A stretch of 64,000 bases of DNA, taken from the NCBI RefSeq assembly GCF_000515415.1, contig NZ_KI911783.1, forward strand, positions 1,850,392 to 1,914,391. The letters are read 5' to 3'. Shown piece after piece: positions 1-64,000 of this stretch; position 1 is the stretch's first letter, and every line of letters starts with the position of its first letter. The position numbers and the translations under genes are program-made. Below the pieces are notes generated by a model. It did no database searches and was not told the DNA's origin. It saw only the letters and a list, made by a program, of their open reading frames with translations. The stretch is from Bradyrhizobium sp. WSM1417. Its GTDB lineage: Bacteria; Pseudomonadota; Alphaproteobacteria; Rhizobiales; Xanthobacteraceae.

Positions 1-409
1 GAGGTGGAGGACTGCTCCTCCGATCTTACACCTTCGAGCGAACCCGCCGCCGCGAACGACAGTGCCGAAAACACGCACTGGCCCTTCATTCCATTTCCTG
101 ACGGCTGGTACGCGACGTCTTGAAACGATCCAGATCAGAGCCTTGGCCGCGGGTCGCTCCGCAGCAGATCGACCGTTCAGCGGTCCCGTTTTGGCGGCGG
201 TATCGCCGCGGCCCCTTCCGGTTCGCGCCTACCACTCCCGCGGCCTTCGCCCATCCGTGCCGGCTTAGGTGGCGGCGGATCAGGTATTTATGGATTTCAA
301 GCGTCGCCAGAAGAACTGCCAAGGCGCGCCGAAGTTAGGAGCGATCGTGTCCCCTGGCGTGGTGTAGCTGGCGGTGGATCACCGCGTTCGCCGGCAAGGG
401 CCGGGCCGG
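1..409. other. No recognisable gene at left edge
   Basis: Several short overlapping reading frames on both strands, none with a recognisable motif or a clear ribosome binding site. Nothing supportable is seen here. Confidence 0.4.
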
Positions 410-640
410 TCAGTTGGCGATGGCCGGAAGGCTGACGGTTGGATCATCGCTCAATGGGGCGATGGTTTCCAGCGTCATGTAGCGGGCGCGCTGGACGGCC
501 CATTCATCATTTTGTTCGAGCAGGATGGCTCCGATGAGGCGGACGATCGCATCCTCATTGGGGAAGATGCCGACCACCTCGGTCCGCCGCTTGATCTCGC
601 CGTTGAGGCGCTCCATCCATAACGTGTGTCGCGACATTTT
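410..640 (-). pseudogene. IS256-family (mutator) transposase, C-terminal remnant
   Basis: Only the last 70 or so residues of an IS256-type transposase remain, read leftward. The stretch [20 protein letters not shown] followed by [17 protein letters not shown] is the typical C-terminal signature of this family, which moves by a DDE transposase. Upstream of about 640 the frame continues open but no longer resembles the family, so the catalytic DDE part is gone and the element is dead. No terminal inverted repeat was identified. Confidence 0.85.
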
Positions 641-820
641 ATGCGACCAAGGTTCGGGATTTAGCCTCTGATCGCGGGTAGCTCCGCTGCATCGCGTGTC
701 TTTGCAAGAGAAAATGGATATTAGGGACAGTTGTTCGCAAACGACCTTCCCCGCGAAGACGCGCCTGCGCCGAACGAAGAGTTCGAGGCGATGACGGTCA
801 TTCAAATCGGGATCAATCAT

Positions 821-1548
821 AGATGAAGCGGGAGACCGATGCCAAACAGTGACGGACGTTCCCCTTAGGAAGAACGCCTCTCAACAGATCCTAAGCGCAA
901 ATTCCATCTCACCAGTGCCGATGGTGCGTGCGGCCGCTTGAAAGCTCCTCGTCGGCCGTCGACCTGTTAACCGTGTCAACTCAGATCTGGGATCTGCCGC
1001 TGGTGGCATTTCGGGGCGCGTTTGTGCCGCGTGCGCCAAGGATCGTAGCAAGCGGCGAGAAAGAAGATCCGGCGTCCGCCGCGTAGGTTCCACAAGGGGC
1101 ACCGGATCACATGGACAAGGGGCGGACGTGTCAGTTCGAAACCGCCTGCTGCGTGCTAATCGGCAGGAATGCACGAGCGGTCGAAAGAATTCGTCTCGGC
1201 AAAAACCAGCTCGTTGCTGATGATGAAAGAACGACCGGAGCTCCGCAGGATGCGCAGTTGAACTATGTCGGTCCTAAATGTAGCGGTCGCGACTCGCGAG
1301 CGAGGAGCGCGGAACTGCGCTGATCGACATGCATGCCCTCGCGCGGGTCCTCAATGTAGCGCGTTGGCACCACCTTTTGGATTTCTGCCGCGATTCTCAA
1401 ACGGCTGCCTGGAGGTGCTTGAGGGCATGGCCACGCCTGTACGGGTGTCCATCGGGCCGCGCCTTCAACGGCCGAGACGGGCTCCCCACCTTGTGTCCCC
1501 ATTAGTGGTGCAGTAACTCTTGTATTTCAGCTTAAGTCCGCCATATGG
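821..1548. other. Gene-poor stretch upstream of GH88 operon
   Basis: No reading frame with a recognisable family. A minus-strand frame at 1263-1502 and a plus frame at 1265-1516 overlap and neither looks coding. Probably decayed DNA. Confidence 0.4.
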
Positions 1549-1580
1549 ACTATCTCAAATGCCAATTGAACTATCTCAAA
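1549..1580. promoter_or_regulatory. Tandem direct repeat, candidate MocR operator
   Basis: ACTATCTCAAA occurs exactly twice, at 1549-1559 and 1570-1580, start to start 21 bp, i.e. two helical turns. It lies about 75 bp before the GH88 start. Related half-sites in the other orientation, TTGGGATATAG at 6919 and TTGAGCTGTAG at 6940, also 21 bp apart, precede the aldehyde dehydrogenase/CoA-transferase divergent pair. Direct repeats with such spacing are known for MocR-type regulators, one of which (3973-5325) sits between the two sites. That it binds here is inference. Confidence 0.5.
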
Positions 1581-1653
1581 ATTCATGCAAGCTTAGGATT
1601 GCCATGCGCCGCTCCAGTGGGAACAGCGCCAATGCGATCTATGAGGACGAGAA

Positions 1654-2805
1654 ATGCTTAGAAGCTGGGATGAGGCGATCAACCTCATCAAAGAGCGCAT
1701 CGATGGGACGGCCCGACAGGTAGGCGAGGGATTTCCTCATTGGGCCGATCCGAATACCGGCATATGGCGGACGACCGAAAATGGGGATTGGACGGGTGGT
1801 TACTGGCTCGGAATGCTGTGGCTGATTTCCCGAGATGGGTGCGGTGAGCGATATCGTCGCCTGGCCGAGACCGTTTGTGCGCGCCTCGCGCCACGGGTGA
1901 CCGCCGACACGGCCTTCAAAGCCGCTACCTTCTACTATGGCGCCGGACTGGGTTCGCTGCTTGCGGGGAGCGAGTCCGCTCGCGCAATGGGTCTCGCTGC
2001 GGCGAACGACCTCAAGCGACGTTTCGATCCTTCGCTCGGTCTGGTTCCGTTGGGAGCCCAAGCAGAAGAGGGCGCGCATGTCGGCGCGACGGCGAGCAGC
2101 ATCGACAGCCTAGTGGTTTCCCTGTTGCTTTTCTGGGCGGCGCGGGAATCCGGTGACGAGGAGATGAAGGGCATCGCTACGCGTCACACATCCAGGGTGC
2201 TCGCGCTTCATCAACGCGAGGATGGCGCCTTCATCCAATCCTCGAAACTCGACCCGAAGACGGGAGAGCTTCTGGAGCGCTACACCCACAAGGGTTACGG
2301 CGCAAACAGCGTTTGGGCGAGGGCACAGGCATGGGGCGTGTTGGGCGCGACGATCAGTTGCCTTTCGGGCGGCATTGACGAGCGCTTGCTTGCCGCCGCA
2401 ACGAAGGGGGCGGATTGGTGGATAGACCACGTACCCGCCGACGGCGTTTCGTACTGGGATTTCGATGACCCCGCGGCTCCGAACACGGAACGGGACACCG
2501 CTGCTACCGCCTTCATGGCGTCGACCTTATTGAAGTTGAGCTCGATCGCGCCATCCGAGAGCCTGCGTCGGAAATATCGCGACGCCGCGGAGAAGGCCGC
2601 GACTGCGCTAGTGGGAGGCTATCTCACGCCGGTACGGTCCGACGACCGAAGGTCCCTCGGCATGTTGGTCGAGGGGTGCTTCAACAAGAGAGAAGATTCC
2701 CGACCCGAGGATTTCATCAACAACGCCGAATTGATCTTCGGCAGCTACTACCTATTCGAGGCGCTGCACATCCTTAGCGGTCGCCTGCGACCGTCCGACG
2801 TTTAG
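1654..2805 (+). CDS. Glycoside hydrolase family 88 protein (unsaturated uronyl hydrolase)
   Basis: A 383-residue (alpha/alpha)6-barrel type protein. GH88 enzymes remove the delta-4,5-unsaturated uronic acid that polysaccharide lyases leave on oligosaccharides, releasing a sugar that becomes a 2-keto-3-deoxy acid. Family marks seen: GGYWLGMLW near residues 48-56, Asp85 in ADTAFKAATFYYGAG and Asp151 in SSIDSL, spaced like the catalytic pair of Bacillus UGL (88/149), and GYGANSVWARAQAW followed by YWDFDDPAAPNTERD. No signal peptide, so it should act on imported oligosaccharides in the cytoplasm. It is followed after 11 bp by the AraD1-type gene and preceded by a tandem repeat operator candidate. 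The exact substrate cannot be read from sequence. Confidence 0.85.
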   Translation: MLRSWDEAINLIKERIDGTARQVGEGFPHWADPNTGIWRTTENGDWTGGYWLGMLWLISRDGCGERYRRLAETVCARLAPRVTADTAFKAATFYYGAGLGSLLAGSESARAMGLAAANDLKRRFDPSLGLVPLGAQAEEGAHVGATASSIDSLVVSLLLFWAARESGDEEMKGIATRHTSRVLALHQREDGAFIQSSKLDPKTGELLERYTHKGYGANSVWARAQAWGVLGATISCLSGGIDERLLAAATKGADWWIDHVPADGVSYWDFDDPAAPNTERDTAATAFMASTLLKLSSIAPSESLRRKYRDAAEKAATALVGGYLTPVRSDDRRSLGMLVEGCFNKREDSRPEDFINNAELIFGSYYLFEALHILSGRLRPSDV

Positions 2806-2816
2806 GGAGCCCGGTA

Positions 2817-3809
2817 ATGCGATTGCTTCAATTCAATACTGCGGAGGGACGTCGGCAGGTGGGCGCCATCCTAAAGAATGGTGCCGAGCCGATCGTGGTC
2901 AGGAATGCGGCGGGCGTCCGCGACCTCGCACTCGAAGCCGCGCGTAGGGGCGCGTCTCTGGAACAACTTGTTTCGGAACGCGGGTTTGAGGGAGAAGTCG
3001 ACTACGATACACTCATCGCCGAGAAGAGACTGCTCCCGCCGCTTGATCATGTGGAGCCTTCCCGCTGCATCATTTCGGTGACGGGTCTGACCCATCTCGG
3101 AAGCGCCGAGTCGCGCGACGCCATGCATGCGAAGTTGGCCGCTGCCGATCTCTCCGACACGATGCGGATGTTCAAACTCGGCCTCGACGGCGGCAAGCCG
3201 AGCCCTGGCACCATCGGGGCGCAGCCCGAGTGGGCGTACAAGGGAGACGGTTCATGGGCAGTGCCTCCTGAACATGCGTTAGGGCTGCCGTCATGGGCTG
3301 AAGATGGCGGAGACGAAGCGGAGGTCGTGGGCCTCTACGTCATCGGCGATCGCGGAGAAGTGTTGCGCGTGGGCTTTAGTCTTGGCAACGAATATTCCGA
3401 TCACGTGATGGAGCAGCGCAACTACCTTTATCTCGCCCATTCGAAGTTGCGGCAGTGCTCCTACGGCCCAGAGGTCCTTCTCGGTCCACTGCCGAATGAC
3501 GTTAACGGCAGCGTCCGCGTCACGCGGTCGGGCTCGACGGTCTGGTCCGCCAAGTTCATCTCGGGCGAGGACAACATGTCCCACGCGATAGGCAACCTCG
3601 AGCACCATCATTTCAAGTATCGTCATTTTCGTCGGCCCGGCGATGTGCACGTGCACTTCTTCGGTGCGAGCGTCTTGAGCTTCGCTTCAGGAGTGATGCC
3701 GCAGAGCGGCGACGTCTTCGAGGTGGAAGCCGAGGCCTTCGGTCGGCCGCTGCGTAATCCGATGATCGCCGACGAAAAGACGGAGCTTATTTCTGTTAAG
3801 GTCTTGTAG
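2817..3809 (+). CDS. AraD1/GguC family protein, probable 2-keto-3-deoxy sugar acid dehydratase
   Basis: 330 residues of the fumarylacetoacetate-hydrolase superfamily, closest in appearance to AraD1 (GguC) proteins: the conserved blocks ISVTGLTHLGSAESR, GNEYSDHVMEQRNYLYLAHS, and GNLEHHHFKYRHFRRPGDVHVHFFG are present. AraD1 enzymes dehydrate L-2-keto-3-deoxyarabonate to alpha-ketoglutaric semialdehyde in non-phosphorylative pentose or uronate degradation. It starts 11 bp after the GH88 stop, so the two are almost certainly one operon, and a strong hairpin follows 23 bp after its stop. The semialdehyde dehydrogenase that would complete the route to 2-oxoglutarate lies at 5384-6843. Confidence 0.8.
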   Translation: MRLLQFNTAEGRRQVGAILKNGAEPIVVRNAAGVRDLALEAARRGASLEQLVSERGFEGEVDYDTLIAEKRLLPPLDHVEPSRCIISVTGLTHLGSAESRDAMHAKLAAADLSDTMRMFKLGLDGGKPSPGTIGAQPEWAYKGDGSWAVPPEHALGLPSWAEDGGDEAEVVGLYVIGDRGEVLRVGFSLGNEYSDHVMEQRNYLYLAHSKLRQCSYGPEVLLGPLPNDVNGSVRVTRSGSTVWSAKFISGEDNMSHAIGNLEHHHFKYRHFRRPGDVHVHFFGASVLSFASGVMPQSGDVFEVEAEAFGRPLRNPMIADEKTELISVKVL

Positions 3810-3831
3810 CGGGGTACGTGGGGCGTTCGCG

Positions 3832-3878
3832 AAGCCGGCCGGCCACTTCACTTCGGGAATGGCCAGGCCGGCCGGCTT
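3832..3878 (+). terminator. Hairpin terminator after GH88-AraD1 operon
   Basis: Perfect 13-bp arms, AAGCCGGCCGGCC at 3832-3844 and its complement at 3866-3878, with a 21-nt loop, 22 bp past the AraD1-type stop. The T-run after it is short (CTTTCTC). Confidence 0.65.
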
Positions 3879-3972
3879 TCTCAAATCTGTTGAAAATCAG
3901 CAACTTCTCGCCCAAATTCGCGATCGCGAGCTGGGCTTCGGAAGTGGAGGTCCTGTAAGATAAGCGACTACA

Positions 3973-5325
3973 ATGCAAAAATGGTACCCCGAAATACAAC
4001 CCGGCAACGCCCCGGCCTTTCTCCGTTTGCTTGAGGCGATCGAGAAGGACATTTCGTCAGGGACGCTTGCGAGCGGGACGAAGCTTCCGACGCAACGCCA
4101 CTTGGCCGAGCGTGTTGGTCTCAGCGTGGGTACCGTGATCAAGGCCTACGCGGAGGGGCAGCGCAGGAGCTTGCTCGTCGGTCACGTGGGCCGAGGGACT
4201 TTCGTCGCAGAACAACGACAGAACTCTCAGGCGCGCGGGCGGGTCGTCGACCTCAGCCTGAACATACCGGGTCCTTCCATCTTGCCGAAGGTCCTTGCCG
4301 AGAGCACCTGGACCTTTCCCAGCGACATCTCAAATTACGTCGGCTACCTTTCGCAATCGGGCGTACTCGACCACCGCAATCAATTTGCCAGGTTGTTGCG
4401 CGAGACGGGCTTCGACACATCACCCGACAATCTTGTCATCACCAATGGCGCGCTGCACGGTATCTCTCAGACTCTGAGCGCGATTTGCCAGCCCGGAGAC
4501 AAGGTATTCGTCGAGGCGACCACCTATCACGGCATGAAATCCTACGCTCATTTCGCCAAGCTCGATTTGGTCGGGCTTGCTATGGACGAGGAAGGCCTCG
4601 TTCCGGACGCGTTCGAGAAGGCGGCGGCGTCCGGCGTCGCGCGCGTGCTGTTCACGATGCCGACCGTGCAGAGTTCGACCGCCGCGATCATGGGTGCGGC
4701 GCGTCGGCAGGAAATCGTTCGGATCGCGCGCAAGCACGATATCCTGATCATCGAAGACGATGCCTATGGCTTTCTTGACGAGGCCAGCGTTCCGTTGGCA
4801 TCCTTGGCGCCGGAGCGGACGTTCTACGTCAACACCCTCTCCAAATGCCTGGCGCCCGGCCTCAGGCTGGGCATGCTGGTGGTGCCGGAGCAATACATTC
4901 CCCGCATTCATCAGGCCATGCGGGCAACTTGTTGGATGGCTTCCCCGATCTCATCCATGATCGCTTCCGAGTGGATCGAAAACGGCACGGCTGCGAGGGT
5001 TCGCCAGTCTCTGATCCAAGAAGCGAAAAATCGGGTTCAGCTCGCTTCGCAGATTCTGCGTCCGTACGTCCGGGCAGGTCATCCGACAAGCTTTCATGTC
5101 TGGCTCGATCTTCCGAGCCAATCCGTCGAACAGGTTGCCGCACGCGCGCTGCAGCGTGGCGTGATCACCACGCCCACGTCCGCTCTCCTTGTTGATCCGA
5201 CGCTGATCTCCGGCTTGCGGATCTCGATCGGCGTTCCCGAGCGGCTCGAAGACCTCGAATGGGCCTTGCGGCAGTTGGCCAGTGCGCTTGAGATCGGCCA
5301 CGCAGCGGATATGTCCATCATCTGA
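3973..5325 (+). CDS. MocR-type (GntR winged helix + PLP aminotransferase fold) regulator
   Basis: 450 residues. Residues about 12-85 form a GntR winged helix (LEAIEKDISSGTLASGTKLP, QRHLAERVGLSVGTVIKAY, GRGTFV); residues about 110-440 are a fold-type I aminotransferase domain with the PLP lysine at Lys291 in NTLSKCLAPGLRLGML and the pocket motif EDDAYGF. MocR proteins are transcription factors that sense PLP or an amino compound and usually bind tandem direct repeats. Its position between the GH88-AraD1 operon and the aldehyde dehydrogenase, both with 21-bp-spaced repeats upstream, suggests it controls this catabolic block. The gene looks intact and faces the dehydrogenase. Confidence 0.88.
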   Translation: MQKWYPEIQPGNAPAFLRLLEAIEKDISSGTLASGTKLPTQRHLAERVGLSVGTVIKAYAEGQRRSLLVGHVGRGTFVAEQRQNSQARGRVVDLSLNIPGPSILPKVLAESTWTFPSDISNYVGYLSQSGVLDHRNQFARLLRETGFDTSPDNLVITNGALHGISQTLSAICQPGDKVFVEATTYHGMKSYAHFAKLDLVGLAMDEEGLVPDAFEKAAASGVARVLFTMPTVQSSTAAIMGAARRQEIVRIARKHDILIIEDDAYGFLDEASVPLASLAPERTFYVNTLSKCLAPGLRLGMLVVPEQYIPRIHQAMRATCWMASPISSMIASEWIENGTAARVRQSLIQEAKNRVQLASQILRPYVRAGHPTSFHVWLDLPSQSVEQVAARALQRGVITTPTSALLVDPTLISGLRISIGVPERLEDLEWALRQLASALEIGHAADMSII

Positions 5326-5354
5326 GACCGGAATGCGGCGGGCGCACTCCGGTC
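5326..5354. terminator. Bidirectional terminator hairpin between convergent genes
   Basis: GACCGGAATGCG at 5326-5337 pairs with CGCACTCCGGTC at 5343-5354 with one mismatch and a 5-nt loop, exactly in the gap between the convergent MocR and aldehyde dehydrogenase genes. Confidence 0.6.
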
Positions 5355-5383
5355 CGATTGCCGATGTCGGCGATCGCTATGCT

Positions 5384-6843
5384 TCAGACGGTCCCGTCGA
5401 AGGAATAGGACGTCTTCACCGTCGTGTAGAACTCGGCGGCGTAGCGGCCCTGCTCGCGCGGTCCATAGGACGAGCCCTTTCTACCGCCGAACGGTACGTG
5501 ATAGTCAACGCCCGCCGTCGGCAGGTTCACCATGATCATCCCGGCCTCAGCGTTGCGCTTGAAGTGGCCCGCGTATTTCAAGCTCGTCGTACAGATGCCG
5601 GAAGACAGCCCGAACGGTGTATCGTTCGCAATTTCGAGAGCTTCTTCGTAGCTTCTAGCGCGGATCACCGTCGCCACCGGCCCGAAGATCTCCTCGCGAG
5701 CGACGCGCATTCCGTTGTCAACGTCCGTGAAGAGCGCGGGAGACAAGTAGAAGCCGGGCGCATCTCGTTTCAACAGATCGCCTCCGGTGACGAGCCTCGC
5801 TCCTTCATCCTGGCCGAGGCGGATGTAGCGTAGATCCTGGTCGAGCTGGCGTTGATCGACGACCGGACCGATATGCGTCCCGGTCTTACATGCGTCGTCC
5901 ACGACGAGGGATATCATGCGTTTCGTCATCGCAGCAACAAAAGCGTCGTGGATGCCATCCGTTACGATCAGGCGAGACGAGGCGGTGCAACGCTGACCGG
6001 TCGAGAAAAAGGAGCTGTTCACCGCGCATTCGACGGCAACGTCGATATCAGCGTCGTTCAGCACGACCATGGGATTCTTACCGCCCATCTCGAGTTGAAC
6101 TTTCTTCATTGGATCGGAGGCCATGCATGCTCGGGCGACGTGTTTTCCCGTCGAGACCGAACCCGTAAACGAGATGGCCGCGATCTTGAAACTCTTCAGC
6201 ATGGCTTCGCCTATGATCGAGCCGTGCCCCATCACGAGGTTGAACACTCCCGACGGGATCCCCGAGCGGGCGATGATCTCGGCTAATTTGTGTGCCGATC
6301 CCGGCACCAATTCCGCCGGTTTTAATACGATCGTGTTTCCGTAGCCAGTGCAGGAGCGATCTTCCAGGCGGGGATTGCGATCGGGAAATTCCAGGGCGTG
6401 ATAAGCCCGATGACACCCAACGGCTCTCGCGTGATTTCGACGCCCACGCCCGCACGAACCGACGGCGCGTTCTCACCTGCGAGGCGCAGACATTCACCGG
6501 CGAAGAACTGGAATATCTGTCCGGCGCGCGTGACCTCACTTATCCCTTCCGGGAGTGTCTTGCCTTCCTCACGGGAGAGCAGACGCCCGAGTTCCTCCTT
6601 GCGACAGAGGATCTCGGTCGCGATCGCATTCAGGCAGTCGTGCCTGGTCTGGATGGTCGATCGTGACCAATTCCGGAACGCTTCGGATGCTGCGTTGATC
6701 GCTCGCTCGACGTCGATGGGTGACGCAAGCGCATAGTCCCCGAGAATGTCGTTCGTGTTCGAAGGGTTCACGTTGGCAGCAGCATCCGCTGCGGCGGTCC
6801 ATTCTCCGGCGATGTAATTCAATGTCATCTCGTGTCCATCCAT
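5384..6843 (-). pseudogene. Aldehyde dehydrogenase (probable alpha-ketoglutaric semialdehyde dehydrogenase) with one frameshift
   Basis: Two adjacent frames together make a full NAD(P)-aldehyde dehydrogenase of about 485 residues: the first has PWNFPIAIPAWKIAPALA, the second has ELVPGSAHKLAEI, SFTGSVSTGK, the general-base LEMGGKNPMVVL and the catalytic Cys in FFSTGQRCTASSRL. They join around 6335, where losing one base changes ALAYGNTIVLKPAE into ALATETRSY and a stop; restoring one base gives a continuous protein. The similarity to KGSADH enzymes plus the AraD1-type gene nearby suggests it oxidises alpha-ketoglutaric semialdehyde to 2-oxoglutarate. Either a recent pseudogene or a sequencing error. 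The start is taken at 6843; 6828 is an alternative. Confidence 0.75.
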
Positions 6844-6918
6844 GTGGGAGGGGGCGCCCTGCGGGGACGAGCAACTGGGCAAAAACCAAATTCCGGTGTA
6901 ATTCTGTTTTCACACATA

Positions 6919-6950
6919 TTGGGATATAGCAATGTATAATTGAGCTGTAG
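6919..6950. promoter_or_regulatory. Imperfect direct repeat, candidate MocR operator 2
   Basis: TTGGGATATAG (6919-6929) and TTGAGCTGTAG (6940-6950) start 21 bp apart in the gap between the leftward aldehyde dehydrogenase and the rightward CoA-transferase. They resemble the inverted copy (TTTGAGATAGT) of the repeats at 1549-1580. Just after, TAATTGA...ATTGACCGC (6937-6963) is matched in the opposite orientation near 9717-9746, before the MaoC relic. Confidence 0.4.
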
Positions 6951-7034
6951 TAATAATTGACCGCCCGGAAGATGTGCAGTAGCGTTCGGATGTCGCTCGG
7001 TCGGCCAAGAACCCGTTTTAGGAGAGGATGCCCA

Positions 7035-8246
7035 ATGAACGCTCAACCCAACGGCAAATCGCTCACCGCCAAGGCTGGTGCCCTGAATGGCATCGTCGTG
7101 CTGGAAGTGGGGATGGTGATGCAGGTTCCGCTGGCCTGCCAAGTTCTGGGCGACCTCGGGGCGGACGTCATCAAGGTGGAGCGGCCGCAAGGCGACATCA
7201 CGCGCGGTCTCGACTTCGAAGCCACGCGCCTGGGCGGTATGAGTTCTTACTACGCGGCAATGGGGCGCAACAAGCGGTTGCTGTCGCTGGATCTCAAAAA
7301 TCCGGCGGCGAAGGAGATCCTGCTTCAGTTGGTCGACAAGGCCGATGTCCTCATGCACAACTTCCGGCCGGGCGTCATGGAACGCCTAGGCCTCGGCTAC
7401 GCCGAACTGAGCGCCCGCAATCCGCGACTGGTCTACGCCGCGGGCTTCGGCTTCGGCGAGAGCGGGCCTCTTGCTGATAGACCAGGCCAGGATATGTTGG
7501 CTCAGGCGTTCAGCGGAATGGCCCGCGGTGGGCTGCAAGACAACGAGCCGCCTCACCTGACCAATTCGCCCATCGTCGATTACGGCGCGGCCATGTCTCT
7601 TGTACAAGGGGTTCTCGCCGCTCTCATCGAGCGGCAGACTTCGGGCCACGGCCAGATCGTCTCGACGTGCCTGTACGACGTAGCGCTCGCGATGCAGCTT
7701 TGCGAGGTCGCGAGTGAAAGCATCTACGGCACGAAGACCAATTGGATCAAGCAATCGATCTTCTTCAAGACGTCGGACAGTTGGGTGTCCGTGGTCATGT
7801 TGTTTCGGGACAACCCGCTGGGCCTCATGTGCAAGGCGCTGGAACTGCCGGACATCAGCACGCGACCGGAGCTTTCGTCTCTGAGCGGGCAGGTTGAGCA
7901 CCTTTCTGTCGTCAAGGCACACTGTGAAAAGACGATTGCGGCGCTCACGACGGAAAAAGTGGTGCGAAAGCTGTCCGAGGTCGATCTGCTCTGCATGCCG
8001 GTCAATGAAATTGCCGACGCCGTCGCTCAGGAGCAGACTGCACACAACGGCATCATGTGGGACGTGGAAGTGCCGGGCCGCGGGACCGTGCCTCTCGTCG
8101 GCCTTCCAGTGCGTCTGTCGCGAACTCCGCCCGGGGTGCGCATTCATCCGGCGCCAATCGGCGCGGCCACCGACGAAGTTCTGTGCTCGTTCGGATTCAG
8201 TGTCGAGGCCATCGCCGAGGCGCGCGGCAAGAAAGCTTTCGGTTGA
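7035..8246 (+). CDS. Class III (CaiB/BaiF) CoA-transferase
   Basis: 403 residues from the ATG at 7035, which has GGAGAGGA eight bases upstream; the open frame runs back to 6957 but that part is not family-like. Family III CoA-transferases move CoA from acyl-CoA to a carboxylic acid. Typical blocks: LGDLGADVIKVERPQGD, RNKRLLSLDLKNP, VDKADVLMHNFRPGVMERLG and the catalytic Asp153 in RPGQDMLAQAFSG. With the enoyl-CoA hydratase downstream and the MaoC relic beyond, it likely activated a carboxylate for beta-oxidation-like breakdown. The substrate is not readable. Looks intact. Confidence 0.87.
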   Translation: MNAQPNGKSLTAKAGALNGIVVLEVGMVMQVPLACQVLGDLGADVIKVERPQGDITRGLDFEATRLGGMSSYYAAMGRNKRLLSLDLKNPAAKEILLQLVDKADVLMHNFRPGVMERLGLGYAELSARNPRLVYAAGFGFGESGPLADRPGQDMLAQAFSGMARGGLQDNEPPHLTNSPIVDYGAAMSLVQGVLAALIERQTSGHGQIVSTCLYDVALAMQLCEVASESIYGTKTNWIKQSIFFKTSDSWVSVVMLFRDNPLGLMCKALELPDISTRPELSSLSGQVEHLSVVKAHCEKTIAALTTEKVVRKLSEVDLLCMPVNEIADAVAQEQTAHNGIMWDVEVPGRGTVPLVGLPVRLSRTPPGVRIHPAPIGAATDEVLCSFGFSVEAIAEARGKKAFG

Positions 8247-8310
8247 TCTGGCACGGTCCTTTCACACGATCGGACTCAATGAAAATCCAATTGGAACCCG
8301 AGTACGCCCA

Positions 8311-9090
8311 ATGACCACGTCGGACCTCGTCATCGCGACAACGCCGTCTCCGCATGTTCGACTGTTGAATATGAACCGACACGCGAAGCGCAACGCGCTG
8401 AGCAACGAGCTCATCGCGGCGATCGCTGGCGCTTCCCGAGCCGCCGTCGCCGACAAGGATATCCGTTGCATCGTTCTTACGGGCGGCGACGCGTTCTTCT
8501 GCGCCGGCGCAGACATCAAGGAGATGCAGCAGCGTGGATTCGAAGCCATCAACAATCCGGACAGGCGGAACGATTGGCGGGACATCACGAACTGCGTGAA
8601 GCCGATGGTCGCGGCGGTCGAAGGCATCTGTTTCGGTGGTGGGAACGAACTCGCCATGCTCGCTGACGTCGTCGTGGCGGGCGAGAGCGCTCAGTTCGGG
8701 CAACCGGAGATCAACATCGGTGTCATTCCCGGGGATGGGGGTACGCAGCGCCTGACGCGTGTGGCGGGAAAATCTTTGGCGATGTTGATGGTCCTCAGCG
8801 GCCAGCCTATCTCCGCCCGGACCGCGCTGCAGGCCGGACTCGTTGCGGACATTGTCCCGACCGGGACGGCGACGGCGAGCGCCCTCGAGATCGCCAGCAT
8901 CATCGCGCAGAAGCCGCCACGTTCGGTCGAGCTCGCGAAATCGGCGGTGCTCGCTGCCTACCAGACGCCTCTTGACGCCGGCGTTGAGTTCGAGCGCCAA
9001 GCCATCCGGGTCGCCTTCACGACCGCGGACCAGCAGGAAGGGATGGATGCGTTCTTCGAGAAGCGGTCCCCGGACTATCGGGGACGCTGA
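8311..9090 (+). CDS. Enoyl-CoA hydratase/isomerase family protein
   Basis: 259 residues from the ATG at 8311; an open frame continues upstream into the CoA-transferase gene but is a shadow. Crotonase fold with the oxyanion-hole segments FFCAGADIKEM and GICFGGGNELAML, and the two acid residues Glu113 (GGGNE) and Glu133 (QPEI), spaced 20 apart as in the classical hydratase (144/164), so hydration of a 2-enoyl-CoA is plausible. GVIPGDGGTQRLTR follows. It begins 64 bp after the CoA-transferase stop and is probably cotranscribed with it. Confidence 0.87.
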   Translation: MTTSDLVIATTPSPHVRLLNMNRHAKRNALSNELIAAIAGASRAAVADKDIRCIVLTGGDAFFCAGADIKEMQQRGFEAINNPDRRNDWRDITNCVKPMVAAVEGICFGGGNELAMLADVVVAGESAQFGQPEINIGVIPGDGGTQRLTRVAGKSLAMLMVLSGQPISARTALQAGLVADIVPTGTATASALEIASIIAQKPPRSVELAKSAVLAAYQTPLDAGVEFERQAIRVAFTTADQQEGMDAFFEKRSPDYRGR

Positions 9091-9099
9091 GCGCTTCAA

Positions 9100-9540
9100 A
9101 CCGAACGCTCTAGGTCCGAGACGCAGGGCGCCGCTTTATCCCGGGAACTCAGCGACAAGTCATTCGGCCACAAGATCTCGCGCACATTGATGATGCTTAC
9201 CTCCGCCGCGCAGTTTGATTTCTCGTTGATCGCTTTCGTGAACGTGTAGGTCGCGGTGACGGTTTCGCCGAGATGCACCCCACGCAGGAATCGCAGCCAA
9301 TCGTATCCGTAAGACAGAACGGGACGAGCGCATCGCCGTTCCGACGCCCACCATCAGGCTAACCAGCAACTCGCCCTGGACGACGCGACCGCCCACTCCG
9401 TTGTGGGCTGGGCAACGCTTCGTCGAGATGATTGATGAGAGTCCAGTGTGATGTCGGCGAACGCGATCACGTCGTCCTCTCCGATTCTCGATGGAGACGG
9501 ATCTTCCGATCAGCTCGTCCAGCGAAGATCTGCCTTTCAT
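9100..9540 (-). pseudogene. MaoC-like hydratase remnant, several frameshifts
   Basis: Pieces of a MaoC-type hot-dog hydratase appear in successive frames on the minus strand: an N-terminal piece MKGRSSLDELIGRSVS, then DVIAFADITLD in another frame, GGRVVQGELLVSLMVGVG back in the first, and the C-terminal MHLGETVTATYTF with AEVSIINVRE. At least two frameshifts separate them. MaoC hydratases hydrate enoyl-CoA esters, which fits the CoA-transferase and crotonase next door; it converges on the enoyl-CoA hydratase gene. Confidence 0.7.
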
Positions 9541-10268
9541 GGCGCCTCCTTTTCGAAATCAGAATCTCTCGCGTTGCGCGATGCGGCCCGATCGGCGCCG
9601 TGAGGTCTCCGCTCGCGCCTGGAGCGAGTGAATTCTCCGGAAGAGGCGAACGAAAGCATGTCCCCCCGGAGCAGCGGATCGAATGAGATATATCAATTTC
9701 CAGAAAGGACGAAATTTGCGGTCAATTTGCTATCGCATAATCAATTACTTAAGGCGCTGAGGACTATCGCTGTAGAAGTGGACGAACTTCGATTTCCGAC
9801 TTGAAATGTAGCAAGACGACATTGATACACTTCAATATTGACATTGGGCTATATGCGTGGTGTGCTCTTGAAGCGAAAGGGTAGGGCATCAGATCGCCCG
9901 GCCTTCGACAGGATCGCGAGAGCGACGTTCGTTTCCGCTTTCCCTACTGCGGACTTGCAGCAGACCGCAGCAATGTGCCGCCAACAAAAAAGACCATCAC
10001 GACGCGCAAAGCGCGTGAGCAGAAGGAGAGGAACAATGACTCTGGCGAGGGGCCTGCACGCGCCTACTTTTTGCCAAGTTCGGAAGAATCGCCTCGACGG
10101 CGCTCGTCCTGGAAACTTCAAAAGGATTTGCCAAGAGCGGCGGGACGACGCGCGAATGCGCTCCCGGCCTGTCGGAGCGAACGTCGCCGACGTTCGATGA
10201 CCGCTCATTCCGCATCCGGCTCTTCGATGAGCCTCATCAATTCATTCTGACAATCGGAAGCAGCATCG
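9541..10268. other. Long non-coding gap before MFS transporter
   Basis: AT-rich around 9690-9840, including ATGAGATATAT at 9683 (like the proposed operator half-site), an inverted copy of the TAATTGA...ATTGACCGC segment at 9717-9746, and the FNR-like TTGATACACTTCAA at 9822-9835. Frames at 9838-10250 overlap on both strands and look non-coding. Confidence 0.4.
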
Positions 10269-11597
10269 ATGCAAGCCTCTGTACAAACTTTCGACGACAA
10301 CTCCATTGAACTGGAAAAGCCCGTTGCGACAAAGTCGATGACCCTTGGGCTTGGCGGCGGCGTCGCTCTCGAGTTCTACGACTGGCAACTCTACGGCTTC
10401 ATGGCGGCGTTTCTGTCGCCACACTTCTTTCCCGCTACCGATCCGGTCGTATCTCTGCTCGCCGGGCTCGCAGTTTTCGGAGCCGGCTTTGCCGCTCGTC
10501 CTATCGGTGCAGCGATTCTCGGCCCGGTCGCGGATCGCATCAGCCATAAGACAGTGATGATGGTTGCCGTGTCGGCGATGGCGCTTTCTTCGCTGCTGAT
10601 CGCACTACTGCCGGGCTACAAGGACCTCGGCATCGCCGCCACGATCATACTGGTCACTCTCCGTTTGGTCCAAGGCTTGGCCGTCGGCGCCGAAGCAGGT
10701 GTCGCGAATGCGATCGCGATCGAATTGGCACCGCCCGGACGGGAGGGGCGCTACCTCGGCCTGATCAACGGCACCTTCATCATGGTGGGCTCGATCGGAG
10801 CCAGCTTGGTCGCCTTCCTCGTCAGCGCCGCCGTTAGCCCGGAAATCATGAAAGATTGGGCTTGGCGAGTTCCGTTCGGCGTTGGTGGCGTTCTCGGTCT
10901 GCTGATCATCTATCTCCGTCAAACCCTTCCCGAAACCTTGATTGCCCGCGCCATGCATCATGCGGACGAGGATTCGCGTATACAAGATACGACCGGAGGA
11001 GTTTGGAAGGCACTCTGGAAGGCGCGGCTGTCGCTGCTCGCGGCAATTCTGGTGGTCGGCAGCGTGCAGCTTGCGAACTACACATACAATTTCGGCCTGC
11101 CCAATATCGCTAACGGCGTGTTCAAGGAGAACAGCACCTACGTGTACGGCATCGTGACGCTTATGGGCGCCATCTGGATGGTGTTCTCGCCAGCGATCGG
11201 CGCCTTCGCGGATAGGATCCGGCCCTCGCGCGCATTCATCATGATGCGGTTGCTGCTTATTCCCTCGTTCTTCTTGCCGCTGTTTTATTCTGAGAAGAAC
11301 ATTGTGGTCTATTCCGTTATCATGCTGGTGGGCGGCACACTGGTCGGCTGCAACATGGCGCTGTACAATTTCATTGCAACTACCTTGATGCCGAGAAACG
11401 TCCGGACTACCGGAGTTGCTCTGGGTTACGCCGTCGGAGCGACGATATTCGGCGGTACAACGCCATTCCTGCTGCTTTGGCTCCAGCGCTCGAATCTCTC
11501 TTGGATGTTTCCGGTCTATGGCACGGCCATCGCACTGCTCAGCATCGCGGTGTATGTGATCGCTAAGAAGCGGGGCGGCGTCTACGTCGGAGACTAG
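10269..11597 (+). CDS. MFS transporter, metabolite:H+ symporter type
   Basis: 442 residues with about 12 membrane segments. The N-terminal block GGVALEFYDWQLYGFMAAFL, the loop PIGAAILGPVADRISHK and the helix-4/5 block LVQGLAVGAEAG are typical of the MHS subfamily (ProP/ShiA/KgtP-like symporters of organic acids and related compounds). It should import a substrate into the cytoplasm, plausibly the compound degraded by the neighbouring CoA or sugar-acid enzymes. A strong hairpin follows 17 bp after the stop. Looks intact. Confidence 0.88.
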   Translation: MQASVQTFDDNSIELEKPVATKSMTLGLGGGVALEFYDWQLYGFMAAFLSPHFFPATDPVVSLLAGLAVFGAGFAARPIGAAILGPVADRISHKTVMMVAVSAMALSSLLIALLPGYKDLGIAATIILVTLRLVQGLAVGAEAGVANAIAIELAPPGREGRYLGLINGTFIMVGSIGASLVAFLVSAAVSPEIMKDWAWRVPFGVGGVLGLLIIYLRQTLPETLIARAMHHADEDSRIQDTTGGVWKALWKARLSLLAAILVVGSVQLANYTYNFGLPNIANGVFKENSTYVYGIVTLMGAIWMVFSPAIGAFADRIRPSRAFIMMRLLLIPSFFLPLFYSEKNIVVYSVIMLVGGTLVGCNMALYNFIATTLMPRNVRTTGVALGYAVGATIFGGTTPFLLLWLQRSNLSWMFPVYGTAIALLSIAVYVIAKKRGGVYVGD

Positions 11598-11613
11598 GCG
11601 TTTGGACCTATTC

Positions 11614-11641
11614 GAGCGCGCCGCATCATCGCGGCGCGCTC
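11614..11641 (+). terminator. Hairpin terminator after MFS gene
   Basis: Perfect 11-bp arms GAGCGCGCCGC (11614-11624) and GCGGCGCGCTC (11631-11641) with the loop ATCATC. No T-run, so possibly a weak terminator. Confidence 0.6.
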
Positions 11642-12018
11642 GGCCTGCCGTCCTCGGCGATTGCCGCCGAATTGCGCGCATTTCGTCTACGATATCGCAT
11701 CGTCAATTGCGAACAGGGCCAACGTGCTGTGAGTTCCTCAGCGAGCGAAGGCGCAGCGGGTGCCGACAGCGATGCCTGCGGCGGCGTGAGTTGGTTGAGG
11801 CGAATGCGAAGATCAATGGTGGTTCAGAGTATCTAGCCAACATAACGTTCCGCGCATTACCATTACGTCTCCGGGGCATGGACCTGAATTTGTGAGTACT
11901 ATAGTTGCCCATGTCTTCCCGCCTTTGCACAATACTGCGGGGCCCGAGCGGGATCTCTTTTCGGCCGACGCGACGATCTTCAACGTGGCGGCCTTAGGCC
12001 GTGTCGAACGTTGAATTG
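11642..12018. other. No recognisable gene
   Basis: Short frames only, on both strands, without motifs. Confidence 0.4.
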
Positions 12019-12685
12019 CTAACCCAGTAGAGCTTTCATGTTTATCGCGGGGTCTGCGAGAGCCTCTGCCCTGGGGCTAAGCTTCCTACTGATCATAATC
12101 TCGGTAAAACGTATTCCTCTCGCTACAGAGCCCGGCTCCCGAATCCGAACGCGGCCTCGAGGCGTCCGTCGGCGGCTTAGGTAAAACAAGATCTGGCGCC
12201 TTGCGCCGAGGTCTCTGATGACGGGCACTTCTCGTTCCGGACAGAGTCCGAGGATTTGCAGTGTCTGGTCGTATTGATCTGACCCAAAACCAGGGAATGT
12301 CCTCGTAAGGACGGTCTCGCCTAGCATGTTCGTTGCCGCAGCTGCTTTTGCCGCTGCGCGTTGCGCGATGCCTCCAGCCTGATGCGCTTTTTATAGAGGC
12401 GATCCGCAGTCAGCCACCGCCAAAACGTGCGGAACCGAAGCCGCGAGCATCTCCCCGGAACGATGCCTTCGTCGACCGCTAATCCGGCCGTTTGCTCAAG
12501 CTCGATATTCGGCGTCGCACCGACCCCAACGATCGCCAAATGGGCCAGATGCGAGCGACCACCTGCAATCACCACGTTGGAACGTCCTTCGCTGACATCG
12601 ATACATTCGGCGACAGCGCCTGGTTCGATGCGCACGCCAGAACGTTCGTGCTTGAGCGCGATCAGCTCAGCATAGAAGCTGGCAC
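12019..12685 (-). pseudogene. Ferredoxin reductase (FAD pyridine nucleotide oxidoreductase) remnant
   Basis: The right half encodes SHLAHLAIVGVGATPNIELE and GLAVDEGIV, the NADH/FAD domain junction of rhodocoxin/MocF-type ferredoxin reductases; the left half carries the C-terminal blocks PYEDIPWFW, SDQYDQTLQILGLC and ADPAINMKALLG, in two frames. The first 180 or so residues, with the FAD-binding GxGxxG, are missing: the fragment ends abruptly near 12685, where the divergent Rieske relic begins. It would have passed electrons from NADH to the Rieske ferredoxin. Confidence 0.7.
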
Positions 12686-12942
12686 TGCCGGAAGAGGCCG
12701 TTCGCTTCGATGCTGGCAGCCGCACGTTTGTATTGTTCGCTCTCCGGGAGGAGGCTATTCCGCAATCGACGGCCATTGCTCTCACGAGAAAGTCCATCTT
12801 GCGGTGGGGGATCATCGGGTGCCCTAAGCATTTCGGGACCTTCGATTACCGAACCGGCAAGTCGCGTGCACTGCCACCATGCGTCGACCTGCGCAGCTAC
12901 GAGCTAAAGGTCGAAAACGGCACCGTCTTCATCGATATCTAA
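12685..12942 (+). pseudogene. Rieske [2Fe-2S] ferredoxin remnant, MocE-like
   Basis: Joined across frames, this reads EEAVRFDAGSRTFV, VRSPGGGYSAIDGHCSHEKV, HLAVGDHR, then CPKHFGTFDYRTGKSRALPP and ends YELKVENGTVFIDI. The Rieske ligands Cys-x-His and Cys-x2-His are all present. At least one frameshift lies between the ligand pairs near 12820 and another near 12735. The layout (CTHEKVHLADG, CPKH-G-FDY-TG) is that of MocE, a ferredoxin of rhizopine catabolism, so it may have served an oxygenase now lost. The original start is not identifiable. Confidence 0.7.
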
Positions 12943-12999
12943 GCGTAGCCAAAGGCCGGAATGCAAGACAATGTCGAAGCAGAGTTTTTATGCTACAGT

Positions 13000-13510
13000 C
13001 ACTTTGGGCCATGGAACTGCGCGAGCCCGATGGGGTCGAACGTTCTTCGACCATAATATCGCGATGGTCCGGGAGGCGGGCTCGACGGCATCAGCACCTG
13101 ATGCACTGATCCCGCGCGTCGCCCCGATTGCGTGTGCCCTAGCCGGCTCAGGACTTGCAGTCGAGTGCATGTGCTTTCACGATCGATCACTTGAAAGCTG
13201 CCATTGATCTCGCTCGGCAGCTCGAGGTCTTCCATCTCCAGCCTGACATCCGCCCGCGCCGTATCGCCGACTGTATACCGTCGCGGGAAGGTGGGATCAG
13301 GGTGACGCGAGATGCGGGCATACCGATCTACTCCGAAACGCATCGCAATAGGATGACGACGGATCTACTCGGATCAGGTTCCAGAGATGTGCATGCTAGC
13401 TGATCTCTCACACTTCCTGCTCGGCCGCGTATTCTGGTATCCGAACTCGGACGAAAACGAAGCGCTGGTGCGGCAGGTACTCGAGCGCAACGTCGCAACC
13501 GCCTCGCCCT
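13000..13510 (+). pseudogene. Sugar phosphate isomerase/epimerase (xylose-isomerase-like TIM barrel) remnant
   Basis: Pieces in several plus-strand frames match this family in order: LDGIST, then RVAPIACALAGSGLAVECMC, LEVFHLQPDIRPRRIADCIP, DAGIPIYSETHRNRMTTDLL, and LADLSHFLLGRVF with SDENEALVRQVLE. At least three frameshifts. Such enzymes often act in sugar or polyol catabolism, in line with the GH88/AraD1 block upstream. Confidence 0.65.
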
Positions 13511-14027
13511 GTTGCGAGCGCTTGTAAGTCTGCTCGTTGTCGTCGAACTCACGGACAACCGTTCGGCGCGGTCAAGAACGTTGATCATCGGCAGATGAGA
13601 TCGTCGGGTCGGCTTCAATGCGGCTCGTCCACTCGCATCCCAGTCAGAAATTGAAGAGGGCGCCGCGCGGGTCCAAAGGTCCCGCTTGCCATGTGGCGGG
13701 ACCATCTGATTCGATCGTGCTCCTCTGTGAAAAGGCGATAGGCTGAAGCAGCTGCTCGATCAGGACTCGAGTGCTGGATCAGAACGCCTAGCGCGGCTCG
13801 AAATCGTCATGCTCGCTCATGCGAGGGGGCCGCGTCGCACACAGGCTTGAGCCCCAATGTGTGGTGGGACGATAGGATCACAGGCCCAGAGTCGGAGCTT
13901 GGCTCTTTTCGCACTAACGCGTCGCGCTTCAGACAACGTGTCAGGAATCGGATGAGGCGAGGTCAGCTAGGCAAGCCAAAAGGCTAGAATTCCGCCGCTT
14001 TGGCGGCGAGCCGTGTCGTCTAAGGAC
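13511..14027. other. No recognisable gene; promoter region of PurF-like gene at its end
   Basis: No frame with family features. An inverted repeat CACACA...TGTGTG lies at about 13832-13861. Confidence 0.4.
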
Positions 14028-14043
14028 TGGTACGTCGCTTGCT
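14028..14043 (+). promoter_or_regulatory. Sigma-54 (-24/-12) promoter candidate for PurF-like gene
   Basis: TGGTACGTCGCTTGCT matches the RpoN consensus TGGCACG-N4-TTGCW at all positions but one, with GG and GC at the right spacing. It lies 98 bp before the chosen start of the PurF-like gene. No TGT-N10-ACA NifA site was found in the 180 bp upstream, so the activator is unknown. Confidence 0.55.
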
Positions 14044-14141
14044 TAGTGAGAAGCGGAACCACGTCTTCACGCCCTGGCGGTTAATACATTCGGCTGTGAT
14101 GAACCCGGGACATCGGTTCTTTGAATAAGAGGGCTAGTAAC

Positions 14142-15730
14142 ATGTCCGGTGTTGCCGCTGCGTTTCTATGCTCTTCAAACAACTCACGGGCGACGGTTTA
14201 TGATCGCCTGGAGCACATGATTTCGAAACTTGCGCTTCGTGGGCAGGCGGGTGTCGGCGTTGCGGCGTTCATGCACAACGAAGGGATTCGATATGCGAGA
14301 GCGCTTCGATCATCATGCGGCTCCGCGCGCATTGAGCCCTATCAACAGGATCCAAATTTTAAGCCCCATGTTGCAATCGCCCAGATTCGTAGCCGATGCC
14401 GCGGAACCAGCGATGGCGGCGAACTTCCGCCACTTCACCACAATGCGGGCACCACCCACCATTTGGCAGTTTCGTTGGATGGAGCTTTGGTCAATGCCCG
14501 TGAACTCAGGGGGGAATTGCTTGCCCATGGCTATAGGTTAGGCGGCAACACAGATGCCGAGCTCTTGCTCAAATGGATTGAACGCACTTGTGAAAGAGAC
14601 TATTGGCGGCACGGTCTGCCCGTTAGTTATGAAAACGTCTTGCGCGACGTTGATGACCGTATTGATGGTGCTATTAGCGCGCTCTTACTGGACGGTGAAG
14701 GAACTCTAGTTGCATACCGTAATCGACGTGGTTTGCGACCATTGGAAACTATGCAAACAGATGACGGCTTCTTGCTATTTGCTTCGGAAAATTGTGCCTT
14801 CGCCGGTCTAGAGGGTAAGACGCAGCAAGTCTTACCGGGACACATCAAGTATGTAGACGGAAAAACGGGGGGCTGTGTTGATCGTTCCGTGAGCAACAGG
14901 CGACACAAAGCCAAACTCTGCGCCTACGAATCTCTTTATCTGGGAAATCCAAAAACGTCGGTTGAAGGCCAATCGCATTTCGAAACCCGGTACAACATCG
15001 GTGTCGCCCTTGGTGGCCTGGTTGCGCACCGATTGCAAGGAGAGCCAGGCTCCCCGCTCACAATCGTTTCCTCGATGCCGCATGCCGGAGGACCGTACGC
15101 TGATGGTCTGTTTGCATCTCTCGCCGAATACGGCCTGTTCGCCCAGCGTCGGGAAGTAGTCGCAACGCAATTCCTTCAGCGAACTCTCATCGGTACACCC
15201 AGCCAGCGAAAGTCTCGCATTGCTCAAAAGTACCGCATCTCGGGACCTAGCGTTGCTAAAACCACGATAATCATTGCCGACGAGGCCCTCATTCGGGGCG
15301 ACACCAGTCAGGCTGTTACGAATATGTTGCTAGCCGCTGGCGCCAAAGCCGTACATTGGGCGATCGGTTCGCCGCCATACTGGCTCCGAACTACTATGGC
15401 ATGGGCATCGATACACTAGATGAGTTGGCATTCTGGCAGATATGGAAACGATTGCCACCCGAACAGCGCACGCAAAGCCTTCGCTTTCACAAGATGGAGC
15501 CACAAGTTCTCAAAATCATCGAAAGTCGTATCGCCACGTCCATCAACGCAGCCACGATAACGTATCTGCCGTTTCCACTTCTAGTGTCGCTGTTGCCAGG
15601 CAGCCAAGACGGCGTCGATTTGTCACCGTTTACATTTGAGATGCCAACCCCTGCGGGGCAGCGGCGCGCGAATGAGAACTTGCACGAATTAGTGGCCGAT
15701 CTTCCCTATTCGGAATCAATCCCTGCTTGA
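14142..15730 (+). pseudogene. PurF-like amidophosphoribosyltransferase homologue, Ser for catalytic Cys, one frameshift
   Basis: About 528 residues in two frames. The N-terminal part is a glutamine-amidotransferase (Ntn) fold (LALRGQAGVGV, NARELRGELLAHGYRLGGNTDAELLL, RNRRGLRPLE, FASENCAF); the second half is a PRPP-type phosphoribosyltransferase fold with RTLIGTPSQRKSRIAQKYRI and the loop IIADEALIRGDTS (Asp380, Glu381) in place of the usual VVDDSIVRGTT. True PurF starts its mature chain with Cys1-Gly; here the ATG at 14142 (AGAGGG upstream) gives Met-Ser-Gly-Val, so Ser sits at the nucleophile position. One missing base near 15375 breaks the frame at GSPP/LAPNYYGMGIDT. By eye more AT-rich than its neighbours. 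Probably a specialised paralogue, not housekeeping PurF. Confidence 0.75.
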
Positions 15731-15739
15731 GGTCAGATC

Positions 15740-16420
15740 ATGAAACCCGTTCTCGTCTTCGATTGGAATGGCACGCTGCTCGACGATGCCTACGCACTGC
15801 TCGAAACAACCAATGCGATACTAGATCGCTTTGGTCGTGCAGCGATCGACATGAAGACGTTTCGGGAACATTGCGACGTTCCGCTATCTCTTCTTTATCG
15901 CAGTCTGGGACTGTCGCAAGACGAGCTTGCGACGGTGGATCGCGATGGCAGTGCAATCTTTCACGACGCCTATGAACGTCTTGCCGATAAAGCCGATCTG
16001 CGCGAGGGCGCGCGCAGAGTCTTGGAGTTGGCGCGTCGAGAAGCGGCTTCGTCCATCATCGTGAGCAACCACATAGTCGACCCTCTGCGCTCCCAGTTGA
16101 GAAGACTTGGAATCAATGACTACATCGACGACGTGCTCGCCTTCGAAAGCCGCGACACTCAATACAAATCGATGAGCAAAGGAGAGCGGCTTCGTCTGTA
16201 CATGCAGAAGAAAAACTTGAAGCCGGCCTCAACCGTCATTATCGGCGATATGCCGGTTGAAACGGATATTGCACGGAATCTCGGACTGATAAGTGTATCT
16301 ATTACCGGGGGATTCGTTTCTGAGTCGCGCTTGCGGGCGGCAAGTCCGGACTACACGATTAAGAACCATCATGAGCTGTTGCCAATCCTACGAAGCCATG
16401 GGTTTTTGCGGAATGCATAA
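15740..16420 (+). CDS. HAD-superfamily hydrolase (phosphatase-like)
   Basis: 226 residues, starting 9 bp after the PurF-like stop, so in the same operon. HAD motif I is VFDWNGTLLDD with nucleophile Asp8 and Asn10 in place of the second Asp; motif II is in SSIIVSNH, motif III Lys near MSKGERLRLY, motif IV GDMPVETDIA. A cap domain lies between motifs I and II, as in Gph-like phosphatases. It could remove the 5-phosphate of a product of the PurF-like enzyme; that link is inference from context. Confidence 0.85.
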   Translation: MKPVLVFDWNGTLLDDAYALLETTNAILDRFGRAAIDMKTFREHCDVPLSLLYRSLGLSQDELATVDRDGSAIFHDAYERLADKADLREGARRVLELARREAASSIIVSNHIVDPLRSQLRRLGINDYIDDVLAFESRDTQYKSMSKGERLRLYMQKKNLKPASTVIIGDMPVETDIARNLGLISVSITGGFVSESRLRAASPDYTIKNHHELLPILRSHGFLRNA

Positions 16421-16469
16421 ATCATGATTGGCAAGGGATCATCACACAACGTCGCTCCTAAACGGTGAG

Positions 16470-17316
16470 GCAGAGAATAGACCTGATCGGCGTTGGACGA
16501 CCGGTATGGGCATCAGCCTGTTGCGTCAGCAAATTGTTTGCATCTCAAAGCCAACAAGAATCGCTTCGGTGCGGATCGCTTGACTGGTGCGGGCTCATGA
16601 ACATCCGTCAATCGCTGAGTTGGCGCGACATGTAAGTGCCGTTCTGTTATCCTCGCCCTCCAGCCGCGAGGTTGAGGCGGTCTGCCTTGGGCAAGACGGA
16701 CTGTTCGTCCATATGCCCGAGGAGGTTTAATGATTGACTGCTCGACGTCGTATCCTGCTTCGACGGTTGCACTCGCTGAGCAAGCCCAAAAAGGCGGCCT
16801 GAGCTTTATAGATGCTCCACTGACGCGGAGCCCCGAACAAGCAGAGTTAGGCCGCCTCTACGCGATCCTAGGATTGAATGAAAAGCGTTTTCCTGCGGCT
16901 GAACGCATTCTTGCCGCATTTTGTGAGACCGTTCTTCATGTCGGCGATGTCGGACGAGGTCACAGGTCAAGCTTGTTTACAACAGCATGACGATGGGGAT
17001 AGCGGCGGTAGCCGCGGAGGTTTGCCAATTTGGGTGCGGTCCTGACATCGTTCTCGTAATGCTCCGCTCTCTGGTTAGTCGCGGCTCCACTAACACCGGA
17101 ATATTTCAGGGCTTCGTGGCCTTTTTGTCGGGCGAGAAACCCGATGTTCTGGCAATCTCAATTGTCAATTCCGCAAAGGATATTAACTGCGCCGTCCGCC
17201 TGGCAGGCGAGAGTGCAGTTTCGGTGCCGGTCTTGGCCGCCGCCGCTCACAAACTAAATGTTGAAGTTATTGCGGGCAAAGGCGAACTGACGCTGCCTCA
17301 TCTGTCCCGCCCGTAG
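16470..17316 (+). pseudogene. 3-hydroxyisobutyrate dehydrogenase-family oxidoreductase, multiple frameshifts
   Basis: Frames in order carry the Rossmann start (IGVGR...MGISLL), VSAVLLSSPSSREVEAVCLG with GLFVHMPEEV, then MIDCSTSYPASTVALAEQ, FIDAPLTRSPEQAELGRL, LHVGDVGRGH, and MTMGIAAVAAEVCQFG from 16987 on. These are the NAD(P)-binding and C-terminal helical domains of beta-hydroxyacid dehydrogenases. At least three frameshifts, one at the TAATGA near 16728 and one at about 16975. Its place between the HAD and methyltransferase genes suggests it was part of the same pathway. Confidence 0.75.
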
Positions 17317-17582
17317 GTTCTTCGGCCTGTTTATATCGGTCGAGAATGGGCTCTGGCCGCAAAGCGAGTGCGATCGTCGGTTCGCACGTGTAGCGGCGTC
17401 TGAGAGCCCCCATCGTCCTGCGCATTTTGAGTGGTGCAGAGATTTTCGTGCGATCGCGTCATCCTGACCAAAGGCACGTGATCAAGGTGGCTCGTTGCCT
17501 TTCCGCCATCGTCAAGTGGTATGCGCTAAGAAACGTAGTGAGATGGAGCGTCTGTGACGCCGACCATCGGAGTCCTGACATT

Positions 17583-17599
17583 CTGTCGAACTGCGACAG
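17583..17599. promoter_or_regulatory. Perfect palindrome upstream of methyltransferase
   Basis: CTGTCG-N5-CGACAG, centred about 76 bp before the expected start of transcription from the element at 17642. It contains TGT-N9-ACA, one base short of the NifA site, so it may bind another activator. Confidence 0.35.
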
Positions 17600-17641
17600 G
17601 CGCTAAATAGGAATACGCAAGACGAATCAGTATTTGCCGTT

Positions 17642-17657
17642 TGGCACGCTTCTTGAA
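17642..17657 (+). promoter_or_regulatory. Sigma-54-like element before methyltransferase gene
   Basis: TGGCACGCTTCTTGAA has a perfect -24 box and correct spacing, but the -12 box is TTGA rather than TTGC. It lies 51 bp before the methyltransferase start. Together with the element at 14028 it hints at shared RpoN control of this cluster; the -12 mismatch makes it uncertain. Confidence 0.35.
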
Positions 17658-17707
17658 ACCACATCCACCGAGTGTGCTGGCATCTTTTAAGAATAGGTGA
17701 TCTTGGA

Positions 17708-18406
17708 ATGAGCGTCCCTAATTTGACGAAACGAGCAAATACCCTGGGAACCGACAAGGGTGATGAGGTTGGCGACGCCCATGGCTACACCAGTTTCTAC
17801 TCTTTTCTGTTCGAGGAATTTCGCCAGGAGGCCTTCACGATTGTCGAGATTGGACTGCAGCACGGGCACGGTTCTCTCGATCCCGATGCACTGCTGACTC
17901 GTAAGGTCTCTGACATTCCGTCTATTAGGATGTGGCTGGAGTTCTTTCCCAAAGCCGAAGTCGTCGGCTGCGACATCTCCGACTTTAGTGCCTTTAAGAC
18001 CGACCGGTTCCGTTTCGAACGTGTTGATATGGGCGATGCGCGAGCCCTGGAACGCCTTGCGAGCTCACTCCCGCCCGTAAGGATCATCATCGACGACGCT
18101 TCGCACGCCGCTTACCACCAACAGCTTGCTCTAGCAAAGCTCTTTCCCATCGTCGAGCCTGGAGGTTTTTACTTTATCGAGGATCTGCATGCCACGCACG
18201 GGATTGCCGCAAGACTACCGCCCTGCAATTTAACTGAGGCGGTCGTTGAGAACTTCGCGCAAACGCGTCAACTGGACATTCCGTTCCTGCTTGGCATCGA
18301 GCGCAGAAACCTTGAGACCTCGATCCGGAAGACGTTTATTCACCGCGACGACAAGGGCGGCGTCGACCGCTGGCGGATGAAAATGGTCGGATTTGAAAAG
18401 TACTAG
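17708..18406 (+). CDS. Class I SAM-dependent methyltransferase
   Basis: 232 residues from the ATG at 17708 (the frame is open from 17672). The start NTLGTDKGD...HGYTSFYSFLFEEF, then IVEIGLQHGHGS, the SAM-binding acidic strand end VVGCDISDF, and PPVRIIIDDASHAAYHQ with GGFYFIEDLHA are characteristic of the macrocin/CmcI-like O-methyltransferases of natural-product pathways. The double Asp of IIDDASH would bind the divalent metal. Downstream it is cut close by an IS5 relic. The small-molecule substrate is unknown; the PurF-like, HAD and dehydrogenase genes upstream suggest a biosynthetic cluster. Confidence 0.82.
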   Translation: MSVPNLTKRANTLGTDKGDEVGDAHGYTSFYSFLFEEFRQEAFTIVEIGLQHGHGSLDPDALLTRKVSDIPSIRMWLEFFPKAEVVGCDISDFSAFKTDRFRFERVDMGDARALERLASSLPPVRIIIDDASHAAYHQQLALAKLFPIVEPGGFYFIEDLHATHGIAARLPPCNLTEAVVENFAQTRQLDIPFLLGIERRNLETSIRKTFIHRDDKGGVDRWRMKMVGFEKY

Positions 18407-18429
18407 GTCGTCGGATTCGAGCGATTTGA

Positions 18430-19130
18430 GATTGCGGGGAATGGGAGGTTGAGGCCGCCATACCCTGCAATTTCGCTTTTGGATTTCCCTTCCCTTCGGC
18501 CCATGATTCTGTGGTGCATCGGAGGGAACGATGTGGCCGAAGAAGCTCAAGACGACAGTATCGAACGATCTGTTCCGGGCGCGGGCCGGACCAGATCAAT
18601 CTGAAGCACGAGCTGGTTCTGCTTGCTGGCAAGATCGATTGGGACTGGATCGACGGCGAGGTCGCGCCGCTCTACAGCGAGAACGGCCGGCCTTGGATCG
18701 AGACCCGCTTCATGATCGGGCTCTTTTTGCTCAAGAATATCTACGGGCTGTCCGATGAGGGGGTGTTCGCGCTGGGTCCACGACCCTTATTTCCAGTTCT
18801 TCACCGGCGAAGAGTTTTTCCAGCGCGCTTTCCCGCACGAACGATGGACCTGAGCCATTGGCGCAAGCCGCTCGGCGACAAGCTGGAGCTGCTGCTGGCT
18901 GAGAGCCTGCGGGTGGCGCACGAGGCCGGCGCGTTACGCGGCCAGGACCTCAAGCGCGTCAGGTCGACACCACGGTGCAGCCGAAGGCCATCACCTTTCC
19001 GACCGATGCCAAGCTGCTTCATGCGGCCATCAAGGGGTCAACCGCCTGGCGAGAAGGCACGGCGTCAGGCTGCGGCAATCCTATTCTCGTGTGGCCAAGG
19101 CCGCCGCGATGATGGCGGGCGGCTAAAGGC
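18430..19130 (+). mobile_element. IS5-family element, truncated copy 1
   Basis: Left end and first half of the same IS as at 42426-43901. Starts with a degraded hairpin (GCGGGGAATGGGAGG...CCGCCATACCCTGC), then the transposase start at 18531 (MWPKKLKTTVSNDLFRAR). Frameshifts occur at about 18590, 18770 and 18960; the sequence leaves the element near 19127, losing the second DDE half. Non-functional. Confidence 0.85.
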
Positions 19131-20154
19131 GCCTTGAAGCCCGACCTCTTCGTCCAGATGCGTTGCGCCGTCCACAAGCCCGGCCCGGACAGCGGCGTGA
19201 CAGATCCTCCCGTAGAGAATGAGGAGCATGCCCGCACATCGCGAACCTCTCTGCCGCAAGAGGGCGGAACGAGCCGTAACCAAGCTGGAAAAATGCTCTC
19301 ACTCCTCACAACAGCAGGATTTAATATTAACTTATGTGCTAACCGTCAAACGGCGCAACGCAGCCATTGCTGCTCTCTTTTCTGCGGTGCAATCGACGAT
19401 ATTTTATGCGCAATCATGAGCTTGTTCCCGGTAGCTTCCTGGACCGACCGCGGCCGGCCTCGTGCTGTTCTGCTCGAGCCTACTCGTCTATGTCTTCGCT
19501 TAGCGGCTGCATCCGATGACGAGGAACCGATCGACATCGAGCATATGGAATTATGAGCCGGTGGTCTTGCTGCGGTGAAGATTGCTGAGCGTTGGCATTT
19601 CGGTGGGCGTTGTGCAGCATTGGCGGCTCCGCGGCAAAGCCGCCGCTTGTAAGCGGTTTTATGTCCTCTGGAGGAAGAACGTCACCTCGCGAAGGTGATG
19701 GTATTGCGGTCAGTCGCTGCAATTGTCGATCGCTGGAGCGCCGTCGGCACAGGCCAACAGTCGTTGATGAAATCCGTCGATAAATGGCATCAGAACGCCG
19801 ACTTCAGGCGTCAGTGCCGCGCCATTGTATGAATCAGTATCGCCATATCCGTACTGTGCAGGGGCGAACGCGACCATTGCACAGTACGGTTTTGGTGGAG
19901 ACCGGCAGAAGTAGAATGGCGGCGGCCAAACCAATTCCAATTGGACGAAGCAGAAAGTGATCTGGTTGCAGACAATTTGGTGCGCTCGGGAGCGACATAG
20001 TCCGATTTGAGCGCAGGTCCACCGCGACGGATCATCTAGTCCGAAATGGAAACGAGGCGGCTGATGCCATCGGCATGATGATGTAACTCCTGCCATGACG
20101 GCAAAACTAACTTGTTCAAGCCCGCAACCAGACACCTGTTCGGGGACGACCTCG
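19131..20154. other. No recognisable gene
   Basis: About 1 kb of short frames on both strands. A minus-strand stretch at 19811-20035 contains a hydrophobic run (RPIGIGLAAAILLLPVS) that could be a relic of a small secreted protein, but no family is recognised. Confidence 0.4.
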
Positions 20155-20727
20155 ATGTCAGAATGGGCGGCCCTGCTGCTTGTGAGCGCCGCGACGGCGG
20201 TGCTTGCCGGCATCACGGCTGCGGAGGCGGCCGACTGTCCGCGCAAGGACGCACTAGGGACCTCGCGCGTGCTCGCCGTTGACGCCAAGACTCATCCGCG
20301 GGTTGGACTGAAGAACTTTCCCCAAACTCTCCCCTTAGCCGACCACGAGGTCGTGCTGACCTTCGACGACGGGCCCCGGCCGCCGTACACGGAAAAGGTG
20401 CTGGCGGCGCTCGCGCAGGAGTGCGTCCGAGCCACGTTCTTCCTGGTCGGTAAGTCGTCAGTCCAATTTCCCGAGCTCGTGCGGCGCGCGGCCGCGCAAG
20501 GCCATACCATCGCGCACCACACTTGGTCGCATTCGATGGCGTCGAAGACCAGCTTCGAGAAGGCGAAAGAGGACATCGATCGCGGGATTGCCGCCGACGA
20601 AATGGCGCTCCATGGAGTATCGACAATGGCCCCTTGCAGCGCCCTTGTGAAACAGGCGGTCGTCGAAGAATGCGTATCGTTCTTGCGCTTCTCGCCATGG
20701 AAGTCGCGCTCGACATTGCGTCCCTGA
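20155..20727 (+). pseudogene. Polysaccharide deacetylase (NodB-homology), C-terminally truncated
   Basis: From the ATG at 20155 there is a signal peptide (LLLVSAATAVLAG...AEA), then the NodB-fold motif 1 DHEVVLTFDDGPRPPYTEKV with the Asp-Asp pair, motif 2 HTIAHHTWSHSMA with the metal His residues, then the frame drifts after about residue 160 (FLRFSPW recalls the family PFFRFP block) and ends where the transposase relic begins at 20728. The catalytic C-terminal third is lost. The family removes N- or O-acetyl groups from glycans in the periplasm. Confidence 0.8.
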
Positions 20728-21250
20728 CAGCTGCCCGATTGCTTGCCAGATGGCGGGATCGCCGCCACCATCGGCGCGAAGCTCTTCCTGCTGGCCCAGG
20801 CTTGGATCAGCTGCTATCGACCGGACAAGTCTTCACTGGACAACAGCCCACGCACCTACGGCAGGTTCAGCACGGTGACAAAGAGCTTGGCCGCGATGCC
20901 GCCGTCGAGCAGTCGATCCCGCGTTCCTGCAGAACACGGTCGCATCCCACACCTGATCATCCATCGACAGACCAATGGAACAACAGATTGGAGTCGAGCT
21001 ACTCCATCAACTACCGTTCCGGTCGTGCCGTGTAGAACGCCTGCAGCAGCAGCGCCCGCAACAACCGCCCCGGCGGAATCGACGGTCGGCCATGGCGGGC
21101 GTACAGCCTGGCAAAGTCGCGCGACAGATCTTTCAACGCAGCCTCAGCCAAGTCGCGGATCGCACGCAGCGGATGATCCGCTGCAACGCGTTGCTCCAAC
21201 CGGGCGTAACTGAATATGCCTTCCGGCCGCTGATCTGCCCCGCGCATCGC
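20728..21250 (-). pseudogene. DDE transposase fragment (IS5/IS1182-like)
   Basis: Starts at 21247 with MRGADQRPEGIFSYARLEQR and RPSIPPGRLLRALLLQAFYT, then in other frames QLME, GLSMDDQVWDATVFCRN and SSEDFSVDS...IQAWAS. This is the N-terminal half of a transposase type distinct from the other IS5 copies here. It abuts the truncated deacetylase at one end and an ammonia-lyase tail at the other, so its insertion or later deletion likely broke both. Confidence 0.75.
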
Positions 21251-21490
21251 ATCCCCCAGCCAGGCGAAAGTGGTGGTGTTGGCCTTGCAGCCTTACTGAA
21301 GGCTGCTTCCGACCCGACCTTGCGTGGTAAGATTGGTGTTGGACCCAATGCACGGGTCTTCTCGATCAACACCGATGGCGCTACAGATCGTCTCCTGTAC
21401 GAACAGCTCGTCAATGCCACGCCAGCGCAAGTGATCGCGAAGAATAATAAACCGGTCAAGAACGTGTCAACAGATTGGGCTAACTCGTGA
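21250..21490 (+). pseudogene. Diaminopropionate ammonia-lyase, C-terminal fragment
   Basis: GESGGVGLAALLKAASDPTL followed by RVFSINTDGATDRLLYEQLV is the C-terminal end of PLP-dependent 2,3-diaminopropionate ammonia-lyases, including the glycine-rich PLP phosphate site. Everything before it, with the PLP lysine, has been replaced by transposase sequence. Confidence 0.65.
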
Positions 21491-21754
21491 GCCTTTCGTA
21501 AGCCGTCCCATCCGTACGCCTTGGGAGGCTGGCCAGCGTTCCGCCCTTACGGAAGGCTCGTCGCCGCGCAGATGCCGCCCCGGCGCGGCGAAGGGGTTCA
21601 TGTCCATCCCGTTCCGATAGTTGTGCTTAGCGTTGCGAGGACGTCCAACCCGGCGGAAGACAACGCTTAACCAGCACGGGGTCCAATTATATGAGCAAAG
21701 ACTGATGTCTCGACGACGCTTGGCGATCACGCATCGGCGCTGTTGTCCTCCTTG

Positions 21755-21996
21755 TCACTGGAATGCGTAGATCGGATTCGTCCCGCAATAGGCTAGTGCC
21801 GGACGCAGAGGCCATGCACTGGTCATAGGTCGAGAACTGGCAATTGCCCGGATGTGCCCAGGTACGTCCCTGCAGGCAATAAACATTCTGCCGAGCCGGT
21901 GGGACGAAAGAACGCCCCCGCGGAGCGGGGATCAATGGCCATCCAAAGCCGATGAGGATGGAAAGTGCAAGCACACAGGTAAAGGCGGTTGCGCAT
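21755..21996 (-). pseudogene. DUF3551 small secreted protein with two frameshifts
   Basis: From an ATG at 21996 (GGAGG 11 bases upstream) the reading passes through MRNRLYLC, then after a frameshift VLALSILIGFGWPLIPAP (signal peptide), VYCLQGRTWAHPGNCQFSTY, DQCMASASGTS, and after a second shift YCGTNPIYAFQ and a stop at 21755. The cysteine pattern and QFSTYDQCMAS are those of DUF3551, small exported proteins common in Bradyrhizobium and of unknown function. A perfect FixK box precedes it. Confidence 0.6.
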
Positions 21997-22049
21997 GAGA
22001 CCCTTAGCCTCCGTTCAGACTTGAGAGGAGAAAATCTAGAATTGATGTT

Positions 22050-22063
22050 TTGATTTTGATCAA
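22050..22063. promoter_or_regulatory. Perfect FixK/FNR box
   Basis: TTGATTTTGATCAA is an exact TTGAT-N4-ATCAA palindrome. Its centre is 61 bp before the DUF3551 ATG on the minus strand; with class II geometry transcription would begin about 20 bp before that ATG. Confidence 0.65.
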
Positions 22064-22393
22064 TGGCAAATAGCTTCGTAGACGCGCTTGGCGGACGGAG
22101 TTCGTCGCGATCTGCAGGAGCTTTGCGATTCCACACAGACAGGCTTAGCGGCTGACCGCGTGTAACGGGTTGGGGACGCCAGAGCTCTGGAGCTCCGCGG
22201 AGAACTCTGGCCTCACACCGAATCCGTATTGGTCGGCCCAGCTCCCGATCCACAAATGGTAACTCTAGTCTGGCGCCGCAGCGACTGGCCCCCGGCGCGA
22301 CGAGCCGATGTGCTCCTCATCACCACGGTGCTCCACATGAGGGCTACGGCCCCCGCATTCAAACCACCGTTGATGCCCCAGAGCGCCTCCCTT

Positions 22394-22900
22394 CTAACGT
22401 CGGCTCCTCCCACGGGCTGACATCGCGCCGGTGTCCAGTTCAGCTTTCAGGCGAGCTCTCTCCAGCCGCATCCTGAGCGCTGCAAGTCGGCTCGACAGTC
22501 TCACCGATTCCTCGATGCCAAGCTCACCGAAAACGAATTGATCCAGTTCTTCCTGTTGTGCAGCGATGTTCGCGAGACGCTTACGGGCTTTGTTCGTTAG
22601 CGAGAGCTGGACGACCCGAGCATCCCTGATACCAGTCTTGCGCCGCACAAATCCGACTTTCTCCAGCGCCTTCGAATGTAGCGTGATGAAGGACGGGTCG
22701 ACCTTTATCAGTTTTGCGACCACGCCGGCGGGAGCACCGCCATCCTTGTCTAAGTCCATCACCGCCATCAAGATCGCCAATTGTGTTCCACTAATGCCGA
22801 GTGCCTCGGCTCGGACGTGAATCCTCCAGACCGACGTTCAGGCATCTGATCTCCAACGTTAATCGCCGCACCAGCTCCTGACTCTCAGCAGAGCCATTTC
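22394..22900 (-). pseudogene. MarR-family regulator, frameshifted near N-terminus
   Basis: The intact part from about 22820 down reads HVRAEALGISGTQLAILMAV, APAGVVAKLIKVDPSFITLH, ALEKVGFVRRKTGIRDARVV and LSLTNKARKRL: a winged helix with recognition helix and beta wing as in MarR repressors, then a C-terminal helix. The upstream helix (ELVRRLTLEIRCLNVGLE) lies in another frame, with a shift near 22822. If translation started at the TTG near 22780, a shortened 128-residue protein could still be made, but without its dimerisation helix. Confidence 0.65.
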
Positions 22901-23529
22901 CCCCTCGCGTTGCTTGCTTAGCCAAATGCGGCGCCGTCGAATGTTAGGACCCTGCTCAAAGCTCGTTCGCGCTGACAAGGCTGGAGAAAGGGACAATGCC
23001 TGGCCGTTCCTGTTCAGGCCTCACGCGCTTACTTCCCGTCGATTATTGGGGAATGCCGAGAAGTGGCCCGAAGTATGGGGCTCCCAGGAGACCCCGGCCT
23101 ACATGTGGCGGCTACTGCTTGCCGACCAATTGGCTTCGCCAAAAATACGAGGCTCGCCGAGATGCACATTCAAAAAGAGACCCTCGATTCGGAGTGTCGC
23201 GGACCGGCGCGGCACTCCATCACTTACGCTCCGGCGACGGGTTGCTCCAACGCGGGAAGACCGTAGTCGGAGCCGGGCAACGGCCTCGAATGTCTTTCTA
23301 ACATGGGCAGCTCTGCGCTTAAAAGAATCGCAACTTTGCACAATCGATACGGTGGATTTCATCAAAAAGGATCGCCCAGACGCCGAGTTCAAGCGCCATC
23401 GCAGCGTTGCATCTCGTGTGTTGCCGCCCACGAGCGGGTGTTGCCGCCCGACGAGCTAGAGGATTTCGATCGTCTGCTGTCCGACTAACCAGCCCTTATC
23501 ATGCGTCGACACAAAGCGACAGCGCAATG
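22901..23529. other. No recognisable gene
   Basis: Overlapping frames on both strands without motifs. VLPPDELEDFDRLLSD near 23440-23487 (+) looks like a protein tail, possibly a relic. Confidence 0.35.
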
Positions 23530-23998
23530 ACGCCCGCGGCCGGCTCACCCTCGTCTGTGACAGGGACCGGCGCCAGGCCAGGAGCCTATCCGCTGTCGCT
23601 TTCCATGCTGCTCGCGCCGAAGAGCACGGTCCCTCTGCAGTGCAGGCTGTCCTCTGGGGACTCCTGCCCGACGACGAACGCGTGCTCGAACGGTGAGCCG
23701 AAGATTTCAGGTGCCGCGCGCAACGTGTTTGCCCTTATTTCCCATGTCGGCGAGGACTGCGCGGGTGCCGTTCAGTTCGTCACTACCGACGGGCTGGAGG
23801 CCTTGCGAAGCGGTGCCGAAGATAAGGTCGAATGGCTTGACGAGACGGCGACCGCCCAACGCCTGCAGATCTTACGCGAGGATCACGCTGCTTGGCGGCT
23901 GCCGCGCGATACCGGACAATTCAACCTTGCGGGCGCCCAACCCAAAAACGCATTGCTTCTGCAAAAAGGCAAGGGGGAATTCCCTTTGCCGCACTGAC
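23530..23998 (+). pseudogene. HipA-like toxin kinase, N-terminal remnant
   Basis: YPLSLSM then, in a second frame, AVQAVLWGLLPDDERVLER, then ARNVFALISHVGEDCAGAVQ, AEDKVEWLDETATAQRL, AAWRLPRDTGQFNLAGAQPK and LLLQKGKGEFP: the N-terminal subdomain and beginning of the kinase domain of HipA (the QFNLAGAQPK block contains the ATP-contact region). The catalytic Asp and the rest are missing. One stop and at least one frameshift. No HipB antitoxin is recognisable upstream. Confidence 0.7.
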
Positions 23999-24059
23999 AA
24001 TCCATCCCAGCACGCCGATGGCAGCATCAAGGCCACCTGCTCCTGCGGCAAGGATGGCC

Positions 24060-24358
24060 GCATGGCCAAAAAACTTGCGCGGCTTTCCGTTGGACAAGAC
24101 CAAGATCGATCGCTGCTTTGTGAAGGACCTTGCGAAACGATGCGGCTGCGCCGCCATAGTGCGCGCGATTCGGGTTTCCGACGTAGCCTCAACATCACCG
24201 TGACCACAGAGGGCGTGGAGACAACCGAGCAGCTCGATTGGCTTCGCGTCGAGGGCTGCTACCAGGTGCAAGGAGTCTTATTCAGCAGCGCCAAGGCTAC
24301 GGCCGAGGTAGAGGAGCTCTTGCGTCGTTTCGGCGCGAGAATCTCGAGAGCTGCGTAA
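24060..24358 (+). pseudogene. EAL-domain (c-di-GMP phosphodiesterase) C-terminal remnant
   Basis: LRGFPLDKTKIDRCFVKDLA and CAAIVRAI, then in another frame RSLNITVTTEGVETTEQLDW and CYQVQGVLFSSA. These are the last third of an EAL domain, including the TTEGVET and QVQG (usually QGY) blocks. The EVL/EAL motif and the GGDEF part are absent. It directly follows the HipA relic, so two unrelated fragments have been joined. Confidence 0.75.
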
Positions 24359-25021
24359 GCTTCGGGCCGGCAGCGCCACGTTCGTAATGATTTGCGCAGA
24401 TCACAATCGGAGCGCGATACCGCCCCGAGACTGTCGCTCGTGCCCAATGGGCGCCATCTCGAAGCGCATCTTAATCCGCTGAGGTCGTTTCTATCAGCCC
24501 ACGTATCGCGCATTGCTCGCGTAGACCAACGATTAGGCTCGACACTTGAGAGCGCGCAAAAGCTGCGCAGTTAGCCAATTAGGCGCATAAATTCAAAGTC
24601 TAGTCGGACCAAATTGAGAAACTTTGACTCCAAGGTACGGTACGTTGACCGCGCCGGGCATGTCCGACGGCGAGTAAGCGAAGACGATCTATCGAGGGGA
24701 GACCGAGGAATGTTGTACGCAACGCACAAAGGCGTGTGCTTGCCGCGTGGACTGGCAATGTAGCCAACGAGTTCGTCATAGTCTCGGGTACTCCGCGTCG
24801 AAAAACCTCGATCCACCGTCGACAAAGCCGGATTGCTACTGTAGGTTAAGTCATCAATTTCGACGCTCTTCTCGCAAGCGCGCCATATTTATTATGTTGC
24901 AGGTCCCCTGTATGCCACGGGGCGCGATCCTGTTCGGTACCAGCAGCACGAATGTCCGCAATCCGCGTCTGCTTCACTAACTCCGTGAGTATCTCCGCGA
25001 ACCTCTGAGGGAAATGATGCG
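24359..25021. other. No recognisable gene
   Basis: Short frames only; presumably holds the promoter of the patatin operon, but no clear box was seen. Confidence 0.4.
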
Positions 25022-28000
25022 ATGACTGTGCGCGAACAGCTCTTTGCCCTGTTACGCAACCTGCGGTGGATGATTGTCCTGTCGGTATCCATCTCAATAT
25101 TGCTGTATCTGCCAGATCAGATCCAGGAGCTCTATCGGATAGCCGCTGACGACATTGGTTGGGTGACCGTCAGGGAGTTCGCCGCCTTGGGCGTGATTGC
25201 CGTAACGATCTGGGCAGGCGCGTTTCAGCTCACAACTGCGTCCCTGCCGGAAATCCCCCACGCTACGGGTCGTTTGGCCTTTTACATAAGACTTGCGCCC
25301 ATTTTGCTCGGAGCGCTGCCGATAATCGCCGCGACGGCAGGTCAATTCGCGTCGCGCCCAACGAAAAAGGTCGGGGAGATCGAGGAAGTCGGAAGTATCT
25401 TTCGCATTCAGGACCACGCGCTCGCGTTTGAGCGTAACATGCTGCTCATCCTCGCAATCGCCATGCTGATCATGCTCGTCTGCTTCGTGATATTTACGTG
25501 GCGGATGGGATCAAGAGATCGATCGATTGATCTCGCGAGCCGCGCCAACAATAGCTACTTCATCCGCTACAGGTTTCTCGCGCTCACGATCGGGGGCATC
25601 GTCCTGTTGACAACAGCATTCATCCTGCTGCCGGATAGGCTCGCACAATTTTTCGGATCGTTCGGCGTGATCGCTCTCTTTGCGGTTTGCGTCGTTGGTC
25701 TCACCGTCCACTTCGCCCTACTGACGATCAAGTTTACCTTTCCATTTATACCGGTTGTCTTTGGCGGCTTGTTTCTGCTTGCCTCCTTGTTGGGAGGCGA
25801 CGACCACGAACTGCGCACCGTCGCTGAAGCAAACAGCCTGCCGAAAGACGCGCGCGTGTCTGCGGTCGCGGCGTTCCGTGAGTGGCTCTTACAGAAGCCG
25901 CGGCTGGAAGAAGCGAGGAGGCTCGGCGAATATCCCGTCTTCATTGTCGCGGCTCAAGGAGGAGGTATCTATGCTGCCAATAATGCGGCGCGGTTTCTTG
26001 CGAGGATGCAGGATCTCTGTCCGGCATTTCGACAGCACCTTTTTGCGATAAGCGCTGTCTCCGGAGGCAGCGTCGGTTCCGCCATCTTCGCCGCTGCGCT
26101 CCACGCCGAGAATGCGTCCCTTGATTCGAATGCCGCCGACGGAAAGACATGTCCGAAAATCGCGGACTTTCTGGCCGGTGTCGGACGAGTCCAAGATATT
26201 GATGCCCCCGGCCCAGTGGAGCAGCGCGTTGCAAGCGTCTTGGCGACCGATTTTCTGTCGCCTTTGGTTGCCGGCTTCCTCTTTACCGATTTCACTCAGA
26301 TGTTCTCTCCGGTCGCGATCCCGGCCTTCGATCGCGCGCGTTTTCTGGAATATACTTTGGAGAACGCCGGCGACAGAATGCTCGACAGCCACAAGGGCAC
26401 CGGCGATCAATCCAATCTGCTAAGGGCCGACTTTCAGTCCCATTGGACAGCCGGCAACAACATGCCGGCGCTGTTGTTCAACACGACAGATGCGGGCAGC
26501 GGCAAACGGGCCGTCATCTCTCCCTTCGATTTCGATCCGCTACACCCGAATGACACGGACCTGTGTATTCTCGCGAGCCTCGAACGCGTGACAACGGGGG
26601 CCGACCAAACGGTCAAGAGCCACTCAGTTCGGATTCCGCTCAGCACAGCCGCATTCACGAGCGCGCGGTTTCCATGGGTGACACCGGCAGCGACCGTCTC
26701 ATTGAAGAATGACTGCATAACCACCAACCCGCAGGCGCGCCTAGTGGATGGCGGATATGTGGAGAATTCGGGGATCGAGACCGCGCTCGACCTGATTGAG
26801 AAGCTTAACAGCATCAAGGGCACTTCTGACGCGCCAAAATTCCGGATCTACCTGCTGTCCCTGGTGAGCGGGCAATTCGGTGATCATGGTTCATTCATGT
26901 TCGGTGAGCTCATGGAGCCGGTACGCGCGCTCTTGAGCACGCGAAGCTCCCGAACCTATGTCGCGCTCCATCATGCAACCAGCATCGATCGTCGGCCGGA
27001 CGCGGAAGTCACCCCCAGCGTGCAGCGTTTTCCAGCCTTCGGCCGAACCGACATAACAGGCTTGTTCTATAGCCTTCCGCTCGGGTGGACGTTGTCCCAG
27101 CAGACCGAAGATATCATCTCACTGAGCAGTGGCCGGTTTTGGGACTGCGTGCCGAAGGACGACTTCGATCAGTCCCGCCAGCGGCAGAGCAACGCTGATT
27201 GCCTGCAAGTGAAGTTGTTTCATCTTCTGAATGGATCGGTCGCGTCCGCATTTGAAACGCTCAAAGACGCCAAACTCGCACAGGCTGCCTACGCCGACGA
27301 GCTAGCCAAGGAATATCGACCAACTCCAAAGATCAAGCCACAGCCATTGCTTGCGTGTTATGAGAGCAATTGGTTGCAAAAGCGCGGGTATGAGAAATAT
27401 CAGGATAAAGTCGCATCCTACGCGCACCAGCTGACTGAATCGAGCAAGGACCATTCGCCGGCCCCTTCACCTGTTCCGCCATATCGCAAGAGCTATATGG
27501 CATATTTTCAGACCGAGCAGGTCAAAGCCTTGTTGCAAGAATGGGATCGCGTCGAGGAGACGGATCCCCGGATCCTGGCCTATATTCTGGGATCAGTCTC
27601 CTACGACAGCTCCGACTTTACGCGCAGCAGCGAGAACTTCTCTTACAGCGCGGTGTCTCAACTCCCGCAGAAATGGCGCGATCGCATCGACAAGAACAAC
27701 GCAAAGCTTGTGGCCGCAAACAGGCCGGCCGTCGACGCGAACTCATTGCTTAACCATCCCAAAGAGTTGGCCAACTTCGTTCTTGGCTACGACGGCAACC
27801 CGTTCGGAAATCAGCCCGGAACGGATGACGGATGGCTGTTTCGTCCGCGAGGAATGTATCAATTGGTCGGGCGCGAACAATATCTGGAAGCACAGAGGCA
27901 AACGCAACAGCTTGACGAGTTGGAAGGACTTGATCTGCTAACGCTTCCCGACGCCCTAAGGGATGCAAAGATTGCAGCCAAGGTGACGTTCGCTCACTTT

Positions 28001-28222
28001 CGACTCCATCCTTACGAAAACCATCAGACACTGTTCGAGTTGCTGAAAGATCGTGCGAAGGATTGGACGGCCGTGCGTGCATTGCAGACGGACATGGAAC
28101 ATGCCCCGGCTGACGGCGCGCGCGTCAATGCAAGGAGTGAGATGTTCCTCGGCTGTATCGAGGAGGCGTTGCATCCGACGAAAATCAAGACCCTGCAAAG
28201 CCAGTTCTACGGTGACGAATGA
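25022..28222 (+). CDS. Large membrane-anchored patatin-like phospholipase
   Basis: 1066 residues. The first 260 or so hold about six membrane segments (for example LRWMIVLSVSISILLYL, MLLILAIAMLIMLVCFVIF, FGVIALFAVCVVGLTVHF). Then a patatin domain: oxyanion hole AAQGGGIYAANN, nucleophile elbow SAVSGGSVGS (GxSxG), and the catalytic Asp in LVDGGYVENSG, so the Ser-Asp dyad is complete. The last 400 residues are not recognised. Patatin-like enzymes hydrolyse acyl esters of phospholipids. It heads a three-gene unit with a one-haem secreted protein and a di-haem peroxidase. GGGAAATG precedes the start (GAGGGAAATGATGCG). Confidence 0.85.
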   Translation: MTVREQLFALLRNLRWMIVLSVSISILLYLPDQIQELYRIAADDIGWVTVREFAALGVIAVTIWAGAFQLTTASLPEIPHATGRLAFYIRLAPILLGALPIIAATAGQFASRPTKKVGEIEEVGSIFRIQDHALAFERNMLLILAIAMLIMLVCFVIFTWRMGSRDRSIDLASRANNSYFIRYRFLALTIGGIVLLTTAFILLPDRLAQFFGSFGVIALFAVCVVGLTVHFALLTIKFTFPFIPVVFGGLFLLASLLGGDDHELRTVAEANSLPKDARVSAVAAFREWLLQKPRLEEARRLGEYPVFIVAAQGGGIYAANNAARFLARMQDLCPAFRQHLFAISAVSGGSVGSAIFAAALHAENASLDSNAADGKTCPKIADFLAGVGRVQDIDAPGPVEQRVASVLATDFLSPLVAGFLFTDFTQMFSPVAIPAFDRARFLEYTLENAGDRMLDSHKGTGDQSNLLRADFQSHWTAGNNMPALLFNTTDAGSGKRAVISPFDFDPLHPNDTDLCILASLERVTTGADQTVKSHSVRIPLSTAAFTSARFPWVTPAATVSLKNDCITTNPQARLVDGGYVENSGIETALDLIEKLNSIKGTSDAPKFRIYLLSLVSGQFGDHGSFMFGELMEPVRALLSTRSSRTYVALHHATSIDRRPDAEVTPSVQRFPAFGRTDITGLFYSLPLGWTLSQQTEDIISLSSGRFWDCVPKDDFDQSRQRQSNADCLQVKLFHLLNGSVASAFETLKDAKLAQAAYADELAKEYRPTPKIKPQPLLACYESNWLQKRGYEKYQDKVASYAHQLTESSKDHSPAPSPVPPYRKSYMAYFQTEQVKALLQEWDRVEETDPRILAYILGSVSYDSSDFTRSSENFSYSAVSQLPQKWRDRIDKNNAKLVAANRPAVDANSLLNHPKELANFVLGYDGNPFGNQPGTDDGWLFRPRGMYQLVGREQYLEAQRQTQQLDELEGLDLLTLPDALRDAKIAAKVTFAHFRLHPYENHQTLFELLKDRAKDWTAVRALQTDMEHAPADGARVNARSEMFLGCIEEALHPTKIKTLQSQFYGDE

Positions 28223-28323
28223 GAAGCTTGAGCCGCCGGTCCGTTTTGCTTGTTGAGTGAACGTTGCGCCGAGATTTCGACGACTGATGTTTGAACGTTT
28301 TAGGTCTCAAAGGGGGATTGCCA

Positions 28324-29697
28324 ATGACGGCAAGGGGTGAAATGTGCGGCTCAAGTGTTCGTCGACGGCTTGCAAGACTGTTTGCGGCGGGGGTGGTGTT
28401 CGTCACGGCTTTGGGGGTGGGAGCGGCTCCGGCGCAAACGGCCGCAAAGCCGCTTTCGCCCAACGATGTGTCCATCCTCTTCCCTTCACCGCAGTCGTCG
28501 GCTGATCTGGCCAATCTGATCGCGGCATCCGATCTCGCCGGCCCCATAGGAGCTCCGCAGCGACTTTTTTCCGACGCAGACTTTGCACGCTTTATCGCCA
28601 ACGCCGAGCATCCCGAGCGTCCAGGAGTGCCAGACTCAGGCGTACGCCACATCCAGCTGCCCGATGCCGTGAAAAAAATCGACGCCTGGTTTGTTGCCGG
28701 CATCAGAATCGACCCGGGCGCGCCGGGATTGTCGCCGGATGTCATTGCCCAGTTTGGCCGACAGCCGCAAATCCGCCTTATCATTCAGCCGGTAACCAAT
28801 GGACCAGACGGATTCAAAGTTCATGACACCGCCGGCCACCTCATCTTTAACTTTAGCCTCGACCCGGATCCGCCTCTCGACGGTTGTGCGCCGTTTTCGC
28901 GGTTCAAGCCGGATGATGAAGCCTTCAAGGCAATCATTCGTGACATCGCGACCTTGCGCGATCAACTTGCAGCCGGACATTTTGGCAATGTCAAAATCTC
29001 GACTGCTGGTGATCTGAATGTGCATCCGGGCCTTGTTGGGGCATCGGCAAAGGCGTTTCGTGATGCACTCAAGGCCCTACTTGAGAAGCATCTTTCACCG
29101 CAGCGCCTCAACACCATGGCTGTCATGGGCATCTCGCCGCCCGAGCCCTGGATTTTCGTCTCGATGTTAAGGGTCCCGCAGGCTGGCTTAATACCCGTGC
29201 CGGGCCCGACGCTTGATGGCGTACACGCAGCGCAGATGTTCAGCATCATTGGCGGAAAACACGTCATCCCGCAGCCGATTACCAACAATCAGAGTCCGAT
29301 CACCTGTCGTCACGCGGCATTGCAGAATCCGCCTTTAGCAGTGGCCGATCGCAAGGGTGTTTCGACATCCGAGTTCATTGATGGCAACGTGCCCAACAGT
29401 CGCATACTCGAAATCGTCAATATCATTGCCGACCCGAAGAAAAGCCACTTCTTCAATACGGATTGCGTCAGCTGTCACACCGAGACGGCGCAGCCACTCG
29501 TCAGGAAAGTTGCAAACTTCGCGGTGCCGGGCGTGGACCGGGCGGTCTTGCCAAAGGAAAACTGGAATGTTCGCAATTTCGGTTGGTTCCCATCGTTCTT
29601 GCAGGGCGGACCGGCGGCGGCGACGATAACGCGGCGCGCGGCAGCCGAGACGGCCGACGTGGTCGCCTTCATCAATATCCAATTGCTGAACAAGTAA
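28324..29697 (+). CDS. Secreted protein with single c-type haem motif, function unknown
   Basis: 457 residues from the ATG at 28324, which has AAAGGGGGATTGCC upstream; the earlier start at 28291 has none. Signal peptide LARLFAAGVVFVTALGVGAA, so periplasmic. The first 370 residues match nothing I recognise. Near the C-terminus is one CVSCH haem-binding motif (Cys381-His385) in FFNTDCVSCHTETAQP, followed by NWNVRNFGWFPSF. It lies 101 bp after the patatin stop and 73 bp before the di-haem peroxidase, so it is likely cotranscribed and could donate or accept electrons for that enzyme (inference). Confidence 0.75.
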   Translation: MTARGEMCGSSVRRRLARLFAAGVVFVTALGVGAAPAQTAAKPLSPNDVSILFPSPQSSADLANLIAASDLAGPIGAPQRLFSDADFARFIANAEHPERPGVPDSGVRHIQLPDAVKKIDAWFVAGIRIDPGAPGLSPDVIAQFGRQPQIRLIIQPVTNGPDGFKVHDTAGHLIFNFSLDPDPPLDGCAPFSRFKPDDEAFKAIIRDIATLRDQLAAGHFGNVKISTAGDLNVHPGLVGASAKAFRDALKALLEKHLSPQRLNTMAVMGISPPEPWIFVSMLRVPQAGLIPVPGPTLDGVHAAQMFSIIGGKHVIPQPITNNQSPITCRHAALQNPPLAVADRKGVSTSEFIDGNVPNSRILEIVNIIADPKKSHFFNTDCVSCHTETAQPLVRKVANFAVPGVDRAVLPKENWNVRNFGWFPSFLQGGPAAATITRRAAAETADVVAFINIQLLNK

Positions 29698-29770
29698 CAG
29701 ACGCCGTCGCCGTTTCCGGCTGCCCGCCGGCCGGGCTGAACGCGCGAAAGAGATAGATGGAGTACTTGCT

Positions 29771-32026
29771 ATGGGGAGACGTTCTTTCGGCTCTCGCCTT
29801 TATTCCTGGGTGAGGCGCTGGCCTCATGTCGCCGGGCTGTTGTTCGCAATCGTCGTCGTCGCGATTGTGTCGGCCGGCTTGGTGTATTTCGCGCCTGAGA
29901 AGGTTCGCGATGCAGCTCTTAAAATCAAGAACGACGCAAATCTGCTCGCTCAACTGCTGCCTGCTACCTTGCCGGAGCCGTCGAAAATCGAAAGCGCCTA
30001 TTGGCTGCCGCAGAATTGGAGCTCGCGCCAGCGTTACTGGTTTCACCACACCTCGCAGGGGACGGCGACCATACCTGTTCCTTATCAATGGTTCCTGGCG
30101 TTGGAGCGCCCAGAGCTGTCCTTCTCTTACACGAGCTTGACGGACGACGACTATCTGCGCCGCCTTGGCTTTATCCCAAGTCCTAGCTCAAAGGACTTCG
30201 CCCGTAACGCGCCCTCATACGGTTATCGCGAGGATGGGTCGAATGCGGGCGGTGGGAGCCCCGGTTGGACTCCAAACCTACCCGACAATCCAAATGGCTT
30301 GCCTGTCGGGTTTGCCATCCTTAAGGGCGGCGTCGACCCGGCGACGGGAGGCTCGTACGAAGATCAGATCGGATTGACCTGCGCCGCCTGTCATACGGGG
30401 CATCTGGAGTACAAAAATGTCAGCCTTAGGTTCGACGGTGGGCCGGCGATGGTCAACCTCGGGGAGGTTGAACGAGTCGTCGGGCTGTCTATCGGCTACA
30501 CGCTGATTTTGCCGTGGCGGTTTGAGCGTTTCGCCAGCAGGCTGGAGCAGATCAAAGGTCAAGGCGTTGATCGAAAGCTGCTTCGAAGCGATCTGGACCT
30601 TGCACTTCAAAAGATCAAAAAACAAAAGGCGCAGGGCGATAGGCTTTTGACGGAACAGGGAGTTGCGGATCTCGATGAAGGTTTCGGTCGACTTGACGCG
30701 CTGAACCGGATCGGGAACCAGGTTTTCTATAGCAACCTAGTCGATCCCCTGACCGGCGAACTCGCCGATCCACTCCTCAAGGGCAACTTAGCCCGCCACG
30801 ATGCGCCCGTGAGCTTTCCGCCGATCTGGGACACGCCGTATTTCCTGTGGGCGCAATATGACGCCTCCGTTCTCAACGAACTTGTTCGCAATTCAGGCGA
30901 GGCGCTCGGTGTCAGCGCGAAAATCAATATGGCCGCGCCCGCGCCCGGACGACCGCTTTTTGCCTCATCGATACATCTATCCGACATCGCGCGGTTCGAA
31001 GAGCTTCTGCGCGGCGCGGATCCTTTTTCGGCGGCCGATGCAAGCGGCAGAAAATTTACCGGGCTCGTAGCGCCCAAGTGGAAGGACGCTCAGGAAAAAT
31101 TCCGGAGCGACCCAGCATGGGGCATTGACGAAAAGCTCGTTGAAAAAGGCCGCGATCTCTATCGCGCGCACTGCTTTGAATGCCACCGAGGCCCGGTCAA
31201 CGATCCTGCCTTCGACAAAAGATGGCCGGGGGATTCGTTCTGGAAGCCGGAGAACCCCGATCGCTCCGCCAAGAACGAGAAGAATTGGGTGGACATAGGG
31301 GGGCGCCACTATTTCAATGTGGTCCAGATGCCGGTCACGGCGATTGGTACCGATCGTCAACAATCCGATGTCCTCACCACGCGCCGCGTTCACCTACCCG
31401 AGTCACTTGGATTGAGTCCAGTCGATGACCTCAACAAAGCCTGGGCTTGCGGCCTTTCAGCGAACAAAGGGGCAGATCCTCTTTTCGTACTCGCACTCAT
31501 GGACGTGGTCGGAAAGACAATCGACCAATGGCTGATTGCGAACGGCACCTCCGAAGAAGCCAAGCAGCAGATCTGGGGACCCAGGAAGAATTGTCAAAAC
31601 CAACGAGTCTACGTTGGGGCCCGAGCGAACCATAACGGAAAGGACGAAGATGTTCTTGCGCTCGAACCTCAATATCGGGCGCGCCCGTTGGATGGTGTTT
31701 GGGCGACAGCTCCGTATCTGCACAACGGGTCCGTGCCGACGCTGAGACACATGTTGTTGCCGCAGAAGGAGCGGCCAACGTCCTTCTGCGTTGGCAGCCG
31801 CGAATTCGATCCGGTCAATGTTGGGCTTGTTACGAAAACACAAGCGAGCGACGCCTGTGCGGCCGGTCTGACGGAATTCAATGTGTCGCTGCTTGGGAAC
31901 AGCAATCGTGGACATTCGTTTGAAGGCAAGGAAACCGACTTAGCGAAGCTGCCGCCTGGTGTCATCGGGCCAGAATTGACCGACGCCGAGCGGCGCGCAC
32001 TTGTCGAGTATCTCAAGACGCTGTGA
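29771..32026 (+). CDS. Di-haem cytochrome c peroxidase-like protein (RoxA / fatty-acid diol synthase type)
   Basis: 751 residues with an N-terminal membrane anchor (VAGLLFAIVVVAIVSAGLVYF) and a periplasmic body. Two haem c sites: CAACH at 204-208 and CFECH at 468-472. The C-terminal block RARPLDGVWATAPYLHNGSV is the family signature. The length, the long insert between haems and the early PYQWFLALE region fit the RoxA branch rather than the short MauG/CcpA enzymes. Known members of this branch cleave rubber (RoxA) or oxygenate oleic acid (Pseudomonas aeruginosa PA2077/PA2078). Next to a lipase, a role in oxidising released acyl chains is plausible but unproven. Confidence 0.85.
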   Translation: MGRRSFGSRLYSWVRRWPHVAGLLFAIVVVAIVSAGLVYFAPEKVRDAALKIKNDANLLAQLLPATLPEPSKIESAYWLPQNWSSRQRYWFHHTSQGTATIPVPYQWFLALERPELSFSYTSLTDDDYLRRLGFIPSPSSKDFARNAPSYGYREDGSNAGGGSPGWTPNLPDNPNGLPVGFAILKGGVDPATGGSYEDQIGLTCAACHTGHLEYKNVSLRFDGGPAMVNLGEVERVVGLSIGYTLILPWRFERFASRLEQIKGQGVDRKLLRSDLDLALQKIKKQKAQGDRLLTEQGVADLDEGFGRLDALNRIGNQVFYSNLVDPLTGELADPLLKGNLARHDAPVSFPPIWDTPYFLWAQYDASVLNELVRNSGEALGVSAKINMAAPAPGRPLFASSIHLSDIARFEELLRGADPFSAADASGRKFTGLVAPKWKDAQEKFRSDPAWGIDEKLVEKGRDLYRAHCFECHRGPVNDPAFDKRWPGDSFWKPENPDRSAKNEKNWVDIGGRHYFNVVQMPVTAIGTDRQQSDVLTTRRVHLPESLGLSPVDDLNKAWACGLSANKGADPLFVLALMDVVGKTIDQWLIANGTSEEAKQQIWGPRKNCQNQRVYVGARANHNGKDEDVLALEPQYRARPLDGVWATAPYLHNGSVPTLRHMLLPQKERPTSFCVGSREFDPVNVGLVTKTQASDACAAGLTEFNVSLLGNSNRGHSFEGKETDLAKLPPGVIGPELTDAERRALVEYLKTL

Positions 32027-32370
32027 GAGGTCCGTTGCCCGCACGAGAAAATCAAAGCGAGACGTTTCGAAGTGTCGAAGCCGTTGGCTCATCTCGTCCA
32101 TACGAGCAGCTCTTCCCTCGGTCGCTTCTCGCGTATTCCGCTGAGGTGGGTCAAACGCCGTCGCATATCACAGATTGTCGAAGGAATGTGAACCAGCCGA
32201 CTTCCGCTGCTCCAATGAGGATTGACTTGACGTGGGCGGCGTGTTTGAGCAAAATTCCCGTCTGAGGCTGAGCTACGCACATCCTGCAGCTCTTTGTGCT
32301 GTCGCCAGCAGCACTCCCCTTCTCCGCTACTGGATAAGCGTGATCGGTACATACGTTTCCCATGCCGTTT

Positions 32371-33426
32371 TTAGGAGTTGTGGGTGACCAGGGTTGCCGT
32401 GCTCAAACCGGTCTCGTCGTTGCACTCCTCCTGCATGCCCCTCCGGGTCGCTATGCGCGCGCTGCCCGGGTGGCATTTCTCCAGGGCAATGCGCGCTCTC
32501 GCACGCCGGAATCTCTGCGCCCAGGACAGCTCAAATTCGAGCATGGTGCACCCGGAATCGACTTCATAGTCGTCGTTGCTGGGGTCGACGCCATACGCGC
32601 GCTTGAGCCCATAGGCTGATCGCATATCGTCGAAGCCATTGACGATTACAGACGGTCGCATGTCGCTGATATCGTCAGGCTTGAAATGCAGCTCCTTGCG
32701 GTTCGCCCGATCCTTCCATACCTCGACCTCGGATAGACCGAAATTGCCCTTCCTGAAAAGGTAGCAGGACGCCACCGTGTAGTATTGCGACCTTAAAAAC
32801 CCTTGGAAGCCTGGCGGTCGGCGCAACGGCCGGAATTCTGTGGTCGATAAGACCGGCCAAAGTGCCCGGGTCAAAATCCCAATCAATCTCGTAAGTTGAT
32901 GGTTCTCCCGGTTTCGGAGCGGCCGGACTCGCTTTGACCTGCGGTCAGGTGTTGCCGTAGCGCTTGCCCTCGGACTCAACAAAGCGCGCCGAGATTGCTA
33001 CTTTACCGTTCTCCTGCTCACCCGTTGTCCAATCCGCGCCCTTTCCGATCCTGCCAAACGACAGGATTGCATTTGCCGACGGGCAAGGGCCATGAAAACT
33101 CGCGTCGATCCCTCCTTCCTGGCCTCCTCCTGCTTCGCTTCCGCCTTTTTGGTGTCGTTCTTATCGTCTGTCGGAGTGCTGTCCTTGTCCTCTCTCCTGA
33201 ATGCCCCGGGATTCGCCATGAACGTAATCAGCGGGATGAGGAGCGCCTGGTAATCTTCGATGTCGAAAGGGATCTCAGGTACGCCACCCTGCTCCTTATA
33301 GAAATCCTCGGCAACCCCGTTCGAACCGTCCGCGATCGCCTGTTCAAGCCGAGCGTTCCAGCTCGCAAATTGCCAATGAAGCTTGAGACCGGTCAGCTGT
33401 TGACCGGAAGCGATGATTTCATTCAT
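32371..33426 (-). pseudogene. Decayed coding region of unknown family
   Basis: Two minus-strand frames look protein-like: 33426-32998 (EDYQALLIPLITFMANPGAF followed by a charged linker rich in Lys, Glu and Asp) and 32982-32371 (KELHFKPDDISDMRPSVIVN, YGLKRAYGVDPSNDDYEVD, MLEFELSWAQRF). They may be parts of one frameshifted gene convergent with the di-haem peroxidase. I do not recognise the family. Alternative frames between them (IDWDFDPGTLAGLIDHRIP) also look protein-like, which favours decay. Confidence 0.35.
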
Positions 33427-33724
33427 GGGGTGCTCGCAACCAGATCGCGATCATCGGCGGCGTTGAGTGGCGGCCCTGACCGATTGCATCGCGGCTGTTT
33501 ATGGGAAAGTCAGCGGTGGTGACAGGCTGACTGACCCCTGGTCAACCCGCGTCGTGGCCCACGCCTTATCCAGAGGCCCCTTTCGTCCGCCCATCAAAAA
33601 GGCTGCGTTACGATGCGGATCATGTTCCTGACGTCTCGTTCTCGCCGATCTCCTCGCGACGTTTAGGCAGCACCGCGCGCGGGTCGCTCAGTCGAGGTCG
33701 AGGGCGAAGCCCCTACGCCGAAAT
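33427..33724. other. No recognisable gene
   Basis: Nothing supportable between the unknown relic and the exporter gene. Confidence 0.4.
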
Positions 33725-34609
33725 TTAATCGCGTGCGACTGGCGCTCTGTTCAACGCCATTGGCACGACATGCAGGCCGACGCCCAGGAGAACGATCGCA
33801 GCCGATGTCAGTACCTGAAAATTCAGATGTTCTCCTAGCACTAAGCCAGCCAGAGCGACCCCGAACACTGGGATCAAGAGTGCGATGGGGGAGGTCGAAG
33901 CCAGACCAATGGAAGTAATGGCCCGGCCCCAAAGAATCTGTGCCATGGCGAATGACGCAATAGCCACGTAAGCCACGGCCAGCCAGCCGGCGAGCGGCGC
34001 TTGTGTCAGCGCTTCGCCCACCGCTGGGGCAGCGGGCCGCATCAGCGCACGCGCAACCCAGACGGCAGGCAGACAGATCAACGCACTCGCACACTGCAAA
34101 CGGATCACCGTTTCAGACGCTTGCTTGAGCGTCATGTTTGCGATAGCCCAGCCGGCAGCCGAGAGCAGGCATATGGCACTCGCGACCAACGGCGCCTTGC
34201 TGCCACCCGTGGCCAGCACTCCGATAAGGCCGACTACGCCCAAGGCGCTTCCAACAATCGTGGTCGTCCGCACCGGTTCCCGGAGCATCAGGAAACCGAG
34301 AGCCAAGGATATGAAGACCTGAAACTGGATCAGCAACGCCGCGAGGCCGGGGGATAAGCCCAGATCGATTGCCAATGTCGACAGCAGATATTGGCCGATG
34401 CCAGAGCCTAAAGTGTACGTGAGCAGGGTTCGCGTAGGCACACGCGGCCAACCGACAAGAGGGACCAGCATCGCTACGATCGAGAACCGCAACGCGGTCA
34501 GCAGATATGGATCGAAGTGGTCAAGTGCAAGTCGCACCGCGACGAAATTGCCGCCCCATAAGCCAGCAGCCCCAATCGCGCTTGCATAGGCACTGCGCTT
34601 GAGGGTCAT
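33725..34609 (-). CDS. DMT-superfamily (EamA) transporter, probable metabolite exporter
   Basis: 294 residues with about ten membrane helices in two EamA repeats: repeat 1 starts AIGAAGLWGGNFVAVRLALD and contains LALGFLMLREPVRTTTIVG; repeat 2 contains AQILWGRAITSIGLASTSPI and FGVALAGLVLGEHLNFQVL. The Glu-Pro and Gly-Glu after the fourth helix of each repeat are typical. EamA/RhtA proteins export amino acids and small metabolites. Its start overlaps the stop of the short unknown gene upstream (ATGA), and both run divergently from the ArgG-dioxygenase fusion, for whose product it may be the exporter. Confidence 0.85.
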   Translation of the reverse strand: MTLKRSAYASAIGAAGLWGGNFVAVRLALDHFDPYLLTALRFSIVAMLVPLVGWPRVPTRTLLTYTLGSGIGQYLLSTLAIDLGLSPGLAALLIQFQVFISLALGFLMLREPVRTTTIVGSALGVVGLIGVLATGGSKAPLVASAICLLSAAGWAIANMTLKQASETVIRLQCASALICLPAVWVARALMRPAAPAVGEALTQAPLAGWLAVAYVAIASFAMAQILWGRAITSIGLASTSPIALLIPVFGVALAGLVLGEHLNFQVLTSAAIVLLGVGLHVVPMALNRAPVARD

Positions 34610-34899
34610 GTTCGCGCGTCCTGCGAGCGCAAGGCAACCGAAGCGGAAACATCAGCGGTCGTGCGATACTCGGCGTTGGCTCGAGACCGAATCGGTAGGC
34701 AGGTAAAGACTTCAACCTTCAAGCCTTCCAACAGCTCAAGCACGGACTGCCTCAGTAAATCGCCTCTCCGTTTGGAATCGGTGCTCGTAGATCGCGCCAT
34801 AACTGCGGCCCGAACTCGGGGCCCTATTAGCCAATCTGAACAGTCCCTGCTGTTGACGTAGCGCTTTTGCAGTCTGCTCATATTGAGGCGATGGTCCAT
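34606..34899 (-). CDS. Short protein of unknown function, overlapping the exporter start
   Basis: 97 residues from the ATG at 34899, which is preceded by GAGG eight bases upstream; starts at 34947 (MTAAIDISF) or 35046 are possible but have poorer sites. Content: MDHRLNMSRLQKRYVNSRD, LIGPRVRAAVMARSTSTDSK, LELLEGLKVEVFTCLPIRSR. The middle is basic and probably helical; no membrane segment and no family recognised. The ATGA overlap with the exporter indicates translational coupling, which argues that it is real. Confidence 0.45.
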   Translation of the reverse strand: MDHRLNMSRLQKRYVNSRDCSDWLIGPRVRAAVMARSTSTDSKRRGDLLRQSVLELLEGLKVEVFTCLPIRSRANAEYRTTADVSASVALRSQDART

Positions 34900-34947
34900 A
34901 AACAATTCCTCATCGAGAGGAAATGATATGTCGATTGCGGCTGTCAT

Positions 34948-35287
34948 AGAAGCGTCGTGCACTCGTTTTTGAATGATGCATGTTGACGAGAGATGACCTC
35001 TCGAGTCAAACGACGCGTTTTGGTAGGTTGCATGACAATAATACAAGGCAGATATTCTTTCTCTGTGGAGTCTCGACTGAGACTTTCCTACGTCGATCGG
35101 CGCACAGAAGAAGCGGGATGTTGAGATTGTGCGGTTCGCTGCGAGACGATTTCTAACGTTTGTCGTGCGATATAGCCAAGGGCTGCCGATGTTTGGAGCT
35201 TTGGCTCGTTGCCTAGATCAACGACGTTCCACACCAGAACAGCCCTTGTAGCTGCTGCGCTGCTGGTCAAGATGAGAGCAATCACAG
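34948..35287. promoter_or_regulatory. Divergent promoter region of exporter and fusion gene
   Basis: 340 bp between divergent genes. I looked for sigma-54, NifA, FixK, nod-box and tts-box patterns and found none that fits. It presumably holds both promoters. Confidence 0.4.
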
Positions 35288-37273
35288 ATGACCGTCAGAA
35301 AAATTCGATGTTTCCAAGACCTCATCTCTATTCCTGACAAGAGCGCGCCAGTCGTGACATTGTTCAGCGGCGGCCTAGATAGTTCGTACCTCCTTTGCTT
35401 CTTGTATGAGGCGGGCTTTACGAGTGTAACGGCGCTTTGTGTTGACCTCGGCGAGGCTGTCGAAGTTGAGGCGCTGGAGACGACCGCCAAGCGATTTGGC
35501 GCGGAATTGCTGATCGAAGACCGTAGGGTGCAGTTTGCAGACCGATACGTGAAGCCAGCCCTTAAGGCCCACGCGAAATACCTCGACATCTACCCCGTGA
35601 GTTCATCTCTCTCTCGCCCCTTGGTCGCGCAACGCGCGGTTTGCGTCGCGTTGGAGCGCAATGCGGGCGCCGTGCTGCACACCGCGAACCAGTCTCAGAA
35701 CAGCCTGCGGCGCTTAAATACGGCGATATCTGCCGAAGACTTTTTAGGGCTTTTCGGCAGCCCTTACGAATACAGCGCCTTGTCGCGCGAAGACAAGGCG
35801 AGGGCGTTGGCGAGCTACGGTTTGACGTATTACGCCGGTCGAAAGCTTAGCGGTGACGCGAACATCTGGTGCCGAGAATTTGAATCGGGCCCATTGGACA
35901 ACCCCGAAGCTTTTACGCTCCCGGAGGAAGTTTTCACTTGGTCACGGCGCCAACCTGACGTTGGCCCTTGCTCAGTTTCCCTCGGCATCCAGGAGGGTGA
36001 ACTCGTCCAGGTCGACGGTGAAGCTGTGGCGTTTGCGGATGCAATTGCTCACCTGAATGCGCTGGTCGGCTCCTACGGCTTTGGCCGATTTTTAGGATTG
36101 GAGCACCTGGATGATGGCGAGAAGGTTCTGGAGGTGCGTGAGGCCCCAGCTGCGTTCATTTTGATGCAGGCCCTTCGGCACCTGGAAACGGCAACCTTGT
36201 CTGCGAATTCCATCATTCTGAAGCAAGCTTTAGAGAGAAGTTGGACGCTCGAAGCCGTGGAAGGGAGATGGAACTCGGACGTAAAGGCGGCCGCGGAAGC
36301 AGGCATATTGTCGCTGGCTCAACGCGTGACGGGAACGGTCCGCTTTGACATCGATCATCAATCGTGCCTGCCAAACTCAATTCGCGCTGACCGCCCGCTT
36401 TACCTCACTAATCGTGATGCTTGGGAAATCGAAAAGGCCCGCGAGCGCGGCACGCGTTCGCGGGCTGATTTTTTGCGGAATTACTTCGACGAGACTCCCA
36501 AAAGAAACCCAAAGTCGCGCTCAATCGAAACTCCCTTGATATCGGCTTCTATGGCTATCGAAAAGGTTGGCACCCCGCTTGTCGATGCATTGACTAGCGA
36601 TGGGTACTGGGTAGAACGCGGCGCGAAGAACTTCGAACGCTGGGACTTCTACGATCCTCAGAGTTGGCATGATTTTGCGACGTGCTGGGATGATCTTCTG
36701 CTCGACGAGTATATGCGAGACGGGGGAACATATCGCTTTCGCCGCTATAGTCAGCTTTTCTACAGCGCGAATGACGGCCATCTAGCTCTGCTTCCTCACG
36801 CTCCCTACGAACAGTCGGCGATGATCAATCGGCTCAACGGAGGGTTCCAACGGCACTTCGAGGCGATCGACGGGCGATTTCTGGAGAACAGGTTTTTCCA
36901 AGGTCTGATGCGGTGGATGGGCTCTAGCTACAGTGCGGCCTCCGGCCATCTCAACTGGAATATCAAATTGCACCCGTACCGTATTGTCGCGACCGAGAGG
37001 CCTGGGGAGCCGAGTCCCGAGGGTCTGCATCGCGACGGCGTCGACTACATCTGCTCGTTCATGGTGCGGAAATGCAATGTCAACGGTGGCGAAACAGTTA
37101 TAACTGATGCGAACGAAAATGAACTGGTCCGTTTCACGCTGGAGACGCCGGGCGATATTATGATTGCTGATGACAACATCGTCATGCACGGTGTGAGCCC
37201 GATCCAAATGATTAACAGGAAAAAATCAGTTGCTTACCGTGACGTGCTGGTCGTCGCCTTCACCAACGACTGA
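35288..37273 (+). CDS. Fusion: argininosuccinate-synthase-like domain + 2OG-Fe(II) dioxygenase (PF10014 type)
   Basis: 661 residues. Residues about 20-385 are an ArgG-like ligase: PP-loop TLFSGGLDSSYLLCF (SGGLDS at 27-32), VALERNAGAVLHTANQSQNS, and SGDANIWCREFESGPLDNPE, which parallels the ENLWGRSIEGGPLEDP block of ArgG. Residues about 400-661 are an amino-acid dioxygenase of the L-isoleucine dioxygenase group: iron ligands His581 and Asp583 in GLHRDGVDYICSF, His634 in IVMHGVSPI, and the 2-oxoglutarate Arg651 in AYRDVLVVAF. Both active sites look complete, with no frameshift. Likely it ligates aspartate (or another amino donor) to a ureido-type amino acid and hydroxylates substrate or product; the actual compound is unknown. 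A divergent exporter and a downstream GNAT gene flank it. Confidence 0.82.
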   Translation: MTVRKIRCFQDLISIPDKSAPVVTLFSGGLDSSYLLCFLYEAGFTSVTALCVDLGEAVEVEALETTAKRFGAELLIEDRRVQFADRYVKPALKAHAKYLDIYPVSSSLSRPLVAQRAVCVALERNAGAVLHTANQSQNSLRRLNTAISAEDFLGLFGSPYEYSALSREDKARALASYGLTYYAGRKLSGDANIWCREFESGPLDNPEAFTLPEEVFTWSRRQPDVGPCSVSLGIQEGELVQVDGEAVAFADAIAHLNALVGSYGFGRFLGLEHLDDGEKVLEVREAPAAFILMQALRHLETATLSANSIILKQALERSWTLEAVEGRWNSDVKAAAEAGILSLAQRVTGTVRFDIDHQSCLPNSIRADRPLYLTNRDAWEIEKARERGTRSRADFLRNYFDETPKRNPKSRSIETPLISASMAIEKVGTPLVDALTSDGYWVERGAKNFERWDFYDPQSWHDFATCWDDLLLDEYMRDGGTYRFRRYSQLFYSANDGHLALLPHAPYEQSAMINRLNGGFQRHFEAIDGRFLENRFFQGLMRWMGSSYSAASGHLNWNIKLHPYRIVATERPGEPSPEGLHRDGVDYICSFMVRKCNVNGGETVITDANENELVRFTLETPGDIMIADDNIVMHGVSPIQMINRKKSVAYRDVLVVAFTND

Positions 37274-37552
37274 TCCCTCAACGCTGACGAGGGCGATCAT
37301 GTGGTTGGCGCTTGCTCGCTGGTTCCCCTCGGCTGTTGTCCCTCTGGCATTTCGGGCACTATCAATCTGTAACGCTTCCGTTGCTCTCTGAGGAGAGCGT
37401 ACGTTCATCGACCTCATCCTGGGGTGGAGGGATCACCGGCATCGGGTTCTCGTCGTGGGTCCTCGATCCCTTGTCAGCACGTCGAATCAGGCTACGCGAT
37501 CACTCCTCTGGTGCATGGGCAAGCTCCCGACCAACCTGCAACCTGAGGGCAT

Positions 37553-38026
37553 TCAAGTGGAGAGGTCGAGGCTCATGAACTGGTTGTGCGGGCTTTCCTG
37601 ATAGTCCGCGAACCGCTCACAGGAAAGGAAGCCCGCGTTGCGGTAGAGCGCGACCGCAGGAGCGTGCAGCGCTGCGGTACCGGTCTCGAGGCTGAGGCGT
37701 GCATACCCTCGGTTGCGGGCTTCAGCAATGATGTGGTGTAGAATAGCGCGACCGACCCCGGTCCTCCGTGCGGCGGGCGAAGCGCGCATCGACTTCACTT
37801 CTCCATGCGTGCGATCCAGTTGCTTGAGAGCACCGAATCCAACCAGCACATGACCCTGCCAGGCCGTCCAGAAAGTAACGGCCGCGCCCGAAAGGCCAGT
37901 CGCGTCCAGCGCTCGCGCGTGCTCGCCCATGACGCTGCGCAGCTCTCTTAAGTGATATGCTAACAAGTCGGCGACATATGGCGCCGTCGGATCGTCCTGC
38001 CTGATTTCCACTTTACGCCCCGTCAT
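37553..38026 (-). CDS. GNAT-family N-acetyltransferase
   Basis: 157 residues from the ATG at 38026 (38050 is an alternative). GNAT marks: VTFWTAWQGHVLVGFGALKQ, MRASPAARRTGVGRAILHHI (the acetyl-CoA loop RxxGxG), ARNRGYARLSLETGTAALHA and ALYRNAGFLSCERFADYQES. The layout is like that of small amino-acid or peptide acetyltransferases of the YhhY/PhnO kind. It converges on the ArgG-dioxygenase gene 280 bp away, so it could acetylate its product for self-protection or processing (inference). Confidence 0.82.
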   Translation of the reverse strand: MTGRKVEIRQDDPTAPYVADLLAYHLRELRSVMGEHARALDATGLSGAAVTFWTAWQGHVLVGFGALKQLDRTHGEVKSMRASPAARRTGVGRAILHHIIAEARNRGYARLSLETGTAALHAPAVALYRNAGFLSCERFADYQESPHNQFMSLDLST

Positions 38027-38349
38027 TGTACTCAACCAACCAGCCGGCACTAGCGGCAGTTGCGGATATATTCAAGGTCATTCTTCATTGTGCAGCCAGG
38101 ACTGGCATTGTGATCGAAAGATCGCATCGCATCGGTCCACGCGGCGAACGCCGATCGTGGTCGCCAGTAATGGCCAAATTCGACCGAGTAGTCAGGAACA
38201 AGACGCGCTCCCCGACCCACGATCTTTGGATCCAAGCGGCTAGAGAATCTCAAGCACGATCTCGACTGATCGCGCAAGCTGCCTAGCCGGTGGTTTCTTC
38301 TGCACAGATGACTGACGCAGATCACAATCGTGCAAACTCCTCGAGAGTG

Positions 38350-39485
38350 AGATGTACGTTCGGAATGTCCGTCTGACTTCGCGGCGGATGGACTTCGCCC
38401 GCTTCGAAGGATTCGAGCTAGTCGGGCCGCGGCGATGGGGGCCGAGTGTGGCCGCGGTATCCCTGTCGGCGAGGATGCGCGCAATGGTGCTGCCAACCAG
38501 CGCCTCCATGTCCGGTATCACAGTGGCCAGCGTGTGCCCGTCATAGGAATTGCCTGGCAGCGCCTTCACATGGGTGACGAACCGGCCACCCTTGGCTGGC
38601 TGAGGGTGGTCGCGACGGAGACTTTGACACTGAACTCGTAAGGCCGATGGGCCTTGCCTTTGCCGATACATTCGACTTCCGACGCGTGCAGAGAGTAGAC
38701 CTTCGGACCGGGTTGACGCCGTTGCTGCTCGCGCACGCGCCGCGCCAGCGCCAGCAGCTTTGCGAACGCCGCTTCGAGCCCGCCATTCCCCTCGATCTTG
38801 CGACCGATGTCGCGGATGAAGCGGCCGAGATAGGTGCGCAGCTTCTTCAGGATCCGGTTGGCGCGCTTGAACGGTTTGGCATGGGCATAGCGCTGATGCT
38901 GGATCAGGGCGAGCTTATCCAGCTGCGCATAGGACTGGCGTAAATCCCCCGTTCAGCTGCGCCAGCCGCACCAGCTTCGCACGGGCCGGTTCAGAAGCTT
39001 GGCATCGATGGGGAATGTCACGTTCTTGGGCCGAACCGTGGTGTCGACGATCACCCATGGCAGCTCGGACGGTTTGATCACCTTGGTCCTGGTGGCAACC
39101 GACAGGCTCTCCTGGATCAGCGTAGCCAGCCGCTTCTCGCCCATGCGGTTTCGCCAGCGCGTCAACGACGAACGGGTCGAACACCAGCCGGTGATGGAAG
39201 AACTCCCCGCCACCGAAGTATTGGTAATAGGATTCTCGACCGCTCGCACAGCACCTCTTCGGAGAGGTCGTCGGTGTGCTTGAGAATCGCCAGCCCCGCC
39301 ATCAGGCGCGTCGGCAGCGGCGGCCGGCCGGGATCATCGGTGTAGAGCTCGCCGAACCGCTCCTCCAGGCACCCCCAATCCACCGTCAGCGCCACCAGCG
39401 GATGCTTCATCTTGATGATCTGGTCGAACCGCGAGCGGAACAGATCCTGCTCTCCCGTCTCCCGCCGTTCCGGTGACCGCATCGC
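38350..39485 (-). pseudogene. IS5-family transposase, second type, with frameshifts and truncated end
   Basis: Read leftward: MRSPERRETGEQDLFRSRFD, VDWGCLEERFGELYTDDPGR, LPTRLMAGLAILKHTDDLSE, then in other frames SLTRWRNRMGEKRLATLIQE, PWVIVDTTVRPKNVTFPID, RKIEGNGGLEAAFAKLL, HASEVECIGKGKAHRPYEF and LPGNSYDGHTLATVIPDMEA. At least three frameshifts; the C-terminal YRG and E of the DDE triad are lost near 38400. Related to but clearly different from the copies at 18.4 and 42.5 kb. Confidence 0.85.
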
Positions 39486-39658
39486 CTCCTGGTCCCTCGC
39501 CAAAGCTTCAAAGGCGAGTGAATCACAAATCAAGTTTGCAAGGAATCCCCTCCGCCACATCCGTTTCCCGGCAAACTCGATTGCCTCAGAGAGCCGTTTC
39601 CAGATTCCAAATCAACGACTTGGGAATTCTTCACGGACCATTCTTTACTTCATGCGCC

Positions 39659-39672
39659 TTGATCGAGATCAA
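39659..39672. promoter_or_regulatory. Perfect FixK/FNR box without an intact target
   Basis: TTGATCGAGATCAA, an exact TTGAT-N4-ATCAA palindrome. To the right lie ABC transporter fragments, to the left a dead IS5 element; neither is a credible target, so its gene may have been deleted. Confidence 0.55.
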
Positions 39673-39879
39673 GAAGTCCATGCGACAACAACTGTACGGT
39701 GGATGAGTTGCAAGCCAGTGCCTGGTCCGTCCCGACGGTTTGCAGCGGTGGCGATAATTTGGAACGATCGATTGTAAGGCAGTCTTTGATGCTAGCTGTA
39801 GTTGTTTTTGGCCCCACGACAATTGCGCTGCTCCCAAGCGGTGCAGTTCATTTGGCTGGAGAGAATCTTGTCTTTCCTG

Positions 39880-40180
39880 GCTGCTGACGCCGGTTCTCTT
39901 CGTCGCATTCTTCAACACGTTCAGGCGTGCCCGGTCAATCCGGTCGTGCTGGCGAATGCACGCCTGCTGCGCGCCTGCAATCCTCCCTGCTGCGCCACGT
40001 GTACCTGCCGTTCACCACCGGGTTATCTTCCTCGCCCGCTAGGATTGCGGCACTTGATCGCGCAGGCCAAGGGCGTCCTCGATGCGGACAGGGTATTTGC
40101 TGGAATCATCGTTCTCTCCGCCTCTGTTGTTCTCCTCGACGCTATCGTCGAGCGCGCGGAAAAGCAGTTCCTGGTTTGAC
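39880..40180 (+). pseudogene. ABC transporter permease (SsuC/TauC type) C-terminal remnant
   Basis: PVNPVVLANARLLRACNP, LLRHVYLPFTT in another frame, then LIAQAKGVLDADRVFAGIIV and ERAEKQFL. These follow the end of sulfonate/nitrate/taurine-type permeases (EAA loop followed by GLGYLI...). Frameshifted and lacking its first part. Confidence 0.6.
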
Positions 40181-40240
40181 GGCCCGCGCCTGCTCATGAA
40201 ACCTGATCGTAACACTCTCCCAACAGTCACGGAGCTTCGC

Positions 40241-40560
40241 ATGCACGCTTTGACACGAATGATGCTGGTCATGGCGCTAACCGTTTGCTCGGTCATTTCG
40301 GCGGATGCCGCCGGGCTCGAGAAGGCGAAATTGAGGATCGCGGCGGGATCACAGATCCTCAACTCTATGCCTCTCAATTCGGTGTGAAGCTTGGTGCATT
40401 CAGAGACCAAGGCCTTGACGTTACTATCGAGAACTTCCACGCCGGTGGCTCAAAAAGCGCTGCAGGCGCTGGTCGGCGGTTCGATCGACGGGACAGTCGG
40501 CTTCCAGAATCACGCCATTCAGATGCAGGCGCAGGGCTGGCGTTCGGAAAATTTCTGGAG
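40241..40560 (+). pseudogene. ABC substrate-binding protein (SsuA/NMT1 type) N-terminal remnant
   Basis: A signal peptide (MHALTRMMLVMALTVCSVIS, start 40241) leads to EKAKLRIAAGSQILNSMPL, then in a second frame YASQFGVKLGAFRDQGLDVT, IENFHAGGSK, and in the first again QALVGGSIDGTVGFQNHAIQ. This is the first lobe of an NMT1/SsuA-like periplasmic binding protein. It is cut off where the 4Fe-4S repeat gene begins. With the permease relic before it, a whole importer has decayed here. Confidence 0.7.
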
Positions 40561-40626
40561 CTCGCGACCTCCGACAAAATTTGGCAAGCCGTTGCTGCGG
40601 CGTGCCTAACCTATGTGGGCAGGACA

Positions 40627-41379
40627 ATGATTGATGATATCGACAAGGCTCTTGACTGGGAGGGCCACCGGCTTGACTGCGCATTGTGCGAGCATCTCGC
40701 ACTGAGCGAAACCGGCGGATGTCGGCTCAAGCACGCCTGCGTCAACGAACGTTGTCCCGGCAGTATCGAGAGGTTCTTCGAGCGGAATCCGGATCTCGCC
40801 GACGGCTATCTCAGCCATCCGCATTGTGAGGTAAGGGCGATCGCGGCGAAGTTTGCGAAGGTCTCTCTGCTGCCGTCGCTGATCAATGATCCCAATGAAA
40901 AGGTGCAATGGAATGCGATACTTCGCCTGCCTAGAAGCTACGCGTTGCAATTACGGAAGCATCCGCGTCCCGAGCTGAGGAGGCGGGTAGCGACCCTGCT
41001 CGACGGTGAAGAATTGCTTTCCATGGCCTCAGACGAATATTACTATGTTCGCCTTGTCGTCGCGAGTCGGATCGAGCCTATACTGCTCCCCCAAATGATG
41101 AATGACGAGGAAGCCGAGGTCCGCCGTGTTGTAGCACGGCGCATACCAAATGAATGGTTGCTCGGCATGATCGACGATCGTGACGCGTCGGTAAGACTGG
41201 AGATAGCCCAACGACTATCTGTGCAGGTTGTGTCCCTGCTGCAGCATGATCCTGACTGGCGCATCCGCTACGAGGTCGCAAGCCGTGCGCCAATGGCTCA
41301 GATCTTTAGCCTTGTCCATGACCCGCATAGTCTCGTACGCGAAGTCGCGAGCTCGCGGATTGCGGAAGACCGCCGCTGA
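40627..41379 (+). CDS. 4Fe-4S leucine-rich-repeat-variant (LRV) protein
   Basis: 250 residues from the ATG at 40627 with GGGCAGGA just before it; the open frame upstream is the binding-protein relic and not part of the gene. The N-terminal domain has the cluster cysteines in CALCEHLALSETGGCRLKHA and CVNERCP. Then come about seven 24-residue LRV repeats with patterns such as HPHCEVRAIAAKF, NDPNEKVQWNAILRL, DEEAEVRRVVARRI and DDRDASVRLEIAQRL. The same architecture is known from the Azotobacter LRV protein and from nif clusters of rhizobia; its job is not established. Intact among wreckage. Confidence 0.85.
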   Translation: MIDDIDKALDWEGHRLDCALCEHLALSETGGCRLKHACVNERCPGSIERFFERNPDLADGYLSHPHCEVRAIAAKFAKVSLLPSLINDPNEKVQWNAILRLPRSYALQLRKHPRPELRRRVATLLDGEELLSMASDEYYYVRLVVASRIEPILLPQMMNDEEAEVRRVVARRIPNEWLLGMIDDRDASVRLEIAQRLSVQVVSLLQHDPDWRIRYEVASRAPMAQIFSLVHDPHSLVREVASSRIAEDRR

Positions 41380-41389
41380 GATCGATACC

Positions 41390-41850
41390 TCGCCGGGCGA
41401 CCGACGGCCAGATGAACTTGCCGCGATATGCTTATTGCGTCATGCCGAGGATCTTGACCAGATCGCCGCGACGTTCCCGGAAGATGTAGAGATCGCCAGC
41501 GCGCGGATTGCGCCTCAGAATCTCCTGGAATGTAAGAGCGAGGCTCGCAGGCCGACGCATGTCGATGTCGCCAGTAGCGATTCAAGCCCTGACGCGGCTC
41601 GGAATCTGGACCATCGTCGCTGCAGCAGCTCAAGAAGTCGCTGCAGCGTCTCAACGTCCCAGCCACGGTCAACGCGAACGCGACAGCCGCCGAGCTCAAT
41701 CCCGATGATTCCAACCCTTGCACGCTACCCAGGCGGGGAAGAGGCCGTTTGTGCCGCGTCGCTCGAGATCGGAGCCGCCACACCGCGCAGCCGACCCTGG
41801 CGCGCTTGCCGGCTTCAAGTGAACAACACGCTGTGAGCCACCCGTGCCAG
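41390..41850 (-). pseudogene. IS66-type remnants (TnpA tail and TnpB fragment)
   Basis: Leftward, first ELGGCRVRVDRGWDVETLQR with LLELLQRR, the end of an IS66 TnpA, then ATGDIDMRRPASLALTFQEI and RAGDLYIFRERRGDLVKIL, the start of TnpB (family pattern GHLYVFRGRRGGLIK), and after a frameshift AYRGKFIWPSVARRGIDLSG. TnpC is absent. Confidence 0.65.
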
Positions 41851-42425
41851 CGCGCGATACCGCACCCGTCTGGCCCGCCTGCAAGTTCTCTTCGACAAGT
41901 CGAGCCTTCTCATCGTAACTTCATCGCCCTCGACGCGCTGCGCGCAACACATTGACCTATCAAAATGTCCCGCTCCATGCGCAACCGCTCGTTCCTTCCG
42001 TAAGCGAGCAATCCCATGCGACCAGATCGACGGCTTGCCGGTTGTGGTCGTCCGGAAACGAGCGGCGTTGACGTGCTTCCATCTGACACGTTGTGACTCG
42101 CGAGCGCAGGTACGGTTTCACAGCCCGGCAGCCGGTTGCTCGTCCTCAGAGCCGTGTGTACCTTTGAGCGCACGAAACAGCAGATTGGGACCCTGAAATT
42201 GGTGCGTTCTGCTCTGTCTTCATGGATCTCGGCAACTAGTACTATTTCCGAATACGTAGAGGTTGGATTTCGGCTTGTGCAAGCTTCTTGAGGGCAAGTC
42301 TGCGTCGCGGGTAAAATAAACCCCACACCGTTCATCCTGATCCGCCTTGAGCCCACGTGATGCCGAGTGCATCCAGGAGAGCTAGTCGTCCGTGAACAAG
42401 GCTCTAAGCGATTGAGCAGGAGTCA
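41851..42425. other. No intact gene; possible IS3 fragment
   Basis: A minus-strand phrase ERLRMERDIL near 41975-42010 recalls the end of IS3-type OrfA proteins. Nothing else is recognisable. Confidence 0.3.
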
Positions 42426-43901
42426 GTTTTTTAGTTGCGGCGGCATTTGAGATTGCAGGGTTTGGGGGCTTGAGGCCCCCAAACCTTGCAATTTTCGTTT
42501 GTGGATTCCCTTTCGTTGCGGACCATGATTCTGTGGTGCATCGGAGGGGCCGATGCGACCGAAGAAGCACAGGACGACGGGATCGAACGATCTGTTCCGG
42601 GCGCGGCTGGACCAGATCATCAACATGAAGCACGAGCTGGTTCAGCTCGCCGGCAAGATCGATTGGGACTGGATCGACGGCGAGGTCGCGCCGCTCTACA
42701 GCGAGAATGGCCGGCCCGGGATCGAGACCCGGTTCATGATCGGGCTGCTGTTGCTCAAGCACACCTACGGGCTGTCCGATGAGGGCGTTTGCGAGCGCTG
42801 GGTTCACGACCCGTATTTCCAGTTCTTCACCGGCGAAGAGTTCTTTCAGCATGTCTTCCCGCACGAGCGCTCGGACCTGAGCCATTGGCGCAAGCGGCTC
42901 GGCGACAAGTTGGAGCTGCTGCTGGCCGAGAGCCTGCGGGTGGCGCACGAGGCCGGCGCGTTACGCGGCCAGGACCTCAAGCGCGTCACGGTCGACACCA
43001 CGGTGCAGCCGAAGGCCATCACCTTTCCGACCGATGCCAAGCTGCTTCATGCGGCTATCAAGGGGCTCAACCGCCTGGCGAGAAGGCACGCCGTCAGGCT
43101 GCGGCAATCCTATTCTCGTGTGGCCAAGGCCGCCGCGATGATGGCGGGCCGCTACGCCCATGCCAAACAGTTCAGCCGGCATCAGCGGCAGTTGCGCATT
43201 CTGCGCAGCCGGCTCGGCCGTATCATCCGCGACATCCGCCGCAAGATCGAGGGCCAGCCGGCACTGGAGGAGGCATTCGCCCTCCCGCTTGGCCGGGCCG
43301 TGCAAATCCGCTCGCAGCAGCAGCGCCAGCGCGGCTGGAAGCTTTATTCCTTCCATGCCCCGGAGGTGGAATGCATCGGCAAAGGCAAGGCCGCCGCGCC
43401 TTACGAGTTCGGCGTGAAGGCCTCCATCGTCACCAACAACCGCCGGGCGCCCGGTGGCCTGTTCGTACTGCACGCCAGGTCGCTGCCCGATAATCCCTAC
43501 GACGGTCATACCCTGCGGGACGTCATCGACCGCGCACCGAGGCGCTCACCGGCTGTCCGATCGAGCGGGCCTATGTCGACAAGGGATATCGCGGCCGCGA
43601 CACGCAAAATCCCCGTCGCGTCTTCATTTCGGGCCAGAAGCGCGGCGTGTTCGGCGCCATCAAGCGCGAGCTCCGGCGCCGCTCCGCCATCGAGCCCATC
43701 ATCGGGCATCTGAAGGCCGAAGGTCACCTTGGCCGCTGCTATCTCAAAGGCCGCGCCGGCGACGCCGCCAACGTCGTGCTCTCAGCAGTCGGCCACAACT
43801 TCCGCCGTATCCTCGCCTGGTTCAGAGAACTCTTGTGCCTCTTCCTGATCCAGCTATCGCATACGCTTGCCTGTCCGCTCCCACTCAATTCGGCTTCTTA
43901 A
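42426..43901 (+). mobile_element. IS5-family insertion sequence, copy 2, transposase with one frameshift
   Basis: The transposase starts at 42553 (MRPKKHRTTGSNDLFRARLD). Blocks: GVCERWVHDPYFQFFTGEEF, VTVDTTVQPKAITFPTDAK (first Asp), ECIGKGKAAAPYEFGVKASI, LPDNPYDGHTLRDVID, then a frameshift of one base near 43527, after which another frame gives AYVDKGYRGRD (second Asp) and RRRSAIEPIIGHLKAEGHL (Glu). All three DDE residues exist but are split between frames, so it is inactive unless the shift is a sequencing error. Ends near 43901. No target duplication identified. Confidence 0.88.
42453..42491. repeat. Long hairpin at left end of IS5 copy 2
   Basis: 17-nt arms (TTGCAGGGTTTGGGGGC and its complement, one mismatch) with the 5-nt loop TTGAG. 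Copy 1 at 18.43 kb has a diverged but still partly self-complementary version, so the fold seems to be part of the element. It may stop read-through transcription into the transposase gene. Confidence 0.6.
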
Positions 43902-45468
43902 CGGACGACGAGCTAGCGCTCACTGCTGTTCAGAACAGGTGCTGAAGCTTACCCATTTTGCGGATGGATTGATCGCAACAGTGGCAACATCGTCTACGTC
44001 GGACCAGGTTCGGACAATCTCGTGTGGCGCCAACTGCTTACAAGAGATCACGTTTCCAGGGGTGGAAGCATACTCATCCCCTCTGCGGTGAAGCACTCTA
44101 GCATGCAGCGCGCAATGCGGCTGACAGAAGAGATTTTCCGGACCAGCTCTGCTCTCTCCACTAGGTCATAATGCACCCTCGCATTGTCCATCTACAGATA
44201 CGCCAACGGTCTTAGCGGATTCTGTTAGCACATTCCGAACAGAATCGCGACCAATGCGGATCTAGTTGTTTCGTAGTTAGTGCGATGTATGGGGTAAGCA
44301 ACCCGCATCCCGAAACGACGAGCCGCCGAAGTTCATGATCTTAACTGTCTTGCCGTTCGCAAGTCGGCCGTGAGCACAAGGGCTCAGTCAGGTGCATCTC
44401 GCGAATGATCGACCCGACCTGCGAGCGGCACATTAACCAGGCGCGTAGCTGCACGCATCTAGCAGGACTGCGCTCCACTAGGCGATTCGCTGCGAGCGGT
44501 AATGGAGTCATGAGGTTCTTCTACGGTCAATGGTTGATACCTAGCGCCGCGAAGTCGTCGGTTTATTCACGCGGGACTGAAGGCGTGGACACGGGAACTC
44601 AAGTTGGTTCGGCATATTCATCGCACAGAGTCTTCAGTCAGCCTGCACCACGCGTCCTCGAGGATGTGGAGTGAATTTCAACCGGCAGACCGCTTCCACG
44701 GTGCCCATTTGAGGGTCGTGGACGCCAATGTGCTGCCGGTTCGAATTCAACATTCTCCGCCTCCGGCGCCAATTGTAAGCCGGGCGTTCCTGATTACGTG
44801 TCATCGTTGAGCCGTTTTTCGCGAGCGCGGTTCGCGTATTCTGTTAGAGTGTTCTTCCCTGCGTCAATTACCAAACACGCAAGGCCGGGGCGGATTTGCT
44901 TAGCTATTGCGAACACCAATGCGAAGGATGTCGCTCGCAAGTTGTCCTGGCCACACCACACCAGCGTGCAGCGGTGCGCGGAGCTGGCCCCGAGGCGGTC
45001 AGTACCATCTCCAATCTCCGACCTATCCTGTTGAGCCATCCTGTTGCTTTAGTCTCACCCGCGACTGGTCGAAGCCGGAATGCACGGAAAATCAACACGA
45101 CGACAGAAGTAACTGCGCCGCTTTGGCGAGGTAAAGTTGGCTTCGTATGTTCAAGCAGGGCTCGCCGGTTTTCGTGCCTGCTAATTCCGACGGAGCAGCA
45201 CGCGCACGAGGTCATCGGCTTCCGCGTTCATCTGGAACGCGCCGAACAGGCCGCTTTGCTGGCTCGGTTCAGAAAGCTGGTGCCGTATCCGATGCTGACC
45301 GCTGTTGTCCACGACCGGCCCTTGGGAATTTGTCGGTCGGCGGGCACCATCCGCTTTGTCGCGCGCCTCCTACTAGCCCAGCGCGGCATCACGGATGCGC
45401 ATTCGCAAAAGGCCTTGGCGGCACGAAGGGCGCGATCCGTGCCCGAAATCGGACGCCGATGCAAAGCC
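43902..45468. other. 1.5 kb without a recognisable gene
   Basis: Frames on both strands, none convincing. The minus frame 45039-44794 (LACLVIDAGKNTLTEYANRA) and the plus frame 44896-45573 look partly protein-like but match nothing I know. Confidence 0.4.
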
Positions 45469-45484
45469 TGTCAGGTTACATACA
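45469..45484 (+). promoter_or_regulatory. NifA upstream activator sequence
   Basis: TGTCAGGTTACATACA is an exact TGT-N10-ACA. Its centre lies about 100 bp before the expected transcription start from the -24/-12 element at 45552, the usual distance for NifA. Confidence 0.75.
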
Positions 45485-45551
45485 GTCGACCCTACTGGGC
45501 GCGTGGATGTTTTTCAAAGCGTTGTCATGTGCTTAGTGCGCGCGGACAGCC

Positions 45552-45567
45552 TGGCACGGTCATTGCT
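45552..45567 (+). promoter_or_regulatory. Sigma-54 (-24/-12) promoter of redoxin gene
   Basis: TGGCACGGTCATTGCT fits TGGCACG-N4-TTGCW at every fixed position. It lies 53 bp before the redoxin ATG. Confidence 0.85.
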
Positions 45568-45620
45568 AACTAAGGTGAACCGACAGGGTCGCGCAACAGT
45601 AACGTTGGAAGAAAAACATC

Positions 45621-46679
45621 ATGCTATGCTTGGCGTCCCCTGCTCCTTCGCTCAAAGTCGAGAACTGGCTGCGTGGCGAGCCCCTCACGAACTTCGAGCC
45701 AGGAAAATTGTACATCGTCGAATTTTGGGCAAGTTGGTGCGCCCCATGTGAGGAGGCGATGCCTCATCTGATAGAGCTGCAAGCAAAATATAAAGATGAG
45801 GGGCTTGCGGTCGTCGGAGTCGCAGCTAATGAAAAAGCAGCAACGGCGGACGAGGCTCGCGCCAAGTTGGACGCATGGTTGACTGAAAAATTCTCAAATC
45901 TGAACTATCGAATCGGGTTCGACAGTACCCGCGCAATGAACAAGCTTTGGATGGATGCCAGCTCTTCTCTTGCGATTCCGAGATCGTTCGTCGTCGACCG
46001 CGACGGCCACATTGCCTTTATCGGTAATCCGATCGACATCGACCACGTCTTGCCGAAAATTATCAACGGCACTTGGCGCAGCAGCGATGAAGCTAAAGCC
46101 GCTGATGCGAAACGGATTGGGGAAGACCAACGCCTAGCGCGGGTATCCTCAATCCGCCGGACAATTCGATCGGCGATGGAAGCAAAGGATTGGCCGGCAG
46201 CGCTCTCAGCGGCCGAAGAGGGCATTGCCGCGATGCCGGACAATTTCGGGTTCCGCGAGATTCATGCGGATCTGTTGCTTCACAAAATGCGCGACACGGC
46301 GACTGGGTTCCAGGTCTTACGCCAACTGGTTCGAGATGCGGTTGAGAAACAGTCAGATGCTGTGTGGGAGCTGAATATCCTGATGAGGCAACTCTTTGAT
46401 CCGGATAACGATAGGGCCTACCTTCCGCGTGCGGAGCGCTTTGCGATCGGCAGGGATGTGTCGGAAAATATCCTCAATCCTGGGCAAGCCCACGGCCTCG
46501 ACCTCTATTCTTATGGGGGGCTCGCTCAGTATTACTACGAGAGTGGTGACAAGCAACGCGCCATCGAGCTGATCGAGCGGGCAATGACACGGCTAGAAGA
46601 TCCGAAAGTGCCGGACGCTATGAAAAAGGATTATATGCCGCAGTTGCTCCAAACCTTGGCCACCTACAGGGGCGAGTAG
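45621..46679 (+). CDS. TlpA-like thioredoxin-fold protein with helical C-terminal extension
   Basis: 352 residues; start at the ATG at 45621 with GGAAG ten bases before it. Residues about 10-150 are a TlpA/AhpC-type redoxin: IVEFWASWCAPCEEAMPHL with the active pair Cys40-x-x-Cys43, the FDSTRAMNKLWMDASSSLAI stretch ending in the cis-Pro segment IPRSFVVDRDGHIAFIG. Residues about 190-352 are helical, with TPR-like pieces (AALSAAEEGIAAMPDNFGFR, GLAQYYYESGDKQRAIELIE). No signal peptide, so cytoplasmic, unlike TlpA itself. An exact sigma-54 promoter and NifA site upstream predict expression in nitrogen-fixing bacteroids or under low oxygen. The redox partner is unknown. Confidence 0.85.
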   Translation: MLCLASPAPSLKVENWLRGEPLTNFEPGKLYIVEFWASWCAPCEEAMPHLIELQAKYKDEGLAVVGVAANEKAATADEARAKLDAWLTEKFSNLNYRIGFDSTRAMNKLWMDASSSLAIPRSFVVDRDGHIAFIGNPIDIDHVLPKIINGTWRSSDEAKAADAKRIGEDQRLARVSSIRRTIRSAMEAKDWPAALSAAEEGIAAMPDNFGFREIHADLLLHKMRDTATGFQVLRQLVRDAVEKQSDAVWELNILMRQLFDPDNDRAYLPRAERFAIGRDVSENILNPGQAHGLDLYSYGGLAQYYYESGDKQRAIELIERAMTRLEDPKVPDAMKKDYMPQLLQTLATYRGE

Positions 46680-47487
46680 GTTTGTTGCAGCGGGTCTTGT
46701 TCGATTTCGCAGGAAAAGTCTCCTGGAGCTCCCAAAGTGCAGCCGCAGGAGGAGACATGAAGAGAGATGTTAATCGAAGATGCACGATCGGGGCTGTGTA
46801 AGCGCCTTCGAAGCTCGCGACCAACAGAACGTCTAGGATCATTTGGGCGATTTGGACTCGCAACTCACAAGCAAGCCTAGCCCACAACGACCGATGCGAC
46901 ACCCTGCGGCTCGTCTTTGCTGGGTGTCTGGTCCCTTGTTGTATTCAGGGGAATGCCGCTGCCCTTTACATGCGTGGTTTTGTAGCTCGAAATCATCAGT
47001 CGGCTACTCACATCGAGCACTACTCACGTGGTTATGTTCGCCTCGCCCGCACAAACGGCGCCATCGAAGAAGTCAAATGCACGTCCGAGGCCCAGTATCG
47101 ACGTTACATCTGACCGTCTTCGTCTGGTTGCGCCGCGTCCAGTGCTCTGTTGGGCCACGATAGACCTGAACAGAAACTTGTTGTCCCTTAAAAAGGAGGT
47201 GGCCAAGTTCAGGCGATGCTGAAGGCGTACTTGAGAATGTCCGATCTCGAATGCTTCAAACCAATGATCCGTGGCCCTTCAATATCAATTGATGGGGCAA
47301 CTGTACTGCATAAGTCGCCGCCATGTTCACGACCACCAGACGCACGACCAAAACCACCACGGCCTTCGGGGCCCGGGGAGGCGTGCGCGCGTAGTCGTCG
47401 ACTAAAACGCAATCTGCTCCACCGAAGCCCCGCCCATGACGGTCCGGGGCCTTTTTGTTGTCTAAATCGATCTCAATGGAGGACACA
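46680..47487. other. No recognisable gene upstream of asd
   Basis: Frames on both strands lack motifs. The long minus frame 48218-47256 is a shadow of asd. Confidence 0.45.
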
Positions 47488-48503
47488 GTGAGTAACGATC
47501 CCGTCGTCGCGATTGCGGCGTCACCGGTGCGGTGGGCGCCGAATTCATCGCCACCATGGACAAGCGCGGCTTTCGGGTCGGCAAGCTCAAGGCGCTCGCC
47601 AGCGCCCGCTCGGCCGGCAAGACGGTGTCGTTCCGCGGCAAGGTCATCGTCATCGAGGAACTGACCGAGCGCGCCTTCGACGGCGTCGACATCGCCCTGT
47701 TCTCCGCCGGCGGCAGCATTTCGAAGAAGTATGCCCCGATCGCGGTCAAGGCGGGCGCCGTCGTCGTCGACAACTCCTCCGCCTTCCGGATGGACCCGAA
47801 CGTGCCGCTGGTGATCCCCGAGATCAACGCGAATCGCATCCGCGATCACAAGGGCATCATCGCCAACCCGAACTGCGCGGCGATCACCGCGCTGGTGCCG
47901 CTCTGGCCGATCCACCAGAACCACCGCATCAAGCGCGTGATCATCTCGACCTATCAGACAGCCTCCGGTGCCGGCGCCGCCGCGATGGACGAGCTGGTCG
48001 AGTCCACCCGCGCCAACCTCAACGGGCACGTTTATACGCCGAAGGTGATGCCGCACCCCTACGCCTTCAACCTCTTCAACCACAACACCGCGGTCGATCC
48101 CGACACCGGCTACAACGACGAAGAGACCAAGGTCATCCAGGAAACCCGCAAGATTTTTGAGGACGAGAAGATCGCCATTGGCGTGACATGCGTCCGCGTG
48201 CCCGTGTTGCGCGCCCATTGCGAGGCCATCACCTTCGAATGCGAGAAGCCGATCAGCGAGGACCAGGTCCGCGCCATCATGGCGCAGGCTCCGGGCGTGA
48301 AGGTCGTCGACGACCGCGCCAGGAACTACTTCCCGATGCCGATCGACGCCTCGGGCCAGGACGACGTCCTGGTCGGCCGCATCCGCAAGGACCTCAGCGA
48401 TCCCTCAGGGCATTCGATCTCGATGTTCGTGGCGGCGGATCAGCTGCTCAAGGGCGCCGCGCTGAATGCCGCGCAGATCGCGGAGCTGTTGCTGGGCCTT
48501 TAA
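47488..48503 (+). CDS. asd: Aspartate-semialdehyde dehydrogenase, apparent single-base frameshift near start
   Basis: Converts L-aspartyl-4-phosphate to aspartate semialdehyde for lysine/diaminopimelate, threonine and methionine. From the GTG at 47488 (GGAGG five bases upstream) it reads MSNDPVVAIA, then one base is missing near 47514; the next frame continues GVTGAVGAEFIATMDKRGF, the NADP-binding glycine motif. Then SAGGSISKKYAP, VVDNSSAFRMDPNVPLVIPE, the catalytic Cys (about 130) in IANPNCAAITALVPL, and LRAHCEAITFE with the active-site His. Total about 338 residues, the usual length. asd is normally essential, so either this frameshift is a sequencing error or another copy exists. Confidence 0.85.
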
Positions 48504-49149
48504 TCAGGCGCACGCCGAGTCGACAGCTCTAGCTTGGGTGAAAACAAAACGCCTCGGGTCAGCATCGTGAGCCTCAATCCTTAGAAGCGGGCCGCAAACG
48601 ACAGGACGCGTCGGGGGCCAGTCTCGACCACCTCCCGCCGTTAAGCTGAGTACTGCACTTATAGCCGTCCATAAGGACTGTTACGCGCCAGTTTGACTAG
48701 TCCGACAAGGCGGCCGTCGCCGGAGGGAAACGAAGACAGAGTAAGTTCTGCGAAATGATCCGCAAAGCCTCGGATCGCGGGTAGCCGCCGCGCAGCGGGA
48801 AGAGCCGCGACGAAGATGGATGTCCCGTACTGGCGCGCGAAGTCGCACCTCGCCCCGCGTCTCCGAAGCGTCAAATGCCATAGGCGAACCGAACTGCGTG
48901 TGTGGGCTCGCATCTCGCCGGTCAGCTCGCAATCCACAAGGTAGGCTCAGACCGCGGCTCTTACCAGGCTTCGACCTCGAGAGCTTGATCGGCCTCCGGC
49001 TGACATCCAAGCGGAGCCGCCTTGCCTTCCGGTACTGATGGGAGCGGTCGACGCAATGTTGAAATGGATATACTTACCGCGGTTCCGCGGCGCCGGTTTC
49101 TCCCTTGGTGGTCGCGCCGAAATACACCGTTTCCGCCCTCTTCAGCCAC
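48504..49149. other. No recognisable gene
   Basis: Short overlapping frames on both strands without motifs. Confidence 0.4.
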
Positions 49150-49743
49150 TCACGAACCTGGTCCACAGCGCAAAACTGGATTATTCGGCTCACGACCCTC
49201 ATTTGGACACGTGGGGTCATTCTGGCCGATGAGCCGCTTCTCGTAGAACAACACTGCATATCCGTGCAATATCCCCTCCCTGCGGTGGACATAGCCAGCG
49301 GTCTCATAGGGCCTTTGAGCCCCTACTTGGATCGTTGTTGTGTCGAGCATTATCCACTCGAAACCGAGAGCGACAGCTCGCGACTCCAATTCACGAAGAA
49401 CTCTTCTTCCAAACCCTCGTCGCTGAAAGACGGGATCGAGCCGCATACGTTTAGGTTCTGCGACATCATCATTAAAACGTTTCAGCCCACCCATAGCAGC
49501 GAGCCGGGGGCCAATATGCGCAACTACGAAGTCTCCGCCCGACCCCATGTATACTTCCCCGATATTACGTAAATCATCCTCCCAGGCCCCTTCCGGGCCA
49601 CACACACCAACGTCCTGCGATGTGCTTCTGTGCAGATGCCATACACCATCGCTATCCCCGGACTCGAAGCGACGAAGGATCAGTTCGTCTTGAGATATGA
49701 CTACGATCTCGCGACCGGTGTCGGACGTCCGCGCCCGTGGCAT
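49150..49743 (-). CDS. GNAT-family N-acetyltransferase
   Basis: 197 residues. GNAT pattern: LILRRFESGDSDGVWHLHRS, DFVVAHIGPRLAAMGGLKRF, the acetyl-CoA loop MRLDPVFQRRGFGRRVLREL, and ALGFEWIMLDTTTIQVGAQR with YETAGYVHRREGI. No frameshift. It lies downstream of, and on the same strand as, the decayed PrnB-like and radical-SAM genes and may have belonged to that cluster. Substrate unknown. The start is uncertain; the N-terminal 15 residues could be extra. Confidence 0.82.
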   Translation of the reverse strand: MPRARTSDTGREIVVISQDELILRRFESGDSDGVWHLHRSTSQDVGVCGPEGAWEDDLRNIGEVYMGSGGDFVVAHIGPRLAAMGGLKRFNDDVAEPKRMRLDPVFQRRGFGRRVLRELESRAVALGFEWIMLDTTTIQVGAQRPYETAGYVHRREGILHGYAVLFYEKRLIGQNDPTCPNEGREPNNPVLRCGPGS

Positions 49744-49975
49744 CGTTGTCTGTTTTTAGCTAGGCAGAGACGACCGTCAGCTCACCGACACACCTCTGTC
49801 AAGAGCCGCTGGGAAAGGACAGCCTCAACATTCTCCGATACCTCGACTCCGACAATTGGACGACCCGGCTCAACCGTATATTTTAAGGCCGTACTACGGT
49901 GCATCCGGGTAAACCGATCCAGTGCACAAATACAGGACGCGCGCAACGTTCGGATTTCGCCGCCGTGATGCTCCA

Positions 49976-50995
49976 TCACTGGCGAAATGGTCGCAGCCCT
50001 GGGAAGTCCGCTTTCCCTTCTAGCCAACCTGGCTTGAGCGGCGCACTCCCCTTGTCTGACGACAGCCAGTGGAATACCTCATGAAGGCATCTCTGCGGAT
50101 AATATTCAGAAAGCCGATATAGATCCCTATAAAATTGCGGTTTCTGGTTGAAGAGTTCTTCACCGACCAATAGCACCGAGACTGCCACGATCCGGGCAGA
50201 GAAGCGGCCGCTTGGACCAAGCGTGTTCTTATAAGGATTCTTTCCGTAAAACACGCGAAATTGGCCAAATAAGTCCGGCGACATATGTTCATAGAAGCGC
50301 GTCAGAACACAGTTTGCTGACTCAAGGCGCGCCAAGCATAGCTCAAGACATTGCCCCGCATCGACATCGGCCACATCACGCAAATTAAGCAGAGCGTCCA
50401 TTGCTGACTGCAATTCGCTCTCGATGATCTGATGGCCCAAGCAAAAATCTCGCTCCTCGACCCGGCCGCCCCGAGGCAGTATACGCGTGGATCGTTCTGC
50501 AACGGATTCATAATGATCATATCTTCATAGGAGAGGACCTCAATGCCCGGTTGCCGGGTCACAACTCGATCGCGCAAGGCGGCTCAGCGCCTCTCCCACC
50601 GTCAGCTCGGCGTCCAGGGGATGAAGGCCGGCAAACGCAGACATCTGATAAGCACAATTTACGAGATATCGGATGTCTGTCTTAGCGATCTCGAACTGTG
50701 ACTGCGGCAGACTTAGCAGCTGCGCAGCATGGTCCTTCTCGGCAGCCATCGCGTTGATGCTACGCCCAAGAGCCTTAACCGCCTTATCAGGTCGTTCACT
50801 GCGTTTGATCTCCGCAATGCAATGCGGCAGTTCATCGGCGACAAAATTGCTGACCAGCCCAAGCGGGCGCTCTCGCTGCCGCCGATCAATGCTATCGGTC
50901 AGATGCAAGAATATGTCCTGCGCCTCGCGGGGCGACCCTTGCGTGGTGGAAACGGAAAAAGGAGGGACCATAAACGAGCGCGCCCGCGACTTCAT
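49976..50995 (-). pseudogene. PrnB-like (IDO/TDO haem superfamily) enzyme, frameshifted
   Basis: Three consecutive minus frames form one protein of about 330 residues: 50995-50540 (RPLGLVSNFVADELPHCIAE, LLSLPQSQFEIAKTDIRYL), 50577-50400 (GIEVLSYEDMIIMNPLQNDP) and 50440-49976 (ELQSAMDALLNLRDVADVDA, FYEHMSPDLFGQFRVFY, NTLGPSGRFSARIVAVSVLL). The block F...MSP..F...FRVFY...LGP parallels monodechloroaminopyrrolnitrin synthase PrnB, a haem enzyme related to indoleamine dioxygenase. Two shifts, near 50560 and 50430. The first ATG overlaps the radical-SAM stop (ATGA), so the pair was translationally coupled. Confidence 0.6.
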
Positions 50996-52019
50996 CGAAA
51001 AGCAACTTGCATTTCGGCACTTGACCCGTATCGAGCGGCCGGTGAGTAATCATGTTTTTCGAGCAGATCAGTTCGTTTGTCTGTTATCCTACTGTCGTTG
51101 TACGCGACCTTCTCAAGTATACTGTTCGAGAAAAATAGCAGCGATACGGCGCCCGAGTTGATAGTGCCGGCGGCAGTTAACGAAAGCAGACCATCGTTTG
51201 AAATGCAGATGAGTCCTGCCTCATTCAAGATTTCAAGCTCGCGCCCAAAGCATTTCTCAATTGAGACCCCAAACTCCCGCTCGAAGCGGGAGAGCAACAC
51301 TCCACTACTTCGCAGGGCAAACATCACGGTTCTGCGCATGAGATCATCTTGCGACAGGACAACACCCTTCCACACTGGCTTCTCGCCCGCCTCAACCCTA
51401 TACAGGTAGCGGTCTAAATCTGCCTCGTTGTAGAACTGGCACTGGCTCATGTAACCGAATCCGGCAACCCCAAACGGGACCAGATTATTGTCGTTCCAGG
51501 AATCGTATTTGCGGCTCTGTTGAACCGAGTGTGGCTGCGACTGCTTACTCCAATAGAAAATCGGCCCATGCCGATAGCCGAGTCTCGTGAGGATGTGCTC
51601 GGCCATAAAATGCATGATAATGCGCTCCTTAGCCCCAGCGAATTGATATCGTCCCCGAGCCAAATGGCGGGCTACGGGGTCTGTAGATTTAAACATCAAT
51701 GGGAATACATTGAACTTCTCTATTCCCATATCCAGTAAGCCGATAAGCGAGTCGTACCAGCTTCGGAGCGTTTGCTGCGACAACCCATACATGAGGTCAA
51801 GCGACAGATTCTCAACGCCAGATCAATTGACGACGTAACCTGGAGCAACAACGTTTCCGCCTTCAGATCGCCCATTGCCTTGAGAGGCGGATACGTGCCG
51901 ACGAGATAATCGTTATGCGTGTCAAGGTGCAAATTCCGTGACCTCAACATGTCAAGGTTGATGTCGTACGACCGGTCGATCGCGAACTCCAAGGCTTCGG
52001 AATAGGTCGGCGCGCGCAT
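50992..52019 (-). pseudogene. HemN-like radical-SAM protein with internal deletion of the Fe-S motif
   Basis: Starts at 52019 with AGGAG upstream: MRAPTYSEALEFAIDRSYD, HLDTHNDYLVGTYPPLKAMG, DLKAETLLLQ. Then, near 51830, the text jumps by frameshift to ENLSLDLMYGLSQQTLRSWY, which in HemN-like proteins lies well after the CxxxCxC cluster motif. So roughly 130-150 residues, with the 4Fe-4S cysteines, are deleted. The rest is complete: FNVFPLMFKSTDPVARHLAR, NLVPFGVAGFGYMSQCQFYN, EADLDRYLYRVEAGEKPVWK, RFEREFGVSIEKCF and ITDKRTDLLEKHDYSP. It cannot be an active radical-SAM enzyme. Confidence 0.75.
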
Positions 52020-52300
52020 TTTGCTAAACTCCTCTAGCTTTCGTGTGAAGCAAGGCGCGATGGCACATCCGTTGTTCGCTTACATTGCACTCTTCAGCTC
52101 CGGCTCGATACCGAAGTCATGCATTTCGATCAAAGGCGCGGGTTCGTCAGCTCCCGCTCGAGGCATCCACCATGGATCACAACGAGGTCGCCACACGCTC
52201 GGTTACACGCGCGGGATGAATTGTGGTTCGGCGAGGATGACAGATGCTGTGGCTCAGGCGAATGTACTTCCGGTATCGCGAAACGGCACCCAGGCAGACT

Positions 52301-52702
52301 TCAGGCGCCGGGGGTGCGAATACTGTTCGAGAAAATGGTGCTCCAACTCCGACACAGCGGCACCCGTGAGGTACGCGGCAAAGCTTTAGGCCGGACCGCC
52401 TGCAATAGCCCAGCGTCCGTCGCATTGATGCGATCCAATCGCGCAAGTTTCATTTGAACTCCTTTGGCAGCGACTGCGAGGCCGTCATGGTCGTACGGAT
52501 TCTTTAGGGTGTCCCAGCAATCCACGTGCCTGCAAGGCCATTTGCGCTTGAAGAGGGCAATACCATGTGCTTCGCGTCCACCGACGGAATACTCGCGCCT
52601 CAGTGTCTGGTCCCGGACAATAACGTCTTCAGCCGGACACGGCTGAACACGACAACGTGGAATGCCGAATGATGATGGCTGCCTCATGCCGAAGTCGAAC
52701 AT
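52301..52702 (-). CDS. Possible remnant of an unknown gene upstream of the radical-SAM gene
   Basis: 133-residue minus frame with plausible protein text (CPAEDVIVRDQTLRREYSVG, EAHGIALFKRKWPCRHVDCW, YDHDGLAVAAKGVQMKLARL). No family recognised. It lies upstream of the radical-SAM gene in the same direction and may be a relic of the same operon. Could be non-coding. Confidence 0.25.
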   Translation of the reverse strand: MFDFGMRQPSSFGIPRCRVQPCPAEDVIVRDQTLRREYSVGGREAHGIALFKRKWPCRHVDCWDTLKNPYDHDGLAVAAKGVQMKLARLDRINATDAGLLQAVRPKALPRTSRVPLCRSWSTIFSNSIRTPGA

Positions 52703-52869
52703 CTGCGCAATGGCGACCTTACGAGCGAATCGCTTGGTTGCAGGCAGCGTCTCGGCACGTGACGGATATCGGCGGGCCGACGCCAGAGAAATTCCGCCTG
52801 CTACTCTGCTTAGCGTTCACGCCTGAGCCCGGTGTGAGCAGACTGAAAGTTGTAGTGTGCCGCTTTGCA

Positions 52870-53320
52870 GGAAGTTGCGGACTGTTGGACGCGGCCCGGC
52901 GTCGTCAAGATTGCTGGCATCGCCTCGGGTGGATGGTGAAGACCTCGCCGTTTGCTCCCGTTAACAGGAAGGCACAGCCGCTCATCGACAAGCTCTGAAG
53001 GCACTGTGGGGAGGAGTCTCCTTGTCTTCGCTCCATGGCGAATCTCGGCGGCCACCTTTGGCAGCTTTCTCGTGAGAAAGTGTGTTGCTCCCATCCAATC
53101 CTTCGTCGTGCCGAACGGATGCTCCACTGTCTGACGGCGGACACCCATTGCGTTGGGATTGTGGTCGAGCCGATGCCGAACTTTCTCCAGAACGGCCTCG
53201 TGCTCCGAGCGTGAGATGTGGCGCTGGCGGCCTGTCGTGCGCTGAGCTTTTAGCGCACAAGTTTTGCAGGTGCTCGTCCAATAGCTTTGTGCACCGGACA
53301 TTGCCCCCCCGTTCGGGGCA
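52870..53320 (-). pseudogene. IS1182-type transposase, C-terminal remnant
   Basis: CKTCALKAQRTTGRQRHISR, SEHEAVLEKVRHRLDHNPNA, RRQTVEHPFGTTKDWMGATH and FLTRKLPKVAAEIRH are the C-terminal cysteine-rich and Glu-containing blocks of IS1182/ISL-like transposases (family pattern RRxTVEHPFGTLK). The end is frameshifted and the first two thirds are missing. Confidence 0.8.
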
Positions 53321-53997
53321 GGCGAAGCCCTCGTGCCATCATTCTCGGCGCGTCGGCCTCGTGTGCTGGCCACGCGCGAGTTTCATATTGAAGAGGCCGT
53401 CGAAACACGAAGCGCTCGATCTCGCCGAGATGCGCCGGCAGATCACGGCCCTGAGGTCCCGGCATTCGGAAAATCTACGGATCACCTACCTGTTGAAAGG
53501 CTGCTGATCAACTCGGCAGATCTCAGTGAACCGGAGAGCGCAGCTCACGCGAAGCAGCTGGGTGAAGCGTGCGCCAGAACGATGGCGAACATCCAGAAGC
53601 GCGTCACGAAAAACGCCGGCAAGCCATCGGGTAAGGCTAACAAGTGTAGATCACCTTGCACAAAGCAGTCGCCGGGTCGACGCTACGTGTAGCCGCGGAG
53701 GTGCGCATGTATCGCGCAAACGCGGCCTTCGCGGCTAGGGGCCGCTGCCGTAGCAAGCGGCGGCCGCGCCATGAGAAGCCTAGTAAGCGCGCCGCACTAC
53801 TCGGTGTACAGAGGGGAAGTCTCCGAGAAAACCGGGTGGGCATCTTCGTGCCGATCGGCGATCAAACCGAATCGGGCACCTCCCCCACAGACTCACAGGC
53901 GGACACAACCACATGTCCTAATTGCGCACCATCGCCGGGCTGAGAGGCTTTCCGGCGCGCGGCAGTCTGGGTCCGGCTGACCGCCAGGAAATCAGCA
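53321..53997. other. No recognisable gene; junction of mosaic and backbone
   Basis: Frames on both strands without family features; between the last transposon relic and the groEL terminator. Confidence 0.4.
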
Positions 53998-54023
53998 AAG
54001 GCCCGGCATGGCTGCCGAGCCTT
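53998..54023 (-). terminator. Terminator of groESL
   Basis: Hairpin of 10-bp arms, AAGGCCCGGC and GCCGAGCCTT, one mismatch, 6-nt loop, 27 bp past the groEL stop; read leftward it ends in CCTTTGC. Confidence 0.7.
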
Positions 54024-54049
54024 CTACTGTTGAACTGTGAATGTCGGAC

Positions 54050-55729
<1,680 letters not shown>

Positions 55730-55787
55730 TCACCCTCGGCGAGGCGCCCGGCAGGCGCTCCTCAGGGGTGAGCGGTGCGAGCGGTGA

Positions 55788-56102
55788 TTAGGCGGCCTTC
55801 TTCTTAGCCGAAATGTCGGTGAGAACGCCCATGATGTCGCTTTCCTTCATGATCAGCAGCTCCTGGCCATCGATCTTGACCTCGGCGCCCGACCACTTGC
55901 CGAACAGCACGCGGTCGCCAACCTGAATGTCGATCGGGATCAGCTTGCCGCTCTCGTCGCGGCCGCCCGGGCCAACGGCGATGACTTCACCCTGGGAAGG
56001 CTTTTCCTTCGCCGTGTCCGGAATGATGATGCCGCCAGCGGTCTTCTCTTCTGCGTCGATGCGCTTGACCACGACGCGGTCGTGAAGCGGACGGAATTTC
56101 AT
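55788..56102 (-). CDS. groES: 10-kDa co-chaperonin GroES
   Basis: 104 residues: [20 protein letters not shown], the mobile loop [20 protein letters not shown], and [20 protein letters not shown] with ILTxI-like end [20 protein letters not shown] lies just before the ATG. It caps the GroEL ring. Confidence 0.97.
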
Positions 56103-56140
56103 GCAGTCCTCCTATGTCTTGTCGCTTTGATTTTGGATCG

Positions 56141-56170
56141 AATAGCACTCGAAGCTAGCGAGTGCTAACC
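56141..56170. promoter_or_regulatory. CIRCE operator (HrcA site) of groESL
   Basis: TAGCACTC (56143-56150), 9-bp spacer, GAGTGCTAA (56160-56168): the CIRCE consensus TTAGCACTC-N9-GAGTGCTAA with one mismatch, 40 bp before groES. HrcA binds this to repress groESL until heat shock. Confidence 0.92.
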
Positions 56171-57176
56171 ATCGCGAACATAAGCCGGCTTGGCCGGCAT
56201 ACAAGACAAAGCCGCGAAGGATTTCGAAAATACCTCGTCCTCACCGGTCCGCCAGAGCCCACCTAAGGGCCCCCTGCATAAAATGTGGGCTGGTTGGAGC
56301 AAGCCGCGGGGAAGGGATCGGCTTTTACCGCGCGCTGACGTGTTTGTTTGGCTAGTCATCTGGTCGCTAGTCGGGCCGGGTTGCGTGCTGTGGTTGAGCC
56401 CGCTCAGGTATGACGGTGCCGCTTCCAGCGGCAGTCTTGACCCGCAACGGTACGCCGAGAAGCCGGAATATCCCGTCCCTCAGATGCAGCGGGGGAGCAA
56501 ATTGTTCTCTAGATTCTCTCCCTCCATGGACAACCAGGATCAGAAAAGCTTCCAATGTTCCGCAACGCAGTCGAATCCGCTTGTCGAGTTTTGCGGGTAC
56601 CGAACTATGGAATTTGTCCACTGATAAGCTTTGCGACCAAACGTTTCGAAAGCCCCATGGGACCGCCCTCGATGATCCCGTATGTTTCCGCAGCTCAATG
56701 GCACGGGCGATGGCTAAGCGAGTGGAGATCTCCGACCGCAGTTATGCCCGGCTGCTCTGAAAGCGTCTGAAGCCCGGCTTTGATGGCGGCGGTGTCCTGC
56801 TCCGCCTGAGTGATCCACGACCATCGCGGGATGCAATGGAAATGAGAGCATCATCAAGGAGCGAGTCCGAGCGACCGCGATTACAATCGCAGCGGTAGCT
56901 TGCTAGCCCACCGCTTAGTCGTTCGTTCGAATCCGGCCGCCCAGGGATGACCTGACGAATAAGCCCGGCATTTGCGCCGGGCTGATCGCTAAGTGGTTCA
57001 GGTTCTTAGCACCGGACGCATTACAGAAGAGTCCTCGGGTCTCGTCGGTGCGGCTTCTGACATCGCGATGCTTGCCACGAGCGTCGCATATTCGTGTTGG
57101 TAGCATTCGAAACTCATATGAAGCCTAAACCGAGAAGACGGCGTGCCAAACTGGGCAGCAGAGCAGGAGCCGTGAA
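56171..57176. other. 1 kb without protein genes; tRNA-like 3' end at 56925-56945
   Basis: No convincing coding frame. TTCGTTCGAATCCGGCCGCC near 56929-56948 looks like the T-arm and acceptor 3' half of a tRNA, but the matching 5' half and a pairing T-stem are not seen. A hairpin follows at 56962. Confidence 0.4.
56962..56983. terminator. Hairpin after tRNA-like remnant
   Basis: AGCCCGGC (56962-56969) and GCCGGGCT (56976-56983), perfect 8-bp arms, loop of six. Typical of a terminator behind a tRNA or small operon. Confidence 0.5.
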
Positions 57177-57401
57177 CTAACTCGGCGGCGAGACCGGCCG
57201 TCTATTCTGGGCAGAGCGGTCGCCGATCTCCGTTCGACCTTGAAAAACAGCAACGAGCCGGCCACCTTCCCAAAGCTCGACGTCGTGCTCGCCGTATATT
57301 TCCTCAACTCGACGTCTCGCCGCCTGCTCGTCAATGCAGTCAAGCTTTGCGGCGCAGATCACTCGCCGGCCGCTGTCCATCACGAACACTTTGAACCGCA
57401 T
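57177..57401 (-). CDS. Small conserved protein of unknown function
   Basis: 74 residues from the ATG at 57401. MRFKVFVMDSGRRVICAAKL, QAARRRVEEIYGEHDVELWE and GGRLVAVFQGRTE form a compact alpha/beta pattern of the kind seen in short Bradyrhizobium proteins (KVF.MDSGRRV...HDVELW.G.RLVA.F). No known function. The open frame extends upstream to 57515, but that part is not typical. Confidence 0.65.
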   Translation of the reverse strand: MRFKVFVMDSGRRVICAAKLDCIDEQAARRRVEEIYGEHDVELWEGGRLVAVFQGRTEIGDRSAQNRRPVSPPS

Positions 57402-57575
57402 GATGGCAGTCCGATCCAAAAGGGGACTATCATCGTAACCGAATGTCGTTCTAAGGCAGCGCCAAACAAAGTGCAGGCGCGCGGAACCTTTGTACGTGTG
57501 GTAATGCGGCGACACCAGCGTGACCTCATCGATCGCGGTGGCCGCGTCAGGTAACCTGCCCAGTGTAGCGCGGCC

Positions 57576-58292
57576 TCAGTGGCGCAATCTCACCGCGTGC
57601 CGGAGCGTGCGGCTGGAGCTTAAGATCGAGATGCCCCCCAGCGTCATCAACAGCACACCTAGCCAGGTTACCGTCCAGGTGCGCGCCTCGTCGCGCACCG
57701 CTTCATTGCGCGCGCCCATTGGTATAGCTGGAGGTGAGTCGGCTCGCGCGGCCGAGGCAAGCTTCTCCAGGTCGACTTGGGGCGGCGTGAAGTGCTCGGG
57801 CGTGAGCTGGCCGCTGGGAAGAGCCGTAACGGGTGCCGCCGGCATCACGGCCTGCGTGTCGCCGTCGGAAACAGAAGCGGCGTCAGCCACCTTGACTTCG
57901 CGCGCCGGCGGAGCCCCCTCGGCCGGCGAAGAGCCTAGCAACTCCGCACGCGCATCGATCACCGGGCTCCGCGCTTGCCGCGAGGCCTCGTTCTTGTCGG
58001 AACTGGCGGCGCGGTTGGGCACACGACCAGGAACCGGTTTTCGCACCGTTACGATGCCCTCGGCCAAAAACCAGCATTTGCGGTGGCCGTCCCGCCGATA
58101 CACCCAGTGCTGGCTTGGGCCAGGCGAATTGCCGGGCCGCGGCAAGCATTCCGGCTGTACCGAGGAGGTTGCAGCGGGCCGGCGAGGAGCAATATTGAAC
58201 AAGTCGGTAAAAGGGTTGGAGCACGCAGGTGCCGTCGAAAGACCTCCAACAAGGACCAAACTGGCGAAGTAAAATCGCAAATGACCGGACAT
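57576..58292 (-). CDS. Secreted or membrane-anchored hypothetical protein
   Basis: 238 residues from the ATG at 58292. The N-terminus (FYFASLVLVGGLSTAPACSN) is a signal peptide, possibly with a lipobox Cys. A conserved-looking block follows, HWVYRRDGHRKCWFLAEGIV, then a Pro/Ala-rich stretch and a C-terminal membrane segment TWLGVLLMTLGGISIL. The HRKCWF block occurs in several Bradyrhizobium exported proteins; the function is unknown. The frame also opens at 58343, a less likely start. Confidence 0.7.
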   Translation of the reverse strand: MSGHLRFYFASLVLVGGLSTAPACSNPFTDLFNIAPRRPAATSSVQPECLPRPGNSPGPSQHWVYRRDGHRKCWFLAEGIVTVRKPVPGRVPNRAASSDKNEASRQARSPVIDARAELLGSSPAEGAPPAREVKVADAASVSDGDTQAVMPAAPVTALPSGQLTPEHFTPPQVDLEKLASAARADSPPAIPMGARNEAVRDEARTWTVTWLGVLLMTLGGISILSSSRTLRHAVRLRH

Positions 58293-58473
58293 CCAAAACT
58301 CCCGGTGTTGCGCCCCACCCGGCACGAGCCTTCGCGGCGACATGGGACTCCATGCGACTTAAATCTGGCAGCGTGATGGATTAATTGTGCTCCTAGCCAT
58401 TCGAATTAATGGCCCGTCCACCGCTTTCAGGTTGCAACACGCGACAGCGCCCCCGAACTTGATAGAGCGCTCT

Positions 58474-58815
58474 TCAGTGGTGCAATACTGACGCAGCGAT
58501 TAGGCTTACCCGGGAGATCGGCTGCTGGTTGGTTATAGACCGGCGATCATTCGAAAAGCCGTTCCAAGCTCTACAGCCCTGCTGTCGGTTGCAAAAAACC
58601 GCCGTCCGAAATGCGCTCGAACTAAATGATGCCCTTGTTCGTGACCCGCAATAGCTACGAACGTAATACCCTTGTCGCTGAACGGTATCTCGTCTTACTT
58701 TGAGAAATTTTTTCTGCTCTTGCGCCACTTGTTTGCAGGCGTAAGCCTCGAGTATCGCGGAGCCTGTGCTTAGAACGAGCAGGTCACGCTTTCCATTGCG
58801 ATAGACATAAAACAC
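58474..58815 (-). pseudogene. Decayed small Bradyrhizobium-type protein
   Basis: MFYVYRNGKRDLLVLSTGSA and later TVQRQGYYVRSY match the start and end of a family of short proteins I associate with Bradyrhizobium. The middle and the tail after about residue 55 do not, so the tail is probably read-through after a frameshift. Confidence 0.45.
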
Positions 58816-59014
58816 TTTTCGCCCCCGCTAATCCTGTCAAGGTAGACACGAAATAGGTTTCGATGCCCCCGCTTGCAGGGCGTGGAGGACGCATTGGAAA
58901 GGCGCGTTGCGCGGTCCGCGCCACCGGACACCGTGGCCCATCTCGGAAGTTGACCCTAGTCCGACCGGGACCGATATGCTTTGATGCGTTGGGGCGTGTG
59001 GTGGCCTCACGTAC

Positions 59015-59306
59015 ATGGTCATTCGCAAGTACACCAAGGTTCGTTCGATAGCGGACGCCGCTCGCCGCGCCAAGAGCGGCGTCTGCCAGATTCTAAGGCA
59101 ATCGCACGGATTCCTTACCATGTGCTGGATGCGGGCGATGGTGTTGGTATCGCCGTCATGATACTTGACGACCGCGAAAGTGCCCAGCGTACGCCAAGAT
59201 AGTGGCGTTTGTTCAAGCAAGTCTACATGACCTCGAGCTTGGAGTTCCCGAAATCACCACCGGCGAGGTTTTGGTGAACATAGAGCCGAACGAGTCCTCG
59301 GCATAA
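59015..59306 (+). pseudogene. Small antibiotic-biosynthesis-monooxygenase-like (ABM fold) protein with two frameshifts
   Basis: From the ATG at 59015: MVIRKYTKVRSIADAARRAK, QILRQSHGFLT; then, in another frame, YHVLDAGDGVGIAVMILDDR ESAQRT; then AFVQASLHDLELGVPEITTG and EVLVNIEPNESSA with a stop at 59304-59306. The order fits the roughly 95-residue proteins with an ABM-like ferredoxin fold common in rhizobia. Shifts lie near 59115 and 59195. Function unknown. Confidence 0.6.
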
Positions 59307-59529
59307 AGTAGCCGAAAATCGCTGCCATTTCGTGGCGGATGCCACCCGTTGCTCATGTCCTCGACTTGATGCCCCGTCGCGTTTGCAGCGATCGCGCCCT
59401 CGACACGCGCCTGCCGTCCGTCCGCAATATGCGAGTACGCGTAGTTTTCGAGGAGCAGTAGCAACATGAAGCAACACACCTGCGAAGCATTTTCCACCCA
59501 CAACGATCTACTGGACACCGCTCGTGGCT

Positions 59530-59640
59530 ATGGGCATCGCGATGCCGCCAAGAGATCCCGATGAAGACGAGGAGGACGAAGACGAAGAGGAAGATGATGC
59601 CGACGATCCGCCGGTCGTACGCGAGCCGGACGAAGACTAG
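59530..59640 (+). CDS. Very short acidic protein
   Basis: 36 residues (or 32 from the second ATG at 59542): MGIAMPPRDPDEDEEDEDEE then DDADDPPVVREPDED and a stop. Almost half the residues are Asp or Glu. Similar acidic mini-proteins beginning MPPRDP and ending REPDED occur in Bradyrhizobium genomes as I remember them. It sits 38 bp before the gcrA-like gene. Function unknown. Confidence 0.55.
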   Translation: MGIAMPPRDPDEDEEDEDEEEDDADDPPVVREPDED

Positions 59641-59678
59641 ACTAGCGTGTTCGGCAGTCGATGCTATAATATCTCCTC

Positions 59679-60008
59679 ATGGGCTGGGATGCGAAAGACA
59701 TAGCGCTCCTCAACAGGCTCTGGTCCGCAGGACAGAGCGCGGCGCAGATTGCGCGTCGTCTCGGGTGCAGTCGTAACGCGGTCTGCGGCATGCTGACCCG
59801 TCTGGGCTTGAAGCGCGGCCACAAGCCGCCCACAGCAACGCCCAAGATAAGGCCGCGCCCGAAGCTGAGGCCGACCTCGTCGGCAGCCTGCGCCCGTCCA
59901 GTCGCACGGAAGGTGTCGCGGAACACAGTGCAGAGGCAGCCGCCCAAGGAATTCAGCAAGCAGCAGCTCTACTCCATGCTGGCAGAGGCGGTCAGAAACA
60001 CTGGCTAA
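59679..60008 (+). CDS. GcrA-like cell-cycle regulator family protein
   Basis: 109 residues. The N-terminal helix-turn-helix MGWDAKDIALLNRLWSAGQS, AAQIARRLGCSRNAVCGMLT, RLGLKRGHKP matches the DNA-binding domain of GcrA (W...LLKKLW..G.SA.QIA..LG.SRNAV). The rest is a basic linker and a short C-terminal helix. GcrA binds RNA polymerase sigma-70 at methylated promoters in Alphaproteobacteria; this protein is shorter than the roughly 170-residue canonical GcrA and may be a paralogue. TATC/TCCTC precedes the ATG. Confidence 0.75.
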   Translation: MGWDAKDIALLNRLWSAGQSAAQIARRLGCSRNAVCGMLTRLGLKRGHKPPTATPKIRPRPKLRPTSSAACARPVARKVSRNTVQRQPPKEFSKQQLYSMLAEAVRNTG

Positions 60009-60201
60009 GAGCTCACCGCGAGCGGTTGCGCTCCCGTCAGTGCCTGGCCCGTCGTCCGTGGGGCTGAGGCGATGTCGATGCGGCGCTGGATGTGGCGTCG
60101 TTGCTTGACCATCTTGACTGCCAGCTCACGGTCAGGCCCCCAGCGCGCCGCCGGTCTCAGTTCGGCTCCGTGTAGCTGTCATGCGATCGTGCCGGCTCAT
60201 T

Positions 60202-60564
60202 TCAGTGATCGGGCCCCTCATATTCCGCCCAACAATCCGACGTCTCGTAGACCCTCACGATCGAGAGTTGCGCTAGGCGCGCTTTCGTGCGCTCCCAGAT
60301 CCAGATGGCGATATTTTCCGCTGTCGGATTCTCCAATCCCGGAACTTGGTTCAGGCACTGGTGATCGAGCTTCTTTAGAACGATGCCGAACGATTCTTCT
60401 AGGTCGAAGAAATCGGCTACGAACCCGGTGTGCGGATCGACTGGACCGTTCAACACGATCTCGATCCGATAGGAGTGACCGTGCATCCGATGACAGCGAT
60501 GTGTCTGTGGGACACTTGGAAGCCAGTGGGCTGCCTCGAACTTAAATGCCAGGGATATCTTCAT
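60202..60564 (-). CDS. queD: 6-carboxy-5,6,7,8-tetrahydropterin synthase family protein
   Basis: 120 residues from the ATG at 60564; the open frame back to 60666 is not family-like. Makes 6-carboxytetrahydropterin from dihydroneopterin triphosphate, second step to queuosine. Zinc ligands His13 (FEAAHWLP), His28 and His30 (HRMHGHSY) and catalytic Cys24 have the same spacing as E. coli QueD (16, 31, 33, 27). The C-terminal blocks DFFDLEESFGIVLKKLDHQC and NPTAENIAIWIWE are typical. No other queuosine genes are in the window. Confidence 0.9.
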   Translation of the reverse strand: MKISLAFKFEAAHWLPSVPQTHRCHRMHGHSYRIEIVLNGPVDPHTGFVADFFDLEESFGIVLKKLDHQCLNQVPGLENPTAENIAIWIWERTKARLAQLSIVRVYETSDCWAEYEGPDH

Positions 60565-60566
60565 CT

Positions 60567-60956
60567 GATGCCGAGATGCCTTCTTCACGTTGAGCTGCCA
60601 TTCCGCATGAGCCAGGCAGTACGCGACGGCTTGCCGCGTGTCCTCGACCACGTCGGGGCCGTCCATCGTTGAAGCAGCAATTTTTCAAGCGCGTCTCGTC
60701 GAACCCGTCCGGCAGGGCTTCCGCTGTGGATACACGAGTTCGTGTTCGTGTCCGCAAGTGATGGCCAGCGCGGCGTTCCATTTCTTGGGGTTTGCAAATC
60801 CAACCGATGCCGGCCCGTACCGGCAGCGCGCCTTTCGCCTCGATAGGGGCGCGGAGACCGAGGTGATGGAGCGCTTGCGGGAGATCGTTGCCGACCGGCC
60901 GAAATGCGTTCGGCGCACCAAGTCGCGGAGGAGGAACATCCGCCGGGTGAAAGCGC
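60567..60956. other. Unresolved gap between queD and fixK2
   Basis: A plus frame (60638-61078, with MASAAFHFLGFANPTDAGPY) and minus frames overlap here. Neither can be preferred; the plus frame runs into the fixK2 coding region in antisense. Confidence 0.3.
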
Positions 60957-61655
60957 TCATGCGTCGAGATTCCGCAGGCGCTGGCGATTGCGCAGCACGA
61001 TCTGGCGAGCGCCACAAAAACCGAGAATGCCCTCAACATGAAGCTGTGAGAGTGCACGCGACACGGTTTCGACTGTGAGGCCGAGATAGTCACCCACGTC
61101 GCGGCGGCACATCGGCAGGGCCATCATGCCGGCGACAGCGAGGCGGCGATCCATTTGGAGCAGGAAGGTTGCAACACGCTCCATTGCCGTTTTGCGTCCG
61201 AGCAGCAACATGTGATCTTCGGCGTGACGCAGCTCGCCCGCCGTCATGTCCCAGAGCTTGCGGGCGACCTTTACGTCAGTGCCGGCCACCCTTTCCAGGC
61301 TGGCACGCTTCAGGAGGCGCACGCTGGTGTTGATGATCGCTTCGGCCGCAAAGCGATGCGTCTGGCGGGATTCGAGGCCGAATACGTCACCGGGAAGATG
61401 GAATGCGCCGATCTGGCGGCGACCGTCGGAGAACATCTTGTAGGTGCGTACAGCTCCAACTACAACTTGATAGACATGTTCGGCGGGCTCCTCCTCGCCA
61501 TAGATCTCCTCTCCCTTGCGATAGGAGAACTCGGTGGCAACGAGGCCGATATCTCCGGCGATCGCGCCGAAGTGGTCACAGACCAGACGCGCGGGGGCGA
61601 TCTTGCCATCTATTTGGGTATTGATCGCCTGGGTCTTGAGCGTCTGGATCAGCAT
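60957..61655 (-). CDS. fixK2: Crp/Fnr-type regulator FixK2
   Basis: 232 residues from the second Met (61655), the length of Bradyrhizobium FixK2; starting at 61664 would add three. Cyclic-nucleotide-like sensor domain (FSYRKGEEIYGEEEPAEHVY, GRRQIGAFHLPGDVFGLES), dimer helix, and a helix-turn-helix DVGDYLGLTVETVSRALSQL. Cys183 lies in LPMCRRDVGDY, the redox-sensitive position, and DNA-contact positions 195, 196 and 200 are Val, Glu and Arg (Leu, Glu, Arg in B. japonicum). No N-terminal cysteine cluster, so it is not an oxygen sensor. It should be activated by FixJ and turn on microaerobic genes (fixNOQP and others) through TTGAT-N4-ATCAA boxes. Confidence 0.93.
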   Translation of the reverse strand: MLIQTLKTQAINTQIDGKIAPARLVCDHFGAIAGDIGLVATEFSYRKGEEIYGEEEPAEHVYQVVVGAVRTYKMFSDGRRQIGAFHLPGDVFGLESRQTHRFAAEAIINTSVRLLKRASLERVAGTDVKVARKLWDMTAGELRHAEDHMLLLGRKTAMERVATFLLQMDRRLAVAGMMALPMCRRDVGDYLGLTVETVSRALSQLHVEGILGFCGARQIVLRNRQRLRNLDA

Positions 61656-61739
61656 CTGCGCCATCTCCGTTGTGATGGAGCATTGCTACGCGGGATCGTT
61701 CGGTTCGAAAATTTCGAGCGATATCTTAAGGAGGTTTAC

Positions 61740-62180
61740 CTAAGGAGAATCCCGTAGGTCTGTAGCAGCACCTGTCCTGAAGGCGCGGCGGATGCATTTC
61801 GCCAGGCTTTCATCGAGGAGCGGCTTGAAAATCACGTGCTTGACGCCGGCCGCCGCCGCCCGCGCCGAGATATTTCCATCCGGATAGCCGGTGATCAGGA
61901 TGACAGGTGTGTCGACGCCGGATTGGCGCAGCCGCCAAGCCAACTCGATGCCGTTGATCTCAGGCATCTTGTAGTCGATCACGTAGCAGTCCGCGCCCGG
62001 TGGGGTCGTCGTATTGAGCAGCGCCGTGGCGCTTCTGAAGGTCCGCACGGCAAAGCCCTCAATTTCCAGCAGGAAGCTCAGGGACGCCAGCACAGCGGCA
62101 TCGTCATCGACCACGTAGACGGTGGGCTTTGCCGATTCCCAGCTTGAGAGCCGCTGATGGTGCGCGCCGATTTCGATCAT
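61740..62180 (-). CDS. Single-domain response regulator (FixJ-type receiver)
   Basis: 146 residues: a receiver domain without output domain. TVYVVDDDAAVLASLSFLLE with the acidic pocket, phospho-acceptor Asp in DCYVIDYKMPEINGIELAWR, ILITGYPDGNISARAAAAGV and the conserved Lys in VIFKPLLDESL. In Bradyrhizobium an equivalent receiver lies between fixJ and fixK2. It might sink phosphate from FixL or act on another kinase. A TTGA-N6-TCAA box lies 34-47 bp before its start. Confidence 0.9.
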   Translation of the reverse strand: MIEIGAHHQRLSSWESAKPTVYVVDDDAAVLASLSFLLEIEGFAVRTFRSATALLNTTTPPGADCYVIDYKMPEINGIELAWRLRQSGVDTPVILITGYPDGNISARAAAAGVKHVIFKPLLDESLAKCIRRAFRTGAATDLRDSP

Positions 62181-62213
62181 GTGGCCTGGCTACCATAGGC
62201 CGGCGCAAGCGCA

Positions 62214-62227
62214 TTGACCTGCCTCAA
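62214..62227. promoter_or_regulatory. FixK-type box overlapping the fixJ stop
   Basis: TTGACCTGCCTCAA fits TTGA-N6-TCAA. Its centre is about 40 bp before the receiver gene start on the minus strand, so FixK2 could give that gene its own promoter (feedback). Eight fixed bases are expected about once per 64 kb by chance. Confidence 0.45.
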
Positions 62228-62841
62228 TCCTTCAGCATGCCAGTGCGCATCGCCAGACGCAAAAGTTCCGACAGGCTATTGGCCTGCATCTTGGTCATCA
62301 CATTGGCCCGGTAGACCTCGATAGTGCGCGGGCTGATGTCGTATTCGCGAGCGATCAGCTTGTTGGAGAGACCTGCGACCAGCCCCTCCATGACCTGATG
62401 CTCGCGCGGGCTCAAGGAGGCGACACGCGCGGCGATGTCCTGCGCGACGGCCTCGTTCTTGGCGGCTGGCTCCCCCTCGCGAACCGCGGATTCGATCAAG
62501 GTGATGAGGCGGTCGTCATCGAAGGGTTTTTCCAGGAAGTCAACCGCACCAAGCTTAATCGCTCCGACCGCGAGCGGGACATCGCCGTGACCTGTTATGA
62601 TCAGGATCGGAAAAGGGCAGTGCTGCGCCTTCAGGCGTTTCAGAAGCTCGATCCCATCAAGCCCTGGCATGCGCACATCGGAGACGACGCAGCCGAAGGC
62701 GAGGCCGGGCAGGGCATTGAGGAAGCTCTGCGCGTTGTTGAACAGCGTGACGGCGAAGCCCGAAGATTCCAGCAGGAAGTTCAGCGAATCCCGCATCGCC
62801 TCGTCGTCGTCAATAACGTAGATGATTCCCTTGGTCGTCAT
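62224..62841 (-). CDS. fixJ: Response regulator FixJ
   Basis: 205 residues. Receiver domain with phospho-Asp55 in FGCVVSDVRMPGLDGIELL, ILIITGHGDVPLAVGAIKLG and Lys in DFLEKPFDDDRL; then a LuxR-type helix-turn-helix (SLSPREHQVMEGLVAGLSNK, DISPRTIEVYRANVMTKM). Phosphorylated by FixL under low oxygen, it activates fixK2. Its ATG lies 3 bp after the fixL stop, so the two are coupled. Confidence 0.96.
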   Translation of the reverse strand: MTTKGIIYVIDDDEAMRDSLNFLLESSGFAVTLFNNAQSFLNALPGLAFGCVVSDVRMPGLDGIELLKRLKAQHCPFPILIITGHGDVPLAVGAIKLGAVDFLEKPFDDDRLITLIESAVREGEPAAKNEAVAQDIAARVASLSPREHQVMEGLVAGLSNKLIAREYDISPRTIEVYRANVMTKMQANSLSELLRLAMRTGMLKD

Positions 62842-62844
62842 GGA

Positions 62845-64000
62845 TCAGTTCTCGTCGGCTGCCGGCAAGGTGAAGCGGAATGTCGCTCCACCCGATGCGT
62901 TGCTCGCGGCCCGCATGCGGCCGCCGTGAGCCTCGATGATCGAGCGGCTGATGGACAGTCCCACGCCCATGCCGGTGTCCTTGGTGGTGAAAAAACTCTG
63001 AAACAGGTTTGGCATGACGTCGTCCTGGAAGCCGGAGCCGGTATCGGAGACCTCGATCTCGATCATATCATCGGCGACGCGGCGGTTGGTGAGGACGAGC
63101 TCGCGCCGTGGTGACCGCGCCATCGCTTCCAGCGCATTGCGGAACAAATTGACCAGCACCTGCTGGATTTGCACCCGGTCGGCGAGCACCAGATCGGCCC
63201 CGGGATCGAGATCAAAGTGGATCTGCACGTTCTGTTCGCGCGCGCCGGCAAGCCCGAGTGCGCCGGCCTCGTCGGTCAGCTTGGACAGGCTCTCGACCCG
63301 CTTCTCCGACCCGCCGCGGGAGACGAAATCGCGTAGACGCCGTATGATCTCGCCGGCGCGCAATGCCTGCTCGGCGGCCCGGTCCAATGCGCTCTCGATC
63401 TTTAGCGTGTTCGGATCGCTGCTGCCGGCGAGCAGCCGTCGCGAGCCCTTCATGTAATTGCTGATCGCTGCCAGAGGTTGGTTGAGCTCGTGGGCGAGCG
63501 CGGAGGCCATTTCGCCCATCGCGGTCAGCCGCGAGACATGGACGAGCTCGGACTGCAATTCCTCGAGTTGCGCTTGGGTCTGCTGATACTCGGTGAGGTC
63601 GCGGATGAAACCGGTGAATAAAGGCTCGCCGCCTGAACGCATTTCGCCGATTGACAGGTGCATCGGAAACGTGGTGCCGTCGCGCCGCTTGCCGGTCACG
63701 ATGCGGCCGATGCCGATGATGTGCGGATTGCCGCTAGTGCGGTAGCGGACGATGTAGCTGTCGTGGCGGGACCGGTCGGGCTCCGGCATCAAGATGCTGA
63801 CGTTCTGGCCGGTGGCGTCATGCTCGGCCCAGCCGAACAGACGCTCGGCCGCCGTGCTGAAGAGCAGCATCTTGCCGCGGCCGTCAATGACGATCATCGC
63901 ATCGGGGATGGTCTGAAGGATCGTGCGCAGGAGAGTATTGCGACGACGCAGCGCCTCTTCGACCTGCTTCTCCTCGTCGATGTCGAGCAAGATGCCGCTG
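62845..64000 (-). CDS. fixL: Oxygen-sensor histidine kinase FixL (N-terminus outside window)
   Basis: About 385 C-terminal residues; the frame is open to the right edge. Haem-PAS domain: TIPDAMIVIDGRGKMLLFST, EPDRSRHDSYIVRY with the proximal haem His, and IIGIGRIVTGKRRDGTTFPM with the distal Arg that senses O2. Then the kinase: MGEMASALAHELNQPLAAIS with the phosphorylated His, and the ATP-binding blocks NLFRNALEAMARS, EVSDTGSGFQDDV, FFTTKDTGMGVGLSISRS. Deoxy-FixL phosphorylates FixJ. Of the roughly 505 residues usual for Bradyrhizobium FixL, the first PAS domain is cut off. Confidence 0.96.
   Translation of the reverse strand, partial: SGILLDIDEEKQVEEALRRRNTLLRTILQTIPDAMIVIDGRGKMLLFSTAAERLFGWAEHDATGQNVSILMPEPDRSRHDSYIVRYRTSGNPHIIGIGRIVTGKRRDGTTFPMHLSIGEMRSGGEPLFTGFIRDLTEYQQTQAQLEELQSELVHVSRLTAMGEMASALAHELNQPLAAISNYMKGSRRLLAGSSDPNTLKIESALDRAAEQALRAGEIIRRLRDFVSRGGSEKRVESLSKLTDEAGALGLAGAREQNVQIHFDLDPGADLVLADRVQIQQVLVNLFRNALEAMARSPRRELVLTNRRVADDMIEIEVSDTGSGFQDDVMPNLFQSFFTTKDTGMGVGLSISRSIIEAHGGRMRAASNASGGATFRFTLPAADEN

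Follow-up and report, generated by a model that had tools for sequence, protein, structure and literature searches.

A fused ArtA-type ligase and 2-oxoglutarate dioxygenase beside an exporter in Bradyrhizobium suggests that a nitrile amino acid, as yet undescribed, is produced for release

Few ATP-dependent enzymes that form nitriles are known; in the preprint PMC13060819, several of them together are described as acting on nucleoside bases, polyketides and the side chains of amino acids. ArtA, which is grouped there with NitB in citing ACS Catal. 2025 and JACS 2025, has amide-interacting residues at Q146, S197 and D199, and we read the amino acid side chains as the substrates meant for these two proteins. 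The near-identity of ArtA to Aspergillus proteins, such as P0092, suggests that it is of fungal origin. The dioxygenases BelL and HrmJ, according to the review PMC10764440, cyclopropanate free L-6-nitronorleucine and do not convert it to alcohols. Here we describe a locus at which relatives of both kinds of enzyme are found within a single protein.

The window analysed, a 64,000 nt stretch of the Bradyrhizobium sp. WSM1417 genome, contains a 661 aa open reading frame on the forward strand (35288-37273) that the first-pass annotation had described as an argininosuccinate synthase (ArgG)-like ligase fused to a dioxygenase; the reading frame, the Pfam domains and the active site residues were all found to be as claimed. 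Residues 1-390 (35288..36457, +) form an ArtA-type nitrile synthetase domain, composed of an N-terminal PP-loop region (SGGLDS at 27-32) and a C-terminal part with the ArgG fold, and having predicted amide contacts at Q137, S188 and D190, whilst residues 431-661 (36578..37273, +) form a PF10014 2OG-Fe(II) dioxygenase domain. The Pfam matches themselves extend over residues 22-149 (PF00764), 188-375 (PF20979) and 465-656 (PF10014). Between the domains is a linker of approximately residues 391-430 (36458..36577, +), predicted to be disordered, with pLDDT values below 50 at 388-427 of the predicted structure; in related strains, this is the site of a stop codon and a second start. As a 661 aa copy that is 98% identical (P0001) is encoded by another strain, the fusion is unlikely to be a sequencing artefact. 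No description of the fusion or the surrounding cassette was found in a literature search covering few subscription papers, hence the earlier statement that no enzyme of this architecture had been characterised holds for the fusion, but not for the ligase half, of which ArtA is a solved relative.

In Bradyrhizobium sp. SSBR45G (L016) and on plasmid p155_2 of Bradyrhizobium sp. 155 (L023), the ligase and dioxygenase are encoded by separate genes, from which the window differs by small indels at the junction that result in one frame. Besides P0001, fused relatives include P0009, P0010 (Mesorhizobium abyssinicae), P0015-P0019, P0021, P0022 and the proteins of Rhizobium sp. 007 (L026) and of loci L066 and L067. 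In a ligase phylogeny with 59 rows, 12 of them labelled as fused and the others as split or as having no dioxygenase, the fused label undergoes at least six changes, four of them forced by well-supported branches, this being a quick tree with long-branch warnings in which L064 was labelled as having no dioxygenase though it carries one. Hence the fusion arose, or was undone, several times. In the same quick tree, the fungal sequences P0063, P0065 and P0092 nest within an otherwise bacterial, largely alphaproteobacterial, clade. Codon comparisons with L016 and L023 gave dN/dS values of 0.07 and 0.25, respectively, for the ligase, 0.10 and 0.21 for the dioxygenase, 0.12 and 0.13 for the adjoining EamA exporter and 0.17 and 0.23 for a nearby GNAT acetyltransferase; all four are therefore under purifying selection.

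The ligase half scores 520.7 bits against the NCBIfam family NF038212 (argG_rel; cut-off 425). Its residues 3-384 align with 12-393 of ArtA (PDB 9leh and 9lei) at 50% identity and an offset of nine, such that the three amide-interacting residues of ArtA correspond to Q137, S188 and D190. Each of these is kept in 137 of 137 family rows, a census consisting of the window, the best 120 of 787 matches and 16 loci, with some duplicates and six rows lacking the PP-loop region. By sequence, the ligase half belongs to one family with ArtA, a nitrile synthetase of solved structure, and, by homology with it, is very probably a nitrile-forming enzyme itself.

The first-pass annotation had instead proposed that citrulline, or an analogue, is condensed with aspartate as by ArgG and subsequently hydroxylated, giving a guanidino or ureido amino acid. 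Matches to both PF00764 and PF20979 are consistent with such a reaction; however, the domain scores below all five of the ArgG equivalog cut-offs listed (195.8/334, 166.7/512, 159.7/268.2, 80.6/603 and 18.2/657 bits), and the genome has a genuine argG at another site (880.6 bits against a cut-off of 657). Relative to 42 ArgG sequences taken from the searched genomes, N134, Q137, S139 and R284 occupy positions that are T, G, D and Y in all 42, and the changes in the aspartate pocket are family-wide, N134 being found in 130 of the 137 rows and S139 likewise in 130, with T in the other seven. We take the T and D positions to be the aspartate contacts T119 and D124 of human ASS1, and the R284 position to be the ArgG tyrosine, Y282 in the human protein. 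The altered pocket would coincide with the ArgG binding site for the amine donor, a substrate for which a dehydrating enzyme would have no use. The domain thus lacks pocket residues that are invariant in the 42 ArgGs, which largely tells against ArgG-like chemistry by the standard that the first-pass annotation itself had set; furthermore, no argininosuccinate lyase is annotated in six plasmid neighbourhoods, the gene tables of which are incomplete. The condensation of citrulline with aspartate consequently appears very improbable.

Another alternative is that amide or ureido activation by the ligase proceeds in the manner of ArgG, but that the amine then coupled is not aspartate, such that an amidine or guanidine results and is hydroxylated by the dioxygenase. 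The fold and PP-loop are the same as those of ArgG, and N138, R142, S188, D190 and E272 match residues fixed in 42 of 42 ArgGs; as these include S188 and D190, it is only Q137 and its neighbours that discriminate between the two families. We nevertheless regard this as unlikely, since the ligase is much closer to ArtA, reported only as dehydrating an amide, with the amide-contact residues invariant over the 137 rows, and since an unsystematic look at the annotated plasmid neighbourhoods revealed no recurring amine-donor gene.

The dioxygenase half scores 203.5 bits against PF10014 (gathering cut-off 23.1) and is the only match to this family found in the window's genome. When aligned with 3pl0 and HrmJ, it has both the Fe-binding H-x-D...H motif and the 2OG-binding arginine (H581, D583, H634 and R651). 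The solved relatives detected by sequence are the uncharacterised 3pl0, HrmJ (9dqp), another HrmJ (9dq0), BelL (8jms), 8w8h and the isoleucine dioxygenase IDO (6lnh); as the characterised relatives are only around 20-30% identical, they do not allow the substrate, oxidation site or outcome to be predicted. The domain might form a ring, either a cyclopropane or an aziridine, as BelL and HrmJ do on 6-nitronorleucine, with the nitrile playing the part of the nitro group. This is improbable, given that a nitrile acidifies the neighbouring carbon far less than a nitro group, and that the dioxygenase identity is approximately 26%. In addition, a carboxylate analogue given to BelL and HrmJ was only hydroxylated, as described in PMC10764440. 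Relatives of the dioxygenase without a ligase are found among the plasmid matches (H52-H59); one of these, H53 (L070; 41% identity), lies in a Streptomyces NRPS cluster in which no ligase is annotated.

Using tblastn and a set of proteins from the cassettes, we compared 20 loci at which the ligase gene is uninterrupted (the window, L016-L028 and L064-L069). At 16 of these the dioxygenase is also present, being fused to the ligase in four (the window, L026, L066 and L067), encoded by the next gene in 11 and separated by one gene in L069; it is absent from L017, L019, L020 and L021. Fourteen of the 16 paired loci have an EamA exporter, which adjoins the pair in 13, whilst in L023 insertion sequences intervene and the distance is around 8 kb. 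PF00892 was confirmed in the window and ten of the 13 others; the exporters of L016 and L023 were assigned because they share 79% and 93% identity, respectively, with that of the window, and that of L067 on the likeness of this locus to L066. An NRPS is found in place of EamA at the other two paired loci, those of Salmonella diarizonae (L018) and Burkholderia cenocepacia (L069), and M. huakuii L025 has the exporter, the pair, an NRPS and a MATE protein; no NRPS was found within 10 kb of the window's fused gene. The order ligase-dioxygenase-exporter is also found in Vibrio halioticoli (L068), Streptomyces indiaensis (L022) and two further proteobacteria (L064 and L065). Though alike, L066 and L067 were counted separately; with one removed, 15 of 19 loci are paired, 13 of these 15 having the exporter.

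The sampling of these loci was biased, 16 of the 20 having been reached through a fused query or being the window itself. The plasmid loci mostly came from the top of a query coverage ranking, which favours loci with both halves: ten of 85 matching plasmid records were taken (H1-H8, H11 and H53), leaving out H9, H13 and H14, for which a transposase is listed at the position of the match, as well as weaker ArgG-like matches such as H10 and H12. A search with the ligase family NF038212 alone is free of the fused-query bias, and among 398 genomes found four besides that of the window, all of which have both the dioxygenase and EamA (L064-L067, with L066 and L067 alike). Outside the count of 20 are L029, a ligase fragment, L070, a dioxygenase only, and the remaining plasmid records. 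When the ligases of ten loci were scored against NF038212, eight exceeded the cut-off and L020 and L021 were just below it (417 against 425); L030 and L060-L063, corresponding to the window and the genes of L064-L067, were scored separately, and the ligases of L023 and L025-L028 are 'argininosuccinate synthase-related' by database record. The plasmid match H12 (NZ_CP134205.1, Streptomyces sp. BB1-1-1) is possibly a parallel pairing, in which an ArgG-like gene (34.8% identity) accompanies a dioxygenase of the TauD/TfdA type, another 2OG family.

It could be that the two domains act on different molecules, with fusion merely ensuring their co-expression, as the ligase is found without the dioxygenase at four of the 20 loci and H53 is a relative of the dioxygenase without the ligase. 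However, the repeated switching between fused and adjacent genes, and co-occurrence at 16 of 20 loci across phyla, make this quite improbable. The same co-occurrence, together with EamA at 14 of those 16, supports the earlier suggestion of two steps on one small molecule followed by export.

The window's exporter (33725-34609, minus strand) is divergent from the fused gene and matches PF00892 over two stretches, equivalent to two repeats (77.1 bits; cut-off 28.2). Its linkage suggests that it exports the product of the cassette; with 41 EamA domain matches in the genome, mostly two per gene, adjacency through chance is unlikely. When compared by blastp with five exporters from plasmid cassettes, it matched none of them (E<=1e-3), hence EamA proteins appear to have been recruited more than once. 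The GNAT acetyltransferase gene (37553-38050, minus strand; PF00583, 56 bits) is convergent with the fused gene; as the region of homology does not start until residue 11 or 14, translation probably begins near 38026. Whilst these orientations agree with the first-pass annotation, and linkage to the exporter recurs at 14 of 16 paired loci, that to the GNAT gene does not: it is 80% and 87% identical in L016 and L023, and was not found at the other 17 of the 20 loci, such that it is confined to three, all Bradyrhizobium. This does not fit the role in general self-protection originally envisaged for it. An open reading frame of 146 aa (34606-35046), originally regarded as a short coupled gene, was rejected as such; it has no Pfam or NCBIfam match, no matching sequence in L016 and, in L023, a counterpart that is disrupted and spread across three frames. 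Simple pattern matching over 34400-35400 found no sigma-54, NifA or nod-box-like motifs, thus no link between the cassette and NifA or NodD is shown.

Several other features of the window were observed. A 751 aa protein of the di-heme cytochrome c peroxidase family (29771-32026, +; NF040606, 416.7 bits, cut-off 150) has a RoxA-like cytochrome segment, and a glutamine amidotransferase protein (14121-15419, +), PurF-like yet far below the cut-off (113.4 against 350 bits), is possibly another biosynthetic oddity. Two open reading frames of 1066 aa (25022-28222, +) and 468 aa (28291-29697, +) have no match in Pfam (1e-5) or NCBIfam (1e-10), and an LRV FeS4-cluster protein with leucine-rich variant repeats is encoded at 40285-41379 (+). 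Sigma-54-like sites with at most one mismatch number seven in the window against 2.23 expected, a total reached in one of 100 shuffles; an exact site at 45552 is just upstream of a redoxin-family open reading frame.

The ligase family is sparsely distributed, with NF038212 exceeding its cut-off in one of 385 genomes from the class and in five of 398 from the phylum, with the window's own genome counted in each case. None of 35 other genomes of the genus has a match, and blastn found no relative of the Salmonella pair in E. coli genomes. In the window's genome, nifH (1,973,796) is around 85 kb from the cassette, as measured from the end of the GNAT gene (1,888,441), and nodC is at 2.37-2.39 Mb. 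Both genes exceed their cut-offs on four of the seven rhizobial and agrobacterial plasmids tested (L026, L027, L028 and L029), and neither does so on those of L023, A. vitis L024 and M. huakuii L025; nodC over the cut-off is absent from the L016 genome and present in G545 and G688, which have the fused form. On L029, the plasmid pRtrCIAT899b of Rhizobium tropici CIAT 899, which has nifH and nodC, the ligase is a degraded remnant, with a match in two pieces and a 681 nt annotated fragment. The symbiotic pathway suggested at first thus has an appropriate setting in the window's genome and on four plasmids, but not on the other three. Hence the cassette is common on symbiosis replicons without being bound to them, and, whilst it may have a symbiotic role, a non-symbiotic one, such as antagonism, is equally conceivable.

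We consider it reasonably probable that the fused protein is a bifunctional enzyme, which converts an amide to a nitrile and oxidises the chain of the same amino acid to give a product that is then exported. The substrate would be a free amino acid with an amide in its side chain, the most likely candidates being glutamine, asparagine or a hydroxylated form of these. At the expense of ATP, the ligase domain would adenylate the oxygen of this amide, and elimination of AMP would then leave a nitrile, with no second amine being joined. Before or after this step, the tethered Fe(II)/2-oxoglutarate domain would oxidise the carbon chain of this amino acid, most likely through hydroxylation, and the EamA protein would export the product, which in some related clusters is probably used by the NRPS. 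In this scheme, we infer the amino acid substrate, the oxidation site and the order of the steps. Such a cassette suggests that the cell releases a nitrile amino acid that has so far gone undescribed.

In S. diarizonae L018, a full-length seryl-tRNA synthetase gene (11986-13374, +; 476.6 bits) is found beside the NRPS, ligase, dioxygenase and PPTase genes, whilst a higher-scoring copy (612.5 bits), located on the same contig at a distance of around 176 kb, is presumably the housekeeping one. The copy in the cluster looks like a self-resistance gene; if it is resistant, then this other locus may make a serine-like product, consistent with a nitrile amino acid that is hydroxylated at the beta position. 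Rather unlikely is a reaction in which oxidation by the dioxygenase takes place at the carbon adjoining the nitrile, yielding a cyanohydrin amino acid that would break down to hydrogen cyanide and an amino acid semialdehyde, or in which ring closure yields a cyano-cyclopropyl amino acid. Were this to be true, symbiosis islands and plasmids would harbour, in the form of this cassette, a novel and mobile pathway for making cyanide or a strained nitrile amino acid, with a role comparable to that of rhizobitoxine. More generally, the repeated association of an ArtA-type domain with a dioxygenase and an exporter, in several phyla, predicts that bacteria make a class of nitrile amino acids that are oxidised and free, some of them encoded on legume symbiosis replicons. 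The fused protein provides a single-gene test case, and a set of genes at present annotated as argininosuccinate synthase, or as related to it, become candidates with a definite reaction.

Among known systems, ArtA resembles the ligase half in having the ArgG fold, 50% identity over residues 3-384 and all three amide-contact residues; however, ArtA is a stand-alone enzyme, whereas the domain described here is bacterial, fused to a 2OG dioxygenase and adjoined by an exporter. From ArgG (4xfj, 7k5z, 2nz2 and 1kp3) the ligase half differs in scoring below the cut-offs listed and in the replacement of the aspartate-pocket positions and the tyrosine. The dioxygenases 3pl0, HrmJ, BelL, 8w8h and IDO, an isoleucine 4-hydroxylase, are around 20-30% identical to the dioxygenase half, which is distinguished by its fusion to a ligase, and HilB, also a PF10014 dioxygenase, is more distant. 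PesC, the nitrilobacillin nitrile synthetase, resembles our proposal in that ATP-dependent nitrile formation works together with hydroxylases, but, as described in PMC13060819, it belongs to an asparagine-synthetase-like family and acts on the C-terminal carboxylate of a peptide.
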